DNA of 64,000 nt. Source: Stomatobaculum sp. F0698. Its GTDB lineage: Bacteria; Bacillota; Clostridia; Lachnospirales; Lachnospiraceae. A model generated the notes under the pieces. That model was given only the letters and a program-made list of their open reading frames with translations, was not told where the DNA came from and did not search any database. Location: the NCBI RefSeq assembly GCF_030644385.1, contig NZ_CP130060.1:1860001-1924000 (forward strand), read 5' to 3'. The translations under genes were made by a program, and so were the position numbers. Of the stretch, positions 1 to 64,000 are shown in pieces (position 1 is the stretch's first letter; each line of letters starts with the position of its first letter).

Positions 1-540
1 TACCACCGCTTCATTCGTTCCCGCCGGAATCGTCATACTGACCAGATAGAGTTCCGGCGCGAGGATATCTTTCTCGCGGAACACCTGAATGTTGACCGCA
101 TACTTCTGATAGAGACCGCCGTAGCTCTCTTCGGTGCTGCGCGCAATCGAGAAGTCCTGATCCGCACAGGCATCGTTGAAGGCGCGAATCAGCTCATTCG
201 CATAACGGACACCGTCCTCCTCGGTCGCCTCGTTCTTGAGCGGCCAAATCAGCGTAATGGTCTTGCTGTCCTCGTCCACAACCGTATCGATATACGAGGA
301 GAGCGGGTACTCGTCCGCATCCTGAATCAGCTCCTCACAGGAACTCTGCGCCTCATCGAAATCCAACTTGATGTCATCGTGAATCACCGCATCCGGTGCC
401 GATTCCCGCTCTGCCGCCGCGGAGGCCTGTGCGGACTCCGTGAGTGTGCCGCGCTTCTGTCCGCAGGCAGAGAGCAAGGCCGCCGTGCCGAGCAGGGCAA
501 CCGCCGTCGTTCTTAACAAAACGCTTTTTGTTTTTCTCAT
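1..540 (-). CDS. Secreted lipoprotein, 3' part outside the window
   Basis: The reading frame is open from ATG at 540 to the left edge, giving 180 residues of an incomplete protein. The N-terminus is a lipoprotein signal: basic MRKTK, a hydrophobic stretch, then a lipobox LSAC with Cys26 as the predicted lipidated residue. A polar Ala/Ser/Glu-rich linker follows, then a mixed alpha/beta soluble part. A ribosome site AGAGGTG lies 8 nt before the ATG. The gene diverges from the BCCT transporter. I do not recognise the family; an extracytoplasmic lipoprotein is secure, any specific function is not. Confidence 0.85.
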   Translation of the reverse strand, partial: MRKTKSVLLRTTAVALLGTAALLSACGQKRGTLTESAQASAAAERESAPDAVIHDDIKLDFDEAQSSCEELIQDADEYPLSSYIDTVVDEDSKTITLIWPLKNEATEEDGVRYANELIRAFNDACADQDFSIARSTEESYGGLYQKYAVNIQVFREKDILAPELYLVSMTIPAGTNEAVV

Positions 541-570
541 GATTTGTTCACCTCTGTTTACTCAATCCGC

Positions 571-576
571 ATTATA
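571..576 (-). promoter_or_regulatory. -10 box for the left-edge lipoprotein
   Basis: TATAAT on the minus strand, 31 nt before the lipoprotein ATG. No good -35 box is visible at 16-18 nt spacing, so this rests on the perfect -10 and its position. Confidence 0.4.
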
Positions 577-640
577 TAGAACGCCAAGCTATTTTAACAG
601 CATTTTCCCTACTTTGTCAGAAAAGCTTAAAGTTTCACCC

Positions 641-669
641 TTGTCAAAGCAGCTTCGACGTGGTAAATT
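641..669 (+). promoter_or_regulatory. Promoter of the BCCT transporter
   Basis: TTGTCA (641-646), a 17-nt spacer and TAAATT (664-669). The start of transcription would fall just before the GGAGGTG ribosome site at 680-686, giving a very short leader. Confidence 0.45.
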
Positions 670-698
670 GTTCAATATCGGAGGTGTTAAATAGAAAA

Positions 699-2234
699 AT
701 GAACAAGAAACTCTCACAGCGCATCGACTGGATGATTACGCTACTGCCCTTTCTGCTGATTCTGGCGCTCTGCCTGACCTTTTTCACCGCTCCGGAGGCT
801 TCCGGTGCCGCACTGAATGCCCTCAGAAGCTTTCTCGGCGAGGAGTTCGGCTGGTACTACCTGCTCCTGGGGCTCGGCATCTTTTTGCTGACGCTCTACC
901 TCGCTTTTTCGCGCTTCGGCGACATCCGCCTCGGCGGCGAGCGCCCGCAGTACTCCTTCTTCCAATGGGGAAGCATGATGTTCACGGCCGGGCTCGCGGC
1001 GGACATCCTCTTTTACTCGCTCTGCGAGTGGATGATCTACGCCGAAGACCCGCATGTGCAATCGCTCGGCGAGATCCAGGACTGGGCCGGCAGCTTTCCG
1101 CTCTTCCACTGGGGGCCTGTCCCCTGGGGCTTTTACCTGGCGCTCTCGGTCGCTTTTGCCTTCATGATTCATGTCCGGAAGCGCAACAAGCAGAAATACT
1201 CGGAAGCCTGCCGCGCGCTCTTAAAGCAGCACACCGACGGCATCCCGGGACGTCTCATTGACCTGATTGCGGTCTTTGCGCTGATTGCCGGCACGGCGAC
1301 CACCTTTGCGGTCTCCGCCCCCCTGCTCTCCGGTGCGGTCTCCGTCATCTTTTCGGTCTCGGACAGCACGGCGCTGACCATTTCGATTTTGCTCTTTATC
1401 TGCCTGGTCTACACGGTCTGCGCCTACTTCGGCATCCACGGCATCTCGATCATGGCCGCCTCCTGCACCTGGCTTTTCTTTGCGCTTCTTCTTTATGTGC
1501 TCTTCCTCGGCGGTATGCCGCGCTACATTCTGGAGACCGGTCTCTCCTCGATCGGCAATGTCGCGCAGAACTTTATCTCGCTCTGCACCTACACGGATCC
1601 GCTTCGGAAGACCGGTTTTGCCCAGAACACGACCATCTTCTACTGGGCTTACTGGATGGTCTGGTGTGTCGCAACCCCCTTCTTCATCGGCAGCATCAGC
1701 CGCGGCAGAACCATACGCGAACTGATTCTGGGCGGCTATGCGGCGGGCCTGCTCGGCACCTGGATTTCCTTCATTGTGCTCGGGAACTACGGTCTCGGCC
1801 TGCAGCTCCTCGGCAAGGTAGACTTGCTCGGCATGTATGAGCAGAGCGGCAATCTCTACGAGACCATACTCACGATACTCCGCACCCTGCCGGGCTATCG
1901 CTTCGTGCTGATCCTCCTGGTGCTCTCGATGATTGCCTTCTACGCGACCTCCTTTGACTCCATCGCCGTGGTCGCGAGTGCCTATTCGTACCGCGAGATG
2001 TCGAGCGATGAGGAACCCGACCGTAGACTCAAGCTCTTCTGGTCCGTCCTCTTAATTCTCCTGCCGATTGCCCTCCTCTTCTCGGAGAGCTCCATGGCCA
2101 ATCTGCAGACCGTCTCAATCATTGCGGCCTTCCCGATCGGCTTCATCATGATACTGATCCTTGCCTCCTTCTTCCGGGATGCCTCGGACTACTTAAAGGA
2201 GCAGGAGCAAGAAAAAAACGCGAAAGAGCACTGA
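699..2234 (+). CDS. BCCT-family betaine/carnitine/choline transporter
   Basis: Polytopic membrane protein of 511 residues with about twelve hydrophobic segments. It carries the family signature of an aromatic TM8 region (FYWAYWMVW) followed by ISRGRTIRE, the hallmark of betaine-choline-carnitine transporters that take up quaternary ammonium compounds by ion symport or exchange. The ATG at 699 is chosen over the upstream in-frame start at 660 because GGAGGTG sits 12 nt before it. Known family members import osmoprotectants or feed choline and carnitine metabolism. Which substrate is used here cannot be read; choline would suit the LicD gene nearby, but that is inference. It ends at a bidirectional terminator. 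Confidence 0.93.
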   Translation: MNKKLSQRIDWMITLLPFLLILALCLTFFTAPEASGAALNALRSFLGEEFGWYYLLLGLGIFLLTLYLAFSRFGDIRLGGERPQYSFFQWGSMMFTAGLAADILFYSLCEWMIYAEDPHVQSLGEIQDWAGSFPLFHWGPVPWGFYLALSVAFAFMIHVRKRNKQKYSEACRALLKQHTDGIPGRLIDLIAVFALIAGTATTFAVSAPLLSGAVSVIFSVSDSTALTISILLFICLVYTVCAYFGIHGISIMAASCTWLFFALLLYVLFLGGMPRYILETGLSSIGNVAQNFISLCTYTDPLRKTGFAQNTTIFYWAYWMVWCVATPFFIGSISRGRTIRELILGGYAAGLLGTWISFIVLGNYGLGLQLLGKVDLLGMYEQSGNLYETILTILRTLPGYRFVLILLVLSMIAFYATSFDSIAVVASAYSYREMSSDEEPDRRLKLFWSVLLILLPIALLFSESSMANLQTVSIIAAFPIGFIMILILASFFRDASDYLKEQEQEKNAKEH

Positions 2235-2255
2235 GCCGACCGAAAGGTCCGAACA

Positions 2256-2292
2256 AAAAACCACCCCCGACTACGTTTCGGGGGTGGTTTTT
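2256..2292. terminator. Bidirectional intrinsic terminator
   Basis: A-tract, 10-bp stem (CCACCCCCGA with TCGGGGGTGG), 7-nt loop, T-tract. It serves the BCCT gene on the plus strand and lies directly after the stop of the small minus-strand frame at 2294. Confidence 0.9.
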
Positions 2293-2293
2293 G

Positions 2294-2473
2294 CTACTGC
2301 GCGGAACCTTCGGGCGAAGCGGGCTGCAAGTCTACGATAACCGGTTCCGGCCGATTGAAGATTCGCGGGACTCTTGTCGATTCTCGCGCGGCGTTTCCGC
2401 GCTGTATACTCCCGCCGCTTCGCCGATCTTTTCCCTCAGCTGAGCCCTTGATCTCCGCGCCCTTGTCTGACAT
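2294..2473 (-). CDS. Small hydrophilic protein, 59 residues
   Basis: ATG at 2473, stop TAG at 2294-2296. The protein is polar and charged, rich in Gly, Arg, Glu and Pro, with no membrane segment or cysteine; the middle is basic and the C-terminus acidic. Support for a real gene: GAGAGGG lies 6-12 nt before the ATG, and the stop is immediately followed by the bidirectional terminator, so the frame exactly fills the space between start signal and terminator. No family is recognised and it may be disordered. Against it: short length and no obvious promoter. Confidence 0.45.
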   Translation of the reverse strand: MSDKGAEIKGSAEGKDRRSGGSIQRGNAARESTRVPRIFNRPEPVIVDLQPASPEGSAQ

Positions 2474-2584
2474 AGTATCCCTCTCTTTCCGATTGATTCC
2501 TCATTCTCTCTGCGGTTCCGCCCCTCATCTTACACGCCCATCCCTAAGCCGCATCCTGTGTACCGGACAAAGCGCAAATCCCGC

Positions 2585-2620
2585 AAAAAAGGCGCCGCAG
2601 TCCTCTGCGACGCCTTTTTA
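2585..2620 (-). terminator. Terminator of superoxide dismutase
   Basis: Stem GGCGCCGCAG with CTGCGACGCC (one mismatch) and a TCCT loop, followed on the minus strand by six T. It lies 26 nt past the sodA stop. Confidence 0.88.
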
Positions 2621-2645
2621 TCTCACTGTTTTTCGGACGCTTCCC

Positions 2646-3263
2646 TTACGCCAGTACCGCCTCGTACTTCTCCGCAACCTTCTTCCAGTCGAGTACCTCG
2701 AAGAATGCCTTTACGTAATCCGGGCGCAGGTTCTTATACTTTAAGTAGTAAGCGTGCTCCCAGACGTCGATGCCGAGTATCGGGACAAAGCCCTTGCCCT
2801 CCATGAGGGGGTTATCCTGGTTTGCGCTCGCAGAGACCTCAAGTTCTCCGTCCTTGTTTGCCGAGAGCCATGCCCAGCCGGAACCGAACTGACCGACCGC
2901 CAGCGCCGTGAGCTTTTCCTTCAGCGCCTCAAGGGAACCGAAGTGCTTCTCGATGGCAGCGGCGAGCTTGCCTTCCGGCACACTGTTCTTATCCGGGCTC
3001 ATAATCTCGAAATAGAGGTTGTGGTTATAGTAACCGCCGCCGTTGTTCCGGAGTGCCTTGCGGCTCGCCTCGTCCTTCACCTCGTCGAGGGAAGAGAGAA
3101 TCTGCTCTGCGGAGCTCCCCTGAAGGCCGGCAGCCTCGACCGCCGCATTGAAGTTCTTGGTATAGGTCGCATGGTGCTTGGAGTAGTGGGTCTCCATGGT
3201 CAGGGCGTCGATGTGCGGCTCCAATGCCGCAAAGCTGTAGCTGAGTTTCACCTGCTCAAACAT
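2646..3263 (-). CDS. sodA: Superoxide dismutase, Mn/Fe family
   Basis: A 205-residue iron/manganese superoxide dismutase that converts superoxide to peroxide and oxygen in the cytoplasm. Metal ligands are visible: His in the YSKHHATY helix, His in GGGYYNHNLYF, and Asp and His in DVWEHAYYLKY. The Gln in NQDNPLM sits where manganese enzymes carry their active-site Gln (Fe enzymes have Ala-Gly there), so a Mn-type or cambialistic enzyme is inferred. ATG at 3263 is preferred over the longer frame because AAAGGAG precedes it by 7 nt. Monocistronic, with its own promoter and terminator; it points to some oxygen exposure. Confidence 0.95.
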   Translation of the reverse strand: MFEQVKLSYSFAALEPHIDALTMETHYSKHHATYTKNFNAAVEAAGLQGSSAEQILSSLDEVKDEASRKALRNNGGGYYNHNLYFEIMSPDKNSVPEGKLAAAIEKHFGSLEALKEKLTALAVGQFGSGWAWLSANKDGELEVSASANQDNPLMEGKGFVPILGIDVWEHAYYLKYKNLRPDYVKAFFEVLDWKKVAEKYEAVLA

Positions 3264-3314
3264 AGTGGGCTCCTTTCGTCGCATCTGTTGTTAGGAATTA
3301 TTCTTGTTATCACC

Positions 3315-3342
3315 ACTATATCACATCTCCGCCGACTTGCAA
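3315..3342 (-). promoter_or_regulatory. sodA promoter
   Basis: Minus-strand TTGCAA (3337-3342), 16-nt spacer, TATAGT (3315-3320) preceded by TG as an extended -10. The leader to the ATG is about 45 nt. Confidence 0.6.
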
Positions 3343-3344
3343 GT

Positions 3345-3371
3345 AAATTCCCACTAATTTACTGGGAATTT
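3345..3371. repeat. Perfect 9-bp inverted repeat before sodA
   Basis: AAATTCCCA, 9-nt loop, TGGGAATTT. It spans the stop codon of the GtrB-like gene and ends 3 nt from the sodA -35 box. It could be a weak terminator of the upstream operon or an operator for sodA; there is no T-tract, which favours the operator reading slightly. Confidence 0.4.
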
Positions 3372-4333
3372 ATCGTTTGTTCGCCTTCCGTCTCGCGTTT
3401 TCGCCCGCGCTCCGCCGCGACGATGTAGATGGGGCGCCCCTTGACCTCCTCAAAGAGAACACCGATGTACTGTCCCATGATGCCGAGGATGAAAAAGAGC
3501 ACAGCAAACATGAAGCATATCACCACGACGATTGTCGTATAGCCCGCCGGCGCGCCGATGCGCACCTTCATCACGATCGAGTAGATCAGGAGTATGAGTC
3601 CGAGCAAGCCGGAAGCAATGCCGGCATAGATGCCGAGCCTGAGCGGCAAATCCGAAAAGCTCATGATGGTGTTCATCGAGAAGCGAAACAGTTTGGCGAG
3701 CGAGTACTTGGACTGCCCCGCCGCGCGCTCTGCCGCCTCATATCGGAGCGCCGTGCTCCGGAAGCCCAGGCTCTGCACATAACCGCGGAGAAAGCGCACC
3801 CGCTCTCTGTAATCATGCCGAAGTACCTCGGCCGCGCGCGCCGAAACCGCAAAGAAATCGGAGGCGTTTTTCTCAAAGCGCGTGCCGCTCAGCGCATTCA
3901 TCACGCCGTAAAAGGCGGAGGAGGTGAGGTTTTTCACGAGTCCCGCCGAGTGATTTGCGGTTCTCACCATGCTGATTACGTCAAAGCCCTCGTCGAGTTT
4001 TTCAAGAATAGGCGGAATGCACTGCGGCGGATGCTGTAAATCCGCATCCATGCAGATGACCGCTCCTTCCGCATAGTCGATGCCCGCAATCATCGCGGCC
4101 TCGTGCCCGAAGTTCCGCGAAAAGTGAAGCACACGGACGCGAGGGTCTTCCGCCGCAAAGCGATCCAGAATCTCCGCACTCCGGTCCCTGCTCCCGTCGT
4201 TCACAAAGAGGAGGGTGTAGTCCCGACCGCTCTCCCGGAGCACCTCCGTGAGGCGCTCGTGGCAGAGCGGCAGCGCCGCCTCCTCGTTGTACACCGAGAC
4301 TACGACGCTCAGCTTCTCTGTTCTCTCAGCCAT
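3359..4333 (-). CDS. GtrB/DPM-like family 2 glycosyltransferase
   Basis: A 324-residue enzyme with an N-terminal GT-A domain (VVVSVYNEE at about residue 9, MDADLQHPP near residue 95 as the metal-binding DxD) and two C-terminal transmembrane helices, the layout of GtrB and dolichyl-phosphate-mannose synthase-like enzymes. These load a sugar onto undecaprenyl phosphate at the inner membrane face, for use outside by polytopic transferases. Three such candidate membrane proteins lie upstream in the same operon. The start overlaps the licD stop by 8 nt. Last gene of the dapL-led operon. The sugar is unknown. Confidence 0.88.
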   Translation of the reverse strand: MAERTEKLSVVVSVYNEEAALPLCHERLTEVLRESGRDYTLLFVNDGSRDRSAEILDRFAAEDPRVRVLHFSRNFGHEAAMIAGIDYAEGAVICMDADLQHPPQCIPPILEKLDEGFDVISMVRTANHSAGLVKNLTSSAFYGVMNALSGTRFEKNASDFFAVSARAAEVLRHDYRERVRFLRGYVQSLGFRSTALRYEAAERAAGQSKYSLAKLFRFSMNTIMSFSDLPLRLGIYAGIASGLLGLILLIYSIVMKVRIGAPAGYTTIVVVICFMFAVLFFILGIMGQYIGVLFEEVKGRPIYIVAAERGRKRETEGEQTINSQ

Positions 4334-5165
4334 AAATCTCTATCCCCGTGCTCTCGTGGGAAGGACGCCGCTCTTCCTTCGGCGGGAGCTCCATATAATT
4401 TCCGTAAATCTTCGTGAGTACCTCGTCGTAGTGCTTCGGGATTGAGAGCGTGCAGTCCTCAAAGCGAATCTGGATACGCTCCTGCGCAACCGCATCCGGC
4501 AGGCGTATGTCGATATAGCCCGGATCGTAGTTCGAGTAGTACCACTCCGCCGTCTGCTTCTTGTTGGCACGCCGCGCGACTTTATCCTGAAGCGCAAAGA
4601 GCTTCCGCATGGGCAGAAGCTTTCCCGCACTGCTGCCGAGGAAGACCGCTCCCTTCTGCCCGAGGCCGTACTTTCGGTAATTGAGCGCGCGCCGATGTCC
4701 CATCGCAAGCGCGTAAATCGCCTTTTGCTCAACCAGGGTGTGCGCCCCGGCCTTTCCGTCCGGCAGGCGATCCAGGATGAAGATATCCACCCAGAGGTGG
4801 TTTAACTTCTCCTCATAAAAGGCTGTCTCCGCGTCCGGTTTTCTGCGGCGCGAGTACTCGTAAATGATACGCGGCGTAAAGTCGTAGAAGCGGCGGCCGC
4901 CCTGAAAGCTGTCCGGAAAGAGGAGCTTCATCCCCTCGGGCAGTTCGCGCGGCGCCACCTTTCGAAAGGCCTCCCAGTGGTTTCTCGTCATCACGATATC
5001 GGCATCGTCGTCCCAGGGGATAAAGCCGCCGTGGCGTATCGCACCGAGCAGGGTCCCGGAGTCCAGGGCGTAGGAAATCCTGTACTTTTCACAGATTCGG
5101 TGAATCTCTTTCAAAATCCTCAAATTTGCTTCCTGCACTGCCTGCAGGCCGTAGACATTGTTCAT
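4326..5165 (-). CDS. LicD-family phosphotransferase
   Basis: A 279-residue LicD protein. The diagnostic part is at residues 30-65: LDSGTLLGAIRHGGFIPWDD followed by DADI, the nucleotidyltransferase-like core with the acidic metal-binding residues. LicD enzymes transfer phosphocholine or similar phospho-groups onto teichoic acids and other glycans. AAGGAGT stands 12 nt before the ATG. It lies between a membrane protein and the GtrB-like gene in a glycan operon. Phosphocholine as the donor is inference; no choline kinase or cytidylyltransferase (licA, licC) is in the window. Confidence 0.85.
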   Translation of the reverse strand: MNNVYGLQAVQEANLRILKEIHRICEKYRISYALDSGTLLGAIRHGGFIPWDDDADIVMTRNHWEAFRKVAPRELPEGMKLLFPDSFQGGRRFYDFTPRIIYEYSRRRKPDAETAFYEEKLNHLWVDIFILDRLPDGKAGAHTLVEQKAIYALAMGHRRALNYRKYGLGQKGAVFLGSSAGKLLPMRKLFALQDKVARRANKKQTAEWYYSNYDPGYIDIRLPDAVAQERIQIRFEDCTLSIPKHYDEVLTKIYGNYMELPPKEERRPSHESTGIEIYG

Positions 5166-5174
5166 GGGACAACA

Positions 5175-6518
5175 CTACTCCTTCTTCTCATAAAACACAT
5201 TCAACTGTTTGCTCTCCAAGAGCCTGAGCGCCTTGCGTATGCGCGCGGCGTCGTGATACGAGAGCGTTTTGACCAGGGTCTCATCGCTCTCTCCGGCGTA
5301 ATTCCGCGCGACCTCCCGCATCGCGACGAAATTTTCTTTTCGATAGGGCGCCATGTGGATTTCATGGGCCGTGGTCAACGTATTGCCGAGGCAAAAAAGC
5401 AACAGCGCAGCGTAAGCGAGCCGTTTTGCGCTCTTTTGTCCGCTCTCCCGTGCCGAGAGGAAAAGTATCAGCAAAATCCCCAGCATGCCGACCTGGTACT
5501 GGAGGGCATAGCGCGAACTCATACCATAGTTTTCCCGGAGGAAAATCCAGCGCGAGGCCGTGACCATCATATGATTCAAGAACCCCGACCCGATTAAGCA
5601 GAGCGGAAAGATGCTCCGCTCCTTCTCAATGAGCTTTGCCGCGCGCCAAAACGCGAGCGCGTAGAGCGCGAGGACCGTAAGCCCGAGCAGGGTAAACACA
5701 AAGTCCGGAAGGCTTCCCGCACTCTCCTGCCCGATGACCGTCGAGGCAAAAGAACGAACAAAGAAGCGCGGCAGGAGGAGCGGCCTACTCCGCACAACCG
5801 CAAAAATCGACTCGCTCGTCGCGCCGTGTCTCTCTTCGACCGAGAGACTGCGGCTTATGAAATAGAGCCCGAAGGGAAGAAGCACCGCAATCCCCCGGAG
5901 CGCACTCTGCCGAAAGTCCCGCCGAAAACGAAGCACGATCACGAGCTCCGCAAGCACGGCGGTCAGCGCATAAATTGCGCAGTAGGGTCCGGCAAAAAAG
6001 AGTATCGTAAGCGAGGGCAGCCAGAGCAGACGCCGCGCGGCCTTCCTGTCCCCGTTCTTTTTGAGCACGGCGTCGAGACTCAGATAGTGGCAGAAAAAGA
6101 GCGCAAAGGCCGCAAAGTGTACCCAACCGGAGCCGTTCGTCAGCATCTCCCACTTGTTCAGGGAAAAGACGAGCAGGATGAGGAGCGCGCTCACCGAGAC
6201 CGGCAGTTGCTTTCTCTCGCAGTAACGCCCCAGCAAATAGGCGTTCAGCGAGAGGAAGAAGGCACCGAGCATCATATCAAACATGGTGCTGTAGTGAAAG
6301 AAGCGCACATTTACAATGCGTTCCAAGTAGTTGACCGGAATCCGGGTCAGGATATCGCCGTGCAAATAGGGCGATAAACTGTATACATTTTCAAGATAGC
6401 TGTTCACAAGGCGTATGTAGTCCGTGTAGACCACATCGGCACTCGCGCTCCTAAGATAGGCCGTCAAAAAGAGAAAGCCGAAGAGCGGCAAAAGCCGCAC
6501 CGTCATTTTTCTACCCAT
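5175..6518 (-). CDS. Polytopic membrane protein of the glycan operon
   Basis: 447 residues with about ten hydrophobic helices. The loop after the first helix carries a conserved-looking segment ADVVYTDYIRLVNSY, and the C-terminal 60 residues are soluble and charged. No family is recognised with certainty. The general build and the neighbours (LicD, GtrB-like transferase, two other large membrane proteins) suggest a membrane-embedded glycan enzyme or polymerase-like protein, but no catalytic motif can be named. It is packed 3 nt after the stop of the upstream gene. Confidence 0.75.
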   Translation of the reverse strand: MGRKMTVRLLPLFGFLFLTAYLRSASADVVYTDYIRLVNSYLENVYSLSPYLHGDILTRIPVNYLERIVNVRFFHYSTMFDMMLGAFFLSLNAYLLGRYCERKQLPVSVSALLILLVFSLNKWEMLTNGSGWVHFAAFALFFCHYLSLDAVLKKNGDRKAARRLLWLPSLTILFFAGPYCAIYALTAVLAELVIVLRFRRDFRQSALRGIAVLLPFGLYFISRSLSVEERHGATSESIFAVVRSRPLLLPRFFVRSFASTVIGQESAGSLPDFVFTLLGLTVLALYALAFWRAAKLIEKERSIFPLCLIGSGFLNHMMVTASRWIFLRENYGMSSRYALQYQVGMLGILLILFLSARESGQKSAKRLAYAALLLFCLGNTLTTAHEIHMAPYRKENFVAMREVARNYAGESDETLVKTLSYHDAARIRKALRLLESKQLNVFYEKKE

Positions 6519-6521
6519 TGC

Positions 6522-8390
6522 TCAGTCCTCGGTTTCCGTTTTAAAGTGCACGAGCATGGCAAGCGGCGTGGTGCCCCGCTTTTCCGCCGCATTCGCAACG
6601 ATAAAATTCGTCGAGAAGCTGAGGCGGTTCAGGCTCCAAGGCGTCGCTTCGATGACGAACTCCGCTTCGTTCTCGGTGAGCGGAAAGCTCTGCTCTCCCG
6701 CCTCCGTGCGAACGGTGATTACTTCATCGCCCCGCAGCGTTCCGGGATAGGTCACATGGAAGCGAATCTTGTCGCCGTCCTGCGTCATAATGCGGAGCGA
6801 CGCGCGCTGATCCATCCACTCATCCCGATAGTAACCGTACTCGACCGCGCATTTCATATCGCGGACCGCCTTGGTCACATCCAAAAAGGCATCGTGTGCG
6901 GGATCCTCCGCAAGTACCAGCATGTGCGGGTGAACGAGCCCGATCGAATAGAGCGAATCCACGCGGCGTACCGTGGTGCCCTGCCCGTTTCGCGCCGGGT
7001 CAAAGGTCTTGAAAAAAGTGCGCTCCGTAAAGCCGTTCATCTCATAGCTCTTTCCGACGATGATGATTTCTTTCCCGAGCACCTCTCTCCCGTAAGTACC
7101 GTAGGTCACATCCGCCAGCGAATTATAGCGCGCCTGATCCGGAAAGAGATAAATTTTCGGGATAAACTGCCGGTAATACTGTTGCATCACAAGACTCAAA
7201 AAGGCGACCAGGCAAAGCAGTGTAAGCGGCGCCGCATTGTCAAAGCGGTAGCGGTGCTTTGCCTCCGGATCTTGATTTCGCGCCCGGCAGGAGGCCTGCC
7301 GTATCCCGTAAAGATAGGCGACCATGAGAAGCTGGAAGGCATAGAGCACATAAACCCAGCGAAGTTCCACGCGTATCGTGACCGCCGAAGCCGCAGCACA
7401 GCCGATCCAGAAGCCCGCAAAAAAGATGAGGTCCCGTATGAGCTTCATGCCCTCGGCCCCGCGCTTCCGGTAGCGCCGCGACAAAAAGAGCTGATAAAAG
7501 CTGATCAGGAGATAGGAAAGCATCGCGAGGTTCCAGAAGAGCACCATCACCTTGACGCGGAAGGAAGTATCCTCCCAGGGGCGTCCGCAGAGATGCTCGG
7601 GCCCCGCATTGATGCCGAGGGTGTAGAGTCCCTCGATGCCGAAATTTGAAATCGCACTCTGAAGCGTAAAGGTGTCCTTTAGGCTTGTGCCGCCGGTTCC
7701 CTCCGGCGAAACCGTACCGATCATCAAAAGGCGTATGCCCTGCACCAGGAGAAAAACCCCCGCCGCCAGCAGGTAGCGCTGCCACTTTTTATCCCTGCGG
7801 ACCAGCAGACAATAGAAAAACATGGGCAGAAGCACCATGTAGCGCTCGTGGGTAAAGCAGTTCAGAAAATAGACAAGCAGCGCCAGGAGAAAATCTCTCC
7901 GCTCGCTTTTGCCCCTCAGGTAGCGGTACAGGAAGTAGGCCTGTAAAAGCGCAAAGAAAACGCCGAGGGTCTCCATGAGGCCGAGGAGCTGTCCGATCTG
8001 GTAATAGGCAAAGTGCGAACCGAGAAAAAGTACGCCAACCAAAAAAGCGACCGGGCGACTTCCGGAAAGGCGCTTCGCAAAATAATAGAGGAAGCTCGCA
8101 AGCCCCGCGTTCAATAGGATATTAATCGGGACAATCCACTCCAAATGTCCGCCGATGAGCCCCAGTTCCAGCCAGGAGAGGGTCCAGTAGACAAAGCGGC
8201 AGCGTGTCGAATCGAGCGGAAACGCATACTGTAAAAAACTCTGCTCTCCCCAACAGGACCAGGTGTAAAGATCGTCCTTATAGAGGCCGCTGATGCGAAA
8301 CTGCCGGTTTACAAAGAAGGCCCAGGCAATCAGCGCCGCAATCAGCAAAAGATCGCTGCGCAGGTCACGTTTGGTCCGCTTTTCTTCCAT
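6522..8390 (-). CDS. Large membrane protein, GT-C-like
   Basis: 622 residues. About eleven membrane helices fill the first two thirds and a soluble beta-rich domain closes the protein. After the first helix there is an acidic pair in LYKDDLYTW, the position where GT-C glycosyltransferases (ArnT, PMT, PglB-like) carry catalytic acidic residues that face the outside. A GT-C enzyme using polyprenyl-phosphate sugars, made by the GtrB-like enzyme downstream, is a reasonable inference but not shown. ATG at 8390 is chosen over a longer frame since AAGGAGG lies 8 nt upstream. Confidence 0.78.
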   Translation of the reverse strand: MEEKRTKRDLRSDLLLIAALIAWAFFVNRQFRISGLYKDDLYTWSCWGEQSFLQYAFPLDSTRCRFVYWTLSWLELGLIGGHLEWIVPINILLNAGLASFLYYFAKRLSGSRPVAFLVGVLFLGSHFAYYQIGQLLGLMETLGVFFALLQAYFLYRYLRGKSERRDFLLALLVYFLNCFTHERYMVLLPMFFYCLLVRRDKKWQRYLLAAGVFLLVQGIRLLMIGTVSPEGTGGTSLKDTFTLQSAISNFGIEGLYTLGINAGPEHLCGRPWEDTSFRVKVMVLFWNLAMLSYLLISFYQLFLSRRYRKRGAEGMKLIRDLIFFAGFWIGCAAASAVTIRVELRWVYVLYAFQLLMVAYLYGIRQASCRARNQDPEAKHRYRFDNAAPLTLLCLVAFLSLVMQQYYRQFIPKIYLFPDQARYNSLADVTYGTYGREVLGKEIIIVGKSYEMNGFTERTFFKTFDPARNGQGTTVRRVDSLYSIGLVHPHMLVLAEDPAHDAFLDVTKAVRDMKCAVEYGYYRDEWMDQRASLRIMTQDGDKIRFHVTYPGTLRGDEVITVRTEAGEQSFPLTENEAEFVIEATPWSLNRLSFSTNFIVANAAEKRGTTPLAMLVHFKTETED

Positions 8391-8415
8391 GGCTTCCCTC
8401 CTTCTTGCGCCGCGC

Positions 8416-10617
8416 TCAGTTTGCGCGGCGGTAACGGTAGAGCGCATTGCCCTCCTGTTCAATGATTACTTCGATGCTCCCCTCTTCCCTTAAGTAGCGG
8501 ATGATATCCGCCGCGCGCTCATGTGTCGCAAGGAAGTCATCGTCCGTGTAGAGGCAGTTGATGCCCATGCGGTCCAAAAATTCCTTAAAGGCATCCAAGC
8601 TGCGGACCAGATACACATTGCCGCCGCTGCCCTCAAGGTCCGTGTAGCTCTGCACGTCACAGGGCAGGAAGTAACACTCCGGCTCCCCGGCGAACGAGAG
8701 CACACGCATGCGCGGTGCGTTCTTCACATAGCGGTAGATGGGCTCCGCCCCGTCGAGTATCACAACATCGCGGACTATGCGCCCGTGCGGGTGAAAGAGA
8801 AAGGCTCTTCCGCCATAGCCGCTGAAGCCCCGCGCGCCCGCCCAGTTGGTGAGGCAGAGCATGAAAAAGGCAAAGACCGATGCCGGCGCAAGGGCAAGGG
8901 TGAGCGCCCGGCTCTCCTCCTTCCAGCAAAGGAAGGCGCCGATTAAGAGGAGCAGGTAAAAGAGGCCGTAGTAATTGCCGTCAATCTGATGCAGGCGCTC
9001 CAGCGAGAGGAGGAGCAGTCCTCCCTGCACCGCGATGAGACAGCCGAAGAGTGCCGCCGCACGCGCGTCGCTCTTCGGTTCCGCAGCCCGCTTCTTTCCG
9101 CGGAGCAAAAGCGCTATGAGGAGCACCGGAATCAGGGTGGTCCCCCAGGCAATGCGTATGTGCAATCCCTCTTCTCCGATCGGTGCGAAAAAGAGGAGAA
9201 AGAGGCGGCGTGCCAGTTCCGCGCCCCGCTCCGGAAGGGTCAGAGACGCGCCCGCATTCGGCAGCGTGAGCACGGCGAGCGGGTACTTCCCGCGAAAACC
9301 GAGCGCCTCGAAGACGCCGGTAAACACCGAGACCAACGGGTAACCCGTTAGGTGCAGGGTTCGTGCGGTCACCGCAATGAAAGCAAGCAGGGTGAAAAGC
9401 GGCGGGAGAATAAGTCCCCGCGGATTTCCGTCCCGCTTTTCTTTCTTTTCCTCTGCCATAGTCTTCTCCCGCCCGAGCCTCGGGCGGAATACCGCGGCAT
9501 AGAGGAGGGCGGCGAACACCAGGCCGCCCGAAAAGACGATGGCAGTCGGCTTCAGCATCAGGGTAAAGAGAACGGCACTCGCGCCGAAGACGAGGGCCTC
9601 CGCCCGCGCCCTGCCGCTCGACTGCTCCGCCGTCAAGAGTTCCCGCACGGCGATGAGCTGAAATAAGACGGTGATGAGATCGGTCTTTGCGGAGATCGAG
9701 AGGTTCATGACCCCGGGGATTAACGCCGCCGTAAAGACCAGACGCTTTGCGCCCTCTGCCCCTAAGAGCGCGCGCCCGAGGTCAAAGAGAAGCCAGAGCA
9801 GGCCGATTCCGAGGCAGAAGGAAAACGCGAGCACAGGCCCGAAGCTATGTTCCGTATAGAGCGCCAGCGCCAGAATCTCAAGTCCCTTCGGATAGAAATA
9901 CACCTGGTTCACCGAACCGAGCGATTCAAAAATGCCGCGGCCGTTGTCGAGAACAAAGGGCGAGCGGAGCGCATAGCGGAGCGAGTCGTAGTCGATTGCG
10001 ATGTTCATGCGGCCCAGCTGCACGAGCACCGCCGTGACGGTCGCCGCCGCGAGCACACTCTCCGTCCGGGACTCTCGCCGTATCGTACAGTGATAGGAGA
10101 AAGCAAAGCCCTTCTCTCCGAAATAGCGGAGGAGCGGCGGCAGAAAGGCCGCAAGAGAGACAAAGGACGCAAGTATGCGCCATAACCTTGTCCCGCCGAG
10201 GTGCAGGGCCGAGAAAAACGCGACAAGAACTATCCATGCCGCCGCACCGAGCAATAAGCCGCGTCCCGCCCGCTCTGCCGTGAGGCGTTCGCGATCGCCG
10301 AGCAGCTCTCGCCCGAAGAGGGCAAGCGCCGCGAGCCAAAGCCCCGCGATGAGCACGCTGAAGAGCGCGAGGTGCCGCGCCGCAAAGAGAGCGCAAATCA
10401 GCGCGTTCGCAATGCCGCGCTGACAGCTCTTAACCCGGCGCGCGGCAACAAACAAAAGCAAAAACAAAACGCCGATTTCAAGAAACATGGCGCCGGTCTC
10501 CTCCGAAGAGAACTGTGCCGCAAAGAAACCGTCGTCCCCGAGAAAATAGAAGGCGAGAGCGCTCAGCAAAAGTGCGAGGAGAAAAAGAACCCCTGTCTTA
10601 ACTCTTGTAGTCAACAT
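8416..10617 (-). CDS. Large membrane protein, possible GT-C or polymerase
   Basis: 733 residues. A dozen or more hydrophobic helices are followed by a soluble C-terminal domain of about 120 residues. A loop near residue 215 has AIDYDSLRYALRSPF, again acidic and aromatic as in membrane glycosyltransferases. The ATG at 10617 has GGAG 7 nt before it and overlaps the preceding glycosyltransferase by 20 nt, which indicates coupled translation. No wzy-type polymerase is otherwise recognisable in the window, so this and the two following membrane proteins are the candidates; the evidence is only topology and context. Confidence 0.75.
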   Translation of the reverse strand: MLTTRVKTGVLFLLALLLSALAFYFLGDDGFFAAQFSSEETGAMFLEIGVLFLLLFVAARRVKSCQRGIANALICALFAARHLALFSVLIAGLWLAALALFGRELLGDRERLTAERAGRGLLLGAAAWIVLVAFFSALHLGGTRLWRILASFVSLAAFLPPLLRYFGEKGFAFSYHCTIRRESRTESVLAAATVTAVLVQLGRMNIAIDYDSLRYALRSPFVLDNGRGIFESLGSVNQVYFYPKGLEILALALYTEHSFGPVLAFSFCLGIGLLWLLFDLGRALLGAEGAKRLVFTAALIPGVMNLSISAKTDLITVLFQLIAVRELLTAEQSSGRARAEALVFGASAVLFTLMLKPTAIVFSGGLVFAALLYAAVFRPRLGREKTMAEEKKEKRDGNPRGLILPPLFTLLAFIAVTARTLHLTGYPLVSVFTGVFEALGFRGKYPLAVLTLPNAGASLTLPERGAELARRLFLLFFAPIGEEGLHIRIAWGTTLIPVLLIALLLRGKKRAAEPKSDARAAALFGCLIAVQGGLLLLSLERLHQIDGNYYGLFYLLLLIGAFLCWKEESRALTLALAPASVFAFFMLCLTNWAGARGFSGYGGRAFLFHPHGRIVRDVVILDGAEPIYRYVKNAPRMRVLSFAGEPECYFLPCDVQSYTDLEGSGGNVYLVRSLDAFKEFLDRMGINCLYTDDDFLATHERAADIIRYLREEGSIEVIIEQEGNALYRYRRAN

Positions 10618-11380
10618 AAGCACTCCGGTAAGCGCGAAGGATGAGCACCGCAATTTTTTCCGGCCACATGCGCCGGAACATCGCGCTCTCTTCCGCCTCT
10701 CGCACATGGTTTTCGGTCAACGCCGCAGTCGCGGCGCCGCCGTGGATACGATAGAGCAACAGCGGGCGCTCCGAGACCAGCCAGCTTCCCGGCTCCGCCG
10801 CGAAGCGATAGAGTAAATCCCAGTCCAGCACAAAGCGGAGCGAAGTCGAAAACGGCGCAACGCCGAGCAGGTCTCTCCGATACGCACAGCTCGGACAGAC
10901 AATGGGATTTCCGAGGCGCAGGCTGAGACGCTTGCCCGCCGTCGTGCTTTTGAAAAAGGGCAGGCGAAGCGGAAGGCGGAGCAGTTTCTTAACACACTCG
11001 GCCTTACTGCGCCTCTGTATCTCACCGTTCTTTAGGATGCGCGCATCCGAGGTAAAGAGCGCCAGGTTCGGATACCGCTTGACCGCACGCAGCAATTCCT
11101 CCGTGTAATGCGCACCGTAGACATCATCCTGATGCGCGAGCGTCACAAAGCAACCCTCCGCTTGACTCAGCGCAAAATTCCAGTCCGCACCTATCCCGGG
11201 CTTTCCCTCCCGCACGCAGTAGCGGAAGCCGTACTTCTTTGCAAGATCCTTCAAAAAGGCGCTCGGCGTCGCCGTGCAGAGCAGGCGCTCGGAGGGGACG
11301 CTCTGTCGAAGCAAGGAGCGGAGGCAGGCTTCCAAATAAGGAGAGTCTCCGTAGGCGCAAACCGCAAAGCTATGCGTCAT
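10598..11380 (-). CDS. Family 2 glycosyltransferase
   Basis: 260 residues, a soluble GT-A fold. The N-terminus shows a nucleotide-binding strand (SFAVCAYGDSPYLEACLRSL), a WN(F/W)AL segment near residue 67 and HQDD near residue 83 as the metal-binding DxD equivalent. No membrane helix. It overlaps the stop of the SIS-domain gene upstream and the start of the membrane protein downstream. It should add one sugar of the operon's glycan on the cytoplasmic side; donor and acceptor cannot be read. Confidence 0.87.
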   Translation of the reverse strand: MTHSFAVCAYGDSPYLEACLRSLLRQSVPSERLLCTATPSAFLKDLAKKYGFRYCVREGKPGIGADWNFALSQAEGCFVTLAHQDDVYGAHYTEELLRAVKRYPNLALFTSDARILKNGEIQRRSKAECVKKLLRLPLRLPFFKSTTAGKRLSLRLGNPIVCPSCAYRRDLLGVAPFSTSLRFVLDWDLLYRFAAEPGSWLVSERPLLLYRIHGGAATAALTENHVREAEESAMFRRMWPEKIAVLILRAYRSAYVDYKS

Positions 11381-12030
11381 TTCGAAACTTCCTCCCCGAA
11401 AAAGCGATCCTCAAGCGCGAGGCAGAGCGCGTGGTAAATCGGCAGGTGCAGTTCCTGAATCTGATACGTCTCCTGTCGCGGCACAATCAGGGCTACGTCT
11501 GCAAGCTTTGCGAGCGCACCGCCGGTCTTTCCCGTGAGCGCAATGACCTTAAGGCCGAGCGCCCGCGCGGTCTCCGCCGCGTTCAAGAGATTCTCGGAAT
11601 TGCCTGAGGTACTGATGGCAAGCAGCACATCGCCCTCCCTTCCGTAGCCGTAAACTTGCTGCGCCATGGCAAACTTCCAGTCCGTGTCGTTGCCGAAGGC
11701 ACTGGTCAGGGCATCGTGTCCTGTGATTGCAATGGCGGGAAGGGCACCTTCCAACATCTCCGCGAGACGCTCTCCGCGCGCCCCTCCCCGCTCCGTCAGT
11801 TTCTTCCGAAACGCCTCCGGCACCCTACGCCGAAAGGCAAAACTCTTCATGAGCTCCCCGACCATGTGCTCGCTGTCCGCGGCGCTGCCGCCGTTGCCGC
11901 CGACCAGGAGCTTATTGCCCGCCGCAAACGAAGCGCGAAGCAGGGCCTCTGCGCGGTATAGTTCTTCTCTCAGAACTTCCAACTCCGGGTAACGCGTGAG
12001 CAAGAGCTCTAAATTTTTTTCTCTCTCCAT
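11377..12030 (-). CDS. gmhA: SIS-domain sugar isomerase, GmhA-like
   Basis: 217 residues with the SIS fold of sedoheptulose-7-phosphate isomerase: GNGGSAADSEHMVGEL near residue 45 (phosphate-binding and catalytic part), AISTSGNSENLL near residue 130, and Q-E-L-H-L-P-I-Y-H-ALC near the C-terminus, the zinc/catalytic Gln and His segment. GmhA makes D-glycero-heptose-7-phosphate for heptose-containing surface glycans. ATG at 12030 is favoured over the longer frame by GGGGAG just upstream. No hldE, hddA or other heptose gene is in the window, so another phosphosugar substrate remains possible. Confidence 0.8.
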   Translation of the reverse strand: MEREKNLELLLTRYPELEVLREELYRAEALLRASFAAGNKLLVGGNGGSAADSEHMVGELMKSFAFRRRVPEAFRKKLTERGGARGERLAEMLEGALPAIAITGHDALTSAFGNDTDWKFAMAQQVYGYGREGDVLLAISTSGNSENLLNAAETARALGLKVIALTGKTGGALAKLADVALIVPRQETYQIQELHLPIYHALCLALEDRFFGEEVSK

Positions 12031-12055
12031 CAACTCTCCCCTCTCTCCGGCGACT

Positions 12056-13306
12056 TTAGAATTGCAGCGCCCGAATGCGCGCCATGGCTTCGACCGTATC
12101 CTCGTAGGTTCCGAAGGCTGAAAAACGGAAATAATGCTCGCCGTGCGGTCCGAAACCGGAGCCCGGCGTTCCGACCACAGCGGCTTTCTCCAACAGTGTA
12201 TCAAAAAACTCCCAGCTCGTCATATCGCCGGGCGTTTTCACCCAGACATAGGGCGCGTTCACGCCGCCGTAAACCGAAAAACCGGCCTTTTTCAAGTTCT
12301 CGTACATGTAGTGCGCATTCCGCATATAGTACGCGACCTGCTCTGCGGTCTCCCGCTGTCCCGCTTCCGAATAGACCGCTTCGCCCGCGCGCTGCACAAT
12401 GTAGGGCGCGCCGTTAAACTTGGTCCCGTGGCGTCTGCTCCAGAGCGCGTGAAGCTCGACTTCTTCGGTCGTGCCGTCCGCGCGCTTCACCTTTTTCCTA
12501 AGATCGTGCGGCACCACCGTCGCGCCGAGACGCAGCCCCGTAAATCCCGCCTTCTTCGAAAAGGAGCGGAGCTCGATCGCACAAGTTCTCGCGCCCTCGC
12601 ACTCGTAAATCGTGTGCGGGACATCGGGCTCGGTGATATAGGCCTCATAGGCCGCGTCAAAGAGAATCACACTGCCGTTTTCGTTGGCGTAATCCACCCA
12701 GCGCTGCAGCGCTTCTTTCCGCATGACCGCGCCGGTCGGGTTATTCGGCGAGCAGAGGTAAATGAGGTCCGGTGCCTTCCCCGCCGGGAACTCCGGGGTA
12801 AACTCATTTTCCGCGGTACAGGGCAGGTAGGTGATGCCCGCATAGACGCCCTTCGCCGCGTCGTAGTCGCCGCTTCGACCCGCCATCACATTCGTGTCGA
12901 GATACACGGGATAGACCGGGTCACAGACCGCGACCGTGGAATCGAGGCTGAAAATCTCCTGAATATTTCCGGAGTCGCTCTTTGCGCCGTCCGAAATAAA
13001 AATTTCATCCGAACGAATCTCCGCACCTCGCGCCTTATAGTCGCACTCGACCATCTTATCCCGGAGAAAGGCATACCCGTTTTCCGGCCCGTAGCCGCGA
13101 AAGCTCTCCGCTTCTCCCATCTCATCGACCGCTTTGTGCAGCGCCTGAATGACGGCCGGGCAGAGCGGCTTCGTCACATCGCCGATGCCCATACGGATGA
13201 CGCGCTCGCCCTTATGTGCGTCGGTAAAGGCGGCGACCTTCTTCGCAATCGTAGAAAACAGATAGGAACCAGGAAGCTTCAGATAATTTTCGTTGATTCG
13301 ATACAT
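12056..13306 (-). CDS. dapL: LL-diaminopimelate aminotransferase
   Basis: 416 residues, close to the usual DapL length. It is a PLP fold-type I aminotransferase; the PLP lysine is in [14 protein letters not shown], the substrate loop in [12 protein letters not shown], and [11 protein letters not shown] and [10 protein letters not shown] are typical of DapL. It converts tetrahydrodipicolinate to LL-diaminopimelate in one step for lysine and peptidoglycan. AAGGAG is 6 nt before the ATG. It leads the glycan operon, with gmhA starting 26 nt after its stop, an unusual pairing of peptidoglycan precursor and surface glycan genes. Confidence 0.95.
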
Positions 13307-13340
13307 AAGAACTCCTTTGATGCCGTGGCAGCGAGAAACA

Positions 13341-13372
13341 AGAAAAGCCGCAGGGCTTCTGCCTGCGGCTTA
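13341..13372 (-). terminator. Terminator of tRNA-Ala
   Basis: Minus-strand stem AAGCCGCAGG with CCTGCGGCTT followed by TTCTTGTTTC, 9 nt after the tRNA 3' end and just ahead of dapL. Confidence 0.85.
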
Positions 13373-13380
13373 CTTTCAAA

Positions 13381-13453
13381 TGGAGATGGAGGGATTCGAA
13401 CCCTTGACCCCCACGTTGCGAACGTGGTGCTCTCCCAGCTGAGCTACACCCCC
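13381..13453 (-). tRNA. tRNA-Ala (anticodon CGC)
   Basis: 73 nt including discriminator A. The anticodon loop TTCGCAA within the CCACG/CGTGG stem gives CGC, reading GCG alanine codons, which matter in a GC-rich genome. The acceptor stem contains the G3-U70 wobble pair that identifies alanine tRNA. CCA is not encoded. The gene stands alone with its own promoter and terminator. Confidence 0.93.
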
Positions 13454-13489
13454 ACGGGATTTGAGCGGTACTACCGTACCAACAGGTGT

Positions 13490-13518
13490 ATCTTACACCC
13501 AATCCCAAAGCTTGTAAA
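13490..13518 (-). promoter_or_regulatory. Promoter of tRNA-Ala
   Basis: Minus-strand TTTACA (13513-13518), exactly 17 nt, TAAGAT (13490-13495). The leader to the tRNA is about 30 nt. Confidence 0.7.
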
Positions 13519-13542
13519 GCTTTCTTTCATTTCCTTACAAGT

Positions 13543-14784
13543 TTATTTCGTCTTTTTCCCGATGATCTCGGTGACCAGCGTCTTCAACACTTCGATCATG
13601 CGATAGAAGTCCGTGACATTCAAATACTCGTAAATGCCGTGATAATTCTCGCCGCCGGTCGAAAGGTTCGGGCAGGGAAGTCCCATGAAGGAGAGCTTTG
13701 CGCCGTCCGTGCCGCCGCGAATCGCGACCGTGCTCGGCGTAATGTCGTGCTTCCGGAACGCAGCCCGCGCGGTCTCGATTAAATACGGATAGGGCTCCAC
13801 CTTCTCCTTCATATTGTAGTAGCTGTCCTTCACTTCCGCCGTGAGCTTTGCCTCGGTGTTCGCATACTTTTCGTTCAGCTGCTCCGCGACTGCGAGGAAG
13901 GTCTTCTTCATGCCCTCAAACTTCTCGCGGTCGTGCTCGCGGATGATATAGCGGAGCTCCGCGGAGCTCTCATCGCCCTTCATCTGGCAGAGATGGAAGA
14001 AGCCCTCAAAGCCCTCGGTATTCGCCGGAGTGCAGGGGGGCAGGAGCGACTGGAACTCCATGCCGACCATGACGGCGCTGACCATCTTGTTCTTCGCGGA
14101 ACCCGGGTGTACGTTCACGCCCTTGATGTGCAGGTAACCGGAAGCCGCGTTGAAGTTCTCGTACTCGATGCCGCCGATTTCGCCGCCGTCCACCGTATAC
14201 GCAACTTCCGCGCCGAAGTTCTCGACATCAAAGAACATTGCGCCCTCGCCGATCTCCTCATCCGGCGTAAAGCCGATCAGAAGCTTGCCGTGACGGTGTT
14301 CCGGATTTGCCTGCAGATACTCGACGAGCGCCATAATCTCCGCAATGCCGGCCTTATCGTCCGCGCCGAGCAGGGTGCTGCCGTCCGTGACCAGAAGATC
14401 GTCCCCCTTCGCAAGGGTAAGCTGCGGGAAGGTCTTCGGCGCAAGCACTTCGCCGTGCCCGAGCTCAATCACGCCGCCGTCATAGTTCTTGACGAGGCGT
14501 GGCTTCACATCCGTATCGCTCGCCGCGGGCGAGGTGTCCATGTGGGCAATGAGACCGAGTGCCGGAGTCACCGCATTTTCCGCCTCCGTGAGATTCGAGG
14601 GGATGCGCGCGTAGACATAGCATTTGTCCGTGAGACGCACGTCCTTTGCGCCGAGCTCCTTTAAGTCCGCCTCGAGCTTACGCGCAAGGTCGAACTGCTT
14701 CTCGGTCGAGGGATGGGTTCCCGTTTCCTCCGAGGATTGGGTGTCTATTTTGATATAAGAAATGAGTCTTTCCAGTGCATCCAT
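13543..14784 (-). CDS. pepT: Peptidase T (tripeptidase)
   Basis: 413 residues, normal for the M20 tripeptidase PepT, which removes the N-terminal residue of tripeptides in the cytoplasm with two zinc ions. Visible metal and catalytic motifs: HMDTSPA, GADDKAGIAEI, TPDEEIGEG and VDGGEIG; the last His ligand is in the LSTGGENYHG segment near the C-terminus. AAGGAGA lies 9 nt before the ATG. Not part of the ABC operon; it has its own candidate promoter. No clear terminator follows before the tRNA-Ala promoter. Confidence 0.95.
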   Translation of the reverse strand: MDALERLISYIKIDTQSSEETGTHPSTEKQFDLARKLEADLKELGAKDVRLTDKCYVYARIPSNLTEAENAVTPALGLIAHMDTSPAASDTDVKPRLVKNYDGGVIELGHGEVLAPKTFPQLTLAKGDDLLVTDGSTLLGADDKAGIAEIMALVEYLQANPEHRHGKLLIGFTPDEEIGEGAMFFDVENFGAEVAYTVDGGEIGGIEYENFNAASGYLHIKGVNVHPGSAKNKMVSAVMVGMEFQSLLPPCTPANTEGFEGFFHLCQMKGDESSAELRYIIREHDREKFEGMKKTFLAVAEQLNEKYANTEAKLTAEVKDSYYNMKEKVEPYPYLIETARAAFRKHDITPSTVAIRGGTDGAKLSFMGLPCPNLSTGGENYHGIYEYLNVTDFYRMIEVLKTLVTEIIGKKTK

Positions 14785-14826
14785 ACCGTTGTCTCCTTCT
14801 TTTCAAACGAAGTCTGTTACAATCCC

Positions 14827-14855
14827 ATCCTACACGATGGGTTGCAATAACTCAA
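14827..14855 (-). promoter_or_regulatory. Candidate pepT promoter with an inverted repeat
   Basis: TTGAGT (14850-14855), 17 nt, TAGGAT (14827-14832) on the minus strand. The repeat CCCATC/GATGGG (14824-14841) overlaps the -10, which could make it an operator. Confidence 0.4.
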
Positions 14856-14874
14856 CACCCCTCGCGCACTCCCC

Positions 14875-15924
14875 TCAGACCGCAAACTTTAAATAGTAAT
14901 AGACCGGGTTTGCGAGCTCAAGTGCGCGGATGCCGAAGTCCAGAAACACAGGCGCGCCGAGCAGGCTGAGGAGTAAGAGCGGCAAGAGTAGGGCAATGAG
15001 CAAGCTTCGTTTGCCCCGCGTCAAAATACCGGTTGAAATCACGAGGAAAAGGCAGAGCAGATTCAGGAGGAAAAGCGCTGCGATTTCCCGCGCCGGATGT
15101 CCGAAGAGGCCGCCCGCAAGAAGCAGAGCCGAAAAGGCGAGGGAGGCAAGCCCCTGTACCGCGAGCAGGTAGCGGAGCGCATAGCGCCGCTGCGCCGCAC
15201 GCGGTACAAAATCAAACATGCCCTGTCTCAGGTCTTCCAGATAATAGAGCAGCGCGACAAAACTCATGAGCAAAAGCCAGAGCGCTCCCATGCCGCGAAG
15301 CGGGGCGCGGAGATAACTCACCGCCGCAGCCTCTCTGCCGCCCTCGTTTACATAGGAGATCAAATCGCCGTCGATTTGAATCTCCGCATAGCGCGCCGCA
15401 ATTTCCTTCGTAAACGCGGGATCGTCCGGATCGCGCGCAAAGTTCTCCGCGAGAAAACGGCGGTAAATCTCATAGGAAATCGTCGGAAAAAACGCACGGT
15501 ATAAGTTCTCGCGGGACAGTTTGACGACGGAACTATCCTCCCGCTCCAATACGGTGACCAACCATAGATTCTTTCCGGCTGTCATGCGCTCCACCCGCGC
15601 TTCGAGGTCCGCAGGCAGTATCCAGGCCGCATCCAGTTTCCCCGCGCGGAGCAAATCCCGCGCGGCGCTCTCGCTCTTTACGCTGCGGTAATGCAGCACG
15701 GACTCGCTTTGCAACAGGTTCTCGGCGATTGCAGCCGCGAGAGGGGAGCTTTTCCCCTCCTTCTCTTCCGCCACAATGCCGATTTCAAGAATGCCGCTCT
15801 TTTCCCGGCTTCCCGCGCGAATCAAAAGACCCATGAGCGGCAGGAGCAGAAGGAGCACCAGAAAGCTCTTCCGCCGAAAGAAACGCTTGCAGAGCAGATA
15901 TTCCCAGCGAAGAAACTGCCTCAT
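14875..15924 (-). CDS. ABC-2 type permease, second of a pair
   Basis: 349 residues. One N-terminal membrane helix, a periplasm-facing soluble domain of about 150 residues, then five or six helices, the YhgE/ABC-2 exporter build. The ATG overlaps the stop of the preceding permease as ATGA. It would form a heterodimer with that permease and the ATPase two genes upstream. Substrate unknown; the operon begins with a large lipoprotein, so export of a peptide or surface molecule is possible. Confidence 0.85.
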   Translation of the reverse strand: MRQFLRWEYLLCKRFFRRKSFLVLLLLLPLMGLLIRAGSREKSGILEIGIVAEEKEGKSSPLAAAIAENLLQSESVLHYRSVKSESAARDLLRAGKLDAAWILPADLEARVERMTAGKNLWLVTVLEREDSSVVKLSRENLYRAFFPTISYEIYRRFLAENFARDPDDPAFTKEIAARYAEIQIDGDLISYVNEGGREAAAVSYLRAPLRGMGALWLLLMSFVALLYYLEDLRQGMFDFVPRAAQRRYALRYLLAVQGLASLAFSALLLAGGLFGHPAREIAALFLLNLLCLFLVISTGILTRGKRSLLIALLLPLLLLSLLGAPVFLDFGIRALELANPVYYYLKFAV

Positions 15925-17093
15925 CTCTCCCTCCTTCCCGCCCGCAAAACACCCGCGAGCATGAGAAAAGCAAGCGCCCAGAGGAGCAACACGGCGCCGG
16001 GACGAAAAAGTGTGCCGAACGCCTCACCCGCAAGGAGCCGCTCCAGATAGCGAAAGCACTGCCCGCTCGGCAGCGCGCGGCTTAGCGCCTGCATGCGCGC
16101 AGGGAAGAAGGCCAGCGGATAAAAGCAGCCGGAGAGAAACGCGAGGAAGATTCCGGCAAAGAGTTGCAGAAACGCGCCGGCAAGCAGCCCCTCTGCGAGC
16201 TCGTAAAGCAGAAACTGGAGTGCGGTCGCAAAGAACAGCGCAGGCAGGAGCCCCGCAAACATTTCCCGAAGCAGCGGAAGGAGCGGAAGAAAGGCGAGGG
16301 TCTGCAAGCCGAAATAGGCAAAATATTCCGAAAGAAGCTGCGCACCGCAACTCACCCCCTCGGCCGTAAGCAAGCGCCCCAGTACCGGTGCGCGACCGGC
16401 CGCAAAGGGCAGGGCGCTTACCCCCGAGGCAAAGAGCAAAAAGCAGAGTAAGGCTGCCCGGTAGTACTGCGCGAGATCCGAACCCGCAAGCGCTACCACC
16501 GTCTCCGCATTGTAGTTTCGGTTTCGATTTAAAACCGTGCCGAGATAGCGGAGATTGATCTCCGTCAAGAGCTTCGCATGGCGATCCCGCGCGCCGTGGG
16601 CATCAAAATAGCCCTCCGCCGCATAGATGCCCCGCTCGGTTTCCTTTAAAATCACCTCTGCCGCGCTGCCCGCCTCGCGAATCAAGGCGCTGTTTAACCC
16701 CGCCTCGAGCCCGCCTCCCACATAGTGTATGGTCTTATTCTCGCCCTCCGAGAGCGCGGAGAGAAAGTCATCCGGCACTTCGAGATAGGCCTGAATCTCG
16801 CCTCGCTTTAATTTCTCGGCAGCCGCCTCTTTGTCCAGCTGTTCATAGGAGATTGCAAGGCGGGAGCTGTCCATGTTATTTAGGATGCCGAGCCCCGTCC
16901 CGAGATAGGTCTGTCCCTGCCCTCCCACAATGCCGAGTTTCAGCTTGGCGGTCCCCTCCTCCGAGGGCGCAAATAGCCGTGTCAGGTAAAGCAAAAGCAG
17001 GGCCGCCGCCGCGAGCAGGAGAAGATTCGCAAGGAGGGCACCCGGAAGCGAGCGGAGTGCGCGCTTCCACTGCGCGCCGAAATAGCGCCTCAT
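15921..17093 (-). CDS. ABC-2 type permease, first of a pair
   Basis: 390 residues with the same layout as its partner: a single N-terminal helix, a large extracytoplasmic domain, and a C-terminal block of helices. Its start overlaps the ATPase stop as ATGA and its stop overlaps the next permease, so three genes are translationally coupled. ABC-2 permeases of this kind export peptides, drugs or polymers. Confidence 0.85.
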   Translation of the reverse strand: MRRYFGAQWKRALRSLPGALLANLLLLAAAALLLLYLTRLFAPSEEGTAKLKLGIVGGQGQTYLGTGLGILNNMDSSRLAISYEQLDKEAAAEKLKRGEIQAYLEVPDDFLSALSEGENKTIHYVGGGLEAGLNSALIREAGSAAEVILKETERGIYAAEGYFDAHGARDRHAKLLTEINLRYLGTVLNRNRNYNAETVVALAGSDLAQYYRAALLCFLLFASGVSALPFAAGRAPVLGRLLTAEGVSCGAQLLSEYFAYFGLQTLAFLPLLPLLREMFAGLLPALFFATALQFLLYELAEGLLAGAFLQLFAGIFLAFLSGCFYPLAFFPARMQALSRALPSGQCFRYLERLLAGEAFGTLFRPGAVLLLWALAFLMLAGVLRAGRRER

Positions 17094-17761
17094 AAGAACA
17101 AGGCCTCCGCCGCCGCCGCGCTCTCCGGCTGCGGAATCTCGCGCAGCACGCCGTCCCGGAGAAACACCAGTCGATCGCAGTGCGCAAACTCCGCAAAATC
17201 GTGGGTCACAAAGAGCGCCGTGCCGCCCGCCGCCGTAAAACGCTTTAGGTAGGCATAAAACTGCGCCTTGCCCTCCATATCGAGCGCCGCGGTCGGCTCA
17301 TCCAGCAAGAGAATTTTCGGCTCCCGCAACACGGCAATTGCGATTGAGAGTCGCTTCTTCATGCCGCCCGAGAGCTTTGCGACGGGCTTATTCAAAAACG
17401 CCGCAGCGCCGAGGGCCGTAATCACGCCCTCCGGTGCGAGCCCGCGCGCCACGGTCGCCCTGTCGTGCCAGAGCAGTAAGTTATCAAAACCGGACAACTC
17501 CTCCATCAGCGGATTCGCCTGCGGCGAAAAGCTGACCAGCGCCCTGCGGCGCTTCGCATTCGCGAAGAGTTCCTCTTCCTCGTAGCGGAAGCTGCCACTG
17601 TCCGGCCGCAGAATTCCCCCCAAAACGGAAAGAAGTGTGGTCTTCCCGCTGCCGTTTCCGCCGAGAATGCCCACACAACTTCCGTTCGCCGCCTGCAGGT
17701 TAATCTCCCGCAGGACAGCGTTCTTTCCGTATTGCTTTTTAATCTGATGTAAAACCAGCAT
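17090..17761 (-). CDS. ABC transporter ATPase
   Basis: 223 residues, a single nucleotide-binding domain. Walker A GGNGSGKTT (about residue 34), Q-loop SFSPQANP, signature LSGGMKKR, Walker B ILLLDEPTAALD and switch His in VTHD are all intact. It powers the two ABC-2 permeases downstream. It begins 3 nt after the stop of the lipoprotein gene. Confidence 0.93.
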   Translation of the reverse strand: MLVLHQIKKQYGKNAVLREINLQAANGSCVGILGGNGSGKTTLLSVLGGILRPDSGSFRYEEEELFANAKRRRALVSFSPQANPLMEELSGFDNLLLWHDRATVARGLAPEGVITALGAAAFLNKPVAKLSGGMKKRLSIAIAVLREPKILLLDEPTAALDMEGKAQFYAYLKRFTAAGGTALFVTHDFAEFAHCDRLVFLRDGVLREIPQPESAAAAEALFL

Positions 17762-17764
17762 TGA

Positions 17765-19252
17765 TTACTGCATCATACCCGATGCCTTCAGGGACTGCTC
17801 GAGCATATCGAGGTAGTTGCTCGGGATATCCGTCTGACGGAGCTGTCCCAGATAACCGCTCCAGTTAGCGCCCTTCATGAATGCCTCAAACGCCGCATCA
17901 TCCGAAACGTCGACAATGTCGCTCGGTGCGCTCGGCTCCTCGCCGCCCTCGCCGCGGGTGGTATCAATCGCAATCGTGACGTACGGCGTGTCGCCGCTCT
18001 TCAGGGCCACCGTGCCCTTGGTGCTCTTCGCGGTCTCCGCGAGATCGAAGTCGATTGCAAATGCGCTGAGATCCATCATCGAGCTGCTGCTCTCGCTCTC
18101 AAGGCGGACGCTACCCTTTGCGGTAAGCTCGCTCTTCTTGAGTGCCTCAAGATCAAGCTCGTCGAGCGTAAGAACCGCAACCTTCGAACCCTCCTGGGTG
18201 AAGGTGAACTCACCGCTCATCTTCTTGCCGTTGTTCTTGCCCTTGCCGTCCACGCGGAACAGCTCGTTTCCGTCCTCGGAGAAGGTGATCTCGGAAGCGA
18301 ACTCCTCGCCCTTGTTCGGTGCCTTCATCGTGAACACATAGTTCTCGCTGGCATTCGCGTTCTCAATGCGAAGCTCTCTTGCGATGACCTTGTCGCCCTC
18401 GCCGAGCCAGATGGTGGAAACGAGCTTGCCCTCAAGCTTCTGCTCCCCTTCCTTCTCGAGAGACTCCTTGAACTTCTCGTACGTTTCCTCATCGGTGCTT
18501 GCCTTGATGATATCCGCAAGATTCTGGTCGTTCTTTGCGGTCTCGACAATCTTCTTGCCGAGCTCGGTCAGCTGCTCGCCGTCGAAAGTAACCTCAAGCT
18601 TGGTTGCGTTGACGGTGTAATCGCCGACCGTCACATCTTCCTTGGACTCCTTGACATCCTTCGCAGCGTCCGTGATGATCTTCGTATAGTTGGTCACGAG
18701 CTCGTCGAGCTTCTTGCCCTCCGGGAGTTTCTTATACTCGCTCATCATCTCGCCGAAGCTTGCGCTGTCGCCGAGCACGCTGCCCGGGATGTGCATGTAC
18801 TTATCCGCGAGTTCCGGAATCTGCAGGTAGAGATCGTTGTCGGACATGACAAGGTTCATCGTGCCGAGTGCCTTGTCGTTCAGGCTGAGCGCAATGCTCT
18901 CCTCAAGCGCCGACTTGCCGATCTTTGCGCTCATCTTCATGCCGAGGGTCTTGATCCAGGAGAGGTCCGTGCCGCCCATCAACGCGCTGAGCGTGCTCTT
19001 GCCGCCGTCCTCCAGGGTAATCACGATATCACCGCTGCCGCTCTGGACCTTATCGCTCGCAAGCTTATCTCTCGTGGTCTCGTAAGCACCCGTGAACTGC
19101 GTGGTGAACTCCTTGACCTGCTTCTGCTCAGCCTCTTTGTAGCGCTGATCCGGAGAACTTGCCTTCTTTCCGCAACCGGTTGCCAGTGCCATTGCCGCAA
19201 CGACAGATGCCGCGCCGACCGCAGCTCTCTTCCATCTTCCAAACAATCTCAT
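17765..19252 (-). CDS. Large lipoprotein heading the ABC-2 operon
   Basis: 495 residues. Signal peptide with a basic start (MRLFGRWKR), hydrophobic core and lipobox ATGC, Cys27 predicted to be lipidated. The mature part is acidic and beta-rich, with many Lys, Glu, Ser and Thr, reminiscent of clostridial LolA/LppX-like lipid-binding folds, although I cannot assign the family. It is first in a four-gene operon with ATPase and two permeases, 3 nt apart, so it probably works with that exporter at the outer face of the membrane. Confidence 0.88.
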   Translation of the reverse strand: MRLFGRWKRAAVGAASVVAAMALATGCGKKASSPDQRYKEAEQKQVKEFTTQFTGAYETTRDKLASDKVQSGSGDIVITLEDGGKSTLSALMGGTDLSWIKTLGMKMSAKIGKSALEESIALSLNDKALGTMNLVMSDNDLYLQIPELADKYMHIPGSVLGDSASFGEMMSEYKKLPEGKKLDELVTNYTKIITDAAKDVKESKEDVTVGDYTVNATKLEVTFDGEQLTELGKKIVETAKNDQNLADIIKASTDEETYEKFKESLEKEGEQKLEGKLVSTIWLGEGDKVIARELRIENANASENYVFTMKAPNKGEEFASEITFSEDGNELFRVDGKGKNNGKKMSGEFTFTQEGSKVAVLTLDELDLEALKKSELTAKGSVRLESESSSSMMDLSAFAIDFDLAETAKSTKGTVALKSGDTPYVTIAIDTTRGEGGEEPSAPSDIVDVSDDAAFEAFMKGANWSGYLGQLRQTDIPSNYLDMLEQSLKASGMMQ

Positions 19253-19269
19253 TGGTTTCCTCCCTTTCC

Positions 19270-19285
19270 GCCTAAGCTTTTAGGC
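19270..19285 (-). repeat. Hairpin in the lipoprotein mRNA leader
   Basis: GCCTAA-AAGC-TTAGGC directly after the expected transcription start, ending just before the AAGGGAGG ribosome site. It could stabilise the 5' end of the mRNA or limit ribosome access. Confidence 0.4.
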
Positions 19286-19294
19286 CGTTCCGTT

Positions 19295-19303
19295 AGTATA
19301 ACA
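19295..19303 (-). promoter_or_regulatory. Extended -10 promoter of the lipoprotein operon
   Basis: TGTTATACT on the minus strand, an extended -10 (TGnTATACT). A -35 box is poor, as is usual for this promoter type. Confidence 0.5.
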
Positions 19304-19371
19304 TATTTTCTTTATTCACGGAATGTTCACAAAGCATATTTTGATTTCTTTTCGTTTTTCGTAAGATATCT

Positions 19372-22300
19372 TCAGGAAAAGTCTGACGCAAGCGCTTCCC
19401 AGACCGCATCCATGCCGTTGTGCGCACGAATATAGGCCGAAGCGCGCTCGGACATCCCTTCCAGGACCTTGCGGTCGCGGTATAAGCGGAGCGCCGCCGC
19501 CGCAAAGCGGGGCGCGCTGTCCTCGATCTCCATGACCGTCTCCGCAGCCGGAATGCCCTCCGCACCGATCGAGGTCGTGAGCACCGGCGCGCCGTAATAG
19601 AGCGCCTCAATGACCTTGCCCTTCACGCCCGCACCGTAGCGGAGCGGCACCACGACCAGACGGCAGTTCTCATAGAGTTCCCGCAGCCGTTCGTCCGAGA
19701 CAAAGCCCAGGATGTGAATACCGTTCTCGGGGTTGTGAAGGGCTTTCAGTTCTTCCGGCACCTTGGAGCCCGCGACATAGAAATTGACCGGCTCTTCCGC
19801 GCGTATCTCGGGGAATACCTCTTTCAGGAACCAGAGCACCGCATCCAGATTCGGCGGGTGGGCAAAACCGCCCACAAAGAGCAGTCCCTCTCTCTTCTCA
19901 TAGCCGAAATCGCTTAGCTCCGGGAAGCTGTCCCAGACATAAGCGGTCAGGGGCTTCACACGTATGGTGCTGTCGATTGCATGTATCGCCCTGCACTCCT
20001 CCTCCGAGGGGTAGAAACTGAGCGCCGCCTTCCGGAGCAGCGTAAGCTCCACACCCTTCCAGTAGGCCGAGGCCTCCCGGTGCGCCTCCTCTCCCGTCAG
20101 CTCGTACTCGCGCCGCTCGCGGAGGAAGTGGAGATCGTGTCCGTAGTAGAGGACGCGGATAGACGTTCTCTCCTGAATAAAGTCAATGTACTTGCTCGCA
20201 ATGTGCGGGCGGTTCAGGTAGACAAAGTCGATATCCGAAGCGTGCTTCTCAATCCAATCCCAGATTCCCTTCTGCATGGCCTCGCCGTAGAGCACCTCAA
20301 TGCCGAGCTGGGTCAGCGCCGTGGTGTAGGGTTCCTCCGCTGCGAAGTTGTCGCCGAGGAATTTGACCTGATAGCCCTGCTTCACAAACATCTTTAAGTA
20401 CTGCCAGGTCGTGCGGCTGCCCGCGTCCTTGTCAAAGGTCGGTACATAGTGATCCACCACAAGGATAATCTTTTTGCCCTTGCTCCGCTCGCGCGCCCGG
20501 AAGGGATCCGGGTTGCCGTTGTTCTCAAACTGCTCGGCAAGTTCCTTCTTCCACTTTTCCTTTAACTTCTCGGTGTTCTCGATCTGGTAGCGCTTTAAGC
20601 CCGTGCCCTGCACATCCGTGCCGTTCGAGATGCCCTCGAAGTGGATGACCACCGACTTCGGCTGGTAGACCACGCGGTAGCCGTGGGCGCGCACCTCAAA
20701 GGCGAGATCCGAGTCCTCGCAGTAAGCGGGCGCATAGCGCGTGTCAAAGCCGCCGATTTCCTTCCAGAGCGCGTGGCGAATCAAAATCGCCGCGCCGGAC
20801 ATATAGTCGACATCCTTCACGTAGTTAAACTCCGGCAGTGTCGGGTCCTGCAGTCTGCCGTAGTTCCAGCCGGAGGCATCGCTCCAAATAATGCCGCCCG
20901 CCTCCTGAAGCCGTCCGTCCGGGTAGACCAGTTTGGATCCCGTCATGCCGATGCTCAGGTCTTCGTCCATCAGTTTTAAAAGCCAAGTAAGCCATCCCTC
21001 GGTCACCTTGGTATCGTTGTTCAGGAAAAAGAGGAATTCGCCGCGCGCCTTTAAGGCTGCCTGGTTACAGTTCTTTAAAAAGCCCTGGTTGGTCTCGTTT
21101 CTCGCAATCACCAGTCCCTCCGCAAAATCCGAGAGGCGCTTGGTCGCATCGCTCGAGACATCATCCGCGATGATCACCTCATAGGGGATGTCCTTCGTGT
21201 GCTCGAGAAGAGAAACCAGGCAGGCATAGGTGTACTCAATCTGGTTATAACAGGGGATGATAATCGAGACCCGCGGCGACTCAAACTGCGGGAAACGCAG
21301 CTTCCCGTGCTCTCGATAAATATCGCCGATTGCGAACTCGCCGTCTGCCAGATTCTTGCCCTCCGGCGTGTGCATGAGTTTCCAATGTTGCAGCGGATGC
21401 CGCACCGCATTCAGGCGGAATAAAAGGTGCTTTCTCTCCCTGGAGCCCTTCGGGTACTTTGCGTTAAAGATTGCGCTCGCCTTTCGACGAAGGCGGGAGT
21501 AGAGCGTCTGGTGGCGACTCAGATACTGTAAGGTTTCCGCGAGCTGTCCGTTCTCCGCGCGGAGATCCCGTATCATGGTCTCCAGATTTACGACGTGATT
21601 GTCCGTCAGGCGCTTCACCTCGGTGATTTTCTTAATCTCCGCATCCCGAATGCGAATCTCCTCCCAGGAGGCCGCGAGCTGCTCCCTGGTCTCCTCGAGG
21701 GTGCGCTCGGTCCGCGCGATGATCTCTGCGTTCTGCTGGGAGACAATGAAGCGGTCCAAGAAGCGCGCCTGTTCCTCGCCGGCCACGCTGCGCTGGAAGG
21801 CCGCCTCCTCTGCGGCAAAGCCTGCCGCCTCTTTTGCCGAAATGCCGAAGCGCAGCAAAAAGGCCTCTTCCGTGCCGAGCCCGAGGCTCTCGCGCTGCTG
21901 CTCGTAAAAGCTTCGAAGCGCGCGGTAGCGCACATAGCTCTTGTTGAGCGGCGTCGCCGAGACCCACTCGCAGTCGATACCTGTGAGCGGAACCTTGTTG
22001 ATGCCGAGCGCTTCCGCGCCCTCCGGCACAAGGAAGTTGTCGAAAATCGCATCGATGTTATGCACCTCGCCGCCGCCAATGATACGCTGCAGCGCGCGCT
22101 CCAGCGTGTCCTCAAGAGGCTGTCCCTGCGAAAGCTCGCGACAGATGACGCTCGTAAAGCTCTCGCCGAGCACATAGGGGAAGCAGGCGCTTGTAAGGCC
22201 GTCCGCGGTCGCTATCTCCGCATCCGCGTATTGCAAGCCCCTGTCCTCGCTCCGCAGTAACGCGAGGCGCTCCGCAAAGGCCGAGATGTGTGCATTGCCC

Positions 22301-22494
22301 TCGGGGAGAGCGCGCGCTTTTCGACCCGCCGCGTGCCGTCCGCCGCCTCCCAAATAATCGTGACCAGGCGGTACGCTGCCGTCCGGTTTCGGTTGTACTT
22401 CACAAAAACAGGGCGCTCCGCCGCCGTCTCGCCGCCCTTGGTCCAGCAGGCGAGGAAGGAGTCCGCAAAGCGCGGGTAGAGCCCGTCTCGGCAC
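19372..22494 (-). CDS. GT2-GT4 glycosyltransferase, downstream half of a frameshifted fusion
   Basis: This frame is open from 22494, but the part that reads like protein begins near 22316, where it continues the methyltransferase frame upstream. Order along the presumed whole protein (about 1278 residues): methyltransferase, a linker with an odd kinase-like look, coiled coil (about 490-560), a GT2 domain from VSIIIPCYNQ (about 646) with FFLNNDT as DxD, and a GT4-type domain from IILVVDHYVP (about 911) with the sugar-nucleotide site near SIGAEGIP. Such long multi-domain enzymes next to Wzm/Wzt build or cap exported polysaccharide. Downstream of wzt, it is the last gene of the locus. If the frameshift is real, this half may lack a proper start. 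Confidence 0.8.
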   Translation of the reverse strand: MPRRALPALCGLLPRLLDQGRRDGGGAPCFCEVQPKPDGSVPPGHDYLGGGGRHAAGRKARALPEGNAHISAFAERLALLRSEDRGLQYADAEIATADGLTSACFPYVLGESFTSVICRELSQGQPLEDTLERALQRIIGGGEVHNIDAIFDNFLVPEGAEALGINKVPLTGIDCEWVSATPLNKSYVRYRALRSFYEQQRESLGLGTEEAFLLRFGISAKEAAGFAAEEAAFQRSVAGEEQARFLDRFIVSQQNAEIIARTERTLEETREQLAASWEEIRIRDAEIKKITEVKRLTDNHVVNLETMIRDLRAENGQLAETLQYLSRHQTLYSRLRRKASAIFNAKYPKGSRERKHLLFRLNAVRHPLQHWKLMHTPEGKNLADGEFAIGDIYREHGKLRFPQFESPRVSIIIPCYNQIEYTYACLVSLLEHTKDIPYEVIIADDVSSDATKRLSDFAEGLVIARNETNQGFLKNCNQAALKARGEFLFFLNNDTKVTEGWLTWLLKLMDEDLSIGMTGSKLVYPDGRLQEAGGIIWSDASGWNYGRLQDPTLPEFNYVKDVDYMSGAAILIRHALWKEIGGFDTRYAPAYCEDSDLAFEVRAHGYRVVYQPKSVVIHFEGISNGTDVQGTGLKRYQIENTEKLKEKWKKELAEQFENNGNPDPFRARERSKGKKIILVVDHYVPTFDKDAGSRTTWQYLKMFVKQGYQVKFLGDNFAAEEPYTTALTQLGIEVLYGEAMQKGIWDWIEKHASDIDFVYLNRPHIASKYIDFIQERTSIRVLYYGHDLHFLRERREYELTGEEAHREASAYWKGVELTLLRKAALSFYPSEEECRAIHAIDSTIRVKPLTAYVWDSFPELSDFGYEKREGLLFVGGFAHPPNLDAVLWFLKEVFPEIRAEEPVNFYVAGSKVPEELKALHNPENGIHILGFVSDERLRELYENCRLVVVPLRYGAGVKGKVIEALYYGAPVLTTSIGAEGIPAAETVMEIEDSAPRFAAAALRLYRDRKVLEGMSERASAYIRAHNGMDAVWEALASDFS

Positions 22495-23210
22495 ACCTCG
22501 TTGTACTTTGCGCCCACATTGATCGCGACATAAGTCGGAAACCCGTAGGCCGGAATCACGCGGGACAGCTCGCCGACTTCCGGGAGACGCCGCTCCGAGT
22601 ATATGGTATCCGCCAGGTTTTTGAGCGGCTCCGGGAAGTAGAAGAATCCGCTTCCCCCCTCCGCTTCCGTGAGCGCCGAGAGTTTCTCAAAACTCAGCGC
22701 GTTCTCGCCGAGTTTTTGTCCCGCAAAGGCGCGGACACCGTAGGCATTTTCCGCGGCAATCAAAAGGGTGCCGCCCGGGCTGAGAAGTTCCCGTGCCGCA
22801 ACGAGCGCTGCCTCGCCATCGCTTCCGAGGGTCCCGTCAAAGAGGATATAGTCAAACCGCCCGGAGAGCGCCGTGCTCTGATCGCCGAGTTTTCCTACCA
22901 AAGTCTCAAATTCTCCCGGGAGCTTTAAGCTTTCTTTTCGCGCCCGCAGAAGGGCAAGCGCCGACATGTCCGTATCAACTGCCGTGACCGCGAGTCCCTT
23001 TCGGAGCAGAAGTGCCAAAAGACCGCCGTCCCCGGCACCGGCAAGCAGAAGTTTCGCGCCCGCGCGGAAGGGGTACCAGTCAAGCAGGCTCTCGCGGCGA
23101 TCGGAAAAGAGCTCTAAGGTTTCAAGCTCCGGATTTTCGTCGAGCATGCGCGCCGTATCGTTCCCGTAGCGCTCGAGCAATTCCTTGGCTTTTTCAATTC
23201 TCTCGCTCAT
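22212..23210 (-). CDS. Methyltransferase half of the frameshifted glycan enzyme
   Basis: ATG at 23210 overlaps the wzt stop as ATGA, with GGAGGAG upstream. Residues 50-170 form a class I SAM methyltransferase: a glycine-rich loop (LLLAGAGDGGLLA), an acidic residue at the end of strand 2 (AVDTD) and FDYILFDGTLG. After VEKRAL (near residue 300) the frame loses protein character and ends in Arg/Ser-rich sequence at 22212, whereas the other frame picks up PEGNAHISAFAERL without a break. So the natural product is probably a single protein with the downstream GT domains, and this annotated end is an artefact of the slip. Confidence 0.8.
   Translation of the reverse strand: MSERIEKAKELLERYGNDTARMLDENPELETLELFSDRRESLLDWYPFRAGAKLLLAGAGDGGLLALLLRKGLAVTAVDTDMSALALLRARKESLKLPGEFETLVGKLGDQSTALSGRFDYILFDGTLGSDGEAALVAARELLSPGGTLLIAAENAYGVRAFAGQKLGENALSFEKLSALTEAEGGSGFFYFPEPLKNLADTIYSERRLPEVGELSRVIPAYGFPTYVAINVGAKYNEVCRDGLYPRFADSFLACWTKGGETAAERPVFVKYNRNRTAAYRLVTIIWEAADGTRRVEKRALSPRAMHTSRPLRSASRYCGARTGACNTRMRR
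22310..22317 (-). repeat. GCGCGCGC tract at the frameshift
   Basis: Four GC units on the minus strand, after AAAA. Removing one unit joins the two frames as VEKRAL-PEGNAH with no stop. See the two coding entries around it. Confidence 0.7.
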
Positions 23211-24511
23211 GCCTTCTCCTCCCTCACGGCCTCAACCTCCGAGCCCATGTCGTAAAAGCCCACGGTGTTCTTGTTCGAGATGACCGTTAAGCTCAGCACG
23301 TTATAGAGGCGGTGGTACACCACGTGCTCGCCGTTCTCATAGCCGGTGCAACTCATGGAGAGCAGATATTCGCCTCCCTGCAGATTCATCTTCTGCCGGA
23401 ACGAAACCGTGTAGACATCGCCGTCCTTGACGGGCTTAATCTCCGTGCCCTCAAAGAGGGTGTTGGTTCCCGTGATATCCGTCCCCTTCTTATCCCGCAG
23501 GGTGTAGGTGAAAATCGGATTTTCGATCGGCGCGTGGAAGCGAACGCGCTCCCGTATCGTGAACATCTCCCCCTTTAAGAGGAGGTTCGTCACATTGCCG
23601 CGCGCGTCAAGGGTTCCGAAGTCCTCAAAGCTCGCTCTGCCGTCGCCGTACTCCTGCACTTCGGGATTCAGGTTCATGCGGTCTTTCATGCGCTTATCGG
23701 AGACCGTCGCTTCGACCGGTAAGCCGAGCGCCTCCTTCTTCTCTTCAATCAGTGCCTCGGCAAGTTCATCGGTCTGGTTTGCCAATATCTTCTTATAGAG
23801 GTCCACCATCTTGCCGGCCTCGCCCTGTGCCACAAAATGACCGCGATTTAAGAGCACTACCTTGTCGCAATATTTGATGATGCTGCCCATGTCGTGGCTC
23901 ACCATGAGTATGGTCGTGCCGTTCTTCATCATCTCCTCCATACGGCGGTAGCACTTCGCCTGGAAGAAGACATCGCCGACCGAGAGCGCCTCGTCGACAA
24001 TTAAGATCTCCGGGTCCACATTGATGGCGAGCGCAAAGGCGAGGCGCACGAACATACCGGAAGAATAGGTCTTGACCGGCTGGTTCACAAAGTCCCCGAT
24101 GTCCGCAAAGCGGAGAATGTCATCCATTCTCCGCTCCATCTCCTGCCGCGAGAAGCCCATCATGGTACCGTTCATATAGATGTTCTCGAGGCCGGTGTAT
24201 TCGCTGTTAAAGCCCGCGCCGAGCTCCAGGAGCGCCGAAATATTGCCGGAGACTTCCGCCGTCCCCGTGGTCGGACTCAGCACGCCGGTGATGATTTTCA
24301 GTATGGTCGACTTCCCCGATCCGTTCGTCCCGATGATACCGACCGTCTCTCCCTTCTTCACATCAAAGGAGATGTCCGAGAGTGCAAAGAAGTCACGATG
24401 ATAGGACTTGTGGGTCAGGCTCACGGCCTCTTTCAGGCGGTCTATCGGTTTGTCGTAGAGCTTATAAATTTTACTGACTCCCTGCACCGAGATTGCCAGA
24501 TTTTTATCCAT
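23207..24511 (-). CDS. Polysaccharide ABC exporter ATPase (Wzt/TagH type)
   Basis: 434 residues. The N-terminal ATPase domain has Walker A GTNGSGKST, signature YSSGM, Walker B ILIVDEALSVGD and switch SHD, the Wzt/TagH variant. The C-terminal 170 residues form the beta-sandwich domain that in Wzt proteins recognises the end of the finished polymer. With the permease just upstream it exports a lipid-linked glycan or teichoic acid across the membrane. The downstream methyltransferase fits the known logic in which a methylated chain end is the export signal; here that is inference. Confidence 0.92.
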   Translation of the reverse strand: MDKNLAISVQGVSKIYKLYDKPIDRLKEAVSLTHKSYHRDFFALSDISFDVKKGETVGIIGTNGSGKSTILKIITGVLSPTTGTAEVSGNISALLELGAGFNSEYTGLENIYMNGTMMGFSRQEMERRMDDILRFADIGDFVNQPVKTYSSGMFVRLAFALAINVDPEILIVDEALSVGDVFFQAKCYRRMEEMMKNGTTILMVSHDMGSIIKYCDKVVLLNRGHFVAQGEAGKMVDLYKKILANQTDELAEALIEEKKEALGLPVEATVSDKRMKDRMNLNPEVQEYGDGRASFEDFGTLDARGNVTNLLLKGEMFTIRERVRFHAPIENPIFTYTLRDKKGTDITGTNTLFEGTEIKPVKDGDVYTVSFRQKMNLQGGEYLLSMSCTGYENGEHVVYHRLYNVLSLTVISNKNTVGFYDMGSEVEAVREEKA

Positions 24512-24530
24512 GAATCAGTCTCCTCTTTTC

Positions 24531-25334
24531 TCACAGCACATCGGAAAAATGCGGGCGCAGCTTGCGGAACAGGCGAAGCCCGAGCGCAAGCAGGGCAAGT
24601 GTCACCGCCCAGAAATAAAGGCTCTGCATGGGCCGCTCAAAGAACCAGTTCCCGGCTATCATGCTGTCCCGGTAACCGCTCACAATGTAGTGAATGGGAT
24701 TTAATTTCAGTATCGGCATAAGCTTTTCCGGGAAGTTCGGGAACATCTCGGGCGCCCACATGATGGGAACCAGCCACATGCCGAACTGGAGACAAATACT
24801 CACAATCTGCGACATGTCCCGGAAAAAGACCTGCACCGCCGATGTGACCAGCGTGAGCGCGAGAATCAAGACCGAGAGCGCCGCACTGTAGTAAATGAGC
24901 TGCAGCCAGGTGATGAGCGGCAGTCTCCCGTAGCAGAAGAACATCGCAATCATAATCATGACAAAGATTGCGTGCACCAGAAGGCAGGACACGAGCTTGA
25001 TGACCGGCAACACCTCTACGTTAAACACCACCTTCTTAACCAGATAGTGGTACTCCTGCAGACAGTTGGTGCCGGCATTCATTGCCTCCTGGAAAAAGAA
25101 CCAGGGGACGATGCCGGGGACCAGCCAGAGCACATAGGGCACGCCGGGAATCGGCGGCACCGACTTAAAGCCGAGCTGAAAGATCATGAAGTAAATGAGT
25201 ACGGTCACAATCGGTTGGACAAACATCCAGATAATGCCGAAGTAGGAGCCCACAAAGCGCTTTCGAAAATCCGCCTTGGCGAGCTCAAAGATGAGCTTTC
25301 GGTTCCCGAAGAGCTCACGCACAAGTTCCGTCAT
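24531..25334 (-). CDS. Polysaccharide ABC exporter permease (Wzm/TagG type)
   Basis: 267 residues with six membrane helices and the ABC-2 polysaccharide export signature: FVGSYFGIIWMFVQPIV near the N-terminus and LNPIHYIVSGYRD near the C-terminus. It forms the membrane channel for the Wzt-type ATPase encoded 19 nt downstream. It follows the DUF2142 gene with an 10-nt gap, so it belongs to the same operon. Confidence 0.93.
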   Translation of the reverse strand: MTELVRELFGNRKLIFELAKADFRKRFVGSYFGIIWMFVQPIVTVLIYFMIFQLGFKSVPPIPGVPYVLWLVPGIVPWFFFQEAMNAGTNCLQEYHYLVKKVVFNVEVLPVIKLVSCLLVHAIFVMIMIAMFFCYGRLPLITWLQLIYYSAALSVLILALTLVTSAVQVFFRDMSQIVSICLQFGMWLVPIMWAPEMFPNFPEKLMPILKLNPIHYIVSGYRDSMIAGNWFFERPMQSLYFWAVTLALLALGLRLFRKLRPHFSDVL

Positions 25335-25344
25335 AACAATCTCC

Positions 25345-27318
25345 TCAAACTCTCAGCACGGCAAGCGCAAAAATGCGGATTCCCACGCAGAGATTCAATA
25401 TCACGAAGCCGTAGGGCACAAGGCGCTTAAACGGCAGGCCGCTCTGCAAAGCCTTGCTCTGCAGCCCGAAGAGAAAGAGCGGCAGGAGGGGCAGGAAGTA
25501 TCTGCCCTGCACCCCTTCAATCCAGAGCGCATCGCGGGACGTCCAGGCGAGCAGCATCGCAAAGAGAATCCCGAAGAAACTGATGCATCCAATCAGGAGC
25601 GCATAGAAACGCGCAAAGCGGCCCGGCTCTCTGACTTCCATGTAGTGCGGCCCGAACTTCTCCTCGTCGGCAAGCGCTTCTTGCGATGCTTCCTCTTCCC
25701 GCGTTTCGCGCAGCGTTTCCGCCGCCTCTGCGATATGTTCCGTCGTCGCAGCGGTCAGCACTTCGCCCGCCGTCTCCTGTTCGGACAAGGCCGAAAGCGC
25801 AGCTTCCGTGTTCACCTCACCCTCCGGTTCCGCAGGCGTCGCGGCCGTCGGCACTTCGCCGGTCGTCGCCGTATCCGCTTCTGTCGCGACCGCGGCCGCC
25901 TCGACTTCTTCCGCCTCGTCATCGTCCTGCCAAGCGGCTTTGCTGCCCGGCACCAATACATAGTTTTTTTCACCCGTGCTGTCCGCAACGGTCAGCGCGA
26001 CCAGACCGAGCGCAAAGAATAGGGTCTGCAGACCGGACGCCCCGAGCAGCGGATCCAGATTGCCGAGTTTCATTCCTATCATCTCCGCGCCCCAATTCAA
26101 CAAGCGCGCCGAGAAACTGTTCACCAGCATGCGAAGGGTAAAGAAGGGATGCGAGAAGAGCTCCGAAGCCGTAAAGCCTGCGTGGCTCATATCGGCGCTC
26201 ACATTGCCCGCCTGCTCCGCCGCTGCCGGGAAGAAATAAGCCTCCAACACATTCGCATTGACCGCGAGTACCGCCGCGATCAGCGAGAGCAGAAGAATCA
26301 GGATGCAGAGCAGCTTTTTGCCAAAGCCGCCGAAAACGCGCGCCGGAATGAGCAGCGCGAGCAGAATAACAGGCGCATAGACCAGCTTGCAGGGGCCGAA
26401 GAGCGCCGCGAGTGCGCAGAGTGCGATGAGTTCCCGCGCGCGTATTTCTTCCGTCCCGTAAGCGAGCTTAAAGACCAGCGCCGTAAAGAGAAATACCGTT
26501 CCGATTAAGCCCGCATCGTAGGAGAGCGAAGCCGCGAGGTGTAGGCTCATCGGCAATAAGCCCGCCGCCGCAAACCACGACTTTCCGATCGGCGTGGTTC
26601 GCACCGCGAGTGCGGTCAGCGCGACATAGCAGCAGAGGTTCAGGAACTTTCCGAGGAAGAGCAGTCCCACGGCGCCGAGTCCTAGCACACGCGCGATCGA
26701 GAATCCTATGGCCTGCGGCAGGTAGAAAACAGGCGTGGTCTTCACATCCGGAATCGGCGAAGCGACCGGCTTGGTCGAAAACGCATAGCGCTTCTCCCAG
26801 TCCTTCACCGCGCGGTAGGTGGTCTGCTTCACCGGATTGCCGAGCACTTCCGGAATTTCTTCCGTATCGTCCGGAATTTCCGGCGTCTTCACCCCGTTCA
26901 TATCCTCCAGCGGATAATCGCTCGCGCGCACCGCCGTGAGACCCGCGGGACGAATGAGCGGATCTTCAAAGAGCATGGTCGAAGAAATGCGATAAGCCGT
27001 GCTGTAGTGACTCAGCTCATCCGGCGCCGAAAGCCCCGGCATCACCGCGAGATAGAGCACGCCGAGCACCATCGCGGAAAAGGCATACGCGCGATACATG
27101 CGATTGCTCTTCCGACTCCAGAGCAGCGCCGCAAAGAGCGCCGTAATCACAGAGGCCGGAAACAGGAGCTCATAGAGCACAAAGAGCAGGTTGTCCTTAA
27201 AGTGGGCCGCCGCATCCAGCGCGGCAATGGCACCGTAGAGCCCAGATAGCAGCACAAATACAAGGCCGAGCAGAAAGAACGGCCATGTGCGCACCGCTTG
27301 TTTGTTGTTCTGTTCCAT
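25345..27318 (-). CDS. DUF2142-family membrane protein with acidic insert
   Basis: 657 residues. About twelve helices; the family motif PGLSAPDELSHYSTAYRI is present near residue 95. DUF2142 proteins are common in polysaccharide loci and are thought to be GT-C-like glycosyltransferases, but their reaction is not established. Unusual here: residues of about 450-550, between helices near the C-terminus, are a low-complexity stretch rich in Glu, Ala and Thr that looks disordered. The start at 27318 follows a GGGGGG ribosome site; the longer frame start has none. Confidence 0.82.
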   Translation of the reverse strand: MEQNNKQAVRTWPFFLLGLVFVLLSGLYGAIAALDAAAHFKDNLLFVLYELLFPASVITALFAALLWSRKSNRMYRAYAFSAMVLGVLYLAVMPGLSAPDELSHYSTAYRISSTMLFEDPLIRPAGLTAVRASDYPLEDMNGVKTPEIPDDTEEIPEVLGNPVKQTTYRAVKDWEKRYAFSTKPVASPIPDVKTTPVFYLPQAIGFSIARVLGLGAVGLLFLGKFLNLCCYVALTALAVRTTPIGKSWFAAAGLLPMSLHLAASLSYDAGLIGTVFLFTALVFKLAYGTEEIRARELIALCALAALFGPCKLVYAPVILLALLIPARVFGGFGKKLLCILILLLSLIAAVLAVNANVLEAYFFPAAAEQAGNVSADMSHAGFTASELFSHPFFTLRMLVNSFSARLLNWGAEMIGMKLGNLDPLLGASGLQTLFFALGLVALTVADSTGEKNYVLVPGSKAAWQDDDEAEEVEAAAVATEADTATTGEVPTAATPAEPEGEVNTEAALSALSEQETAGEVLTAATTEHIAEAAETLRETREEEASQEALADEEKFGPHYMEVREPGRFARFYALLIGCISFFGILFAMLLAWTSRDALWIEGVQGRYFLPLLPLFLFGLQSKALQSGLPFKRLVPYGFVILNLCVGIRIFALAVLRV

Positions 27319-27374
27319 GATTCCCCCCATTCTTTTTGATAAAGCGTTTATGAGAGCGCCGCGGTTTGAGGCGC

Positions 27375-27740
27375 TCAGTTCTTCTCTTCTCTGTTCTCCT
27401 TCGCTTCTTCCGCGAAGCGTTCGCGGAGCGCCTCGCTCTGTGCAAGCGAACTCAGCTTTTCCTCGAGCAGCGATACCTTTAAGCTCAGCGAAAAGACCTT
27501 CATAAAGAGAATGGCAATGACCAGCAAAAACAAGAGATTTGCCGGCGACTGCACGCCGAAAAATTCCGTGAGCCGGTAGATGAGCGGCGGAAAGGCCGCG
27601 AGCAGAATAAAGAGTAGGGACGAGAGCACCCAGAACACGCTGTCCTCGATCTGCATCTTCGCCTTGCGTATCCGTGTCAGTACGACCGCTCCCGCGAGCA
27701 GCGCAGCGGCGAGCAGAAAAATACGAAGTCCCACGCTCAT
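27375..27740 (-). CDS. DUF2304-family small membrane protein
   Basis: 121 residues: three membrane helices, then a Glu/Lys-rich coiled-coil tail that would lie in the cytoplasm. This is the DUF2304 build, nearly always found beside a GtrB/DPM-like glycosyltransferase, as here (the upstream gene overlaps it as ATGA). It may partner that transferase or flip its polyprenyl-phosphate sugar product; this is inference from the pairing. Its stop is followed by a GAGCGCC/GGCGCTC hairpin without a T-tract. Confidence 0.85.
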   Translation of the reverse strand: MSVGLRIFLLAAALLAGAVVLTRIRKAKMQIEDSVFWVLSSLLFILLAAFPPLIYRLTEFFGVQSPANLLFLLVIAILFMKVFSLSLKVSLLEEKLSSLAQSEALRERFAEEAKENREEKN

Positions 27741-28450
27741 GTCTTATCTCCTCCTTGCAGGCTCTTTCCCGCCCGAAAACTCTGAATCAAGAGGATGGAG
27801 AGCAGCATACGCGTCATATAGCGAACGGATATCCACGGTGTCAGATAACTGCGCCCCGAAGTTCGAAGGTCCATCTCCGCCTGAATTTCCCGGAAGCGCA
27901 CGCCGTTCTTTGCGAGAAAGGAAAGGGTGTCCGGCTCGGGCGGGTAGTTGATCTGCCGCGAGAAGAGCTCTATCATGCGGCGGTTGTACATGCGCATGCC
28001 CGAAGTCGGGTCCTCGATGCGCACGCCCGAGGCAAGGTGTATGGCCGCCGTAATCATGCGACTGCCGAGCATGCGAAGGGTGTGCGGCTTCTTGACACTC
28101 ACAAAGCGGGATGCAATCACAATCTCCGCCCCCGCCTTGATTTCCTCGTACATCGCGGGGATGTATTCCGCCCGGTGCTGCCCGTCGCCGTCGAACTGGA
28201 CGGCGGCGCGGTAGCCCTTCTCATCCGCATAGCGCATACCTGCGCGAAACGCACCGGCGAGACCTAAGTTCACCGGCAGATAGAGTGCGCGGTAGCCTTT
28301 GGCGCGGAGTATCTTCGCGGTGTCGTCGGAGGAACCGTCGTTCACCACCAGATAGTCCGCATCCGGGAGTTTCTCTTTGCAGCCCTCCACAACGCGCTCT
28401 ATGCTGCCCGCCTCGTTGTAGGCCGGTATGATCACCAGTATCTCTTTCAT
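27737..28450 (-). CDS. DPM1-like family 2 glycosyltransferase
   Basis: 237 residues. GT-A domain only, with IPAYNEAGSIERVV at the N-terminus, NDGSSDDT, and QFDGDGQH as the metal-binding motif typical of polyprenyl-phosphate glycosyltransferases. ATG at 28450 overlaps the preceding stop as ATGA, and GGGAG lies 8 nt upstream, so the longer frame start is rejected. Together with the DUF2304 protein it should make or deliver a lipid-linked sugar donor. Confidence 0.9.
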   Translation of the reverse strand: MKEILVIIPAYNEAGSIERVVEGCKEKLPDADYLVVNDGSSDDTAKILRAKGYRALYLPVNLGLAGAFRAGMRYADEKGYRAAVQFDGDGQHRAEYIPAMYEEIKAGAEIVIASRFVSVKKPHTLRMLGSRMITAAIHLASGVRIEDPTSGMRMYNRRMIELFSRQINYPPEPDTLSFLAKNGVRFREIQAEMDLRTSGRSYLTPWISVRYMTRMLLSILLIQSFRAGKSLQGGDKT

Positions 28451-29400
28451 CCGATGCTCTCCCAATAACTCCGATTCATCGTGCAGCGCGCCCTAAGCCA
28501 CTTCGGGAGCAGGCGATAGCGCTTTCCGAGCGCGTAACCGCAGTACTTTGCCGCACTCAAAGCAAAGAGGCGCGGAATTTCCCTTCCCTCTCCCTGCCGC
28601 TTCAAAAAGCGCGCCGTGCGCCGCACCAGGCGTATGCCCTCCGACTCGCTCTTAATATCCCCGAAAATTTCCGGATGTTCCGCCTGCGAGACCGCGAGGT
28701 CAAAGTTCCGGTGAAACTGTTGCGCCGGTGTGTAGCAGTGCGAATGATAGACCCGCGCATCCGCACAGTAGGCGAGGGTCCCGCCGCTCTTTAAGAGCCG
28801 CGCCGCATAAATCATGTCCTCGTTAAAGATGGCGCGGGACGGAAAACCGCCGAGCGCATCGAAACGCGCCCGATTGTAAGCAGCGCAGACATTGGAGGCG
28901 AAATAGGTCTTGATGCCGAGTCTCTCTTTGTCCACTTCGGTCTTCAGAAACGACCGATCGCCGTAGTTATAGCGCCGCGTGAATTTTTCGAGTATGTCCG
29001 CATCCGGATTGGCAAGCTGACGCCCGTAGCTCATCTCGGCCACCCCGTTCTCAAGCGGTGCAAGCAGATTTTCAAGCAGGCGGTTGTCCGCGGGCACCGC
29101 ATCCTGTGTCAACATGACAAAATAGGCCGTCTCGGAAAAAGAGACCCCCGCATTTCGCGTGCCGCCGTGGTCAAACTCCGACTTCGAGAGATGATGAACC
29201 TCACAGCGCTCGGAAAGACCGAGGAGTTCCAATTGCCCCTCCGCACCGCAGTTGTCCCAGTATGTGCGCTCGGTGTTCATGATGATGATTTTTCGCGGCA
29301 TCCGTGTCTGCCGGGAGAGCCGGTCGAGCAGGCGAAACAGGCGCTCGTCCGGGCGATAAACCGGGATAATCACATCCGCCTTTGCTCTCTTCTCTTCCAT
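28447..29400 (-). CDS. Rhamnosyltransferase-like family 2 glycosyltransferase
   Basis: 317 residues. GT-A fold with VIIPVYRPDERLFRLLDRL, SEFDHGGTRNAG (a motif typical of RgpB- and RfbF-like rhamnosyltransferases), MLTQDAVP and a later FNEDMIYAARL helix. dTDP-rhamnose genes lie 6 kb upstream in the same locus, so rhamnose transfer is plausible. The ATG at 29400 is preferred; a TTG at 29406 also sits close to AAGGGGG and overlaps the upstream stop. Confidence 0.88.
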   Translation of the reverse strand: MEEKRAKADVIIPVYRPDERLFRLLDRLSRQTRMPRKIIIMNTERTYWDNCGAEGQLELLGLSERCEVHHLSKSEFDHGGTRNAGVSFSETAYFVMLTQDAVPADNRLLENLLAPLENGVAEMSYGRQLANPDADILEKFTRRYNYGDRSFLKTEVDKERLGIKTYFASNVCAAYNRARFDALGGFPSRAIFNEDMIYAARLLKSGGTLAYCADARVYHSHCYTPAQQFHRNFDLAVSQAEHPEIFGDIKSESEGIRLVRRTARFLKRQGEGREIPRLFALSAAKYCGYALGKRYRLLPKWLRARCTMNRSYWESIG

Positions 29401-29402
29401 GC

Positions 29403-30689
29403 TCAAGCTTCCCCCTTAAATTTATGATCCTGCCGAAGGGCCAGCAGCGTCGCCGCGGCAAAGAGCAGGGTGAGCAGCGCCATCATGCCGCAGTACGAGA
29501 GCGCACCGCCGAGCAGCCCCCGATACCGTACACCGAATTCCGCGCTGACCCAAGCGAGCCCCGTGCCGAGCACATAAATCAGAAAAATACTGCGCTGCCG
29601 TTCAAGGATTACCAAACAATAGTATAACAGATTTAAGAGCGCATAAAAGCCGCCGCCCAGAATCACAAGCAAAAGTTCCGTTCTGAGTCCCTTGAGCGCC
29701 TTGCCGGCCTCCGCACCGACCAAGAGCGAAAGCACCGGTATGCCGAGGAACCAAGCCGCCAGCGAGCCGAGGAGCGTAAGCCCCAGAATGAGCCCCGTGA
29801 TTTTCCCGACCGTCGAGAGAAAGACTGCCTTTCTCCCTGCCTCTCTCGCCTCCGAGAGCAGGGTCAGTACCGGCCGTATCACAAAGTTGGACATTAAGTT
29901 GATGACCGAGGTCGGGATAAAAACGGTCGTATAGTAGCTGTTGTCCGCCGCCGTGAGATAGCGGTTCACCGCATACTTGGATGCCGCAAAGATGTAGAGA
30001 TCCAGGAAGGCACCGAGAAAGAGCCAGCGGCTCTTTGCAAAGAGGCGGCGTATATAGCCCCTGCGGAGCTCCGTTCTCACCTTCGGCAGGCAGCGAAGCG
30101 GCGCGACACAGCAGAGCAGTATCATCCCGGCCTGGCCGATGAGGGCCGCAAGGCAGGCAGCAGGCAGCGAGCGCGTCGTAAACAGCAGGAGCAAAAAGAG
30201 CGCCACGCTCCCAAGCGTGCGAAACGCATTGCTCTTCCCCGCGAGATACAGTCTTCCCTGCCGCTGAAATTCCGAATCGTAGCAGTCGGCAAAGCCGTCC
30301 AGAATTTTATAGCCCGCCGTCAGGAAGAGCACGGTCCGCGCCTCACCCGGCACGGTTAAGAGGAGACCGTAGAAGAGCGTCGCCAGAACCGCCGCCGCAC
30401 AGCTCAGCAGCCGGAACGCCCGGTATTCGCCGAAAGTCCCCTGCTCTCCCGCATCCGTCACCTGAACCGGCCGCATGCCGAAATAGGCGACGATGAAAAT
30501 CTGCTGCCCGAAGGTCGAGAAGGCAAAGAAGAAAATGCCGCCCGAGGCCGCCCCGAGCGTTCGCGTGACCACCGCGCCGAGCAGCATGCTGGTCAGCGCG
30601 TAAATAAAGGAGCCCGCCATATTCCAGAGCACATTGCGCTTTGCGATGTTGGTCTCGCTCCCGATTAAAAAACTGCCGATTCCGTTCAT
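29403..30689 (-). CDS. Wzx-type polysaccharide flippase
   Basis: 428 residues, twelve or more helices, MOP superfamily. The N-terminus (NVLWNMAGSFIYALTSML) is the typical oligosaccharide flippase start. Such proteins turn undecaprenyl-linked repeat units to the outer face. It overlaps the preceding GT2 gene as ATGA. It is notable that this locus also carries a complete ABC exporter; two export routes suggest two glycans or an intermediate flipping step. Confidence 0.87.
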   Translation of the reverse strand: MNGIGSFLIGSETNIAKRNVLWNMAGSFIYALTSMLLGAVVTRTLGAASGGIFFFAFSTFGQQIFIVAYFGMRPVQVTDAGEQGTFGEYRAFRLLSCAAAVLATLFYGLLLTVPGEARTVLFLTAGYKILDGFADCYDSEFQRQGRLYLAGKSNAFRTLGSVALFLLLLFTTRSLPAACLAALIGQAGMILLCCVAPLRCLPKVRTELRRGYIRRLFAKSRWLFLGAFLDLYIFAASKYAVNRYLTAADNSYYTTVFIPTSVINLMSNFVIRPVLTLLSEAREAGRKAVFLSTVGKITGLILGLTLLGSLAAWFLGIPVLSLLVGAEAGKALKGLRTELLLVILGGGFYALLNLLYYCLVILERQRSIFLIYVLGTGLAWVSAEFGVRYRGLLGGALSYCGMMALLTLLFAAATLLALRQDHKFKGEA

Positions 30690-31585
30690 CTTCCTCCGCC
30701 CGTCAAAAAGATTTCAAGCCGTATCAGCGCAAAGTAGAGCTCCGCAAAGAGAAGCGCCGGCCGCTTACAGCCGAGGTAGTGCCGGAAATAAAAGCGCATC
30801 GCATTCTCTCGAAGCTTCTGCCGGTCAAGTGCCCGGCGGTAACTCTTGCCTATGCTCGCCGCGTGGCGGTGCACATAGTGCGCGCTCGTCAGAAGCGCGG
30901 TCTTTGCGCCTATCTTTCTGAGTCTCTGCCCGAGGATATACTCCTCCTCATAGAGAAATACGCGCTCGTCGTAGCCGCCTGCGCGAAGAAAACTTGCGAC
31001 ATCGACCAGTAGGAGCGAGCCCGGCACACAGTCGACCCGCGCGAGTTTTGCGCGGTAGTGCCGCTCCGGGTAGTGTAAGAGAGGCGTGAACAGCCGCCGC
31101 GCAACCGGTCCCGCCTCGAGGAGATCCGCGAACCAATTTCGAAGCGGAAAGGCCGCCGCGCCGGAGAGCACGTTTGCGCGGCTCCCCGGGCGCTCTGCCC
31201 CCGGCGCTTTCGAGGGATTCATCTGCACCGGCGCAATCACGGCGAGACTCGGATTCTTTTCGAACGCCCGGATAAGACTTCTTAGGCAGTCCTCCGTAAA
31301 CTCGGCGTCCGGATTCGCAATCAGCGCGTAGGTATAGCCCTGCGCCGCCGCATAGCGAATGCCGAGATTATTGCCCGCGCCGTAACCACCGTTCTTCTCT
31401 GCCGCGAGTACAACCACTTTCCCGCCCGCTTCCGCGCGGAGCGCTTCCAAGCTGTGATCCGTCGAAGCATTGTCCACCACAATGACCGCATCAAGCGCCG
31501 CATAGTCGCGAATGCGCCGCAATTGCGCAAGCGTCGTCTCGCTGTCGTTATAGTTTACGACGATGGCCGCCGTCTTTTCACGCAT
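30686..31585 (-). CDS. Family 2 glycosyltransferase, rhamnosyl type
   Basis: 299 residues. GT-A motifs AAIVVNYNDSETTL, VVDNASTDHS, NGGYGAGNNLG and IANPDAEF (DxD equivalent), followed by VPGSLLLVDVASFLRAGGYDE and FLYEEEYILGQRL, the acceptor-side acid loop of WcaA/RfbN-like rhamnosyltransferases. Overlaps both neighbours by 4-8 nt. A cytoplasmic enzyme adding one sugar of the repeat unit. Confidence 0.9.
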   Translation of the reverse strand: MREKTAAIVVNYNDSETTLAQLRRIRDYAALDAVIVVDNASTDHSLEALRAEAGGKVVVLAAEKNGGYGAGNNLGIRYAAAQGYTYALIANPDAEFTEDCLRSLIRAFEKNPSLAVIAPVQMNPSKAPGAERPGSRANVLSGAAAFPLRNWFADLLEAGPVARRLFTPLLHYPERHYRAKLARVDCVPGSLLLVDVASFLRAGGYDERVFLYEEEYILGQRLRKIGAKTALLTSAHYVHRHAASIGKSYRRALDRQKLRENAMRFYFRHYLGCKRPALLFAELYFALIRLEIFLTGGGR

Positions 31586-32576
31586 GTGTCGCCTCCCGCA
31601 TCTTCCGTCTTCTCTCTTCCGCGCTCTTTCTCACATAGCGTCGGCCCAGCGCAAAGCGAAACGAGGGGAAGAAGCGCGTCATGAGATTCATGAGATGATA
31701 ACAGAAGAGATACCCTCTCTTCCCGCCCTCCGGCTTTGCGGCGCGATAAGGCGTTCGCGCAAGGTAAGTCACATAGGCGCGGCCGTAGGGGTTATAGGCC
31801 CCCTGCCGCCACGGTCTTTCATCCCCCGCATAGTGGACTATAGCCGGAGAGCGCTTGGCCGTGCGGAAACGCCGCTCCCCGATTTTTCGGTAGGCAGGCG
31901 AAAAGACCTCGAGCGCCGCGTAGGAGAAGTAATAATAATTGGTGATGAAATTGTACTTCGGATGCAGCGCGGCAATGCGCCCCCGCAGGAGCCCGTTGAT
32001 GGCATCCTGATCCTGAAAGAGGCAGTGGGGCGCAATTTCCGTGTAATAGGCGAGCAACTGCTTGCCTATTTCCTCATCCCGCCAGCGCGCAAGATCCACC
32101 AGCATGACACCGGCGTTAAAATACGGCTCTTCCGGCAGGATTCCGAGATAAGCCTTGACCTCGTGGTAGATGCTCGGCTCCTCCGCCATGGCGAGGAGCT
32201 TCCCGCCGAGCTCCGACTTGTACATACGGTGCAGGCTCTTCTGCACCACGGTGTCGCAGTCCAGATAGAGGACACGCTTCACATCCTCCGGCAGGAGCTC
32301 TCCGAGGAAAAAACGCCCCAGGGTGCTCAAATCAAAGCGCCCCGTGTCCGGACGCTCCGGGAAGCGCTCTTCCAGATTGCGGCAGGGGATTAACGTGAGA
32401 ACCCGCCCGAAATCCGCCGCGAGTTCCTTCAGTTTTTCCGCGGTCTCCGGCAAAATACCGGTGTCCAACAGGTAAATCCCGAGCTCCTCCTCGTCCGGAT
32501 TGCAGTCGCAGAGCGAGGCGAACGAGACCGCAAAGTGCTGTGCGTACGCCTCATTGGAGACATAAACCACGTTCAT
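31578..32576 (-). CDS. Family 8 glycosyltransferase
   Basis: 332 residues with the GT8 layout: N-terminal NVVYVSNEAYAQHFAVS, metal-binding YLDCDTVV near residue 105, YFNAGVMLVDL, LFQDQDAIN and the C-terminal HYAGDERPW. GT8 retaining enzymes add glucose or galactose to surface glycans from UDP-sugars. First gene of the tight overlap series running from here to the DUF2304 gene. AGGAGGGGAT precedes the ATG. Confidence 0.92.
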   Translation of the reverse strand: MNVVYVSNEAYAQHFAVSFASLCDCNPDEEELGIYLLDTGILPETAEKLKELAADFGRVLTLIPCRNLEERFPERPDTGRFDLSTLGRFFLGELLPEDVKRVLYLDCDTVVQKSLHRMYKSELGGKLLAMAEEPSIYHEVKAYLGILPEEPYFNAGVMLVDLARWRDEEIGKQLLAYYTEIAPHCLFQDQDAINGLLRGRIAALHPKYNFITNYYYFSYAALEVFSPAYRKIGERRFRTAKRSPAIVHYAGDERPWRQGAYNPYGRAYVTYLARTPYRAAKPEGGKRGYLFCYHLMNLMTRFFPSFRFALGRRYVRKSAEERRRKMREATHA

Positions 32577-32596
32577 CCCTATCCCCTCCTATGGAA

Positions 32597-32620
32597 ACAG
32601 CCCGGAGCACGCCGGGCTGT
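32597..32620 (-). terminator. Hairpin after leuA
   Basis: ACAGCCCGG with CCGGGCTGT, followed only by TTTCC on the minus strand. A terminator with a weak T-tract between leuA and the GT8 gene; partial read-through into the glycan operon is likely. Confidence 0.55.
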
Positions 32621-32637
32621 ATGAAAGTACAGATTCT

Positions 32638-34311
32638 TTAATAAAACAGACGGTTCACCGCAGAGAAGATACCGCGGAGCGAGGCCCTCGTGATGTTGCT
32701 CGAGATGCCGACACCGTAGGTCGTGCGTCCGCTCTTCTCATCCAGCATGTGGATGTAGGAAGCCGCCTGCGCGTTGGAACCTTGGCGCAGCGCGTGCTCG
32801 GAGTAGTCGAGAATGCGAATCTGAAGACCCAGTGCCTCCGCGAGACCGTGGCGCACCGCGTCGATCGGTCCGTTTCCGACGCCCTCAAACTGCCGCTCCT
32901 CGCCGTTCAGCGTGTAGGTGCAGACAGCGCGGGTCGAGAACTCGCCCTCCTCGAGGCCGTTGTCCGAAATCACGCACTTCTTGAAGTGTACGGGCTCCTT
33001 GCGATCCGGATAAGCGCGCTGGAACTCTGCGTAAATCTCCTCCGGTGCAATCTCACCCTGCTTCTCGGAGAGTGCCTGGATGATGTCCGCAAACTCCTTG
33101 TGCATGCCCTTCGGCAACCGGAAGCCGTAGAAGGTATCCATGATGAAGGCAACACCGCCCTTGCCGGACTGGGAGTTGATGCGCACCACCGGCTGATAGA
33201 CTCTGCCGATATCGCTCGGGTCGATCGGAAGGTAGGGTACCTGCCAGTACGGATTGTTTCGCTCCCGCATGGCCTGCAGGCCCTTGTTGATTGCATCCTG
33301 ATGCGAGCCGGAGAAGGCCGTGAAGACCAGTTCGCCCGCATAGGGATGACGCGGCGGTATGCTCATCTTCGTGCAGCGCTCATAGACCTCCGCAATCTCC
33401 TTCTCGTTCGAGATGTTGAGATGCGGCTCTATGCCTTGCGAATACATGTTGTAAGCCACGGTCAGGATGTCCACATTGCCGGTGCGCTCGCCGTTTCCGA
33501 AGAGCGTGCCCTCGACACGGTCCGCGCCCGCAAGCAGCGCGAGCTCGGTCGCCGCGACACCGGTTCCGCGGTCGTTGTGCGGGTGAATGCTAACCACAAT
33601 CGAATCGCGATTCTTAAAGTGACGCACCATCCACTCAATCTGGTCCGCATAGACATTCGGCGTGTTCATCTCGACCGTCAGCGGAAGGTTGATGATCACC
33701 TTCTTCTCCGGCGTCGCCATGCCCCACTCATCGAGAACCGCCTCACAGACCTCGAGCGCAAAGTCGAGTTCCGTCCCCATGAAGCTCTCCGGGGAGTACT
33801 CGAGGATGATGTCGTCGCGCCCGAACTCTTTCATGCAGGCCTTAACCGTCTTGACGCCGTCTATGGCAATCTGCTTAATCTCCTCGCGGCTCGCATGGAA
33901 AACCACGTCGCGCTGCAGGGTATTGGTCGAATTGTAGATGTGCACAATCGGATTCGGTATACCCTCGATTGCCTCAAAGGTTCTGCGAATCAGGTGCTCG
34001 CGGCACTGCGTGAGCACCTGGACATGCACGTCCGACGGAATCATCTTCCGCAGTGCAAGCAGACGGAGGAAGTCGAACTCAATCTGAGAGGCCGCCGGAA
34101 AGCCGATCTCGATTTCCTTGAAGCCCAGCTTTAGTAGGAGATTGAACATCTCTGTCTTCTCCTCGACGACCATGGGCTCCACGAGCGCCTGATTGCCGTC
34201 CCGTAAATCGACCGAACACCAGATGGGTGCCTTCTCGATTTCACGGTTCGGCCACTCGCGCTCAGGGAAATGAACGACCGGGTTCCGTTGATATCTCTCG
34301 ATGTGATACAT
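32638..34311 (-). CDS. leuA: 2-isopropylmalate synthase
   Basis: 557 residues, the long (LeuA2-type) form. It condenses 2-oxoisovalerate with acetyl-CoA in leucine synthesis. Motifs: VDLRDGNQALVEPM (catalytic Arg and metal Asp), SIHPHNDRGTG (metal-binding His pair) and GNGERTGNVD. The C-terminal 120 residues are the leucine-sensing regulatory domain. ATG at 34311 follows GGAGG. The gene interrupts a polysaccharide locus; no T-box leader is seen in the 92-nt upstream gap, which has only a weak promoter-like ATGACA-17-TTTATA. Confidence 0.95.
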   Translation of the reverse strand: MYHIERYQRNPVVHFPEREWPNREIEKAPIWCSVDLRDGNQALVEPMVVEEKTEMFNLLLKLGFKEIEIGFPAASQIEFDFLRLLALRKMIPSDVHVQVLTQCREHLIRRTFEAIEGIPNPIVHIYNSTNTLQRDVVFHASREEIKQIAIDGVKTVKACMKEFGRDDIILEYSPESFMGTELDFALEVCEAVLDEWGMATPEKKVIINLPLTVEMNTPNVYADQIEWMVRHFKNRDSIVVSIHPHNDRGTGVAATELALLAGADRVEGTLFGNGERTGNVDILTVAYNMYSQGIEPHLNISNEKEIAEVYERCTKMSIPPRHPYAGELVFTAFSGSHQDAINKGLQAMRERNNPYWQVPYLPIDPSDIGRVYQPVVRINSQSGKGGVAFIMDTFYGFRLPKGMHKEFADIIQALSEKQGEIAPEEIYAEFQRAYPDRKEPVHFKKCVISDNGLEEGEFSTRAVCTYTLNGEERQFEGVGNGPIDAVRHGLAEALGLQIRILDYSEHALRQGSNAQAASYIHMLDEKSGRTTYGVGISSNITRASLRGIFSAVNRLFY

Positions 34312-34403
34312 AGTTCCTCCTTCTTGCAAATGGTATAAAGCGAATTACTTCATTGCTGTCATTACTTCTGTCGTACTCTGAGCGGTTCCGGACCAAGCGG
34401 CCC

Positions 34404-35765
34404 TCAATTCTCCGCGACCAGCCCCTCCGAACGGAGCACCTCAACCATGCGCGATACACTTGCGTCGCAGAGCTCGTGGGTCGAGGCCTCAACCATCACG
34501 CGAATCAGCGGTTCCGTTCCGCTTGCGCGGAGCAGCACTCTGCCGTCGCCGGCAAGAGCCTCTTCCTCCCGTTTGACCGCCGCAAGTACGGCCGCATTGT
34601 TCTCGGCCGCCGCTTTGTCCCGCACCGGGACATTCACGAGGCGCTGCGGATAAATCGTAACCTCGCTCGCAAGTTTCGATAGCGGGCGTTTGGTCTCCAT
34701 CAGCACTTCCATGAGTTTTAAGGCCGTCACCATACCGTCACCCGTGGTCGCGTATTTCGCAAAGATGATGTGGCCGGACTGCTCTCCGCCGAGGCGGTCG
34801 CCGCTCCGCTGCATCTCTTCGTAGACATACTTGTCGCCGACCTTGGTCTTCTCGTAGGCGATGCCCTCGCGCTCCAGCGCTTTGTAGAGCCCAAGATTCG
34901 ACATAATCGTGGTCACAATGCGATTGTTTGCGAGTTCACCGCGCTGCTGCATGTACTTCCCGCAGATATAGAGGATGCGGTCGCCGTCCACCAGCTCGCC
35001 GTTCTCATCGACCGCCAGGCAACGGTCCGCATCGCCGTCAAAGGCGAAGCCGAGGTCACAGTGCTCCCGCTTGACCGTCTCGATCAAATCCTCCATGTGC
35101 GTGGAACCGCAGCAGAGGTTTATGTTCGTGCCGTTCGGCTCCGCGTGAATCAAAACCGTCGTCGCACCGAGCGCATCGAACACATTCTTCGCAATGCTGG
35201 AAGCCGAACCGTTTGCGCAGTCGAGCGCCACCTTCACGTTCTTGAACGAACGCGTCGCGAGCGAAATCAGATGGCCGATATAGCGGTTTCTGCCCGCCGA
35301 GAAATCGGTCGTGCGGCCTATGTGCTCCCTTGCGGCGAGCGGCAATTCCGCCGGCGTACCGTCAATCCACGCTTCGATTGCCTCGATGACGGACTCTTCC
35401 ATCTTCTCGCCGTTTCCGTTTAGGAGCTTAATGCCGTTATCGTAAAACGGATTGTGGCTCGCGCTGATCATGATGCCGGCATCAAAGCCCTCCGAGCGCA
35501 CCACATAGGCGACACTCGGGGTCGGCGTCACGTGCAGCAAAAACACATCCGCCCCCGAAGCCGTGAGTCCGGCCGAGAGCGCATCCTCGAGCATGTAGCT
35601 CGAGCGACGCGTATCCTTGCCGATTGCGATTTGGCAGCGCTCACCGTTTCCGTGCTTCTGTCCGTAGTACCAGCCGAGATAACGTCCCACCTGATAGGCG
35701 TGCATCGGCGTGAGTTCGACATTTGCCTCGCCGCGAAATCCGTCCGTTCCGAAATACTTGCCCAT
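34404..35765 (-). CDS. glmM: Phosphoglucosamine mutase
   Basis: 453 residues, the usual GlmM length. It interconverts glucosamine-6- and -1-phosphate for UDP-GlcNAc. Seen: GTDGFRGEAN at the N-terminus, ISASHNP with the phosphoserine near residue 100, FDGDADRC as the magnesium loop and LLRASGTEPLIRVMVE as the phosphate-binding C-terminal motif. ATG at 35765 shares its bases with the rfbD stop (TAATG), and GGAGGAG is just upstream. Phosphomannomutase is the alternative in this superfamily, but the motifs favour GlmM. Confidence 0.92.
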   Translation of the reverse strand: MGKYFGTDGFRGEANVELTPMHAYQVGRYLGWYYGQKHGNGERCQIAIGKDTRRSSYMLEDALSAGLTASGADVFLLHVTPTPSVAYVVRSEGFDAGIMISASHNPFYDNGIKLLNGNGEKMEESVIEAIEAWIDGTPAELPLAAREHIGRTTDFSAGRNRYIGHLISLATRSFKNVKVALDCANGSASSIAKNVFDALGATTVLIHAEPNGTNINLCCGSTHMEDLIETVKREHCDLGFAFDGDADRCLAVDENGELVDGDRILYICGKYMQQRGELANNRIVTTIMSNLGLYKALEREGIAYEKTKVGDKYVYEEMQRSGDRLGGEQSGHIIFAKYATTGDGMVTALKLMEVLMETKRPLSKLASEVTIYPQRLVNVPVRDKAAAENNAAVLAAVKREEEALAGDGRVLLRASGTEPLIRVMVEASTHELCDASVSRMVEVLRSEGLVAEN

Positions 35766-36685
35766 TACGCCTCCTCCCGGAGCAGCTTCAAATAGCGCCG
35801 CAGTGCGTCCCGCCAATCGGGCAGAGGCGTAAAGCCCTGTTCCGTCAGCTTATTCTTTGCAAGCCGGCTGTTAAACGGGCGCGCCGCCTTGGATTTTCCG
35901 TACTCTTCCGTCGTGACCGGGATGACCTTGGTGTCCATCCCTGCCTCTTCGAAGATTGCCTTTGCGAACTCATACCAGGAGATATAACCGCCCTCGTTGG
36001 TCGCGTGATAAGTGCCGTACTTTTCGGTCTCAACCATATCCGCGAGCAACACCGCGAGATCCAAGGTATAGGTCGGCGTACCGATCTGATCGTTGACCAC
36101 GCGAAGTTCCGGGTGGGTCTTGCCGACGCGCAGCATGGTCTTGATAAAGTTATTGCCGTTCACACCGAAGACCCAGGCAATGCGGACGATGAAATACTTG
36201 CTGAGCTGTTGCCGCACCGCCTCCTCGCCGTAGAGTTTGGTCATACCGTAGACATTCTGCGGATCGAAATCGCGGCAGTCCGGCTCCCAGGGCGCTGTGC
36301 CCTGACCGGAAAAGACATAGTCCGTGCTGATGTACATCATCTTCGCGTCAAGCTCACGGCAGGCAGCCGCGAGGTACTCGGTGCCGAGCCCGTTGATCTT
36401 CTGCACCAACTCCCGCTTGTCGGCATCCTCCGCGTCGTCAACGGCAGTCCAGGCCGCACAGTGAATCAACACCTCCGGCTTTACTTCGCGCATCACGCGT
36501 TCCACCGCCTCGCGGTCGGTGATGTCGAGCGAGACATAGGGACAAGTCGTGACCGCCGTTCCGTCCTGCACGCCGCTGTACGTCGCCGCCAAGTCGGAGC
36601 CGATTACCTCTTCGCCGCGACGCAGCAGTTCATTCACGACATCGTGCCCCAGTTGGCCCGCGACGCCGGTGACCAGGGCGCGCAT
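35765..36685 (-). CDS. rfbD: dTDP-4-dehydrorhamnose reductase
   Basis: 306 residues, an extended short-chain dehydrogenase that makes dTDP-L-rhamnose with NAD(P)H. TGVAGQLGHDV is the nucleotide-binding loop, STDYVFSGQG carries the catalytic Thr, and YGMTKLYGE the Tyr and Lys. The ATG at 36685 overlaps the rfbB stop as TGATG, which favours it over the TTG at 36688. Coupled to rfbB upstream and glmM downstream. Confidence 0.95.
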   Translation of the reverse strand: MRALVTGVAGQLGHDVVNELLRRGEEVIGSDLAATYSGVQDGTAVTTCPYVSLDITDREAVERVMREVKPEVLIHCAAWTAVDDAEDADKRELVQKINGLGTEYLAAACRELDAKMMYISTDYVFSGQGTAPWEPDCRDFDPQNVYGMTKLYGEEAVRQQLSKYFIVRIAWVFGVNGNNFIKTMLRVGKTHPELRVVNDQIGTPTYTLDLAVLLADMVETEKYGTYHATNEGGYISWYEFAKAIFEEAGMDTKVIPVTTEEYGKSKAARPFNSRLAKNKLTEQGFTPLPDWRDALRRYLKLLREEA

Positions 36686-37707
36686 CAAAGGCGCTCCCCG
36701 TACATGGAGTCAAAATAGTTCCGGTACTCGCCGCTCACAATGTGCTCCCACCAGTCGCGGTTGTTCAGGTACCAGTCGATCGTGACCGGGATGCCTGTGT
36801 CGAAGGTGTGCTCCGGCTTCCAGCCGAGCTCGGTCTCAATCTTGGTGGGATCCATCGCATAGCGGAGGTCGTGACCCGGTCTGTCCTTCACGAAGCGAAT
36901 CAGACTCTCCGGCTTATCCAGCGCGCGGAGTATGGTCTGCACGACCTCAAGATTGCTTCTCTCGTTGTGCCCGCCGATGTTATAGACCTCACCGACTCTG
37001 CCCTTGCGGACAACCAGGTCGATTGCGGAGCAGTGATCCGTCACATAGAGCCAGTCGCGCACGTTCTGTCCCTCGCCGTAGACCGGTATCTCCTCGTTGT
37101 TCAGCGCACGGCTGATAACGAGCGGAATCAGCTTCTCCGGGAAGTGGTAGGGGCCGTAGTTATTCGAGCAGCGGCTTATGGTCACCGGCAGCCCGTAGGT
37201 TCTGTGATAGGCCTGCACAAAGAGATCCGCGGCCGCCTTCGCGCTCGAATAGGGCGAAGAGGTGTGAAGCGGGGTCTCCTCGGTGAAGAAGAGGTCCGGG
37301 CGGTCCAAGGGCAGGTCGCCGTAGACCTCATCCGTCGAAACCTGATGATAGCGCTTTATGCCGTAGGTGCGGCAGGCATCGAGCAAGGTCGTCGTGCCGA
37401 CCACGTTGGTGCGCACAAAAATCTCCGGGTCCGTGATGCTGCGGTCCACGTGGGACTCCGCCGCAAAGTTAATCACAATGTCCGGCTTCTCCTTCTCGAA
37501 AAAGTCAAAGACAAAGGCTCTGTCCGCGATATCGCCGCGCACAAAGCGATAGTTCTTCTTGTCCGCAACCGGCGCCACACTCTCCAGATTGCCCGCGTAG
37601 GTCAGAAGATCCAGGTTGATGATCTCGTCCTCCGGATAGTGATTCACCTCGTACTGCACGAAGTTGCTGCCGATAAAGCCTGCGCCACCTGTCACTACTA
37701 TTTTCAT
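36685..37707 (-). CDS. rfbB: dTDP-glucose 4,6-dehydratase
   Basis: 340 residues. NAD-binding TGGAGFIGSNF at the N-terminus, STDEVYGDL with the catalytic Thr-Asp-Glu, and YSSAKAAAD with Tyr-x3-Lys. It turns dTDP-glucose into the 4-keto-6-deoxy sugar, second step of dTDP-rhamnose synthesis. It follows rfbA by 24 nt and overlaps rfbD. Confidence 0.97.
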   Translation of the reverse strand: MKIVVTGGAGFIGSNFVQYEVNHYPEDEIINLDLLTYAGNLESVAPVADKKNYRFVRGDIADRAFVFDFFEKEKPDIVINFAAESHVDRSITDPEIFVRTNVVGTTTLLDACRTYGIKRYHQVSTDEVYGDLPLDRPDLFFTEETPLHTSSPYSSAKAAADLFVQAYHRTYGLPVTISRCSNNYGPYHFPEKLIPLVISRALNNEEIPVYGEGQNVRDWLYVTDHCSAIDLVVRKGRVGEVYNIGGHNERSNLEVVQTILRALDKPESLIRFVKDRPGHDLRYAMDPTKIETELGWKPEHTFDTGIPVTIDWYLNNRDWWEHIVSGEYRNYFDSMYGERL

Positions 37708-37731
37708 CTCTCTGTCCTCTCTGCGCCTTTT

Positions 37732-38613
37732 TTACTGCACCAAGTACTTGCCGTCCAGAACGTCTCGCAAGTACTTGCCGTACTCGTTTTTCCGCATGGA
37801 CTCTGCCGCTTCCGCGAGCTGCTCGCCGGAAATCCAGCCGTTTAAGTAGGCAATCTCCTCGAGACAGCCTATTTTTCTGTGCTGATGGGTCTCAATCGTA
37901 TAGACAAAATTGGTCGCCTCGACGAGGGAGGCGTGGGTCCCCGTGTCAAGCCAGGTGAAGCCCTGCCCGAGCAGGTTCACTTCCAACTCGCCCTTCTCCA
38001 GATAGAGGCGGTTTAAGTCGGTAATCTCAAGCTCACCGCGCGCACTCGGCTTTAAGCTCTTCGCAAACTCGACCACGCGGCGGTCATAGAAGTAAAGTCC
38101 CGTCACGCAGTAGTTCGACTTCGGCTTCTCCGGTTTCTCCTCAATCGAGACCGCCCGTCCCGTCTTGTCGAACTCGACGATGCCGAAGCGCTCCGGGTCG
38201 TCCACGTAGTAGCCGAACACGGTTGCGCCCTGCTCCCGTCCCGCGGCGGTGAGCAGCTGCTCTTTCAGGCCGTTGCCCGCGAAAATATTGTCGCCGAGTA
38301 TCATTGCGACGCGGTCGTCGCCGATAAAGTCCTCGCCGAGCAGAAAGGCCTGCGCTAAGCCGTCCGGGCTCTGCTGCACGGTGTAAGAGAGCGAGATGCC
38401 GAACTGACTGCCGTCGCCGAGCAGCGCCTCAAAGCGCGGCGTGTCCTCCGGCGTCGAGATAATCAGAATATCCCGTATGCCCGCCGTCATCAAGACCGAG
38501 AGCGGGTAGTAAATCATCGGTTTGTCGTAAACCGGAAGCAGCTGCTTACTGGTGACCTTGGTCAGCGGATAGAGCCGCGTGCCGGACCCTCCGGCGAGTA
38601 CAATTCCCTTCAT
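37732..38613 (-). CDS. rfbA: Glucose-1-phosphate thymidylyltransferase
   Basis: 293 residues, standard RmlA length. [17 protein letters not shown] is the nucleotide-binding signature, [15 protein letters not shown] the substrate loop, and GDNIFAG the metal site. It makes dTDP-glucose from glucose-1-phosphate and dTTP, and is normally feedback-inhibited by dTDP-rhamnose. First of rfbA-rfbB-rfbD; the epimerase gene rfbC is absent from the cluster. Confidence 0.97.
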
Positions 38614-38678
38614 CTTGTCTCTCCCTGTGCACTGTTTTTTCGGATGACGCCTGTTTTCTGCTGTTGTTGTTTGTCCGA

Positions 38679-39503
38679 TCAGAGGCCGCTGCCGAGCGGC
38701 GTCGGCTTCACCGGATTGCCCGCAGCATCCACCTCATAGCAGTAGAGTATGGTGCGCGCGTCGCTGAACTCATAGGAGCAGGTGACAAAGGAGAAGAGCT
38801 TATCGATGCCCTCCGCCGGAAGGTCGCGGAACTCGCAGCCCTTCGTCATCTGGTCCACATAAGCGTTGAATTCGCGGCGATCCGAGAAATCAATGCGGCG
38901 TTTATCCTCGCCCGCATCGGTATAGAGCGAGGCAAGCGGCTTTAATATATAAGTGTGCTCCGGCGTGTAGAGATATACGCGCGTATGCTCCTCAAAGAAA
39001 CTTTTTCTCTTGAACGAAATGAGCGGCGTGAACATGGTGCCGTTCTTCATGTGATGTCCGTAAATCAGGTTCTGCAGCTTCGAGAAATCCGCCGTGTCGT
39101 CGCCGTCCAGGAAAACGCCGTCGTAAGAACCCTCGCGCCCGTCGATATCGCGGCGCAAATAATATTCGTTGTCCGCTTCCCGGTGCAGGATCGGATAATT
39201 GACCACCGTTCCCGGCACATAAATCCACCCGACCACATCCGGATTCTTTGCCTTGAGCGCCGCAAAATCGATGACGCGCTCCGCATCCGAATCCTGTACC
39301 GGTGCGGCCGCAGCCGTGCTCTCCGCCGCAGCCGTTGTCTCGGCGCTGCTGCTCGGAGCCGCCGCTTCGACCGTCGGCATCTCCGCATATTTCTTCAGAT
39401 GTGAGTTGCGATCCAAAAGCCGCTTTCCGTTTGCCGCACCGAGCAAAAGGATGAGCGCCAGCAGCGCGGCGTGCGACTTATTTCGCTTCTTCTTTTCCTC
39501 CAT
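38679..39503 (-). CDS. srtB: Class B sortase
   Basis: 274 residues. One N-terminal membrane helix (about 12-25), an Ala/Ser/Thr/Glu-rich linker (about 42-72), then the sortase barrel. Catalytic His is in [11 protein letters not shown], Cys in SFVTCSYEF and Arg in SDAR immediately after. Sortase B enzymes anchor proteins to peptidoglycan at the outer face of the membrane. No protein with a sorting signal is seen in the window, so substrates lie elsewhere. It sits 65 nt before rfbA and behind the terminator of the ATP-grasp gene. Confidence 0.93.
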
Positions 39504-39536
39504 ATTCCTCCTGTGGCAGTTCTATTTTTCTTCGCC

Positions 39537-39571
39537 AAAAAAGCGCAGCACAAGCATAACTGCGCTTTTTT
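39537..39571 (-). terminator. Terminator of the ATP-grasp gene
   Basis: AAAAGCGCAG paired with CTGCGCTTTT, 11-nt loop, T-tract. It separates the ATP-grasp gene from sortase and the rfb genes. Confidence 0.9.
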
Positions 39572-39577
39572 ACTATA

Positions 39578-40603
39578 TCACTCTTTTGTTATCACTTCTA
39601 TATATTTCTTAACCTGCCAACAGGGCTGAATCCGCTCCGAGACGCTCGTGTCAAGGGTCTCTCCGCGCCAAGCCGCGAGGTGCATTTTGACCGCCGGAAA
39701 GCCCGCCCGCTCCGAAAAGCCGACGCCGCCCGAAAAACGCGGATTGCACTCGAGGAAGTGATATCTGCCGCCCGCATCTTTGATAAACTCAAAGTTTACG
39801 CAGCCGATCAGATCAAGTTCCGCCGCGAGTTCCCCGCAGATTGCCTCGAGTTCGCTGTCGCGGAACACCTGTACCGAGAGGCCGGCCCCGCGCTGACTTC
39901 TGAGATACTCTTCTCTTGCGAGCGCCACGGTGTTGCCCGCCCGGTCTCTCACCGTATCCACACAGACCACGCGGCCCGAGACAAAGGGCTGTGCGAGATA
40001 GCCTTCCGCCCGGCCGAGCATGCGCAGCTCAAGTAGCGCGCGGGTCAGCGCCTCACGGTTTGCGATGCGGAACACGCCCTCGGAGCTGCGGCCGTTGTCC
40101 GGCTTCAAGATGAGCGGCATGTGGCGGAGCAGCCACTGCTCTCTCTCCTCCTCCGTGCGGTGCGGCACCTTGAAGGTCGGAATGGTCGCAAAGCGCTCAT
40201 TCCCCGCGCGGCGGAACACCGCCTCGGCCGCCTCCTTGCTCAGGCGCTTTCTTCTTGCATTCACCAAGCACTCACCAGAGGGCGCCAGCAACTCTGCCTT
40301 GCCCAGTGCCTCGCCCGCCTCTCCGAGCACGTCGAGTTCGGCATCCGTGAGCGGCAACACGCCGTCAATCTCTTCTTTTTCTTCCAGTATCTTTGCGAGC
40401 TGTCTTAAGTACTCCTCCCGCTCGTCATAGCGGGGCAGCCTATAAAAAGCATCTACCTCCGTGCTCTCCGAGAGCAGCTCCGCCGCGTTCAAATCCGTGC
40501 CGACTACATAACAGCCGCTCGCCTTGAGCTCCCGAATCACGGCAGCCGCCGAAAACGAACCGATTGCCGTCACCAATATACGTCTCAATTCTCTTGTCTC
40601 CAT
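39578..40603 (-). CDS. ATP-grasp enzyme, PylC/CarB-like
   Basis: 341 residues. An N-terminal Rossmann-type domain (RILVTAIGSFSAAAVIREL) leads into an ATP-grasp domain with LILKPDNGRSSEGVF (phosphate-binding strand and Lys) and a C-terminal FEFI...FLECNPRFSGG metal site. Enzymes of this kind ligate a carboxylate to an amine using ATP; in surface loci they can attach amino acids to sugars. The exact substrate is not readable. ATG at 40603 is chosen because GAGGG precedes it. Divergent from luxS. Confidence 0.83.
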   Translation of the reverse strand: METRELRRILVTAIGSFSAAAVIRELKASGCYVVGTDLNAAELLSESTEVDAFYRLPRYDEREEYLRQLAKILEEKEEIDGVLPLTDAELDVLGEAGEALGKAELLAPSGECLVNARRKRLSKEAAEAVFRRAGNERFATIPTFKVPHRTEEEREQWLLRHMPLILKPDNGRSSEGVFRIANREALTRALLELRMLGRAEGYLAQPFVSGRVVCVDTVRDRAGNTVALAREEYLRSQRGAGLSVQVFRDSELEAICGELAAELDLIGCVNFEFIKDAGGRYHFLECNPRFSGGVGFSERAGFPAVKMHLAAWRGETLDTSVSERIQPCWQVKKYIEVITKE

Positions 40604-40641
40604 TTCAAAATCCCTCTGCGCCCTGCGCTTGAATTCCAAAT

Positions 40642-40670
40642 TTGACTGTGTTAGGCTAAAACTTTACCAT
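40642..40670 (+). promoter_or_regulatory. luxS promoter
   Basis: TTGACT (40642-40647), 17 nt, TACCAT (40665-40670). A small hairpin GCCTC/GAGGC (40696-40709) follows in the leader. Confidence 0.45.
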
Positions 40671-40735
40671 ATTCATATAGAATGTCAATCGAAGAGCCTC
40701 TCCCGAGGCCCCTTTCAGCAATGAGGAGAAACAAA

Positions 40736-41215
40736 ATGGAAAAAATCACCAGTTTTACCGTGAATCATTTGGACCTGGAACCGGGCGTCTATGTCTCCCG
40801 GAAGGATGCGGTTGGCGGCGAGACCGTCACGACCTTTGACCTCCGCCTGACCGCGCCGAACAAGGAGCCGGTAATGAACACCGCGGAAATTCACACCCTT
40901 GAACACCTCGGTGCGACCTTCCTTCGGAACCACAGCGAATTCGGCGACAAGGTGCTCTACTTCGGCCCCATGGGCTGTCGCACCGGCTTTTATCTCCTGC
41001 TCCGCGGCGACTATGAATCCGCGGATATTCTGCCCCTGCTCCGCGAACTCTTTCTCTTTACGCGGGATTTTCGCGGCGAGGTCCCGGGTGCTGCCGCGCG
41101 GGACTGCGGAAACTATCTCGACATGAATCTCCCCATGGCAAACTGGGAGAGCGCCCGCTACCTGGAGCGCGCCCTAAACGCGCCGAAAGCGTCCCAGCTC
41201 CGCTATCCGGAGTGA
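40736..41215 (+). CDS. luxS: S-ribosylhomocysteine lyase
   Basis: 159 residues, typical for LuxS, which cleaves S-ribosylhomocysteine to homocysteine and the autoinducer-2 precursor. The metal site is HTLEHL plus Cys in DCGNYLD, and the catalytic Cys is in GPMGCRTGFYL. ATG at 40736 is placed 7 nt after GAGGAG; the longer frame start at 40682 lacks a ribosome site. Single gene with its own promoter. Confidence 0.97.
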   Translation: MEKITSFTVNHLDLEPGVYVSRKDAVGGETVTTFDLRLTAPNKEPVMNTAEIHTLEHLGATFLRNHSEFGDKVLYFGPMGCRTGFYLLLRGDYESADILPLLRELFLFTRDFRGEVPGAAARDCGNYLDMNLPMANWESARYLERALNAPKASQLRYPE

Positions 41216-41344
41216 GATTTTCCCTTTTGTAAGAAAACCGTCAGAATTACAAGGCGCTTTTTGTATGCCCTTGTTGACAATTTATGTTAAGATATTCTGA
41301 ACTGAGTTTTGCAACTTGTTTTCCATGAGGAGGTACTTCAAATC

Positions 41345-43174
41345 ATGAAATTAAATCTTAAGCGAGGCGCAGCCATAGTGCTCACCGCCTCTATGACCTT
41401 ACAGGCCCCCGTCCCCGCCCTCGCAAAGGTGGTGGGACGCAGTGCAAACCCGGCTGCCTACAGCACTTCTTCCGGCAGCGCGGAGCTCACGGCGCCGGAG
41501 AGCACCGAAACCGCAGCTCCGGCAAGCGATAACAGCACAAGCGGCGCGGAGACTTCCGCACCCGCCTCGACCGAGACCGCGGCTCCGGCAAGCGACGGCA
41601 AGCCCGAAATCGGCAGCAGCGCGACGAGCCTCGACGAGACCCAGAATGCGGCGCAGAGCGGCAGCCAGTCCGCAAGCCCCGCTTCGGATGCGACCAACCC
41701 GGACACCAAGTTCCCGTCCAGCACCGCGCAGTACACCGCAGCTTACACCGCGACCGAGAAATCGGTGAACTCCGACTACAGCCTGCCGGGCAGCGCAGAG
41801 TTTGCGGGCAACCCGGGGCGCGATGACCTCTCTTCGATTTTCGAGAACGCGGGCTTTGAGGCACTCGGCACCGGCAACACCCCGGCGGACCCCATTCTCA
41901 ACCAGGTGCAGATTGCGACCTACCAGATGCGCGATGCGGCCGGCAATGTGATCGGCGACACCGCGACGAATAACCCGGGCAAGGGTCTCTTCTCGGCAAA
42001 CGGCTTCTCAAAGTTCTACATGATTCACTCCGGTGTCGCACGCATGTACTACCGCGTCTACACCGACCAGCACGGTTGGAGCCCCTGGGCATCTTCGAAG
42101 GAAATCACGCCCTACAACGAGGACGGCGCAAAGGTTCAGGCCATCCAGATTCGCGCAAAGGGTATGGCGCACCGCTACAACGATGTCTACTACAAGGTCA
42201 TGCTGAACGACGGCACCGTCCTTGACTGGGCAAAGAACGGCCAGACGACCGGCACCATGGGCTCCGACCGCTACATTGTCGGCATCCGCGTTGGCTTCTG
42301 GCACAACACCGAGCACTTCCCCTATGCTTCGAAGAACCTGATGGTCGGCAAGTACGAAGGCGCTTACCGCGACGGCACGGGCGTTCACTACTCCTCCCAC
42401 AGCGGCACTCCCTATACGGGCTGGGGCTTCCTCGACAATGTTCAGCACTACTTCATTGACGGCGAGCCGGCACGCGGCTGGCACTATGTCGACGGCTACA
42501 AGTACTACTTCAACAACGACGGCTCTGTCGTGACCGACATGGAGACCATCCTGGGACCGCAGGCTTCCTACCAGATCAACTACAACCAGGGAACCCGCAC
42601 CATGTACATCATGGCGAAGGATGGCGACAAGGGCTACATCATCCCGTACAAGACCTTCAACTCGACGAGCGGCCCGGATACGCCCATGGGCAACTTTAAG
42701 ATTTATGCGAAGTACGATGTCAAGTACATGCACGACGATGTCCCGGCGGCCATCTACTGCAAGTACTTAAACCGCTTCTACAACGGCTTCATCATCCACT
42801 CGATTCTCTACTACAGCGCGAAGCTTGAGCTGGATGCGATTACCTTCAACTACATTGACGACGCGGCGTCCGGCGGTTGCCTCCGCCTGCTCACCGGTTA
42901 CTCCTACTGGGTCTACAAGAACTGCGGCAACGGCACCGTGGTTCACATCTACAACGACCCGTGGAACAAGGGGCCGATTGAGAAGGATGCGATCGAAGTC
43001 CCGATTCCGCGCGACCAGAAATGGGATCCGACCGACCCGAGCTCCGGCGAGGCGCAGGCAGCTCTCCAGGCAGCGGCGCAGCTTGAGCAGCAGAAGGCAG
43101 CTGCGGTTGCGGCAGGCCAGTTGAAGCTCACCGCAGAGGAGCAGCAGCTCGCGGACGAACTGAAAAAGAACTAA
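41345..43174 (+). CDS. Secreted L,D-transpeptidase with wall-binding repeats
   Basis: 609 residues. Signal peptide to about residue 27 (PALA-K cleavage), then a Ser/Ala/Thr/Glu-rich low-complexity region (about 30-140), two Trp-containing repeats resembling clostridial ChW repeats (HGWSPWASSKE; LDWAKNGQTTGTMG), a choline-binding/glucan-binding-like repeat pair (GWHYVDGYKYYFNNDGS), the YkuD domain with HSILYY and the catalytic Cys in SGGCLRLL, and an Ala/Gln/Glu-rich tail. YkuD enzymes form 3-3 peptidoglycan cross-links outside the cell. AGGAGGT precedes ATG 41345. The wall-binding parts may dock on the glycans built by the locus upstream. Confidence 0.92.
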   Translation: MKLNLKRGAAIVLTASMTLQAPVPALAKVVGRSANPAAYSTSSGSAELTAPESTETAAPASDNSTSGAETSAPASTETAAPASDGKPEIGSSATSLDETQNAAQSGSQSASPASDATNPDTKFPSSTAQYTAAYTATEKSVNSDYSLPGSAEFAGNPGRDDLSSIFENAGFEALGTGNTPADPILNQVQIATYQMRDAAGNVIGDTATNNPGKGLFSANGFSKFYMIHSGVARMYYRVYTDQHGWSPWASSKEITPYNEDGAKVQAIQIRAKGMAHRYNDVYYKVMLNDGTVLDWAKNGQTTGTMGSDRYIVGIRVGFWHNTEHFPYASKNLMVGKYEGAYRDGTGVHYSSHSGTPYTGWGFLDNVQHYFIDGEPARGWHYVDGYKYYFNNDGSVVTDMETILGPQASYQINYNQGTRTMYIMAKDGDKGYIIPYKTFNSTSGPDTPMGNFKIYAKYDVKYMHDDVPAAIYCKYLNRFYNGFIIHSILYYSAKLELDAITFNYIDDAASGGCLRLLTGYSYWVYKNCGNGTVVHIYNDPWNKGPIEKDAIEVPIPRDQKWDPTDPSSGEAQAALQAAAQLEQQKAAAVAAGQLKLTAEEQQLADELKKN

Positions 43175-43203
43175 AGCGCGTTTCAAAGCGCACACAGCGA
43201 CGC

Positions 43204-43246
43204 AAAACGCGGCGCGGGAATATCTCCCGCGCCGCGTTTTCTTTTT
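43204..43246 (+). terminator. Terminator of the L,D-transpeptidase gene
   Basis: A 16-bp stem AAAACGCGGCGCGGGA with its complement, 5-nt loop, then TTTTCTTTTT. Its symmetry also serves the thioesterase on the minus strand. Confidence 0.93.
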
Positions 43247-43270
43247 GTAGCTTTCGTCTTTCAACTGCTC

Positions 43271-43687
43271 TTACTTCATCGCGTCCAGTATCGCATGAAT
43301 TTCGGGCTTACTCCGCTTTAACGAGATGAGCCTGTGTTCCGCATCGAGGTAGCAGTGTTCGCTCTCACCGGTACAGCGGAGCTCTCCGCTTGCCTTCTCC
43401 GTTACCCGATAGCGAAGCCGCATGCGCGCGCCGTTATACTCCGCAATTTCGACCGCAATCCGGAGTATCTCCGGAAAGCGGGACATCATGTGATACTTCG
43501 CCGTGACCGAAACCACCGGGCTGATTACGCCCGCCGCCTCCATCTCCTCATAGCCGAGCCCGGCCTCTTCCATGGCCGCGGTCCGCGCCTCCTCAAACCA
43601 GCGAATGTAGTTCGAGTGGTGCGCAATCTGCATCTGGTCTGTCTCGTAGTACTGAATCTTGTGATCCCAAACGTAAGTCTTTCCCAT
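43271..43687 (-). CDS. Acyl-CoA thioesterase, YbgC/FadM-like hotdog protein
   Basis: 138 residues, one hotdog domain. The 4HBT-type signature YYETDQMQIAHHSNYIRWFEEAR is present in two parts (catalytic Asp-Gln region and the helix behind it). It hydrolyses acyl-CoA or acyl-ACP thioesters in the cytoplasm; the acyl group is unknown. Single gene, convergent with the L,D-transpeptidase. Confidence 0.9.
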   Translation of the reverse strand: MGKTYVWDHKIQYYETDQMQIAHHSNYIRWFEEARTAAMEEAGLGYEEMEAAGVISPVVSVTAKYHMMSRFPEILRIAVEIAEYNGARMRLRYRVTEKASGELRCTGESEHCYLDAEHRLISLKRSKPEIHAILDAMK

Positions 43688-43734
43688 GTTTCCTCCGGCG
43701 CAGGCGGAAACGCATGTTCTTTTACCCGCGCTCC

Positions 43735-43743
43735 TGCTATACT
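43735..43743 (+). promoter_or_regulatory. Extended -10 promoter of the Y-family polymerase
   Basis: TGCTATACT. The -35 region is poor. Transcription would start about 43750, 40 nt before the TTG start codon. No LexA-like box is visible. Confidence 0.5.
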
Positions 43744-43793
43744 AGCACATAGTTGGGCGCATGGGTCTTTCAATTTTCGAAAGGAGGTCGCGC

Positions 43794-45182
43794 TTGTCCC
43801 GCATCATCTTTCACATCGATGTCAACTCCGCCTTTTTGTCCTGGAGCGCGCTCGAGCGGCTTGAACAGAATCCCGACAGCGTTGACCTCAGAACGATACC
43901 CTCTGCCGTTGCGGGCGATGTTGCCTCGCGCCGCGGGGTCGTGACCGCCGCCTCTATCCCCGCAAAACGACTCGGCGTGAAGAGCGGCGAACCGGTCAGC
44001 GCGGCGCTCCGCCTCTGCCCGAACTTAGTTCTGGTCGCTTCGAATTTTTCCTATTACCGCCGAAAATCCGTTGCCTTTCTCGAGATTCTTAACCGTCACA
44101 GTTCCGCGGTGGAGCAGTTTTCAATCGACGAGGCCTTTCTCGATATGAGCGCGCGCTTCTCGGACCGCAGGCGGGAAGAAGCCGCGATACGCGCATGTGC
44201 GGCGGCCATTCAGACAGAAATCCGAGAGACCCTCGGCTTCACAGTCAATGTCGGCATCAGCGAAAATAAGCTCCTCGCCAAGATGGCGAGCGATTTTGAG
44301 AAGCCTGATAAAATCCACACGCTCTGGCCCGAGGAACTCTCCGCCAAATTCTACCCGCTCCCCATACGCTCCCTCTTCGGAGTCGGCGGACAAAGCGCCG
44401 AAAAATTGCTCCGCTTCGGCATTCACACGATAGGCGAGGCCGCCGATACGCCCTGTGAGGTCCTACAGCGCATTCTGGGACCGAGTGCCGGGAAATCCGT
44501 CTATCAGAGCGCGCGCGGCATCAACCACGCCGCCGTGCGGCGGGAGCGGCCGCAGGCAAAGAGTCACTCGGTGGAGCGCACGACAACGACAGACATCGAG
44601 AAACGCAACGCGGCGACCGAGCTCCCGCCCCTTCTCTCGGAACTTGCGGAAGAACTCTCATCGCGCCTCAGAAAAGCAAACGTTCGCGCCGAGACGCTCG
44701 TGATTATCGCCAAAACAAGCTCCTTTCAGCGCCACACGCGCCAGCAGCGCCTCCTTGTCCCGAGCAACGAAAAAGAAGTACTCGAGGCGAGCGCCCGCGA
44801 GCTCTTCTCTGCCCTTTTGGAGGGCGAGGAGGGTCTGTTCTCAAAGCGGGAGGCCCTGCGCCTCGTCGGGATCGGCGCCGCCCGCCTGGAAGACCCGCAA
44901 TATCAACAGCTGTCCCTCTTCTCCCTGCCGAGTCCATCGGAAGTGCGGGAAGCAAAGCAGCGCGCGGCGGAGGCGGCGGCCGAGGCGGAAAAACGTGCCG
45001 CGGCGGAGGCCGCCAAGGCAGAAAAGCGCCGAAAGCTCGGCGAAATGCAGGCCGAAATTTCCGCGCGCTACGGAGACAAGGCTTTGCTTCGCGGCGGGGC
45101 GCTGCTCTCCGCCGCACACAAAGAAACACAAAACGCGCAGTCAGTGCCGGAGCAGAAGGGACAGCATAGCGCCGAGCTCTGA
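43794..45182 (+). CDS. dinB: Y-family DNA polymerase (Pol IV-like)
   Basis: 462 residues from a TTG start at 43794, chosen because GGAGGT lies 5-6 nt upstream and the first residues then read SRIIFHIDVNSAFLSW. Palm acidic residues are in HIDVNSAF and SIDEAFLD; the helix-hairpin-helix and little-finger domains follow. It copies damaged DNA with low fidelity. A beta-clamp motif QLSLF is at about residue 380, but it is followed by a 75-residue Ala/Glu/Lys-rich helix and tail, an unusual place since this motif is normally at the very end. Confidence 0.93.
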   Translation: MSRIIFHIDVNSAFLSWSALERLEQNPDSVDLRTIPSAVAGDVASRRGVVTAASIPAKRLGVKSGEPVSAALRLCPNLVLVASNFSYYRRKSVAFLEILNRHSSAVEQFSIDEAFLDMSARFSDRRREEAAIRACAAAIQTEIRETLGFTVNVGISENKLLAKMASDFEKPDKIHTLWPEELSAKFYPLPIRSLFGVGGQSAEKLLRFGIHTIGEAADTPCEVLQRILGPSAGKSVYQSARGINHAAVRRERPQAKSHSVERTTTTDIEKRNAATELPPLLSELAEELSSRLRKANVRAETLVIIAKTSSFQRHTRQQRLLVPSNEKEVLEASARELFSALLEGEEGLFSKREALRLVGIGAARLEDPQYQQLSLFSLPSPSEVREAKQRAAEAAAEAEKRAAAEAAKAEKRRKLGEMQAEISARYGDKALLRGGALLSAAHKETQNAQSVPEQKGQHSAEL

Positions 45183-45230
45183 TACGGAACCGGCGATACG
45201 ACTCGTCCTAACGCAGCGAGACCCGGTGAA

Positions 45231-45320
45231 ATGTCCGGCAAGTACAAGACTGCACTTATCTCCGAATTGCAAATGATCGAGTGCCTCTCGAACCTCTCGG
45301 AATACCGAAGTCTCATTTGA
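45231..45320 (+). CDS. Possible 29-residue peptide
   Basis: ATG at 45231 with GGTGAA before it, stop TGA at 45318. The peptide has a protein-like amphipathic pattern (ISELQMIECLSNLSEYRSLI). In the next frame an open stretch continues and overlaps the start of the decarboxylase gene, so a small 50-residue gene with a frameshift is another reading. The 188-nt gap between the polymerase and the decarboxylase contains nothing else recognisable. Weak evidence. Confidence 0.2.
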   Translation: MSGKYKTALISELQMIECLSNLSEYRSLI

Positions 45321-45370
45321 AGCGGACAAAAGCATGAACAGATACATACCGAAACAGGAAGGAAACGCCG

Positions 45371-46756
45371 ATGAACACACCGATTTATGACTTTGTGAGC
45401 GATTACATACGCGCCGGGAGAAGCCGTCTCCACATGCCCGGCCACAAGGGACAGAGTGCCTTCGGCGCGGCGCTCTACGGCATCGAGGCGCGGGATATCA
45501 CGGAGATTCACGGCGCGGATGTACTCTCGGAGGCCACGGGCGTCATAGGCGAGAGCGAGGCGAATGCGGCCGCTCTCTTCGGCACGGCGCTGACTCTCTA
45601 CTCGACCGAGGGCAGCAGCCTTGCGCTCCGCACCATGCTGGCCTTGGCACTCTCCCGCGCACCGCGCATCCCGGGGGAGCGCCCGCTCCTTCTCGCCGCG
45701 CGTAACGCACATAAGAGCCTCCTTTACGCGGCGGCTCTCCTCGACTTTGACATCGCCTGGATTTATCCCGAGGACACAGCGCTTGACAGCGTCTGCTCCT
45801 GCCACCCGAGCCCGAACTCGGTGCGCGCGGCATTGCGCGCCCTGCCGCGGCCGCCCTTCGCTGTCTTTTTGACGAGCCCCGACTACCTCGGCTTTCTCGC
45901 CGATATACAGGGTATTGCGACCGCGGTCGATGCCTGCTGCGGAGCGGGATCTGTCCCCGTCCTTGTTGACAACGCCCACGGCGCCTACCTTCACTTTCTC
46001 GAAACACCCATGCACCCCATGGATCAGGGCGCCTATCTCTGCTGCGACTCCGCGCACAAGACCCTGCCCGTCCTGACCGGCGGCGCCTATCTCCACTTCA
46101 GTGCAGAGGCTGCCGCGGAAGTCGGCGCTTCCGCGCGCCGCACCATGGAGCTCTTTGCCTCGACCAGTCCCTCGTATTTGATTCTACAGTCACTCGATCT
46201 CTGCAATGCCTACCTTGCGGACAACTACCCGGCCCGCCTCTATGCCTGCATACGCCGCATCGAGGGGCTCGGCTACTACCTCCGTACCCTCGGCGCCAAA
46301 CTCTGTGAAAGCGAGCCGCTGAAACTTGTGCTCGGCAGCGGCGCTCTTTCGGGGGAAGAGGTCGCGATGCTCTTTCGCAGCCATCAAATGGAGGTCGAAT
46401 TCGCGGATCTCTCCGCCGTGGTTCTCATGCTGACGCCGGAAAACCGCCCCGAGGATTTTCTCCGTATCGCCTCTCTCTACCGCGAGGAAGCCGCTCTCTG
46501 GACAAAAAAAGAGACGGCAAAAGAGCCGTCTCTTCGTCTGCTTCCTCTGCCGCGTATCTTAACGATACGGGAAGCCATGCTGTCTCCGCAGGAGACCGTC
46601 CCGGTCACGGAGGCCGTTGGGCGCATCCTCGGCCAACCCACGGTTTCCTGCCCGCCCGCCGTCCCGCTCGCGGTGAGCGGCGAGCGTCTCTCGGCGGAAC
46701 TGCTCCCGCTCTTTCTCCGCTACGGCGTCACCGAAGTCGCCGTCGTCCGGGAATAA
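45371..46756 (+). CDS. Orn/Lys/Arg decarboxylase-family PLP enzyme
   Basis: 461 residues, the short Firmicutes form of the family. HMPGHKGQSAFG at the N-terminus is the family signature; the cofactor Asp is in VLVDNAHGAY and the PLP Lys in DSAHKTLPVLTGG. The C-terminal domain is shortened. Substrate (lysine, arginine or ornithine) is uncertain, and some members are thought not to be decarboxylases at all. AGGAAGG precedes the ATG. The last 80 codons contain an opposing terminator (46503-46535), and the stop lies 1 nt from the stop of the convergent gene. Confidence 0.87.
   Translation: MNTPIYDFVSDYIRAGRSRLHMPGHKGQSAFGAALYGIEARDITEIHGADVLSEATGVIGESEANAAALFGTALTLYSTEGSSLALRTMLALALSRAPRIPGERPLLLAARNAHKSLLYAAALLDFDIAWIYPEDTALDSVCSCHPSPNSVRAALRALPRPPFAVFLTSPDYLGFLADIQGIATAVDACCGAGSVPVLVDNAHGAYLHFLETPMHPMDQGAYLCCDSAHKTLPVLTGGAYLHFSAEAAAEVGASARRTMELFASTSPSYLILQSLDLCNAYLADNYPARLYACIRRIEGLGYYLRTLGAKLCESEPLKLVLGSGALSGEEVAMLFRSHQMEVEFADLSAVVLMLTPENRPEDFLRIASLYREEAALWTKKETAKEPSLRLLPLPRILTIREAMLSPQETVPVTEAVGRILGQPTVSCPPAVPLAVSGERLSAELLPLFLRYGVTEVAVVRE
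46503..46535 (-). terminator. Minus-strand terminator inside the decarboxylase gene
   Basis: On the minus strand AGAGACGGC, TCTTTT loop, GCCGTCTCT and then seven T. It lies about 220 nt beyond the stop of the HMA2-like gene and is encoded within the sense codons for TKKETAKEPSLR. Confidence 0.75.
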
Positions 46757-46757
46757 G

Positions 46758-47228
46758 TCAGAGGCTCTGCAGCACCAGCATCTGGTAGGCGTGATACGCC
46801 ACCTGAACCGGCGCCGGGAGTATCATATCCGCGGCCGCCTCAATGAGAATGCGGCGGTTTAAACGTCGCTTCCAGAGGGAACTCATCTTCTTGCCCTGCT
46901 TCTTTAACTTCTTTAAGTCGACAAAGTCGACCGGCGTATTCTGCTCGATTTCCTTCTTGCCGAGCTCTGCCAGAGCGCGGCGGTTTTCCACGACCGCCGC
47001 AGCGAGATCCTCTTCGGAAATCCCGCGTATGGTCGCGAGCAGCCGCTCCCGGTCGCCGCGGAAATTCAGTGCAATGCTTCCGGTCGCCCAGTAAGTGCGG
47101 ATGCGCTGCACGCCATCCGTCTTTTCGAGGAGTCCGTGCAGGGCCTCGTACTCCTTGTAAGAGAGCTGCCGTCCCAGAATCTTGACGCGCAGGCTGCCGC
47201 CGGTCTCATGTACCACCTTACATTTCAT
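46758..47228 (-). CDS. HMA2-like heavy-metal-associated domain protein
   Basis: 156 residues. The first 75 resemble the N-terminal domain seen in metal-transporting P-type ATPases of Firmicutes (VHETGGSLRVKILGRQLS; GVQRIRTYWATGSIAL), without the CxxC metal-binding pair. The second half is basic with a hydrophobic segment near the C-terminus that may touch the membrane. No P-type ATPase stands next to it, so it is an orphan. AGAGG lies 7 nt before the ATG. Function unknown. Confidence 0.7.
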   Translation of the reverse strand: MKCKVVHETGGSLRVKILGRQLSYKEYEALHGLLEKTDGVQRIRTYWATGSIALNFRGDRERLLATIRGISEEDLAAAVVENRRALAELGKKEIEQNTPVDFVDLKKLKKQGKKMSSLWKRRLNRRILIEAAADMILPAPVQVAYHAYQMLVLQSL

Positions 47229-47245
47229 TGCTTTCCTCTTTCCAT

Positions 47246-47267
47246 CCTCCTCTCATTAGAGAGGAGG
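47246..47267. repeat. Perfect 9-bp inverted repeat before the HMA2-like gene
   Basis: CCTCCTCTC-ATTA-GAGAGGAGG. On the minus strand it is part of the mRNA leader and buries an AGGAGG that could otherwise bind ribosomes; on the plus strand it is followed by a T-rich run and could stop transcription. Confidence 0.5.
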
Positions 47268-47277
47268 CTTATTTTAT

Positions 47278-47514
47278 TTAGCGAAAACTCACAGAGGAAA
47301 GTATAGCATAACTTAGCGGAAAATCATATTTCCGAGACCTTCTTCCGTTCTTCGATTGCGGGACACGCTGCGAATGCAACAACGATTCCTTTTCTGCCGA
47401 AACACCCACAAGCTGTCTGAGCCGCTCCGGCACACATAGACCCGCGCCACGGCCAAGCTCATAGACGCGCATCTGTTCGCCGGGATCGCTCGCAATGCGG
47501 CTGCGAATATGGCG
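47278..47514 (-). pseudogene. Remnant of a second patatin gene (3' end only)
   Basis: Right after the intact patatin stop, the minus strand repeats the C-terminal coding part: SRIASDPGEQMRVYELGRG, matching SRIASDPGELMRVYELGRG of the intact gene, then diverges into a different tail of about 45 residues ending at a stop at 47278. There is no start or catalytic domain. It looks like what remains of a tandem paralogue after deletion between the two copies, or a partial duplication. Confidence 0.75.
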
Positions 47515-47520
47515 CTCTTT

Positions 47521-48369
47521 TCATTCCCCGAGGTAGGCGCGTACTCGCTCCAGCGCGCGTAAGCCCGCGCCGCGCCCAAGCTCATAGACGCGCATCAATT
47601 CGCCGGGATCGCTCGCAATGCGGCTTATGCCGAGCTCCTCCCGCGGATAAATTAAGAGTGCCCGCCCGCGCTCCGCTTCTTCCTCGACAAAGCGTATGTT
47701 CTGGTTGTAGGTGAGGTGGCGCATTTTCATCGCAAGGGAGGCGCGCGGATAGCCCCTCAGCGCAGCCCCGACGATGGTCCCGGACGCACCGCGCTCCTTT
47801 CGATAGCCCTTGGGACGCGTCAGAATGACCACATTTTTCTCATAGCCGAGACTCAGCATTTTTTTCAGCGGAATCGAATCGGTAATGCCGCCGTCCAGGA
47901 GCTTATGCCCGTCCACCTCGACAATGCGCGCCACCAGCGGCATCGAAGCAGAGGCGCGCATGTACTCGACATCGTGCGCATCGCCCTTCTCACAGCGGTA
48001 GTAAAAGGGCCTCCCGGTCTCCACATCGGTGCAGACCACATAGAACTCCATCGGATTCTTTTGAAAGGTCTCCGTGTCAAAGGGGAACTTTTCAAACGGC
48101 ACCTCGCGATAGGCAAAGTCCTTGTTATAGAAGTCGCCTGTCAGCAAGAGGGATCGAAGCGAGCCGTAGCGCGGGTCCGCGCCGTATTTCAGATTATAGC
48201 GGAGCACGCGCCCCGGCTGATTGGACTTATAGTTGCAACCGAACACAGCGCCCGCGGAAGTGCCGATGGCGCCCTCAAAGACAATTTTATTTTCCAGGAA
48301 GACATCCGTGACCCCCGCGGTAAAGAGCCCGCGCATGCCGCCGCCTTCCATGACCAATCCACGTTTCAT
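47521..48369 (-). CDS. Patatin-like phospholipase
   Basis: 282 residues. Oxyanion loop EGGGMRGLFTAG, nucleophile Ser in GTSAG and catalytic Asp in LDGGITDSIP form the Ser-Asp dyad of patatins (YjjU-like group). It should hydrolyse acyl chains from phospholipids or other esters in the cytoplasm. ATG at 48369 is selected because AAAGGA precedes it and the catalytic core starts directly there; the longer frame has no support. Its 3' end is duplicated just downstream. Divergent from the ECF gene. Confidence 0.9.
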   Translation of the reverse strand: MKRGLVMEGGGMRGLFTAGVTDVFLENKIVFEGAIGTSAGAVFGCNYKSNQPGRVLRYNLKYGADPRYGSLRSLLLTGDFYNKDFAYREVPFEKFPFDTETFQKNPMEFYVVCTDVETGRPFYYRCEKGDAHDVEYMRASASMPLVARIVEVDGHKLLDGGITDSIPLKKMLSLGYEKNVVILTRPKGYRKERGASGTIVGAALRGYPRASLAMKMRHLTYNQNIRFVEEEAERGRALLIYPREELGISRIASDPGELMRVYELGRGAGLRALERVRAYLGE

Positions 48370-48464
48370 AGCCTGTCCTTTCCGTGTAAAAACCATACAG
48401 TCTGCATTATAGCGAATTCCGATTGCGACTTGCAAGCTTCCCGTCTTTTCAGCCAGCCGTTTCG

Positions 48465-48473
48465 TGCTATAAT
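48465..48473 (+). promoter_or_regulatory. Extended -10 promoter of the ECF S component
   Basis: TGCTATAAT, a perfect extended -10 on the plus strand. The leader to the ATG is about 125 nt, GC-rich and able to pair (GCCGCA with TGCGGC), but matches no riboswitch I know. Confidence 0.6.
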
Positions 48474-48604
48474 AAGCCTGCTTCGGCACAATTCCCGCCG
48501 CACCTTCGGCAGCAGGGAACTGCGGCTTTCCGGAGCGGAACCCGCGGCAGTGTCCGCACATCTTGTTTCGTCGTATCTCCGAGAGAACGACAGAAAGGAC
48601 AACT

Positions 48605-49228
48605 ATGTATACACCCAAGAACCGCATCCTCTACCTGAGCCAGCTTGCTCTCCTCGTCGCGATTGAACTCGTGATGAAGTTAGTCGGCCTCGGCTCCGTC
48701 CCCATCGGCCCGCTGTCGATGTCCTTCTTAACGGTCCCGATTGCGGTCGCAGCCATCCTGCTCGGGCCCTTCGCGGGCGCCGTGACCGGAGCTGTCTTCG
48801 GTATCACCGCCTTTTATGAGTGCGTGAGCGGAACTTCGCCGCTCGGCCTCGCGCTTCTGCAGTTCAGTGTGTTCCACACCTTTATGCTCTGTGTGACCAT
48901 GCGTGTTCTCGTGGGTATCTGCACCGCATGGATCTTCCGCCTGGTGCTCGGCGCGAGCAAGCGGAAAAATCTCTCCTTCCTGGTCGGCGCCGTCGCAGCG
49001 CCCCTCACGAACACGATTTTCTTCATGGGCTACATGGTTCTTTTCTTCTATCAGACCGAGGCGATTCAGGCCCTTGCGAACGCACTGCACGCGACCAATC
49101 CCCTTGCCTTCATTGTGCTTCTGGTCGGCCTGCAGGGCGTGATTGAAGTCGTGGTGAGCGGCATCGTGAGCACCCTGATTGTGAAAGTCCTGTCCCGCCT
49201 CCTTGCGGCGCAGCAGGAAATTCGCTGA
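48605..49228 (+). CDS. ECF transporter S component
   Basis: 207 residues, six membrane helices, with the ECF pattern of an IPLGP-like loop (VPIGPLSMSFLTVPI) followed by ILLGPFAGAVTGAVFG. S components bind a vitamin or similar micronutrient and share an energising EcfAAT module encoded elsewhere. Pantothenate-type (PanT) is a reasonable guess from the loop but not proven. ATG at 48605 follows AAAGGA. It ends at a strong terminator. Confidence 0.87.
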   Translation: MYTPKNRILYLSQLALLVAIELVMKLVGLGSVPIGPLSMSFLTVPIAVAAILLGPFAGAVTGAVFGITAFYECVSGTSPLGLALLQFSVFHTFMLCVTMRVLVGICTAWIFRLVLGASKRKNLSFLVGAVAAPLTNTIFFMGYMVLFFYQTEAIQALANALHATNPLAFIVLLVGLQGVIEVVVSGIVSTLIVKVLSRLLAAQQEIR

Positions 49229-49263
49229 TTGCGCTTTTCGCCGAAGCTGTACAAAGATATCGC

Positions 49264-49302
49264 AAAAGAGCTTGTCATCCGCCGGATGACAAGCTCTTTT
49301 TT
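49264..49302. terminator. Terminator of the ECF gene
   Basis: AAAAGAGCTTGTCATCC paired with its complement, GCC loop, six T; symmetrical, so it can also stop the minus-strand gene at 49327. Confidence 0.93.
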
Positions 49303-49326
49303 CTACTGTTTTCCCGGTTCGTGCGC

Positions 49327-49674
49327 TTACCAAAGGCGCTGCCGTACAATCATAAACAACAAGGCAGCCATCAAAATGCCGAATTCCGCCTTTGAAAGCA
49401 GCTTCTCTTCAAAGCGGCGCAGACGGTACAACGCGGCATCCGCTTCCTGTAACTTCTGCGCCTGCCCGGAACGGAGCAAGCACTCGCTGTCCATGCGGCG
49501 TATCAGTAAGGTACCGATGAGCCAGAGTATTCCCAGTCCTGCTACAAGCCGTAAAAGCGGCAGCTCTGTCAGCAGCTTTGACGCGAGTACTTCCGCCACA
49601 GCCAAGGAGATAATCAGCACGCCCAGTATCATACGGAATAAATAGACGCGACGCAATGAGAGCGAGTTTGCCAT
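49327..49674 (-). CDS. Small membrane protein
   Basis: 115 residues from ATG 49674, chosen because AAGGAGG lies 9 nt upstream. Two central hydrophobic helices, a basic N-terminus and a charged, coiled-coil-like segment (QKLQEADAALYRLRRFEEKLL) before a third short hydrophobic stretch. No family recognised. Monocistronic. Confidence 0.7.
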   Translation of the reverse strand: MANSLSLRRVYLFRMILGVLIISLAVAEVLASKLLTELPLLRLVAGLGILWLIGTLLIRRMDSECLLRSGQAQKLQEADAALYRLRRFEEKLLSKAEFGILMAALLFMIVRQRLW

Positions 49675-49801
49675 AGCAGACCTCCTTACAATTAAAATGC
49701 ATCTTTGTTTTGATTTCATTGTACAACGCCGCATTTTTTTTGCAAGTTATGGATTACTATCTATGCACTTCAAACTTGTCTTATCCGCACAGCACCATCT
49801 C

Positions 49802-51991
49802 TCAGAGGATCATCGACAGCCCGATTCTCTGCTTCTTGACATCGGCCTCGACCACCTTGACCTCGACAATATCGCCGACTTTCACGACCTCCGAGGGGTG
49901 CTTCACAAACTTGCCCTTCTTCATGCGGGAGATGTGCACGAGGCCGTCCTGGTGTACGCCGATGTCCACAAAAGCGCCGAAATCAATGACGTTTCTAACG
50001 GTGCCGCGGAGTATCATGCCGGGCTTCAAATCCTCAATCTGCAGCACATCGCTCTTTAAGATGGGCTTCGGCATATCTTCGCGGGGATCGCGCCGCGCCG
50101 TCGTGAGTTCCTTCTCGACACTCTCGAGCGTGACCTCGCCGACCGAGAGCTGCTCCGCAAGTGACTTCCGCTTTGCCTTGTTGAGTTTAAAGCTGAGACG
50201 ACCTTCCCGAAGCTTCTCCTCGCTCTCCCCCGCCGCCTCGAGGATGGCCTTCGCGAGCGCATAGCTCTCCGGGTGCACGCCGGTGTCGTCGAGCGGGTTC
50301 TCGCCGCCGCTGATACGAAGGAAGCCCGCGCACTGCTCAAAGGCCTTGGGGCCGAGCTTCGAGACTTTTAAGAGCTCCTTTCGGTTCTTAAATTTGCCGT
50401 TCTCCTCGCGATAGCTCACGATATTCTTTGCCGTGGTCTTCGTGATGCCGGAGATATAGCGGAGCAGAGGAGCCGAAGCCGTGTTTAAATCCACGCCGAC
50501 CGCGTTCACACAGTCCTCGACCACGCCCTCCAGCGCCTCGCCGAGGCGCTTTTGCTCCATGTCGTGCTGGTACTGCCCAACGCCGATCGACTTCGGGTCA
50601 ATCTTCACGAGCTCCGCGAGCGGGTCCTGTACGCGGCGCGCAATCGAGGCCGCACTGCGCTGTCCCACATCGAACTCCGGGAACTCCTCGGTCGCGAGCG
50701 CACTCGCGGAGTAGACCGAAGCGCCCGCCTCGTTCGTGATCACATAGGAGACCTTCTGCGGGAGTTCTTTTAAGACCTCCGCGACAAACTGCTCGGACTC
50801 GCGGGAAGCCGTGCCGTTTCCGATTGAAATCAGAGTCACGCCGTACTTCTCGATAAATTCTCTCAGCTTCTCCGCCGCCGCGCGCTGCTTCTTCTCGTTG
50901 GTCGGCATGGTCGGGTAGACCACAGCGGTATCCAGCACCTTGCCGGTCTCGTCAACGACCGCAAGCTTACAGCCCGTGCGGAACGCCGGGTCCCAGCCGA
51001 GCACCACCTCGCCCGCAATCGGCGGCTGCATGAGCAGCTGATGCAGGTTCTTCCGGAACACTTCAATGGCCCCCGTCTCCGCCGCCTCGGTGAGCTCGTT
51101 TCGAATATCGCGCTCCACCGCCGGTGCCATGAGGCGCACATAGCTGTCCGTAATCGCGCGGTCCATGGCCTCGGCGGTGTTCTTGTTTTCCGCTTTAATC
51201 AGGCGGCTGCGGAGGGTCGAAAGAATCTCCTCGCTCGGTGCCTCGATGTAGACCCGCAAAATCTTTTCTTTCTCGCCGCGGTTCATCGCGAGCACGCGGT
51301 AGCCGGTCGCCTTCATCAGAGGCTCGCGGAAGTCATAGTAGGTCTCGTAGACCGCCCGCTTCTCTCTCTCCTTCTCCGCCTCGTTCTGCTTCTCCGCGCT
51401 GCCCTTCTGCTCACGCCGCGCCGCGCAGAGCTGACCGCCCCGCTTGGTCGTATCGCGCACATAGCTTCGAATGACACGCGCGTCGGAAAAGCGCTCCGCG
51501 AGTATGTCCAGAGCGCCCTGAATGCAGAGTGCCGCCGTACCTATGCCCTTTTCCTCAGAGATGAAGCGCTCGGCCTCTTCCTCGAGGCTCTTCTCTGTCT
51601 TCTGCGCCCAGATGAGATCCGCGAGCTCACTTAAGCCGCGCTCGATTGCCACCGTCGCGCGGGTGCTGCGCTTCGGGCGATAGGGGAGGTAGATGTCCTC
51701 AAGCTGCACCAGAGTCTCCGCCGCATCAAGCTGCGCGCCGAGCGCCTCCGTCATCTTCCCCTGCTCCGTGATTGCCGCGCGTATCTTTTCGCGGCGCTCT
51801 TCCAGATTGCGAAGTGCGGTGAGCCGCGTATCGAGCGTTCTCAGCTGTTCATCGTCCAGCGAGCCGGTCACTTCCTTCCGGTAGCGGGCTATAAAGGGGA
51901 TGGTCGCACCCTCGTCAATTAAGTTGACGGCTGCGTCCACCTGTTCTGTCCGGACCCCGAGTTCCTCTGCGATTTTCTGATGAATGTTCAA
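49802..51991 (-). CDS. tex: Tex-family RNA-binding S1 protein
   Basis: 729 residues: Tex N-terminal helical domain, YqgF-like RNase H fold (VLGWDPAFRTGCKLAVVDETG), helix-hairpin-helix segments (GVGQYQHDM; ASAPLLRYISGITKTTAKNIV) and a C-terminal S1 domain (VRNVIDFGAFVDIGVHQDGLVH). Tex binds nucleic acids and affects transcription. The start is a TTG at 51991, 7 nt after GGAGG; the TTG at 52006 has no ribosome site. Divergent from the PurF-like gene. Confidence 0.95.
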   Translation of the reverse strand: MNIHQKIAEELGVRTEQVDAAVNLIDEGATIPFIARYRKEVTGSLDDEQLRTLDTRLTALRNLEERREKIRAAITEQGKMTEALGAQLDAAETLVQLEDIYLPYRPKRSTRATVAIERGLSELADLIWAQKTEKSLEEEAERFISEEKGIGTAALCIQGALDILAERFSDARVIRSYVRDTTKRGGQLCAARREQKGSAEKQNEAEKEREKRAVYETYYDFREPLMKATGYRVLAMNRGEKEKILRVYIEAPSEEILSTLRSRLIKAENKNTAEAMDRAITDSYVRLMAPAVERDIRNELTEAAETGAIEVFRKNLHQLLMQPPIAGEVVLGWDPAFRTGCKLAVVDETGKVLDTAVVYPTMPTNEKKQRAAAEKLREFIEKYGVTLISIGNGTASRESEQFVAEVLKELPQKVSYVITNEAGASVYSASALATEEFPEFDVGQRSAASIARRVQDPLAELVKIDPKSIGVGQYQHDMEQKRLGEALEGVVEDCVNAVGVDLNTASAPLLRYISGITKTTAKNIVSYREENGKFKNRKELLKVSKLGPKAFEQCAGFLRISGGENPLDDTGVHPESYALAKAILEAAGESEEKLREGRLSFKLNKAKRKSLAEQLSVGEVTLESVEKELTTARRDPREDMPKPILKSDVLQIEDLKPGMILRGTVRNVIDFGAFVDIGVHQDGLVHISRMKKGKFVKHPSEVVKVGDIVEVKVVEADVKKQRIGLSMIL

Positions 51992-52121
51992 GCCTTTTCC
52001 TCCCAAGCATGCCGCCCGCCGCCAAGGCGAGTGCGGTACAGCGCTGTCTTTTCGTCACATTTTTCCCTTATTTTAATCTATGGGTAGTCAAAAAACTAGC
52101 ACTGTTTCCGTCCCCCCTGCC

Positions 52122-52150
52122 TTGCATTCACCGCCCGAATCTATTATGAT
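52122..52150 (+). promoter_or_regulatory. Promoter of the PurF-like gene
   Basis: TTGCAT (52122-52127), exactly 17 nt, TATGAT (52145-52150). The transcript would start near 52157. Confidence 0.6.
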
Positions 52151-52199
52151 TTTTGCGGTAACACGGTATTCTGTATGCGCATTCTGAAAGGAAGGTCCT

Positions 52200-53615
52200 A
52201 TGGGAGGCATCTTTGCATCGGCACTCAAAGAGGATTGTGTCTTTGATCTTTTCTTTGGCACGGATTATCACTCGCACCTCGGCACGCGGCGCGGCGGCAT
52301 GGCCGTCTACGGAAAGAAAGGCTTTGACCGCGCCATTCACAACATAGAAAACAGCCCCTTCCGCACCAAGTTTGCGGATGATGTGAAGACCATGGAGGGA
52401 AACCTCGGCATCGGATGTATTTCCGACTACGAGGCGCAGCCTCTCATTGTGCGCTCCCACCACGGCACCTATGCAATCACGACAGTCGGTCGCATCAACA
52501 ACCTGAATGTGCTCTCGGATGAGCTCTTAAAGAACAACGGCTCCTCCTTCCTCGAGATGAGCGGCGGCTTCATCAATCCGACCGAGTTGGTCGCAGCGCT
52601 GATTAACCGCAAAGACAATCTGATCGAGGGACTTCGCTACGCCCAGGAAATGATTGACGGCTCCATGAGCATTATGCTCCTGACCCCGCAGGGCATCTAT
52701 CTGTCCCGCGACAAGCTCGGTAGAACGCCGATTGTTGTGGGGCGCAAGGCGGAGGGCTACTGCGCCTCCTTCGAGAGTTTTGCCTATCTGAATCTTGGTT
52801 ACGAGGACTTCCGCGAACTGGGCCCCGGCGAAATTGCCGTGATGACCCCTGAGGCGCTCACAACCCTCTCCGCCCCCGGAAAGAAGATGCGCATCTGCAC
52901 CTTCCTCTGGGTCTACTACGGCTATCCCTCCTCTTCCTACGAGGGCGTATCCGTCGAGGCCATGCGCGTGCGCTGCGGTGAGGAACTCGCAAAACGCGAC
53001 CACATGAGCCACGAGCAGATTGACTCGGTGGCAGGTGTTCCGGACTCCGGTACCGCGCACGCAATCGGCTACGCAAATGAGTCCGGCGTTCCGTTCGCAC
53101 GGCCCTTTATCAAGTACACGCCGACCTGGCCGCGGTCTTTCATGCCGACCATTCAGGATAAGCGAGATCTCATCGCAAAGATGAAGCTGATTCCGGTGCA
53201 CGAGCTCATCAACGGACAGCGCCTGCTCTTAATCGACGACTCCATTGTCCGCGGCACCCAGCTCCGCGAAACCACCGAGTTCCTGTACCACAGCGGTGCA
53301 AAGGAAGTCCATGTTCGTCCGGCCTGCCCGCCGCTGCTCTTCGGCTGTAAGTACCTGAACTTCTCACGCTCGACCGGTGAGATGGAGCTCATCACGCGGC
53401 GCATGATACGCGACGCCGAGGGCGAGAATGTGAGCAGAGAAGTTCTGACAGACTATGCAAACCCGGACTCCGAGCGCTATCAGGCGATGCTCGATGTCAT
53501 CTGCAAGCAGCTGAACTTTACAACCCTCCGCTATAACCGCCTCGACGACCTCATCAAGGCTGTCGGCATCGACCGCGATAAGCTCTGTACCTATTGCTGG
53601 GACGGTCGGGAGTAA
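52200..53615 (+). CDS. PurF-like protein lacking the catalytic cysteine
   Basis: 471 residues in the order of amidophosphoribosyltransferase: an N-terminal Ntn-type glutaminase domain and a C-terminal phosphoribosyltransferase domain with the PRPP loop LLLIDDSIVRGTQ. In true PurF the sequence begins M-C-G-I and the Cys, freed at the N-terminus, attacks glutamine. Here it begins M-G-G-I, so the nucleophile is Gly. Other glutaminase-domain residues (THLGTRRGG-like: YHSHLGTRRGGMAV) remain. It ends with a CTYCW cysteine pair. It might use free ammonia, another partner, or act as a sensor. Monocistronic; no other pur gene nearby. AAGGAAGG precedes ATG 52200. Confidence 0.85.
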   Translation: MGGIFASALKEDCVFDLFFGTDYHSHLGTRRGGMAVYGKKGFDRAIHNIENSPFRTKFADDVKTMEGNLGIGCISDYEAQPLIVRSHHGTYAITTVGRINNLNVLSDELLKNNGSSFLEMSGGFINPTELVAALINRKDNLIEGLRYAQEMIDGSMSIMLLTPQGIYLSRDKLGRTPIVVGRKAEGYCASFESFAYLNLGYEDFRELGPGEIAVMTPEALTTLSAPGKKMRICTFLWVYYGYPSSSYEGVSVEAMRVRCGEELAKRDHMSHEQIDSVAGVPDSGTAHAIGYANESGVPFARPFIKYTPTWPRSFMPTIQDKRDLIAKMKLIPVHELINGQRLLLIDDSIVRGTQLRETTEFLYHSGAKEVHVRPACPPLLFGCKYLNFSRSTGEMELITRRMIRDAEGENVSREVLTDYANPDSERYQAMLDVICKQLNFTTLRYNRLDDLIKAVGIDRDKLCTYCWDGRE

Positions 53616-53632
53616 GGACTTCGAAACAAACG

Positions 53633-53665
53633 AAAAAGCACTGTTCTCGCGGAACAGTGCTTTTT
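53633..53665. terminator. Bidirectional terminator
   Basis: AAAAAGCACTGTTC with GAACAGTGCTTTTT and a 4-nt loop. It ends the PurF-like gene on the plus strand and would also end the candidate structured RNA on the minus strand. Confidence 0.92.
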
Positions 53666-53669
53666 ATAT

Positions 53670-54310
53670 GCCTCAAACAGTAGCAAGGCACCAAACTTCC
53701 CGGTATGAAGTTCACTCCGTATTCTGTGCCGCGCGCCTTTCGCAGTTCTCTACGGAAAGTCACTTTGCCCCGGGTCCGAATCTCCTATTTTCACTTCTCA
53801 TGAACCGAAGTAAAGCGCCCTCCGCTTCATCTCGTTCAAGAAGGTCTCACCCTGCAAGCTTTCATTCGACCAACGCGACCAACGTTATCGGGGCTTCTTT
53901 CGACTCTTCTGCCGACTCTTTTAATCGTCCTTCCGTTTGCTGTCAGATTAGTCTAAGCGTTACCTGTCACATGACACATTCCAAGAAGACCACATTGCAT
54001 GCTTCATGACCTTGTCTTCCAAACATATTGTTTCAAGGAAGCTGTTTACCAACTTTTTTATCCTATAACGCAACTTTCCCGAGGCTTTTACCAACGCTTC
54101 CGTCGGCAATGTTGTCCGTCCTTCCGCTCGCTGTCACAGAATTTCTCTTTGTACTCCCCCATAAAAGGGAGGAGGCCGGGGGCTTTCGCTCCCGGCCAGT
54201 ATATGAAAAAAAGATGTTCGCGGTTTCCCGCTTGCTATGTTTCTATGATAGCGAAGAGTCGTGATAAATTCATGTGCGCCTTGTAACGCTTTTTCAAAGA
54301 AATTATGAAT
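53670..54310 (-). ncRNA. Candidate large structured non-coding RNA
   Basis: A roughly 640-nt stretch with no convincing coding frame. On the minus strand it forms many good stems: GGCCGGG/CCCGGCC (54174-54197) enclosing GCGAAAGC, GCGG-GAAA-CCGC (54220-54231), GCTAT/ATAGC (54234-54252), CCCGG/CCGGG (53699-53703 with 53770-53774) enclosing CCGTA/TACGG (53717-53721 with 53751-53755), and hairpins such as ACTTC...GAAGT. GAAA tetraloops appear only when read on the minus strand. A 19-nt motif near 53927-53945 recurs with few changes at 54118-54136 inside a longer diverged repeat. It lies after the MATE gene and ends at the bidirectional terminator. No clear promoter; it may come from read-through. 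It could be an ornate RNA family such as ROOL or raiA, or an intron relic; I cannot tell. Confidence 0.5.
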
Positions 54311-54323
54311 AAATTATGAACGT

Positions 54324-55703
54324 TCACTCTTCCTTCAAGCCGAGCAAAAGGCAGAGCTTTCTGTGGCAGTGATGAAACGCGGGAATTAAGAAGCAATCCG
54401 CGGCAAGCCAGGCGAGCGGTGACGCAAAGAAGATTGCGTAGATACCGAAGAAGCGAACGCCGACAAAGCCCATGAAGGTGCGCGCTGCCATCTCCGCAAC
54501 GCCCGCCAAGATTGCAAAGACGGAATAGCCCATGCCCTGAATCGTAAAGCGCCACACATTGACCACCGTAAGGGCGCCATAGAAGGCTGCGTTTGCAAGC
54601 AGGAAGAGCTTTGCCTGTTGCAAAATTTCCGTCTGCTCCGCTGAGATGAAGAGCTGCGGCAGCTTGTCACCAAAGAGGAAGCAGAGCAGGAAGGCGAGAA
54701 GCCCGTAGAGTATGCCGATTCGCGTCGCCACATAAACGCCTTCCTTGACACGACGCAACTTGCCCGCGCCGACATTCTGACCCGCATAGGTGGCCATGGT
54801 CGCACCCAACGCATCGTAGACAGAGCAGAGGAACATGCTGATCTTCTGTCCCGCCGTCACAGCCGCAACCGTCACCGTGCCGAGCATATTGACCGCGCTC
54901 TGCACAATGACCGAACCGATTGCCGTAATCGAATACTGCAATCCCATCGGCAAGGCCATTGCAAGCAGGATTTCGCATTTTCTGCGGTCAAAGTTAAGCT
55001 CCCGCGGCGCAAAACGGAGCAACGGAAACTTCTTCCGCATATAAAAGATGCACAGAATACCGGAGACCGCCTGCGAGAACACGGTCGCAAGCGCGGGACC
55101 GTTCACGCTGAAGCCGAACCCGACAATCGTCACAAAGTCGAGGACAATGTTGATGACCGATGCGAGAATCAAGAAGTACACCGGTGTCTTCGAGTCTCCC
55201 AGGGCACGAATCAGGCTCGCCGTCACGTTGTAGAGATAAGTGGTCGGAATGCCAAGGAAGATGATAAAGATATATTGATAGGCATAGGGCATGATTTCCT
55301 CCGGCGTCTGCGTCCATATGAGGAGGGGCTTCGTAAAGATCGCAACGAGTCCCGTCACGACAAACGAAAAAATCAGGCTGAGCCATATGGTATTCGCGAT
55401 AAACTTGCGCATATCCGTATAATCACGCGCACCGAAGCGCTGTGCCACCGGAATCGCAAAGCCCGAGGACATACCGATCACAAAGCCGTTGATCAGGAAG
55501 TTAATCGCCGCCGTGGAACCAACGCCCGCAAGTGCATTGATGCTGAGGTAACGTCCCACGATTACCGTATCCGCCATGCTGTAAAACTGCTGGAACAAGG
55601 TTCCCAGTAACATGGGAATCGCAAATCCCAAAATGAGCGCCGTCGGGCTTCCCGCCGTCATGTCGACTATCGCTGCCTTCTTGCTTCTCATCATTTCCTT
55701 CAT
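54324..55703 (-). CDS. MATE-family efflux transporter
   Basis: 459 residues, twelve helices in two homologous halves (PMLLGTLFQQFYSMADTVIVGRY in the first; MALPMGLQYSITAIGSVIVQSAVN in the second), the NorM/DinF-like multidrug and toxin extrusion layout. It exports cationic compounds with a sodium or proton gradient. ATG at 55703 follows GGAGGTG; the longer frame has no ribosome site. An operator-like palindrome lies 35 nt upstream. Confidence 0.93.
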   Translation of the reverse strand: MKEMMRSKKAAIVDMTAGSPTALILGFAIPMLLGTLFQQFYSMADTVIVGRYLSINALAGVGSTAAINFLINGFVIGMSSGFAIPVAQRFGARDYTDMRKFIANTIWLSLIFSFVVTGLVAIFTKPLLIWTQTPEEIMPYAYQYIFIIFLGIPTTYLYNVTASLIRALGDSKTPVYFLILASVINIVLDFVTIVGFGFSVNGPALATVFSQAVSGILCIFYMRKKFPLLRFAPRELNFDRRKCEILLAMALPMGLQYSITAIGSVIVQSAVNMLGTVTVAAVTAGQKISMFLCSVYDALGATMATYAGQNVGAGKLRRVKEGVYVATRIGILYGLLAFLLCFLFGDKLPQLFISAEQTEILQQAKLFLLANAAFYGALTVVNVWRFTIQGMGYSVFAILAGVAEMAARTFMGFVGVRFFGIYAIFFASPLAWLAADCFLIPAFHHCHRKLCLLLGLKEE

Positions 55704-55737
55704 AGGTCGTTCACCTCCGTTCCGTTTAAAAAAATAA

Positions 55738-55759
55738 GATCGACAAAGAGTTGTCAATC
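55738..55759. promoter_or_regulatory. Operator-like palindrome before the MATE gene
   Basis: GATCGACAA-AGAG-TTGTCAATC, 9-bp arms with one mismatch. On the minus strand it contains TTGACA, so it overlaps the likely -35 region; a TetR- or MarR-type repressor site is possible. Confidence 0.45.
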
Positions 55760-55955
55760 TCATCGCACGAGACTCTCGTTATACACGCCTTGTAAGCGGA
55801 ATGCAAGCGGGATATTCGTTTTTTTTCGCTCTGAGGGACATGTATTCTATTTTATACAGTTTATTGCCCGACGCTTCTTGCCGTGTCTCCCCCGGCCTAT
55901 GCATCCGCCGCTTTCGAAGCGTCTGCTCTTTGACTTATTATGCTCTAATGAGAAT

Positions 55956-55998
55956 CCCCCTCCGCAGCGCCTTATCATAACGGCGTTGCAGAGGGGGA
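55956..55998 (-). terminator. Strong hairpin after folT
   Basis: CCCCCTCTGCAACGCC pairing with GGCGCTGCGGAGGGGG (one mismatch and G-U allowed), 10-nt loop. The T-tract is poor (ATTCTCATT). The rest of the 55704-55955 gap shows nothing beyond the MATE promoter area. Confidence 0.6.
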
Positions 55999-56025
55999 AG
56001 CAATCGGTTTATCTATCTGATTGTC

Positions 56026-56562
56026 TTATTCACTTGCACTGCGTCGCTGCAGAAACGATGCGTTCAGCGCAATTTTCTGCACAAGCTGCAGAATCGCATA
56101 GAGCAGGATGCACTCCGGTACAAAGAGAATCGCTGCTTTGATAAAGCGGGTCTTAACCAGCAAATGGAAGGCCTTACCGTACATCATGGAGAGCCAAAGC
56201 GGGTTCAACAGGAAGCTGATCAGCACCGTGTTGATCACGCGGGCAATGACAACGCGCTTCATGGAAAGCGGCTTCTTGTAAAGTATCAGGCCGTAAACCA
56301 CGCCGTTGATAATCGCGTTCAGCGTAAAGCCCGGAAAGAAGGGGCCTGTCGGTCGGACCAGATAGCCCAGCACATCCGCAAGCGCACCGACGGTACCAGA
56401 GACAAAGGGCCCGAATAAAAAACCCGCGCTTGCATTTGCCAAAAAGGCGAAGCTGAATTCGAGCGTCGGTGTGATGACGATCTTCAAAAACTTGAGCGTC
56501 ACCGCGAGCGCCACGAGTAGCGCTGCCACCGTCAGCGATCTGACATTTTTCATGTGTTCCAT
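56026..56562 (-). CDS. folT: Folate-type ECF transporter S component
   Basis: 178 residues, six helices. The motif GALADVLGYLVRPTGPFFPGFTLNA (helices 3-4, read in two parts) is characteristic of FolT proteins, which bind folates and work with the shared EcfAAT module. ATG at 56562 has AGGAGG 9 nt upstream. The 150-nt leader starts at a TATAAT box next to the DUF488 stop; I looked for a tetrahydrofolate riboswitch there and found only a short resemblance (TTCGCGTT). Confidence 0.9.
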   Translation of the reverse strand: MEHMKNVRSLTVAALLVALAVTLKFLKIVITPTLEFSFAFLANASAGFLFGPFVSGTVGALADVLGYLVRPTGPFFPGFTLNAIINGVVYGLILYKKPLSMKRVVIARVINTVLISFLLNPLWLSMMYGKAFHLLVKTRFIKAAILFVPECILLYAILQLVQKIALNASFLQRRSASE

Positions 56563-56710
56563 GCTTTTTTCCTCCTGAGAAAAGTGCACTACGTTTCCAT
56601 ATTCTGTTTTCGGCTACAAGAATCAGACACCGGGTGTATGTCGTCTATCGTGAGTGTGTCAAACTTCCATGCAACGCGAACCTTATCCCGTCACTCTGAA
56701 TCTAAGGCTC

Positions 56711-56716
56711 ATTATA
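56711..56716 (-). promoter_or_regulatory. -10 box of folT
   Basis: TATAAT on the minus strand, touching the stop codon of the DUF488 gene. The -35 is weak. Confidence 0.4.
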
Positions 56717-57085
56717 CTACCTTTTCAGCCGCTCTTCTATCCAATCCTTCAAGACAAGCACATGATTGCAAGCCGGATCTTTTGCCGCGTAAACCAGAGT
56801 TACATTTCCCTCTTTCAGGAAATCCCGTATCTCGGAAAGAAACCCCTCTCCCGCAGGATTCGCATCCAGTTCTTTCCGGTAGAGCTCCGTAAAGGTAGCA
56901 AAACGCTCCGGTTCATGACCGAACCACTTTCTGAGGTCCGGAGAAGGCGTAATCTCTTTCTCCCAGCGCGTCAGCGCTGCCCTCTCTTTGCTGATTCCCC
57001 TCGGCCACAGTCTGTCTACCAAAATACGCGTTCCGTCTGTCGGCTCCGCCGACTCGTAGATACGCTTCATCTTCAGCTCATTCAT
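56717..57085 (-). CDS. DUF488-family protein
   Basis: 122 residues. Family pattern: ILVDRLWPRGISKE near residue 22, WFGHEPERFATFTELYRKEL in the middle, and TLVYAAKDPACNHVLVLKDWIEE near the end, where the usual acid-Asn-His set is kept. DUF488 proteins are small cytoplasmic proteins of unknown function, sometimes linked to nucleic acids or stress. AAGGAG precedes the ATG at 57085. Confidence 0.92.
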   Translation of the reverse strand: MNELKMKRIYESAEPTDGTRILVDRLWPRGISKERAALTRWEKEITPSPDLRKWFGHEPERFATFTELYRKELDANPAGEGFLSEIRDFLKEGNVTLVYAAKDPACNHVLVLKDWIEERLKR

Positions 57086-57151
57086 TTCCCGCTTCTCCTT
57101 TCGTTACCTACCGTTCTCGGAGTTTCTATCATTTCCTTCCTACATACCCCG

Positions 57152-57355
57152 GCGCGCGAAAGCGCAACGTCCCGGAATCAGATTGCTCTACACACAACTG
57201 CGAATTATAAATCGCTGCCGTCACACGGGCTTGAGAGCCGTTCTTGCGCGCGAAAGCGAAACGTCTCGGAACCGCGCTGCTCTACGCACAGCCGGGAAAT
57301 ATAAATCACTGCCGTCACACGGGCTTGAATAAATCGCTGCCATCGCAAGGGCTTG
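57152..57355. repeat. Tandem imperfect 83-nt repeats plus a partial third copy
   Basis: Copy A 57152-57234 and copy B 57246-57328 share GCGCGCGAAAGCG at the start, GCTCTAC in the middle and CTGCCGTCACACGGGCTTGA at the end; a third partial copy (57329-57355) holds only the end part. Each has a GCGC-GAAA-GCGC-type hairpin and CCGT/ACGG. The 57086-57444 gap contains no gene besides these. Confidence 0.7.
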
Positions 57356-57444
57356 ATCTGCTCACTTGGAATCGATTCGGCTATGCTCTGGGTTTCCTTT
57401 GTTCCCTACTCGTCATTATAGAAAGCTCTCATTTTTTTGCAACA

Positions 57445-57468
57445 AAAAACCGGTCCTTCGGACCGGTC
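57445..57468 (-). terminator. Terminator of the rRNA operon
   Basis: ACCGGTCC-GAA-GGACCGGT then six T on the minus strand, 8 nt after tRNA-Cys. Confidence 0.93.
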
Positions 57469-57475
57469 TCACGAG

Positions 57476-57546
57476 AGGCGACAACCGGATTCGGACCGGT
57501 GATCAGGGTTTTGCAGACCCACGCCTTACCACTTGGCTATGTCGCC
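57476..57546 (-). tRNA. tRNA-Cys (GCA)
   Basis: 71 nt. Anticodon loop CTGCAAA gives GCA. The discriminator is U, the cysteine identity base. CCA not encoded. Last gene of the rRNA operon. Confidence 0.95.
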
Positions 57547-57554
57547 ATATTAAG

Positions 57555-57627
57555 CTCCTCGTGTTGGACTCGAACCAACGACACCGCGGTTAACAGCCGC
57601 GTGCTCTACCGACTGAGCTAACAAGGA
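57555..57627 (-). tRNA. tRNA-Asn (GTT)
   Basis: 73 nt. Anticodon loop CTGTTAA gives GTT, discriminator G. Eight bases from tRNA-Cys. Confidence 0.95.
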
Positions 57628-57689
57628 TTATTTACACCCTGAAAACCGCACACAGAATTTTTATCTATTCATCTCTTTCCCAAACCCTT

Positions 57690-60582
<2,893 letters not shown>

Positions 60583-60767
60583 CTTACATGTTCTCTAGCG
60601 TAAGAACATGCGGGTTGGTCAACTCTGCTCTCGCAGAGTTACGTATTATTACATTATAGACATGACTTTCGCCACATCTATCGGATACGACTTTCGTCGT
60701 ATCACCTCGGATGTCTAGATATTCTTAATTGAATATTCATTCTGTATGCGATTTTCAAGGTGCAAAC

Positions 60768-60841
<74 letters not shown>

Positions 60842-60848
60842 ATAATAA

Positions 60849-60965
60849 TCCGGCGCCCGCCTATTCTCCCATGCCGTTACCAGCATAGTACCTTCGGCCG
60901 TCTTCCTCTTAACCGTCGTGTTCGGGATGGGAACGGGTGTTTCAAGAAGACGCATCGACACCGGA
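60849..60965 (-). rRNA. 5S ribosomal RNA, placed between 16S and 23S
   Basis: About 117 nt. Loop B/C signature CCCGTTCCCATCCCGAACACG is present (in the minus strand), with ends CCGGTG and CGCCGG paired. Its place upstream of 23S, 7 nt from tRNA-Ile, is not the usual 16S-23S-5S order. Confidence 0.95.
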
Positions 60966-61020
60966 AATCCGGTTGAACCTTTGATCAAAAACCAGACAGC
61001 ACAAACAACCCTTACTTCTT

Positions 61021-62557
<1,537 letters not shown>

Positions 62558-62774
62558 AAGTTTGTTCGTTCCGGTCAAAATAACGTTGGTCTTTCTCAGT
62601 TATTTTACCCGTTATTACTTGGTTTGGTTCTTTTTTGAAATTCTTTTGGAAGCTCACGAACACATTCGAAAAATGTCCGCAAGCCCTCTGTTTTCACAGA
62701 GATTTCAGGGTTGTTTGTACTGTCTGATCTTTGATTTTCAAGGTTCTTGGCCCGCTCACTCGCGGGACTCTCAT

Positions 62775-62803
62775 ATGATATCAGCCTCGCCTAGAACTGT
62801 CAA
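62775..62803 (-). promoter_or_regulatory. rRNA operon promoter
   Basis: Perfect TTGACA (62798-62803), 17 nt, TATCAT (62775-62780) on the minus strand, with an A-rich stretch just upstream that resembles an UP element. The 210-nt leader between this and 16S includes hairpins and processing sites but no gene. Confidence 0.85.
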
Positions 62804-62847
62804 CAAGAACTTTGCACTTTTTTTATTTGGATGATTGTAAGATGAAC

Positions 62848-63983
62848 TAGGACAATAAAAAAGAGCCGATGACGAACTCGTGGTATGATGAAGCTACCAC
62901 ACACCAACACACCAGGAGGTTCGCCATGGCCCAGAACGAGTATACCACAAATAGAAAATATCGCCACCTGACACGCGAAAAGCGTGCACAGATTGAAGTG
63001 CTGCTGCAATTAAAGCTCCCCAAAAGTCGCATCGCGCGCGAAATCGGGATTGCAAGGTCAACTTTATATAATGAACTTGCCAGAGGTACTGTACAGCAGT
63101 TAGGACGGAATCTGGAGCCATACACTCGGTACTTTGGAGATTCGGGACAGCGTGTCTACGAACATCGAAGACGAAATAGTCATTGCCCCATGAAGCTGGT
63201 GAAAGCTAAGAAGTTCGTGTCTTTTGCAGTAAAGCAGATACTGACAAAGCATCTGGCACCTGATACGATTTGCGGTCTTGCCAAAGAAAAGGGCTGTTTC
63301 ACCGAGCTGGTTTGCAGCAAGACACTTTATAACTATATTGAGCGTGGATTGTTAAAAGCTCGAAATATCGATCTCGCGCTAAAGGTCAAACGTAAACAAC
63401 ACCGTAAGGGACATCCGCAGCATAAGCGGCTGTATGGCCTGAGTATTGAAGCTCGCCCCCAAGTAGTCAATCAGCGGGAGGAGTTTGGGCATTGGGAGAT
63501 TGATACCGTGGTCGGTCGAAAGGAGTCACAATCCGTTTTGTTGACACTGGATGAGCGAATCACAAGATTTCGACACATTATAAAGATACCCGGTAGAAGC
63601 ACACAAGCGGTCGAGCAAGGTTTAAAAACGCTCCGAGAGCTATACGGAGAACGATTCAGCCAAGTCTTTCGCTCCATCACAAGTGACAATGGCAGTGAAT
63701 TTGCTTCACTGCCACAGTTGCTTTCCACGATACCCATATACTATGCCCATCCTTACTCCGCCTACGAACGCGGACTGAATGAAAAGCAGAACTCATTGAT
63801 TCGCCGGTTCTTACCAAAAGGGAGTTCTTTTGATGTAGTTACGGATGAGCAGATAAGAGAGATACAGAACTGGATCAATCAACTCCCTCGAAAATCCTTT
63901 CATTACAGTTCGCCGGAGGAATTATTTCAGACTGTCCTACTTGATCTTGCAATCTAGCCACTTTTTTTATTTTTTTGTCCTTC
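62848..63983 (+). mobile_element. IS30-family insertion sequence
   Basis: One transposase gene flanked by imperfect inverted repeats: AGGACAATAAAAAAGAG on the left (62849-62865) and its rough complement, ending with AGGACAA next to an A/T run, on the right (about 63959-63983). The exact outer ends are unsure and the right end may extend beyond 63983. The lower GC and AT-rich ends differ from the host sequence, as expected of a recent arrival. Confidence 0.75.
62926..63957 (+). CDS. IS30-family transposase
   Basis: 343 residues. An N-terminal helix-turn-helix (LTREKRAQIEVLLQL; RIAREIGIARSTLYNEL) is followed by the DDE domain: Asp in GHWEIDTVVG, Asp in ITSDNGSEF and Glu in NEKQNSLIRRFLPKG. All three catalytic residues are in place and no frameshift is seen, so the element may be active. 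ATG at 62926 follows AGGAGG; the frame's earlier ATG lies before the ribosome site. It points away from the rRNA operon. Confidence 0.96.
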   Translation: MAQNEYTTNRKYRHLTREKRAQIEVLLQLKLPKSRIAREIGIARSTLYNELARGTVQQLGRNLEPYTRYFGDSGQRVYEHRRRNSHCPMKLVKAKKFVSFAVKQILTKHLAPDTICGLAKEKGCFTELVCSKTLYNYIERGLLKARNIDLALKVKRKQHRKGHPQHKRLYGLSIEARPQVVNQREEFGHWEIDTVVGRKESQSVLLTLDERITRFRHIIKIPGRSTQAVEQGLKTLRELYGERFSQVFRSITSDNGSEFASLPQLLSTIPIYYAHPYSAYERGLNEKQNSLIRRFLPKGSSFDVVTDEQIREIQNWINQLPRKSFHYSSPEELFQTVLLDLAI

Positions 63984-64000
63984 TGCCGAGAACACGATTT

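Follow-up and report, generated by a model that had tools for sequence, protein, structure and literature searches.

What occupies the gap between a PurF-like gene (52200-53615, plus strand) and a MATE gene (54324-55763, minus strand, with a Pfam MatE match) in Stomatobaculum sp. F0698 is the question that this locus raises. Positions refer throughout to the window, the whole stretch of 64,000 nucleotides that was analysed. A preliminary description, made from the letters of the sequence, had held that the region from 53670 to 54310 has no credible protein frame and that its minus strand encodes a large ornate RNA of about 640 nt that could not be assigned to a known family. In agreement with that description, a protein or pseudogene was rejected, as four frames of the gap were compared with Pfam and gave no match. 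The region is, however, a composite, made up of a small RNA (sRNA) gene on the minus strand, the debris of an insertion element (IS) and stretches without detected relatives, and by comparison with relatives the conserved part of the gap is only approximately 85 nt (54238-54154) together with a promoter. The proposal of a non-coding RNA on the minus strand that belongs to no known family is retained, as a hairpin in this part covaries and the RNA has no match in Rfam, and the reading as a giant RNA nevertheless led to a real small one.

Searches of the window's own genome and of the genus divide the gap into distinct parts. Outside the IS end, the sole part matched in the genus is positions 1-175 of the minus-strand query (window 54330-54156), for which BLAST found matches in five further genomes of the genus and a pattern search found one in a sixth. 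Four species have the match close to purF and a fifth has it on the purF contig, and matches also occur at other places, with two copies in some species. For the rest of the gap, outside the sRNA part and the IS end, no match was found at E≤1e-3 among 97 relatives. The preliminary description had reported a module with a GGAAGGACG-type motif that occurs twice, 191 nt apart and diverged, and our repeat comparison recovered it as a direct repeat of 66 nt on the minus strand (54071-54136 and 53880-53945, 69.7% identity), the two copies of which flank the IS end on both sides; a search of the own genome with the whole gap listed no further copy. The intrinsic terminator with which the large RNA was said to end is present at 53665-53633, just behind purF, with a stem that carries T-runs on either strand. 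Elsewhere in the window, the rRNA genes (57476-62557, minus strand) are in the order 16S, 5S, tRNA, 23S, tRNAs; the usual order of rRNA genes is 16S-23S-5S.

The middle of the gap (53969-54069, minus strand) resembles a degenerate left end of an IS1249-type element, with a repeat end at 54069-54045 and then a leader that reaches the transposase start at 54007. Part of this end, query positions 286-362 (window 54045-53969), was found at four other places in the own genome and at four in a sister species. Two loci that have 73 and 77 nt in common with the window at 79% and 74% identity (L036 and L040, respectively) weakly matched the IS1249 family model NF033544 (positions 3-36, E 1.3e-4, and positions 2-49, E 1.8e-4), both below the cut-off, and another species of the genus has an IS1249-type gene that is more complete and contains one stop (L033). 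The gap yielded neither a partner repeat nor a right end to match, there was no IS1249 family match above the cut-off in the window's genome, and a tblastn search of the gap with IS1249-type proteins gave noise only among the matches listed. These features are consistent with a fragment of an IS1249-type element rather than an intact one. Short, MITE-like end fragments of IS1249 type were also seen in the own genome (L002, L003, L004, and L006) and in the sister species (L012 and L015-L017).

The sRNA, which we term type I, and its promoter together span 54321-54154 on the minus strand. The predicted transcript (54154-54238), for which we infer a start about 7 nt past the -10 element and an end at a terminator-like stem, would consist of arm 1, UCUUUUUUUCAUAUAC (54199-54214), antisense to a start codon then lysine codons, a hairpin, GGCCGGGAGC-GAAA-GCCCCCGGCC (54174-54198), that bridges both arms, arm 2, UCCUCCC (54167-54173), antisense to a Shine-Dalgarno (SD) sequence, and the terminator-like stem, CUCCC-UUUUAU-GGGGGAG (54154-54171), all on the minus strand. 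The bridging hairpin is the strong GGCCGGG hairpin that the preliminary description had singled out, at 54198-54174. The general layout of type I is 5'-CUUUUUCAUAAUA-hairpin-UCCUCCC-3', with the first arm optionally preceded by A, and the complement of the arms reads GGGAGGA followed by UAUUAUGAAAAAG, that is, an SD sequence and then a start codon with lysine codons.

A model, R1, was derived from the nine genus copies, and the 27 best non-genus matches to it were read, all of which have the type I plan; these matches, the second copy of one genus member and the nine genus copies constitute alignment A3 (n = 37). The collected relatives substantiate the expected covariation in the small RNA only, where all ten hairpin pairs have changed on both sides and 92.4% of the cells in A3 pair. 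The covariation score is 0.620 vs. 0.195 (sd 0.021) in shuffled alignments and ≤0.126 when the partner is slid by 1-3 columns. Both arms are conserved outside the covarying hairpin (alignments A3, for type I, and A4). A U-tract follows 22 of the 37 type I copies and 18 of 33 copies of a second type described below (background, 45 of 310), and an A-tract is present on the mirror side of 17 of the 37 type I copies. As the mirror tract is almost as frequent, U-tracts are not usable as evidence of strand and were rejected as such. The window copy is without a U-tract, hence read-through to 53633 is possible and could produce a transcript of approximately 600 nt, consisting of sRNA and debris, in this species.

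Directly behind the MATE stop codon is a direct-repeat regulator box, GTTCATAATTTATTCATA (54304-54321, minus strand), which heads an array of repeats spaced by 11 bp towards a -10 element, TATCAT (54245-54250, minus strand), located 53 nt after the box. The upstream repeats of type I, also at 11-bp spacing, are best written GTTCATAnTTTGTTCATA and are weak in a few copies. The -10 element was searched for as the best TAnnnT with at least four matches, 22-56 nt behind the box for type I and 4-39 nt for type II. In 26 of 37 type I copies, among them the window copy, its distance from the first box is exactly 53 nt, and in 28 of 33 type II copies its distance from the box is exactly 9 nt; 53 nt equals 9 + 4 × 11, that of type II plus four repeat periods. 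At 37 box sites that have neither RNA the distances are scattered (4 of 37 at 9 nt). The fixed spacing of box and -10 identifies minus as the direction and suggests a PhoB/OmpR-like regulator, and a response regulator of this type probably drives the RNAs. The minus direction had been proposed previously on the basis of tetraloops, and was correct, although not for that reason: in place of the many GNRA-tetraloop stems described on the minus strand, we counted one GNRA-capped hairpin there and none on the plus strand (shuffled means 0.77 and 0.20, respectively), a chance level that provides no evidence of strand.

Searching 150 family genomes with the box pattern, one mismatch allowed, identified 101 places in 77 genomes, vs. 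5 for the reversed pattern. Three places that overlap others and nine beside known matches to a further model, R2, were left out and the remaining 89 sites were fetched (one region was fetched in duplicate, as L334 and L355, and L355 was left out of counts). By pattern, 33 of the 89 sites lead to the type II RNA, found in this way from the box alone, 19 to type I and 37 to neither. Among the sites without a pattern match, L309 and L318 are type I-like by eye and L305 has a type II promoter cut by the contig end. At L316 and L274 the sequence behind the box may contain further siblings, candidate RNAs that have anti-AUG-like arms but are not a clear case of either type; L316, in which a hairpin is followed by ACCTCCTTTC, appears type II-like by eye. 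The box was also observed at type IV pilus genes, at up to six sites: between T2SSE (PilT-like) and T2SSF (PilC-like) genes by Pfam (L273 and L295), before a PilC-like gene with a weak T2SSF hit (L321), beside a gene in which Pfam detects the pilin N-methylation motif (L347), and at two sites that are pilus-like by eye and without a Pfam match (L330 and L333).

The type II layout is UUUUUUCAUAAU(A/U)-(GCCC..GGGC)-ACUCCUCA, in which an anti-AUG arm (UUUUUUCAUAAU), a hairpin and an anti-SD arm (CUCCUCA) succeed one another. Six of eight pairs of the type II hairpin have changed on both sides, with a covariation score of 0.427 vs. 0.172 in shuffled alignments. The type II model, R3, matched 137 of 397 family genomes (119 of 334 genera) at E≤1e-3. 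It had no match in the window's genome, which matched type I only, or in the two other genus members of the sample.

For type I, R1 matched 118 of 397 family genomes at E≤0.01, and R2 matched 205 of 397 (176 of 334 genera) at E≤1e-3, with a single match in 173 of the 205. Under these strict filters R2 had no match in 192 of the 397, which may reflect absence or divergence, and in a sample of the class it matched 11 of 391 genomes, all 11 of which belong to the window's own family. The two models cross-match, as R2 scores known type II loci at up to 47.9 bits and R3 scores known type I loci at up to 43.0, which corresponds roughly to E 1e-3 in a genome, and the counts at that threshold (205 and 137) are consequently in part a mixture of the two types; no fewer than three R3 places (in G048, G159, and G280, one each) are in fact type I places. 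Since the 33 type II loci all fell well short of the R2 score that corresponds to E≤1e-5, we take the 153 of 397 genomes matched at that threshold (about four in ten) as the safe count for type I; the corresponding count for R3 is 105 of 397. At E≤1e-5, 73 genomes have both types, 80 type I only, 32 type II only and 212 neither (odds ratio 6.0, p ~8e-14, uncorrected for relatedness). At E≤1e-3 the same categories number 117, 88, 20, and 172, with an odds ratio of 11.4 that is inflated by cross-matching. In 52 genomes R2 matched only weakly, and 27 of these were matched by R3 as well. Five genomes (G039, G052, G222, G364, and G404) have four to six R2 matches each, and the RNA may have expanded in these, although some of the matches are possibly type II.

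A strict pattern search of named genomes gave at least 120 stretches, and 71 of the 80 matches listed are from Lachnospiraceae by family or genus name, the other nine having generic or odd names. The genera that we take to be Lachnospiraceae are Dorea, Blautia, Roseburia, Butyrivibrio, Coprococcus, Mediterraneibacter, Acetatifactor, and others. Based on the 71 of 80 we refer to the host family of the RNA as Lachnospiraceae. A phage origin was rejected, as viral_contigs had no place that fitted either of two patterns, one per type.

The window was also searched against 4227 Rfam families, including ROOL, raiA, OLE, GOLLD, HEARO, and group II introns, the families named in the preliminary description. 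At the gathering threshold there were seven rRNA or tRNA matches elsewhere in the window and none in the gap, and at E≤10 the gap had two chance hits to other families (E 8.2 and 8.9). In 20 type I loci there were two hits at E≤1, neither of them over the RNA. In 20 type II loci there were five, all below gathering, of which four were to miRNA families; these four were weak, far below gathering, and lay partly over the 3' end of the type II RNA in L275 and L336. A known Rfam family was therefore rejected as the identity of the RNA, there being no match at gathering in the gap or over the RNA in the 40 loci tested.

If the hairpin is removed, the distance between the anti-SD and anti-AUG sequences is 4-9 nt in 34 of the 36 type I copies that were measurable (37 tried) and 3-8 nt in all 33 of type II. 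The natural distance from GGAGG to the start codon is 5-9 nt in 76 of 111 cases (loci L084-L163), and the peaks differ, at 5-6 nt for the RNAs and 8 nt for the genes. Joined into one strand, the arms gave a mean duplex energy of -11.05 kcal/mol with 337 start regions from their own loci, relative to -6.85 kcal/mol at +150 nt and -8.81 kcal/mol for shuffled arms on the start regions; the start regions were picked for an SD-like sequence, which favours any anti-SD RNA, a bias that the shuffled-arm control lessens only. The predicted pairing is with start regions as a class, and no one target is dominant.

Sibling trans-acting sRNAs that block translation under one PhoB/OmpR-type regulator are, with high probability in our estimation, the best explanation of these features. 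A response regulator of this type would bind the tandem 11-bp repeats (GTTCATAnTTT) and activate transcription, as their geometry suggests. The resulting RNA of approximately 85 nt would present the arms CUUUUUCAU (antisense to AUGAAAAAG) and UCCUCCC (antisense to SD) on either side of the hairpin, and with the hairpin folded out the arms would abut as one antisense of GGGAGGA-(4..9 nt)-AUGAAAAAG. Such an RNA would cover the ribosome-binding site and start codon of its target mRNAs, and initiation would be blocked. Type II would be its sibling under the same box in many relatives. Comparison of sequences establishes a conserved covarying hairpin, conserved arms, a promoter of fixed spacing and a sibling of the same plan, and from these we infer transcription, control by a response regulator and a block of initiation on mRNAs. 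More speculatively, and leaning slightly against it ourselves, we can picture a family-wide regulon of two split-antisense RNAs, types I and II, in which the hairpin serves as a ruler for the SD-to-start distance and makes the two seeds act as one antisense; one conserved PhoB/OmpR-type system would drive both RNAs, perhaps with type IV pilus genes, and in Lachnospiraceae under stress the proteins that begin with MKK, secreted or envelope ones, would thereby be repressed as a broad class.

The alternatives to sibling sRNAs are less compatible with the data. One large ornate structured RNA of approximately 640 nt, which the preliminary description favoured, is refuted here as a conserved RNA and is to our minds scarcely credible. 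The fold of the whole region relative to shuffles is in its favour (53670-54310, z -2.74 minus and -3.39 plus, 40 shuffles per strand; with wider ends, z -2.98 minus and -1.61 plus, 20 shuffles), as are the module present twice, the terminator at the end, and an sRNA without its own U-tract, with which a single long transcript is possible in this species. The excess is, however, confined to the 94-nt sRNA part (54150-54243, z -3.9 on either strand, 150 shuffles), with the other 480 nt (53670-54149, z -1.05) at chance and the last 291 nt (53670-53960) at z -0.27 on the minus strand. Moreover, a large RNA does not agree with the restriction of genus matches outside the IS end to query nt 1-175, with a middle composed of an IS end that is also present at other places, or with the lack of an Rfam match. 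It is also conceivable that the plus strand is the active one, and that GGGAGGA, the hairpin and AUGAAAAAG mark where translation of a short leader peptide (MKKS.., MKKF..) begins, as the strand opposite the arms reads as an ideal ribosome site with AUG. We consider this very unlikely, as in the copies read by eye conservation of the peptide does not extend past approximately five codons, one genus copy (L009) stops after MKKS, and little is conserved on the side of the would-be plus-strand promoter, whereas on the minus side box and -10 are at fixed spacing and the box is followed by this layout again in type II.

Two further alternatives accept the RNA and differ as to its role or its control. 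The arms might serve a protein or the ribosome by sequestration, with UCCUCCC, which resembles the 3' end of 16S rRNA, mimicking the 16S anti-SD, and the prediction of pairing to start regions as a class with no dominant target fits this idea. It leaves the conservation of the anti-AUG arm CUUUUUCAU unexplained, however, and we judge it improbable. As to control, the direct repeats of 11 bp are as in the PhoB/OmpR family and the box resembles the E. coli Pho box, so the box could be a PhoP/PhoB box that responds to phosphate starvation. A box matrix was made from 31 of the 37 type I sites (L060, L070, L072, and L081 were omitted by hand, and L056 and L059 by a score rule) and used to scan 18 pstS loci of ~3.3-3.8 kb, of which five (L259-L263) are partial, such that their promoter may lie outside (second pieces L264 and L265 were left out). 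The best pstS site scored 10.5, within the background maximum of 10.6, vs. 12.8-28.8 at the 31 sRNA sites, and the window's genome has no match to TIGR02136. The lack of the box at the 18 pstS loci, five of them partial, argues against Pho control, and the Pho regulon was rejected on this basis, leaving it with only a slight chance of being correct. The direct repeat of HssR is GTTCATATT-N2-GTTCATATT, to which the letters of the regulator box bear a resemblance, so that an HssRS-like system may be a lead.

Sibling anti-SD/anti-start sRNAs under a two-component system, our preferred reading, are a known kind of regulator, and the new element here is the hairpin between the arms. The csRNAs of streptococci, in the accessible parts of the published accounts, are siblings of the CiaRH regulon under one response regulator, with five copies in pneumococcus; their promoters have a CiaR box, NTTAAG-N5-TTTAAG, in which N5 gives an 11-bp period and which was searched for with a -10 ten nt on, and they have anti-SD and anti-AUG sequences in unpaired parts (PMC3091779, PMC4507080). 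As far as those parts extend, the likeness comprises sibling RNAs, one regulator, repeats of 11-bp period and both anti-SD and anti-AUG sequences, and the predicted arms here likewise would offer unpaired sequence complementary to SD and start codon. In contrast, the box in those accounts is TTTAAG and here of GTTCATA type (GTTCATAnTTTGTTCATA), unlike the CiaR box, the csRNA anti-sites are described there as unpaired between two stem-loops and here flank a covarying hairpin, and the csRNA hosts belong to another class of bacteria. LhrC1-5 of Listeria, according to the accessible part of its report, is a multicopy sRNA controlled by LisRK and induced by cell-envelope stress, of which a UCCC motif binds SD sequences (PMC4132741). 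Multiple copies, two-component control and UCCC against SD are thus shared features, although that part of the report places three UCCC sites in loops and linker and mentions no comparable anti-AUG arm (PMC4132741). It is most likely, by analogy, that our RNA works like csRNAs and LhrC while not being a csRNA, by its box letters and architecture. The same part of that report lists UCCC among low-GC Gram-positive sRNAs, including RNAIII, RsaE, SprD, and FsrA (PMC4132741). These four are alike in having C-rich seeds against SD sequences. We know of no hairpin-bridged anti-start arm in any of them. ROOL, OLE, GOLLD, HEARO, and raiA are likewise non-coding and structured, but here the RNA is approximately 85 nt with one covarying hairpin and does not match them.

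A literature search by sequence letters and by words, for which most subscription papers were outside reach, found no description of such an RNA, and the family and its hairpin-bridged split antisense were found in none of Rfam or the literature searched. Non-coding transcripts are reported, in the accessible part of that study, in the Capp-Switch map of transcription start sites of Clostridium phytofermentans (PMC5171806). The present comparison provides a pair of sRNAs with strong covariation, at the E≤1e-5 frequencies given above, of which the promoter code and targeting logic are readable. Post-transcriptional control in Lachnospiraceae is, to our knowledge, nearly uncharted, and the pair opens to test the questions of the family's sRNA regulon, of the two-component system that drives it and of a hairpin that splices two seeds into one antisense.

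Type II has conserved neighbours; the names of the genes beside both RNAs were taken from one representative per cluster. Behind type II a convergent gene with a RelA/SpoT domain is present in 26 of 41 distinct loci (e.g., L266, L275, and L356-L385), and in 24 of 41 its opposite flank has a gene for a coiled-coil-like protein, the representative of which matched Phasin_2 just under the cut-off. For type I, a cyclophilin gene precedes the RNA in 20 of 64 loci and one for a sodium:alanine symporter follows it in 15 of 64. At two box sites from two genera (L281 and L313), the box precedes a gene that reads like 1-phosphofructokinase (MIHTLTLNPAIDRI).
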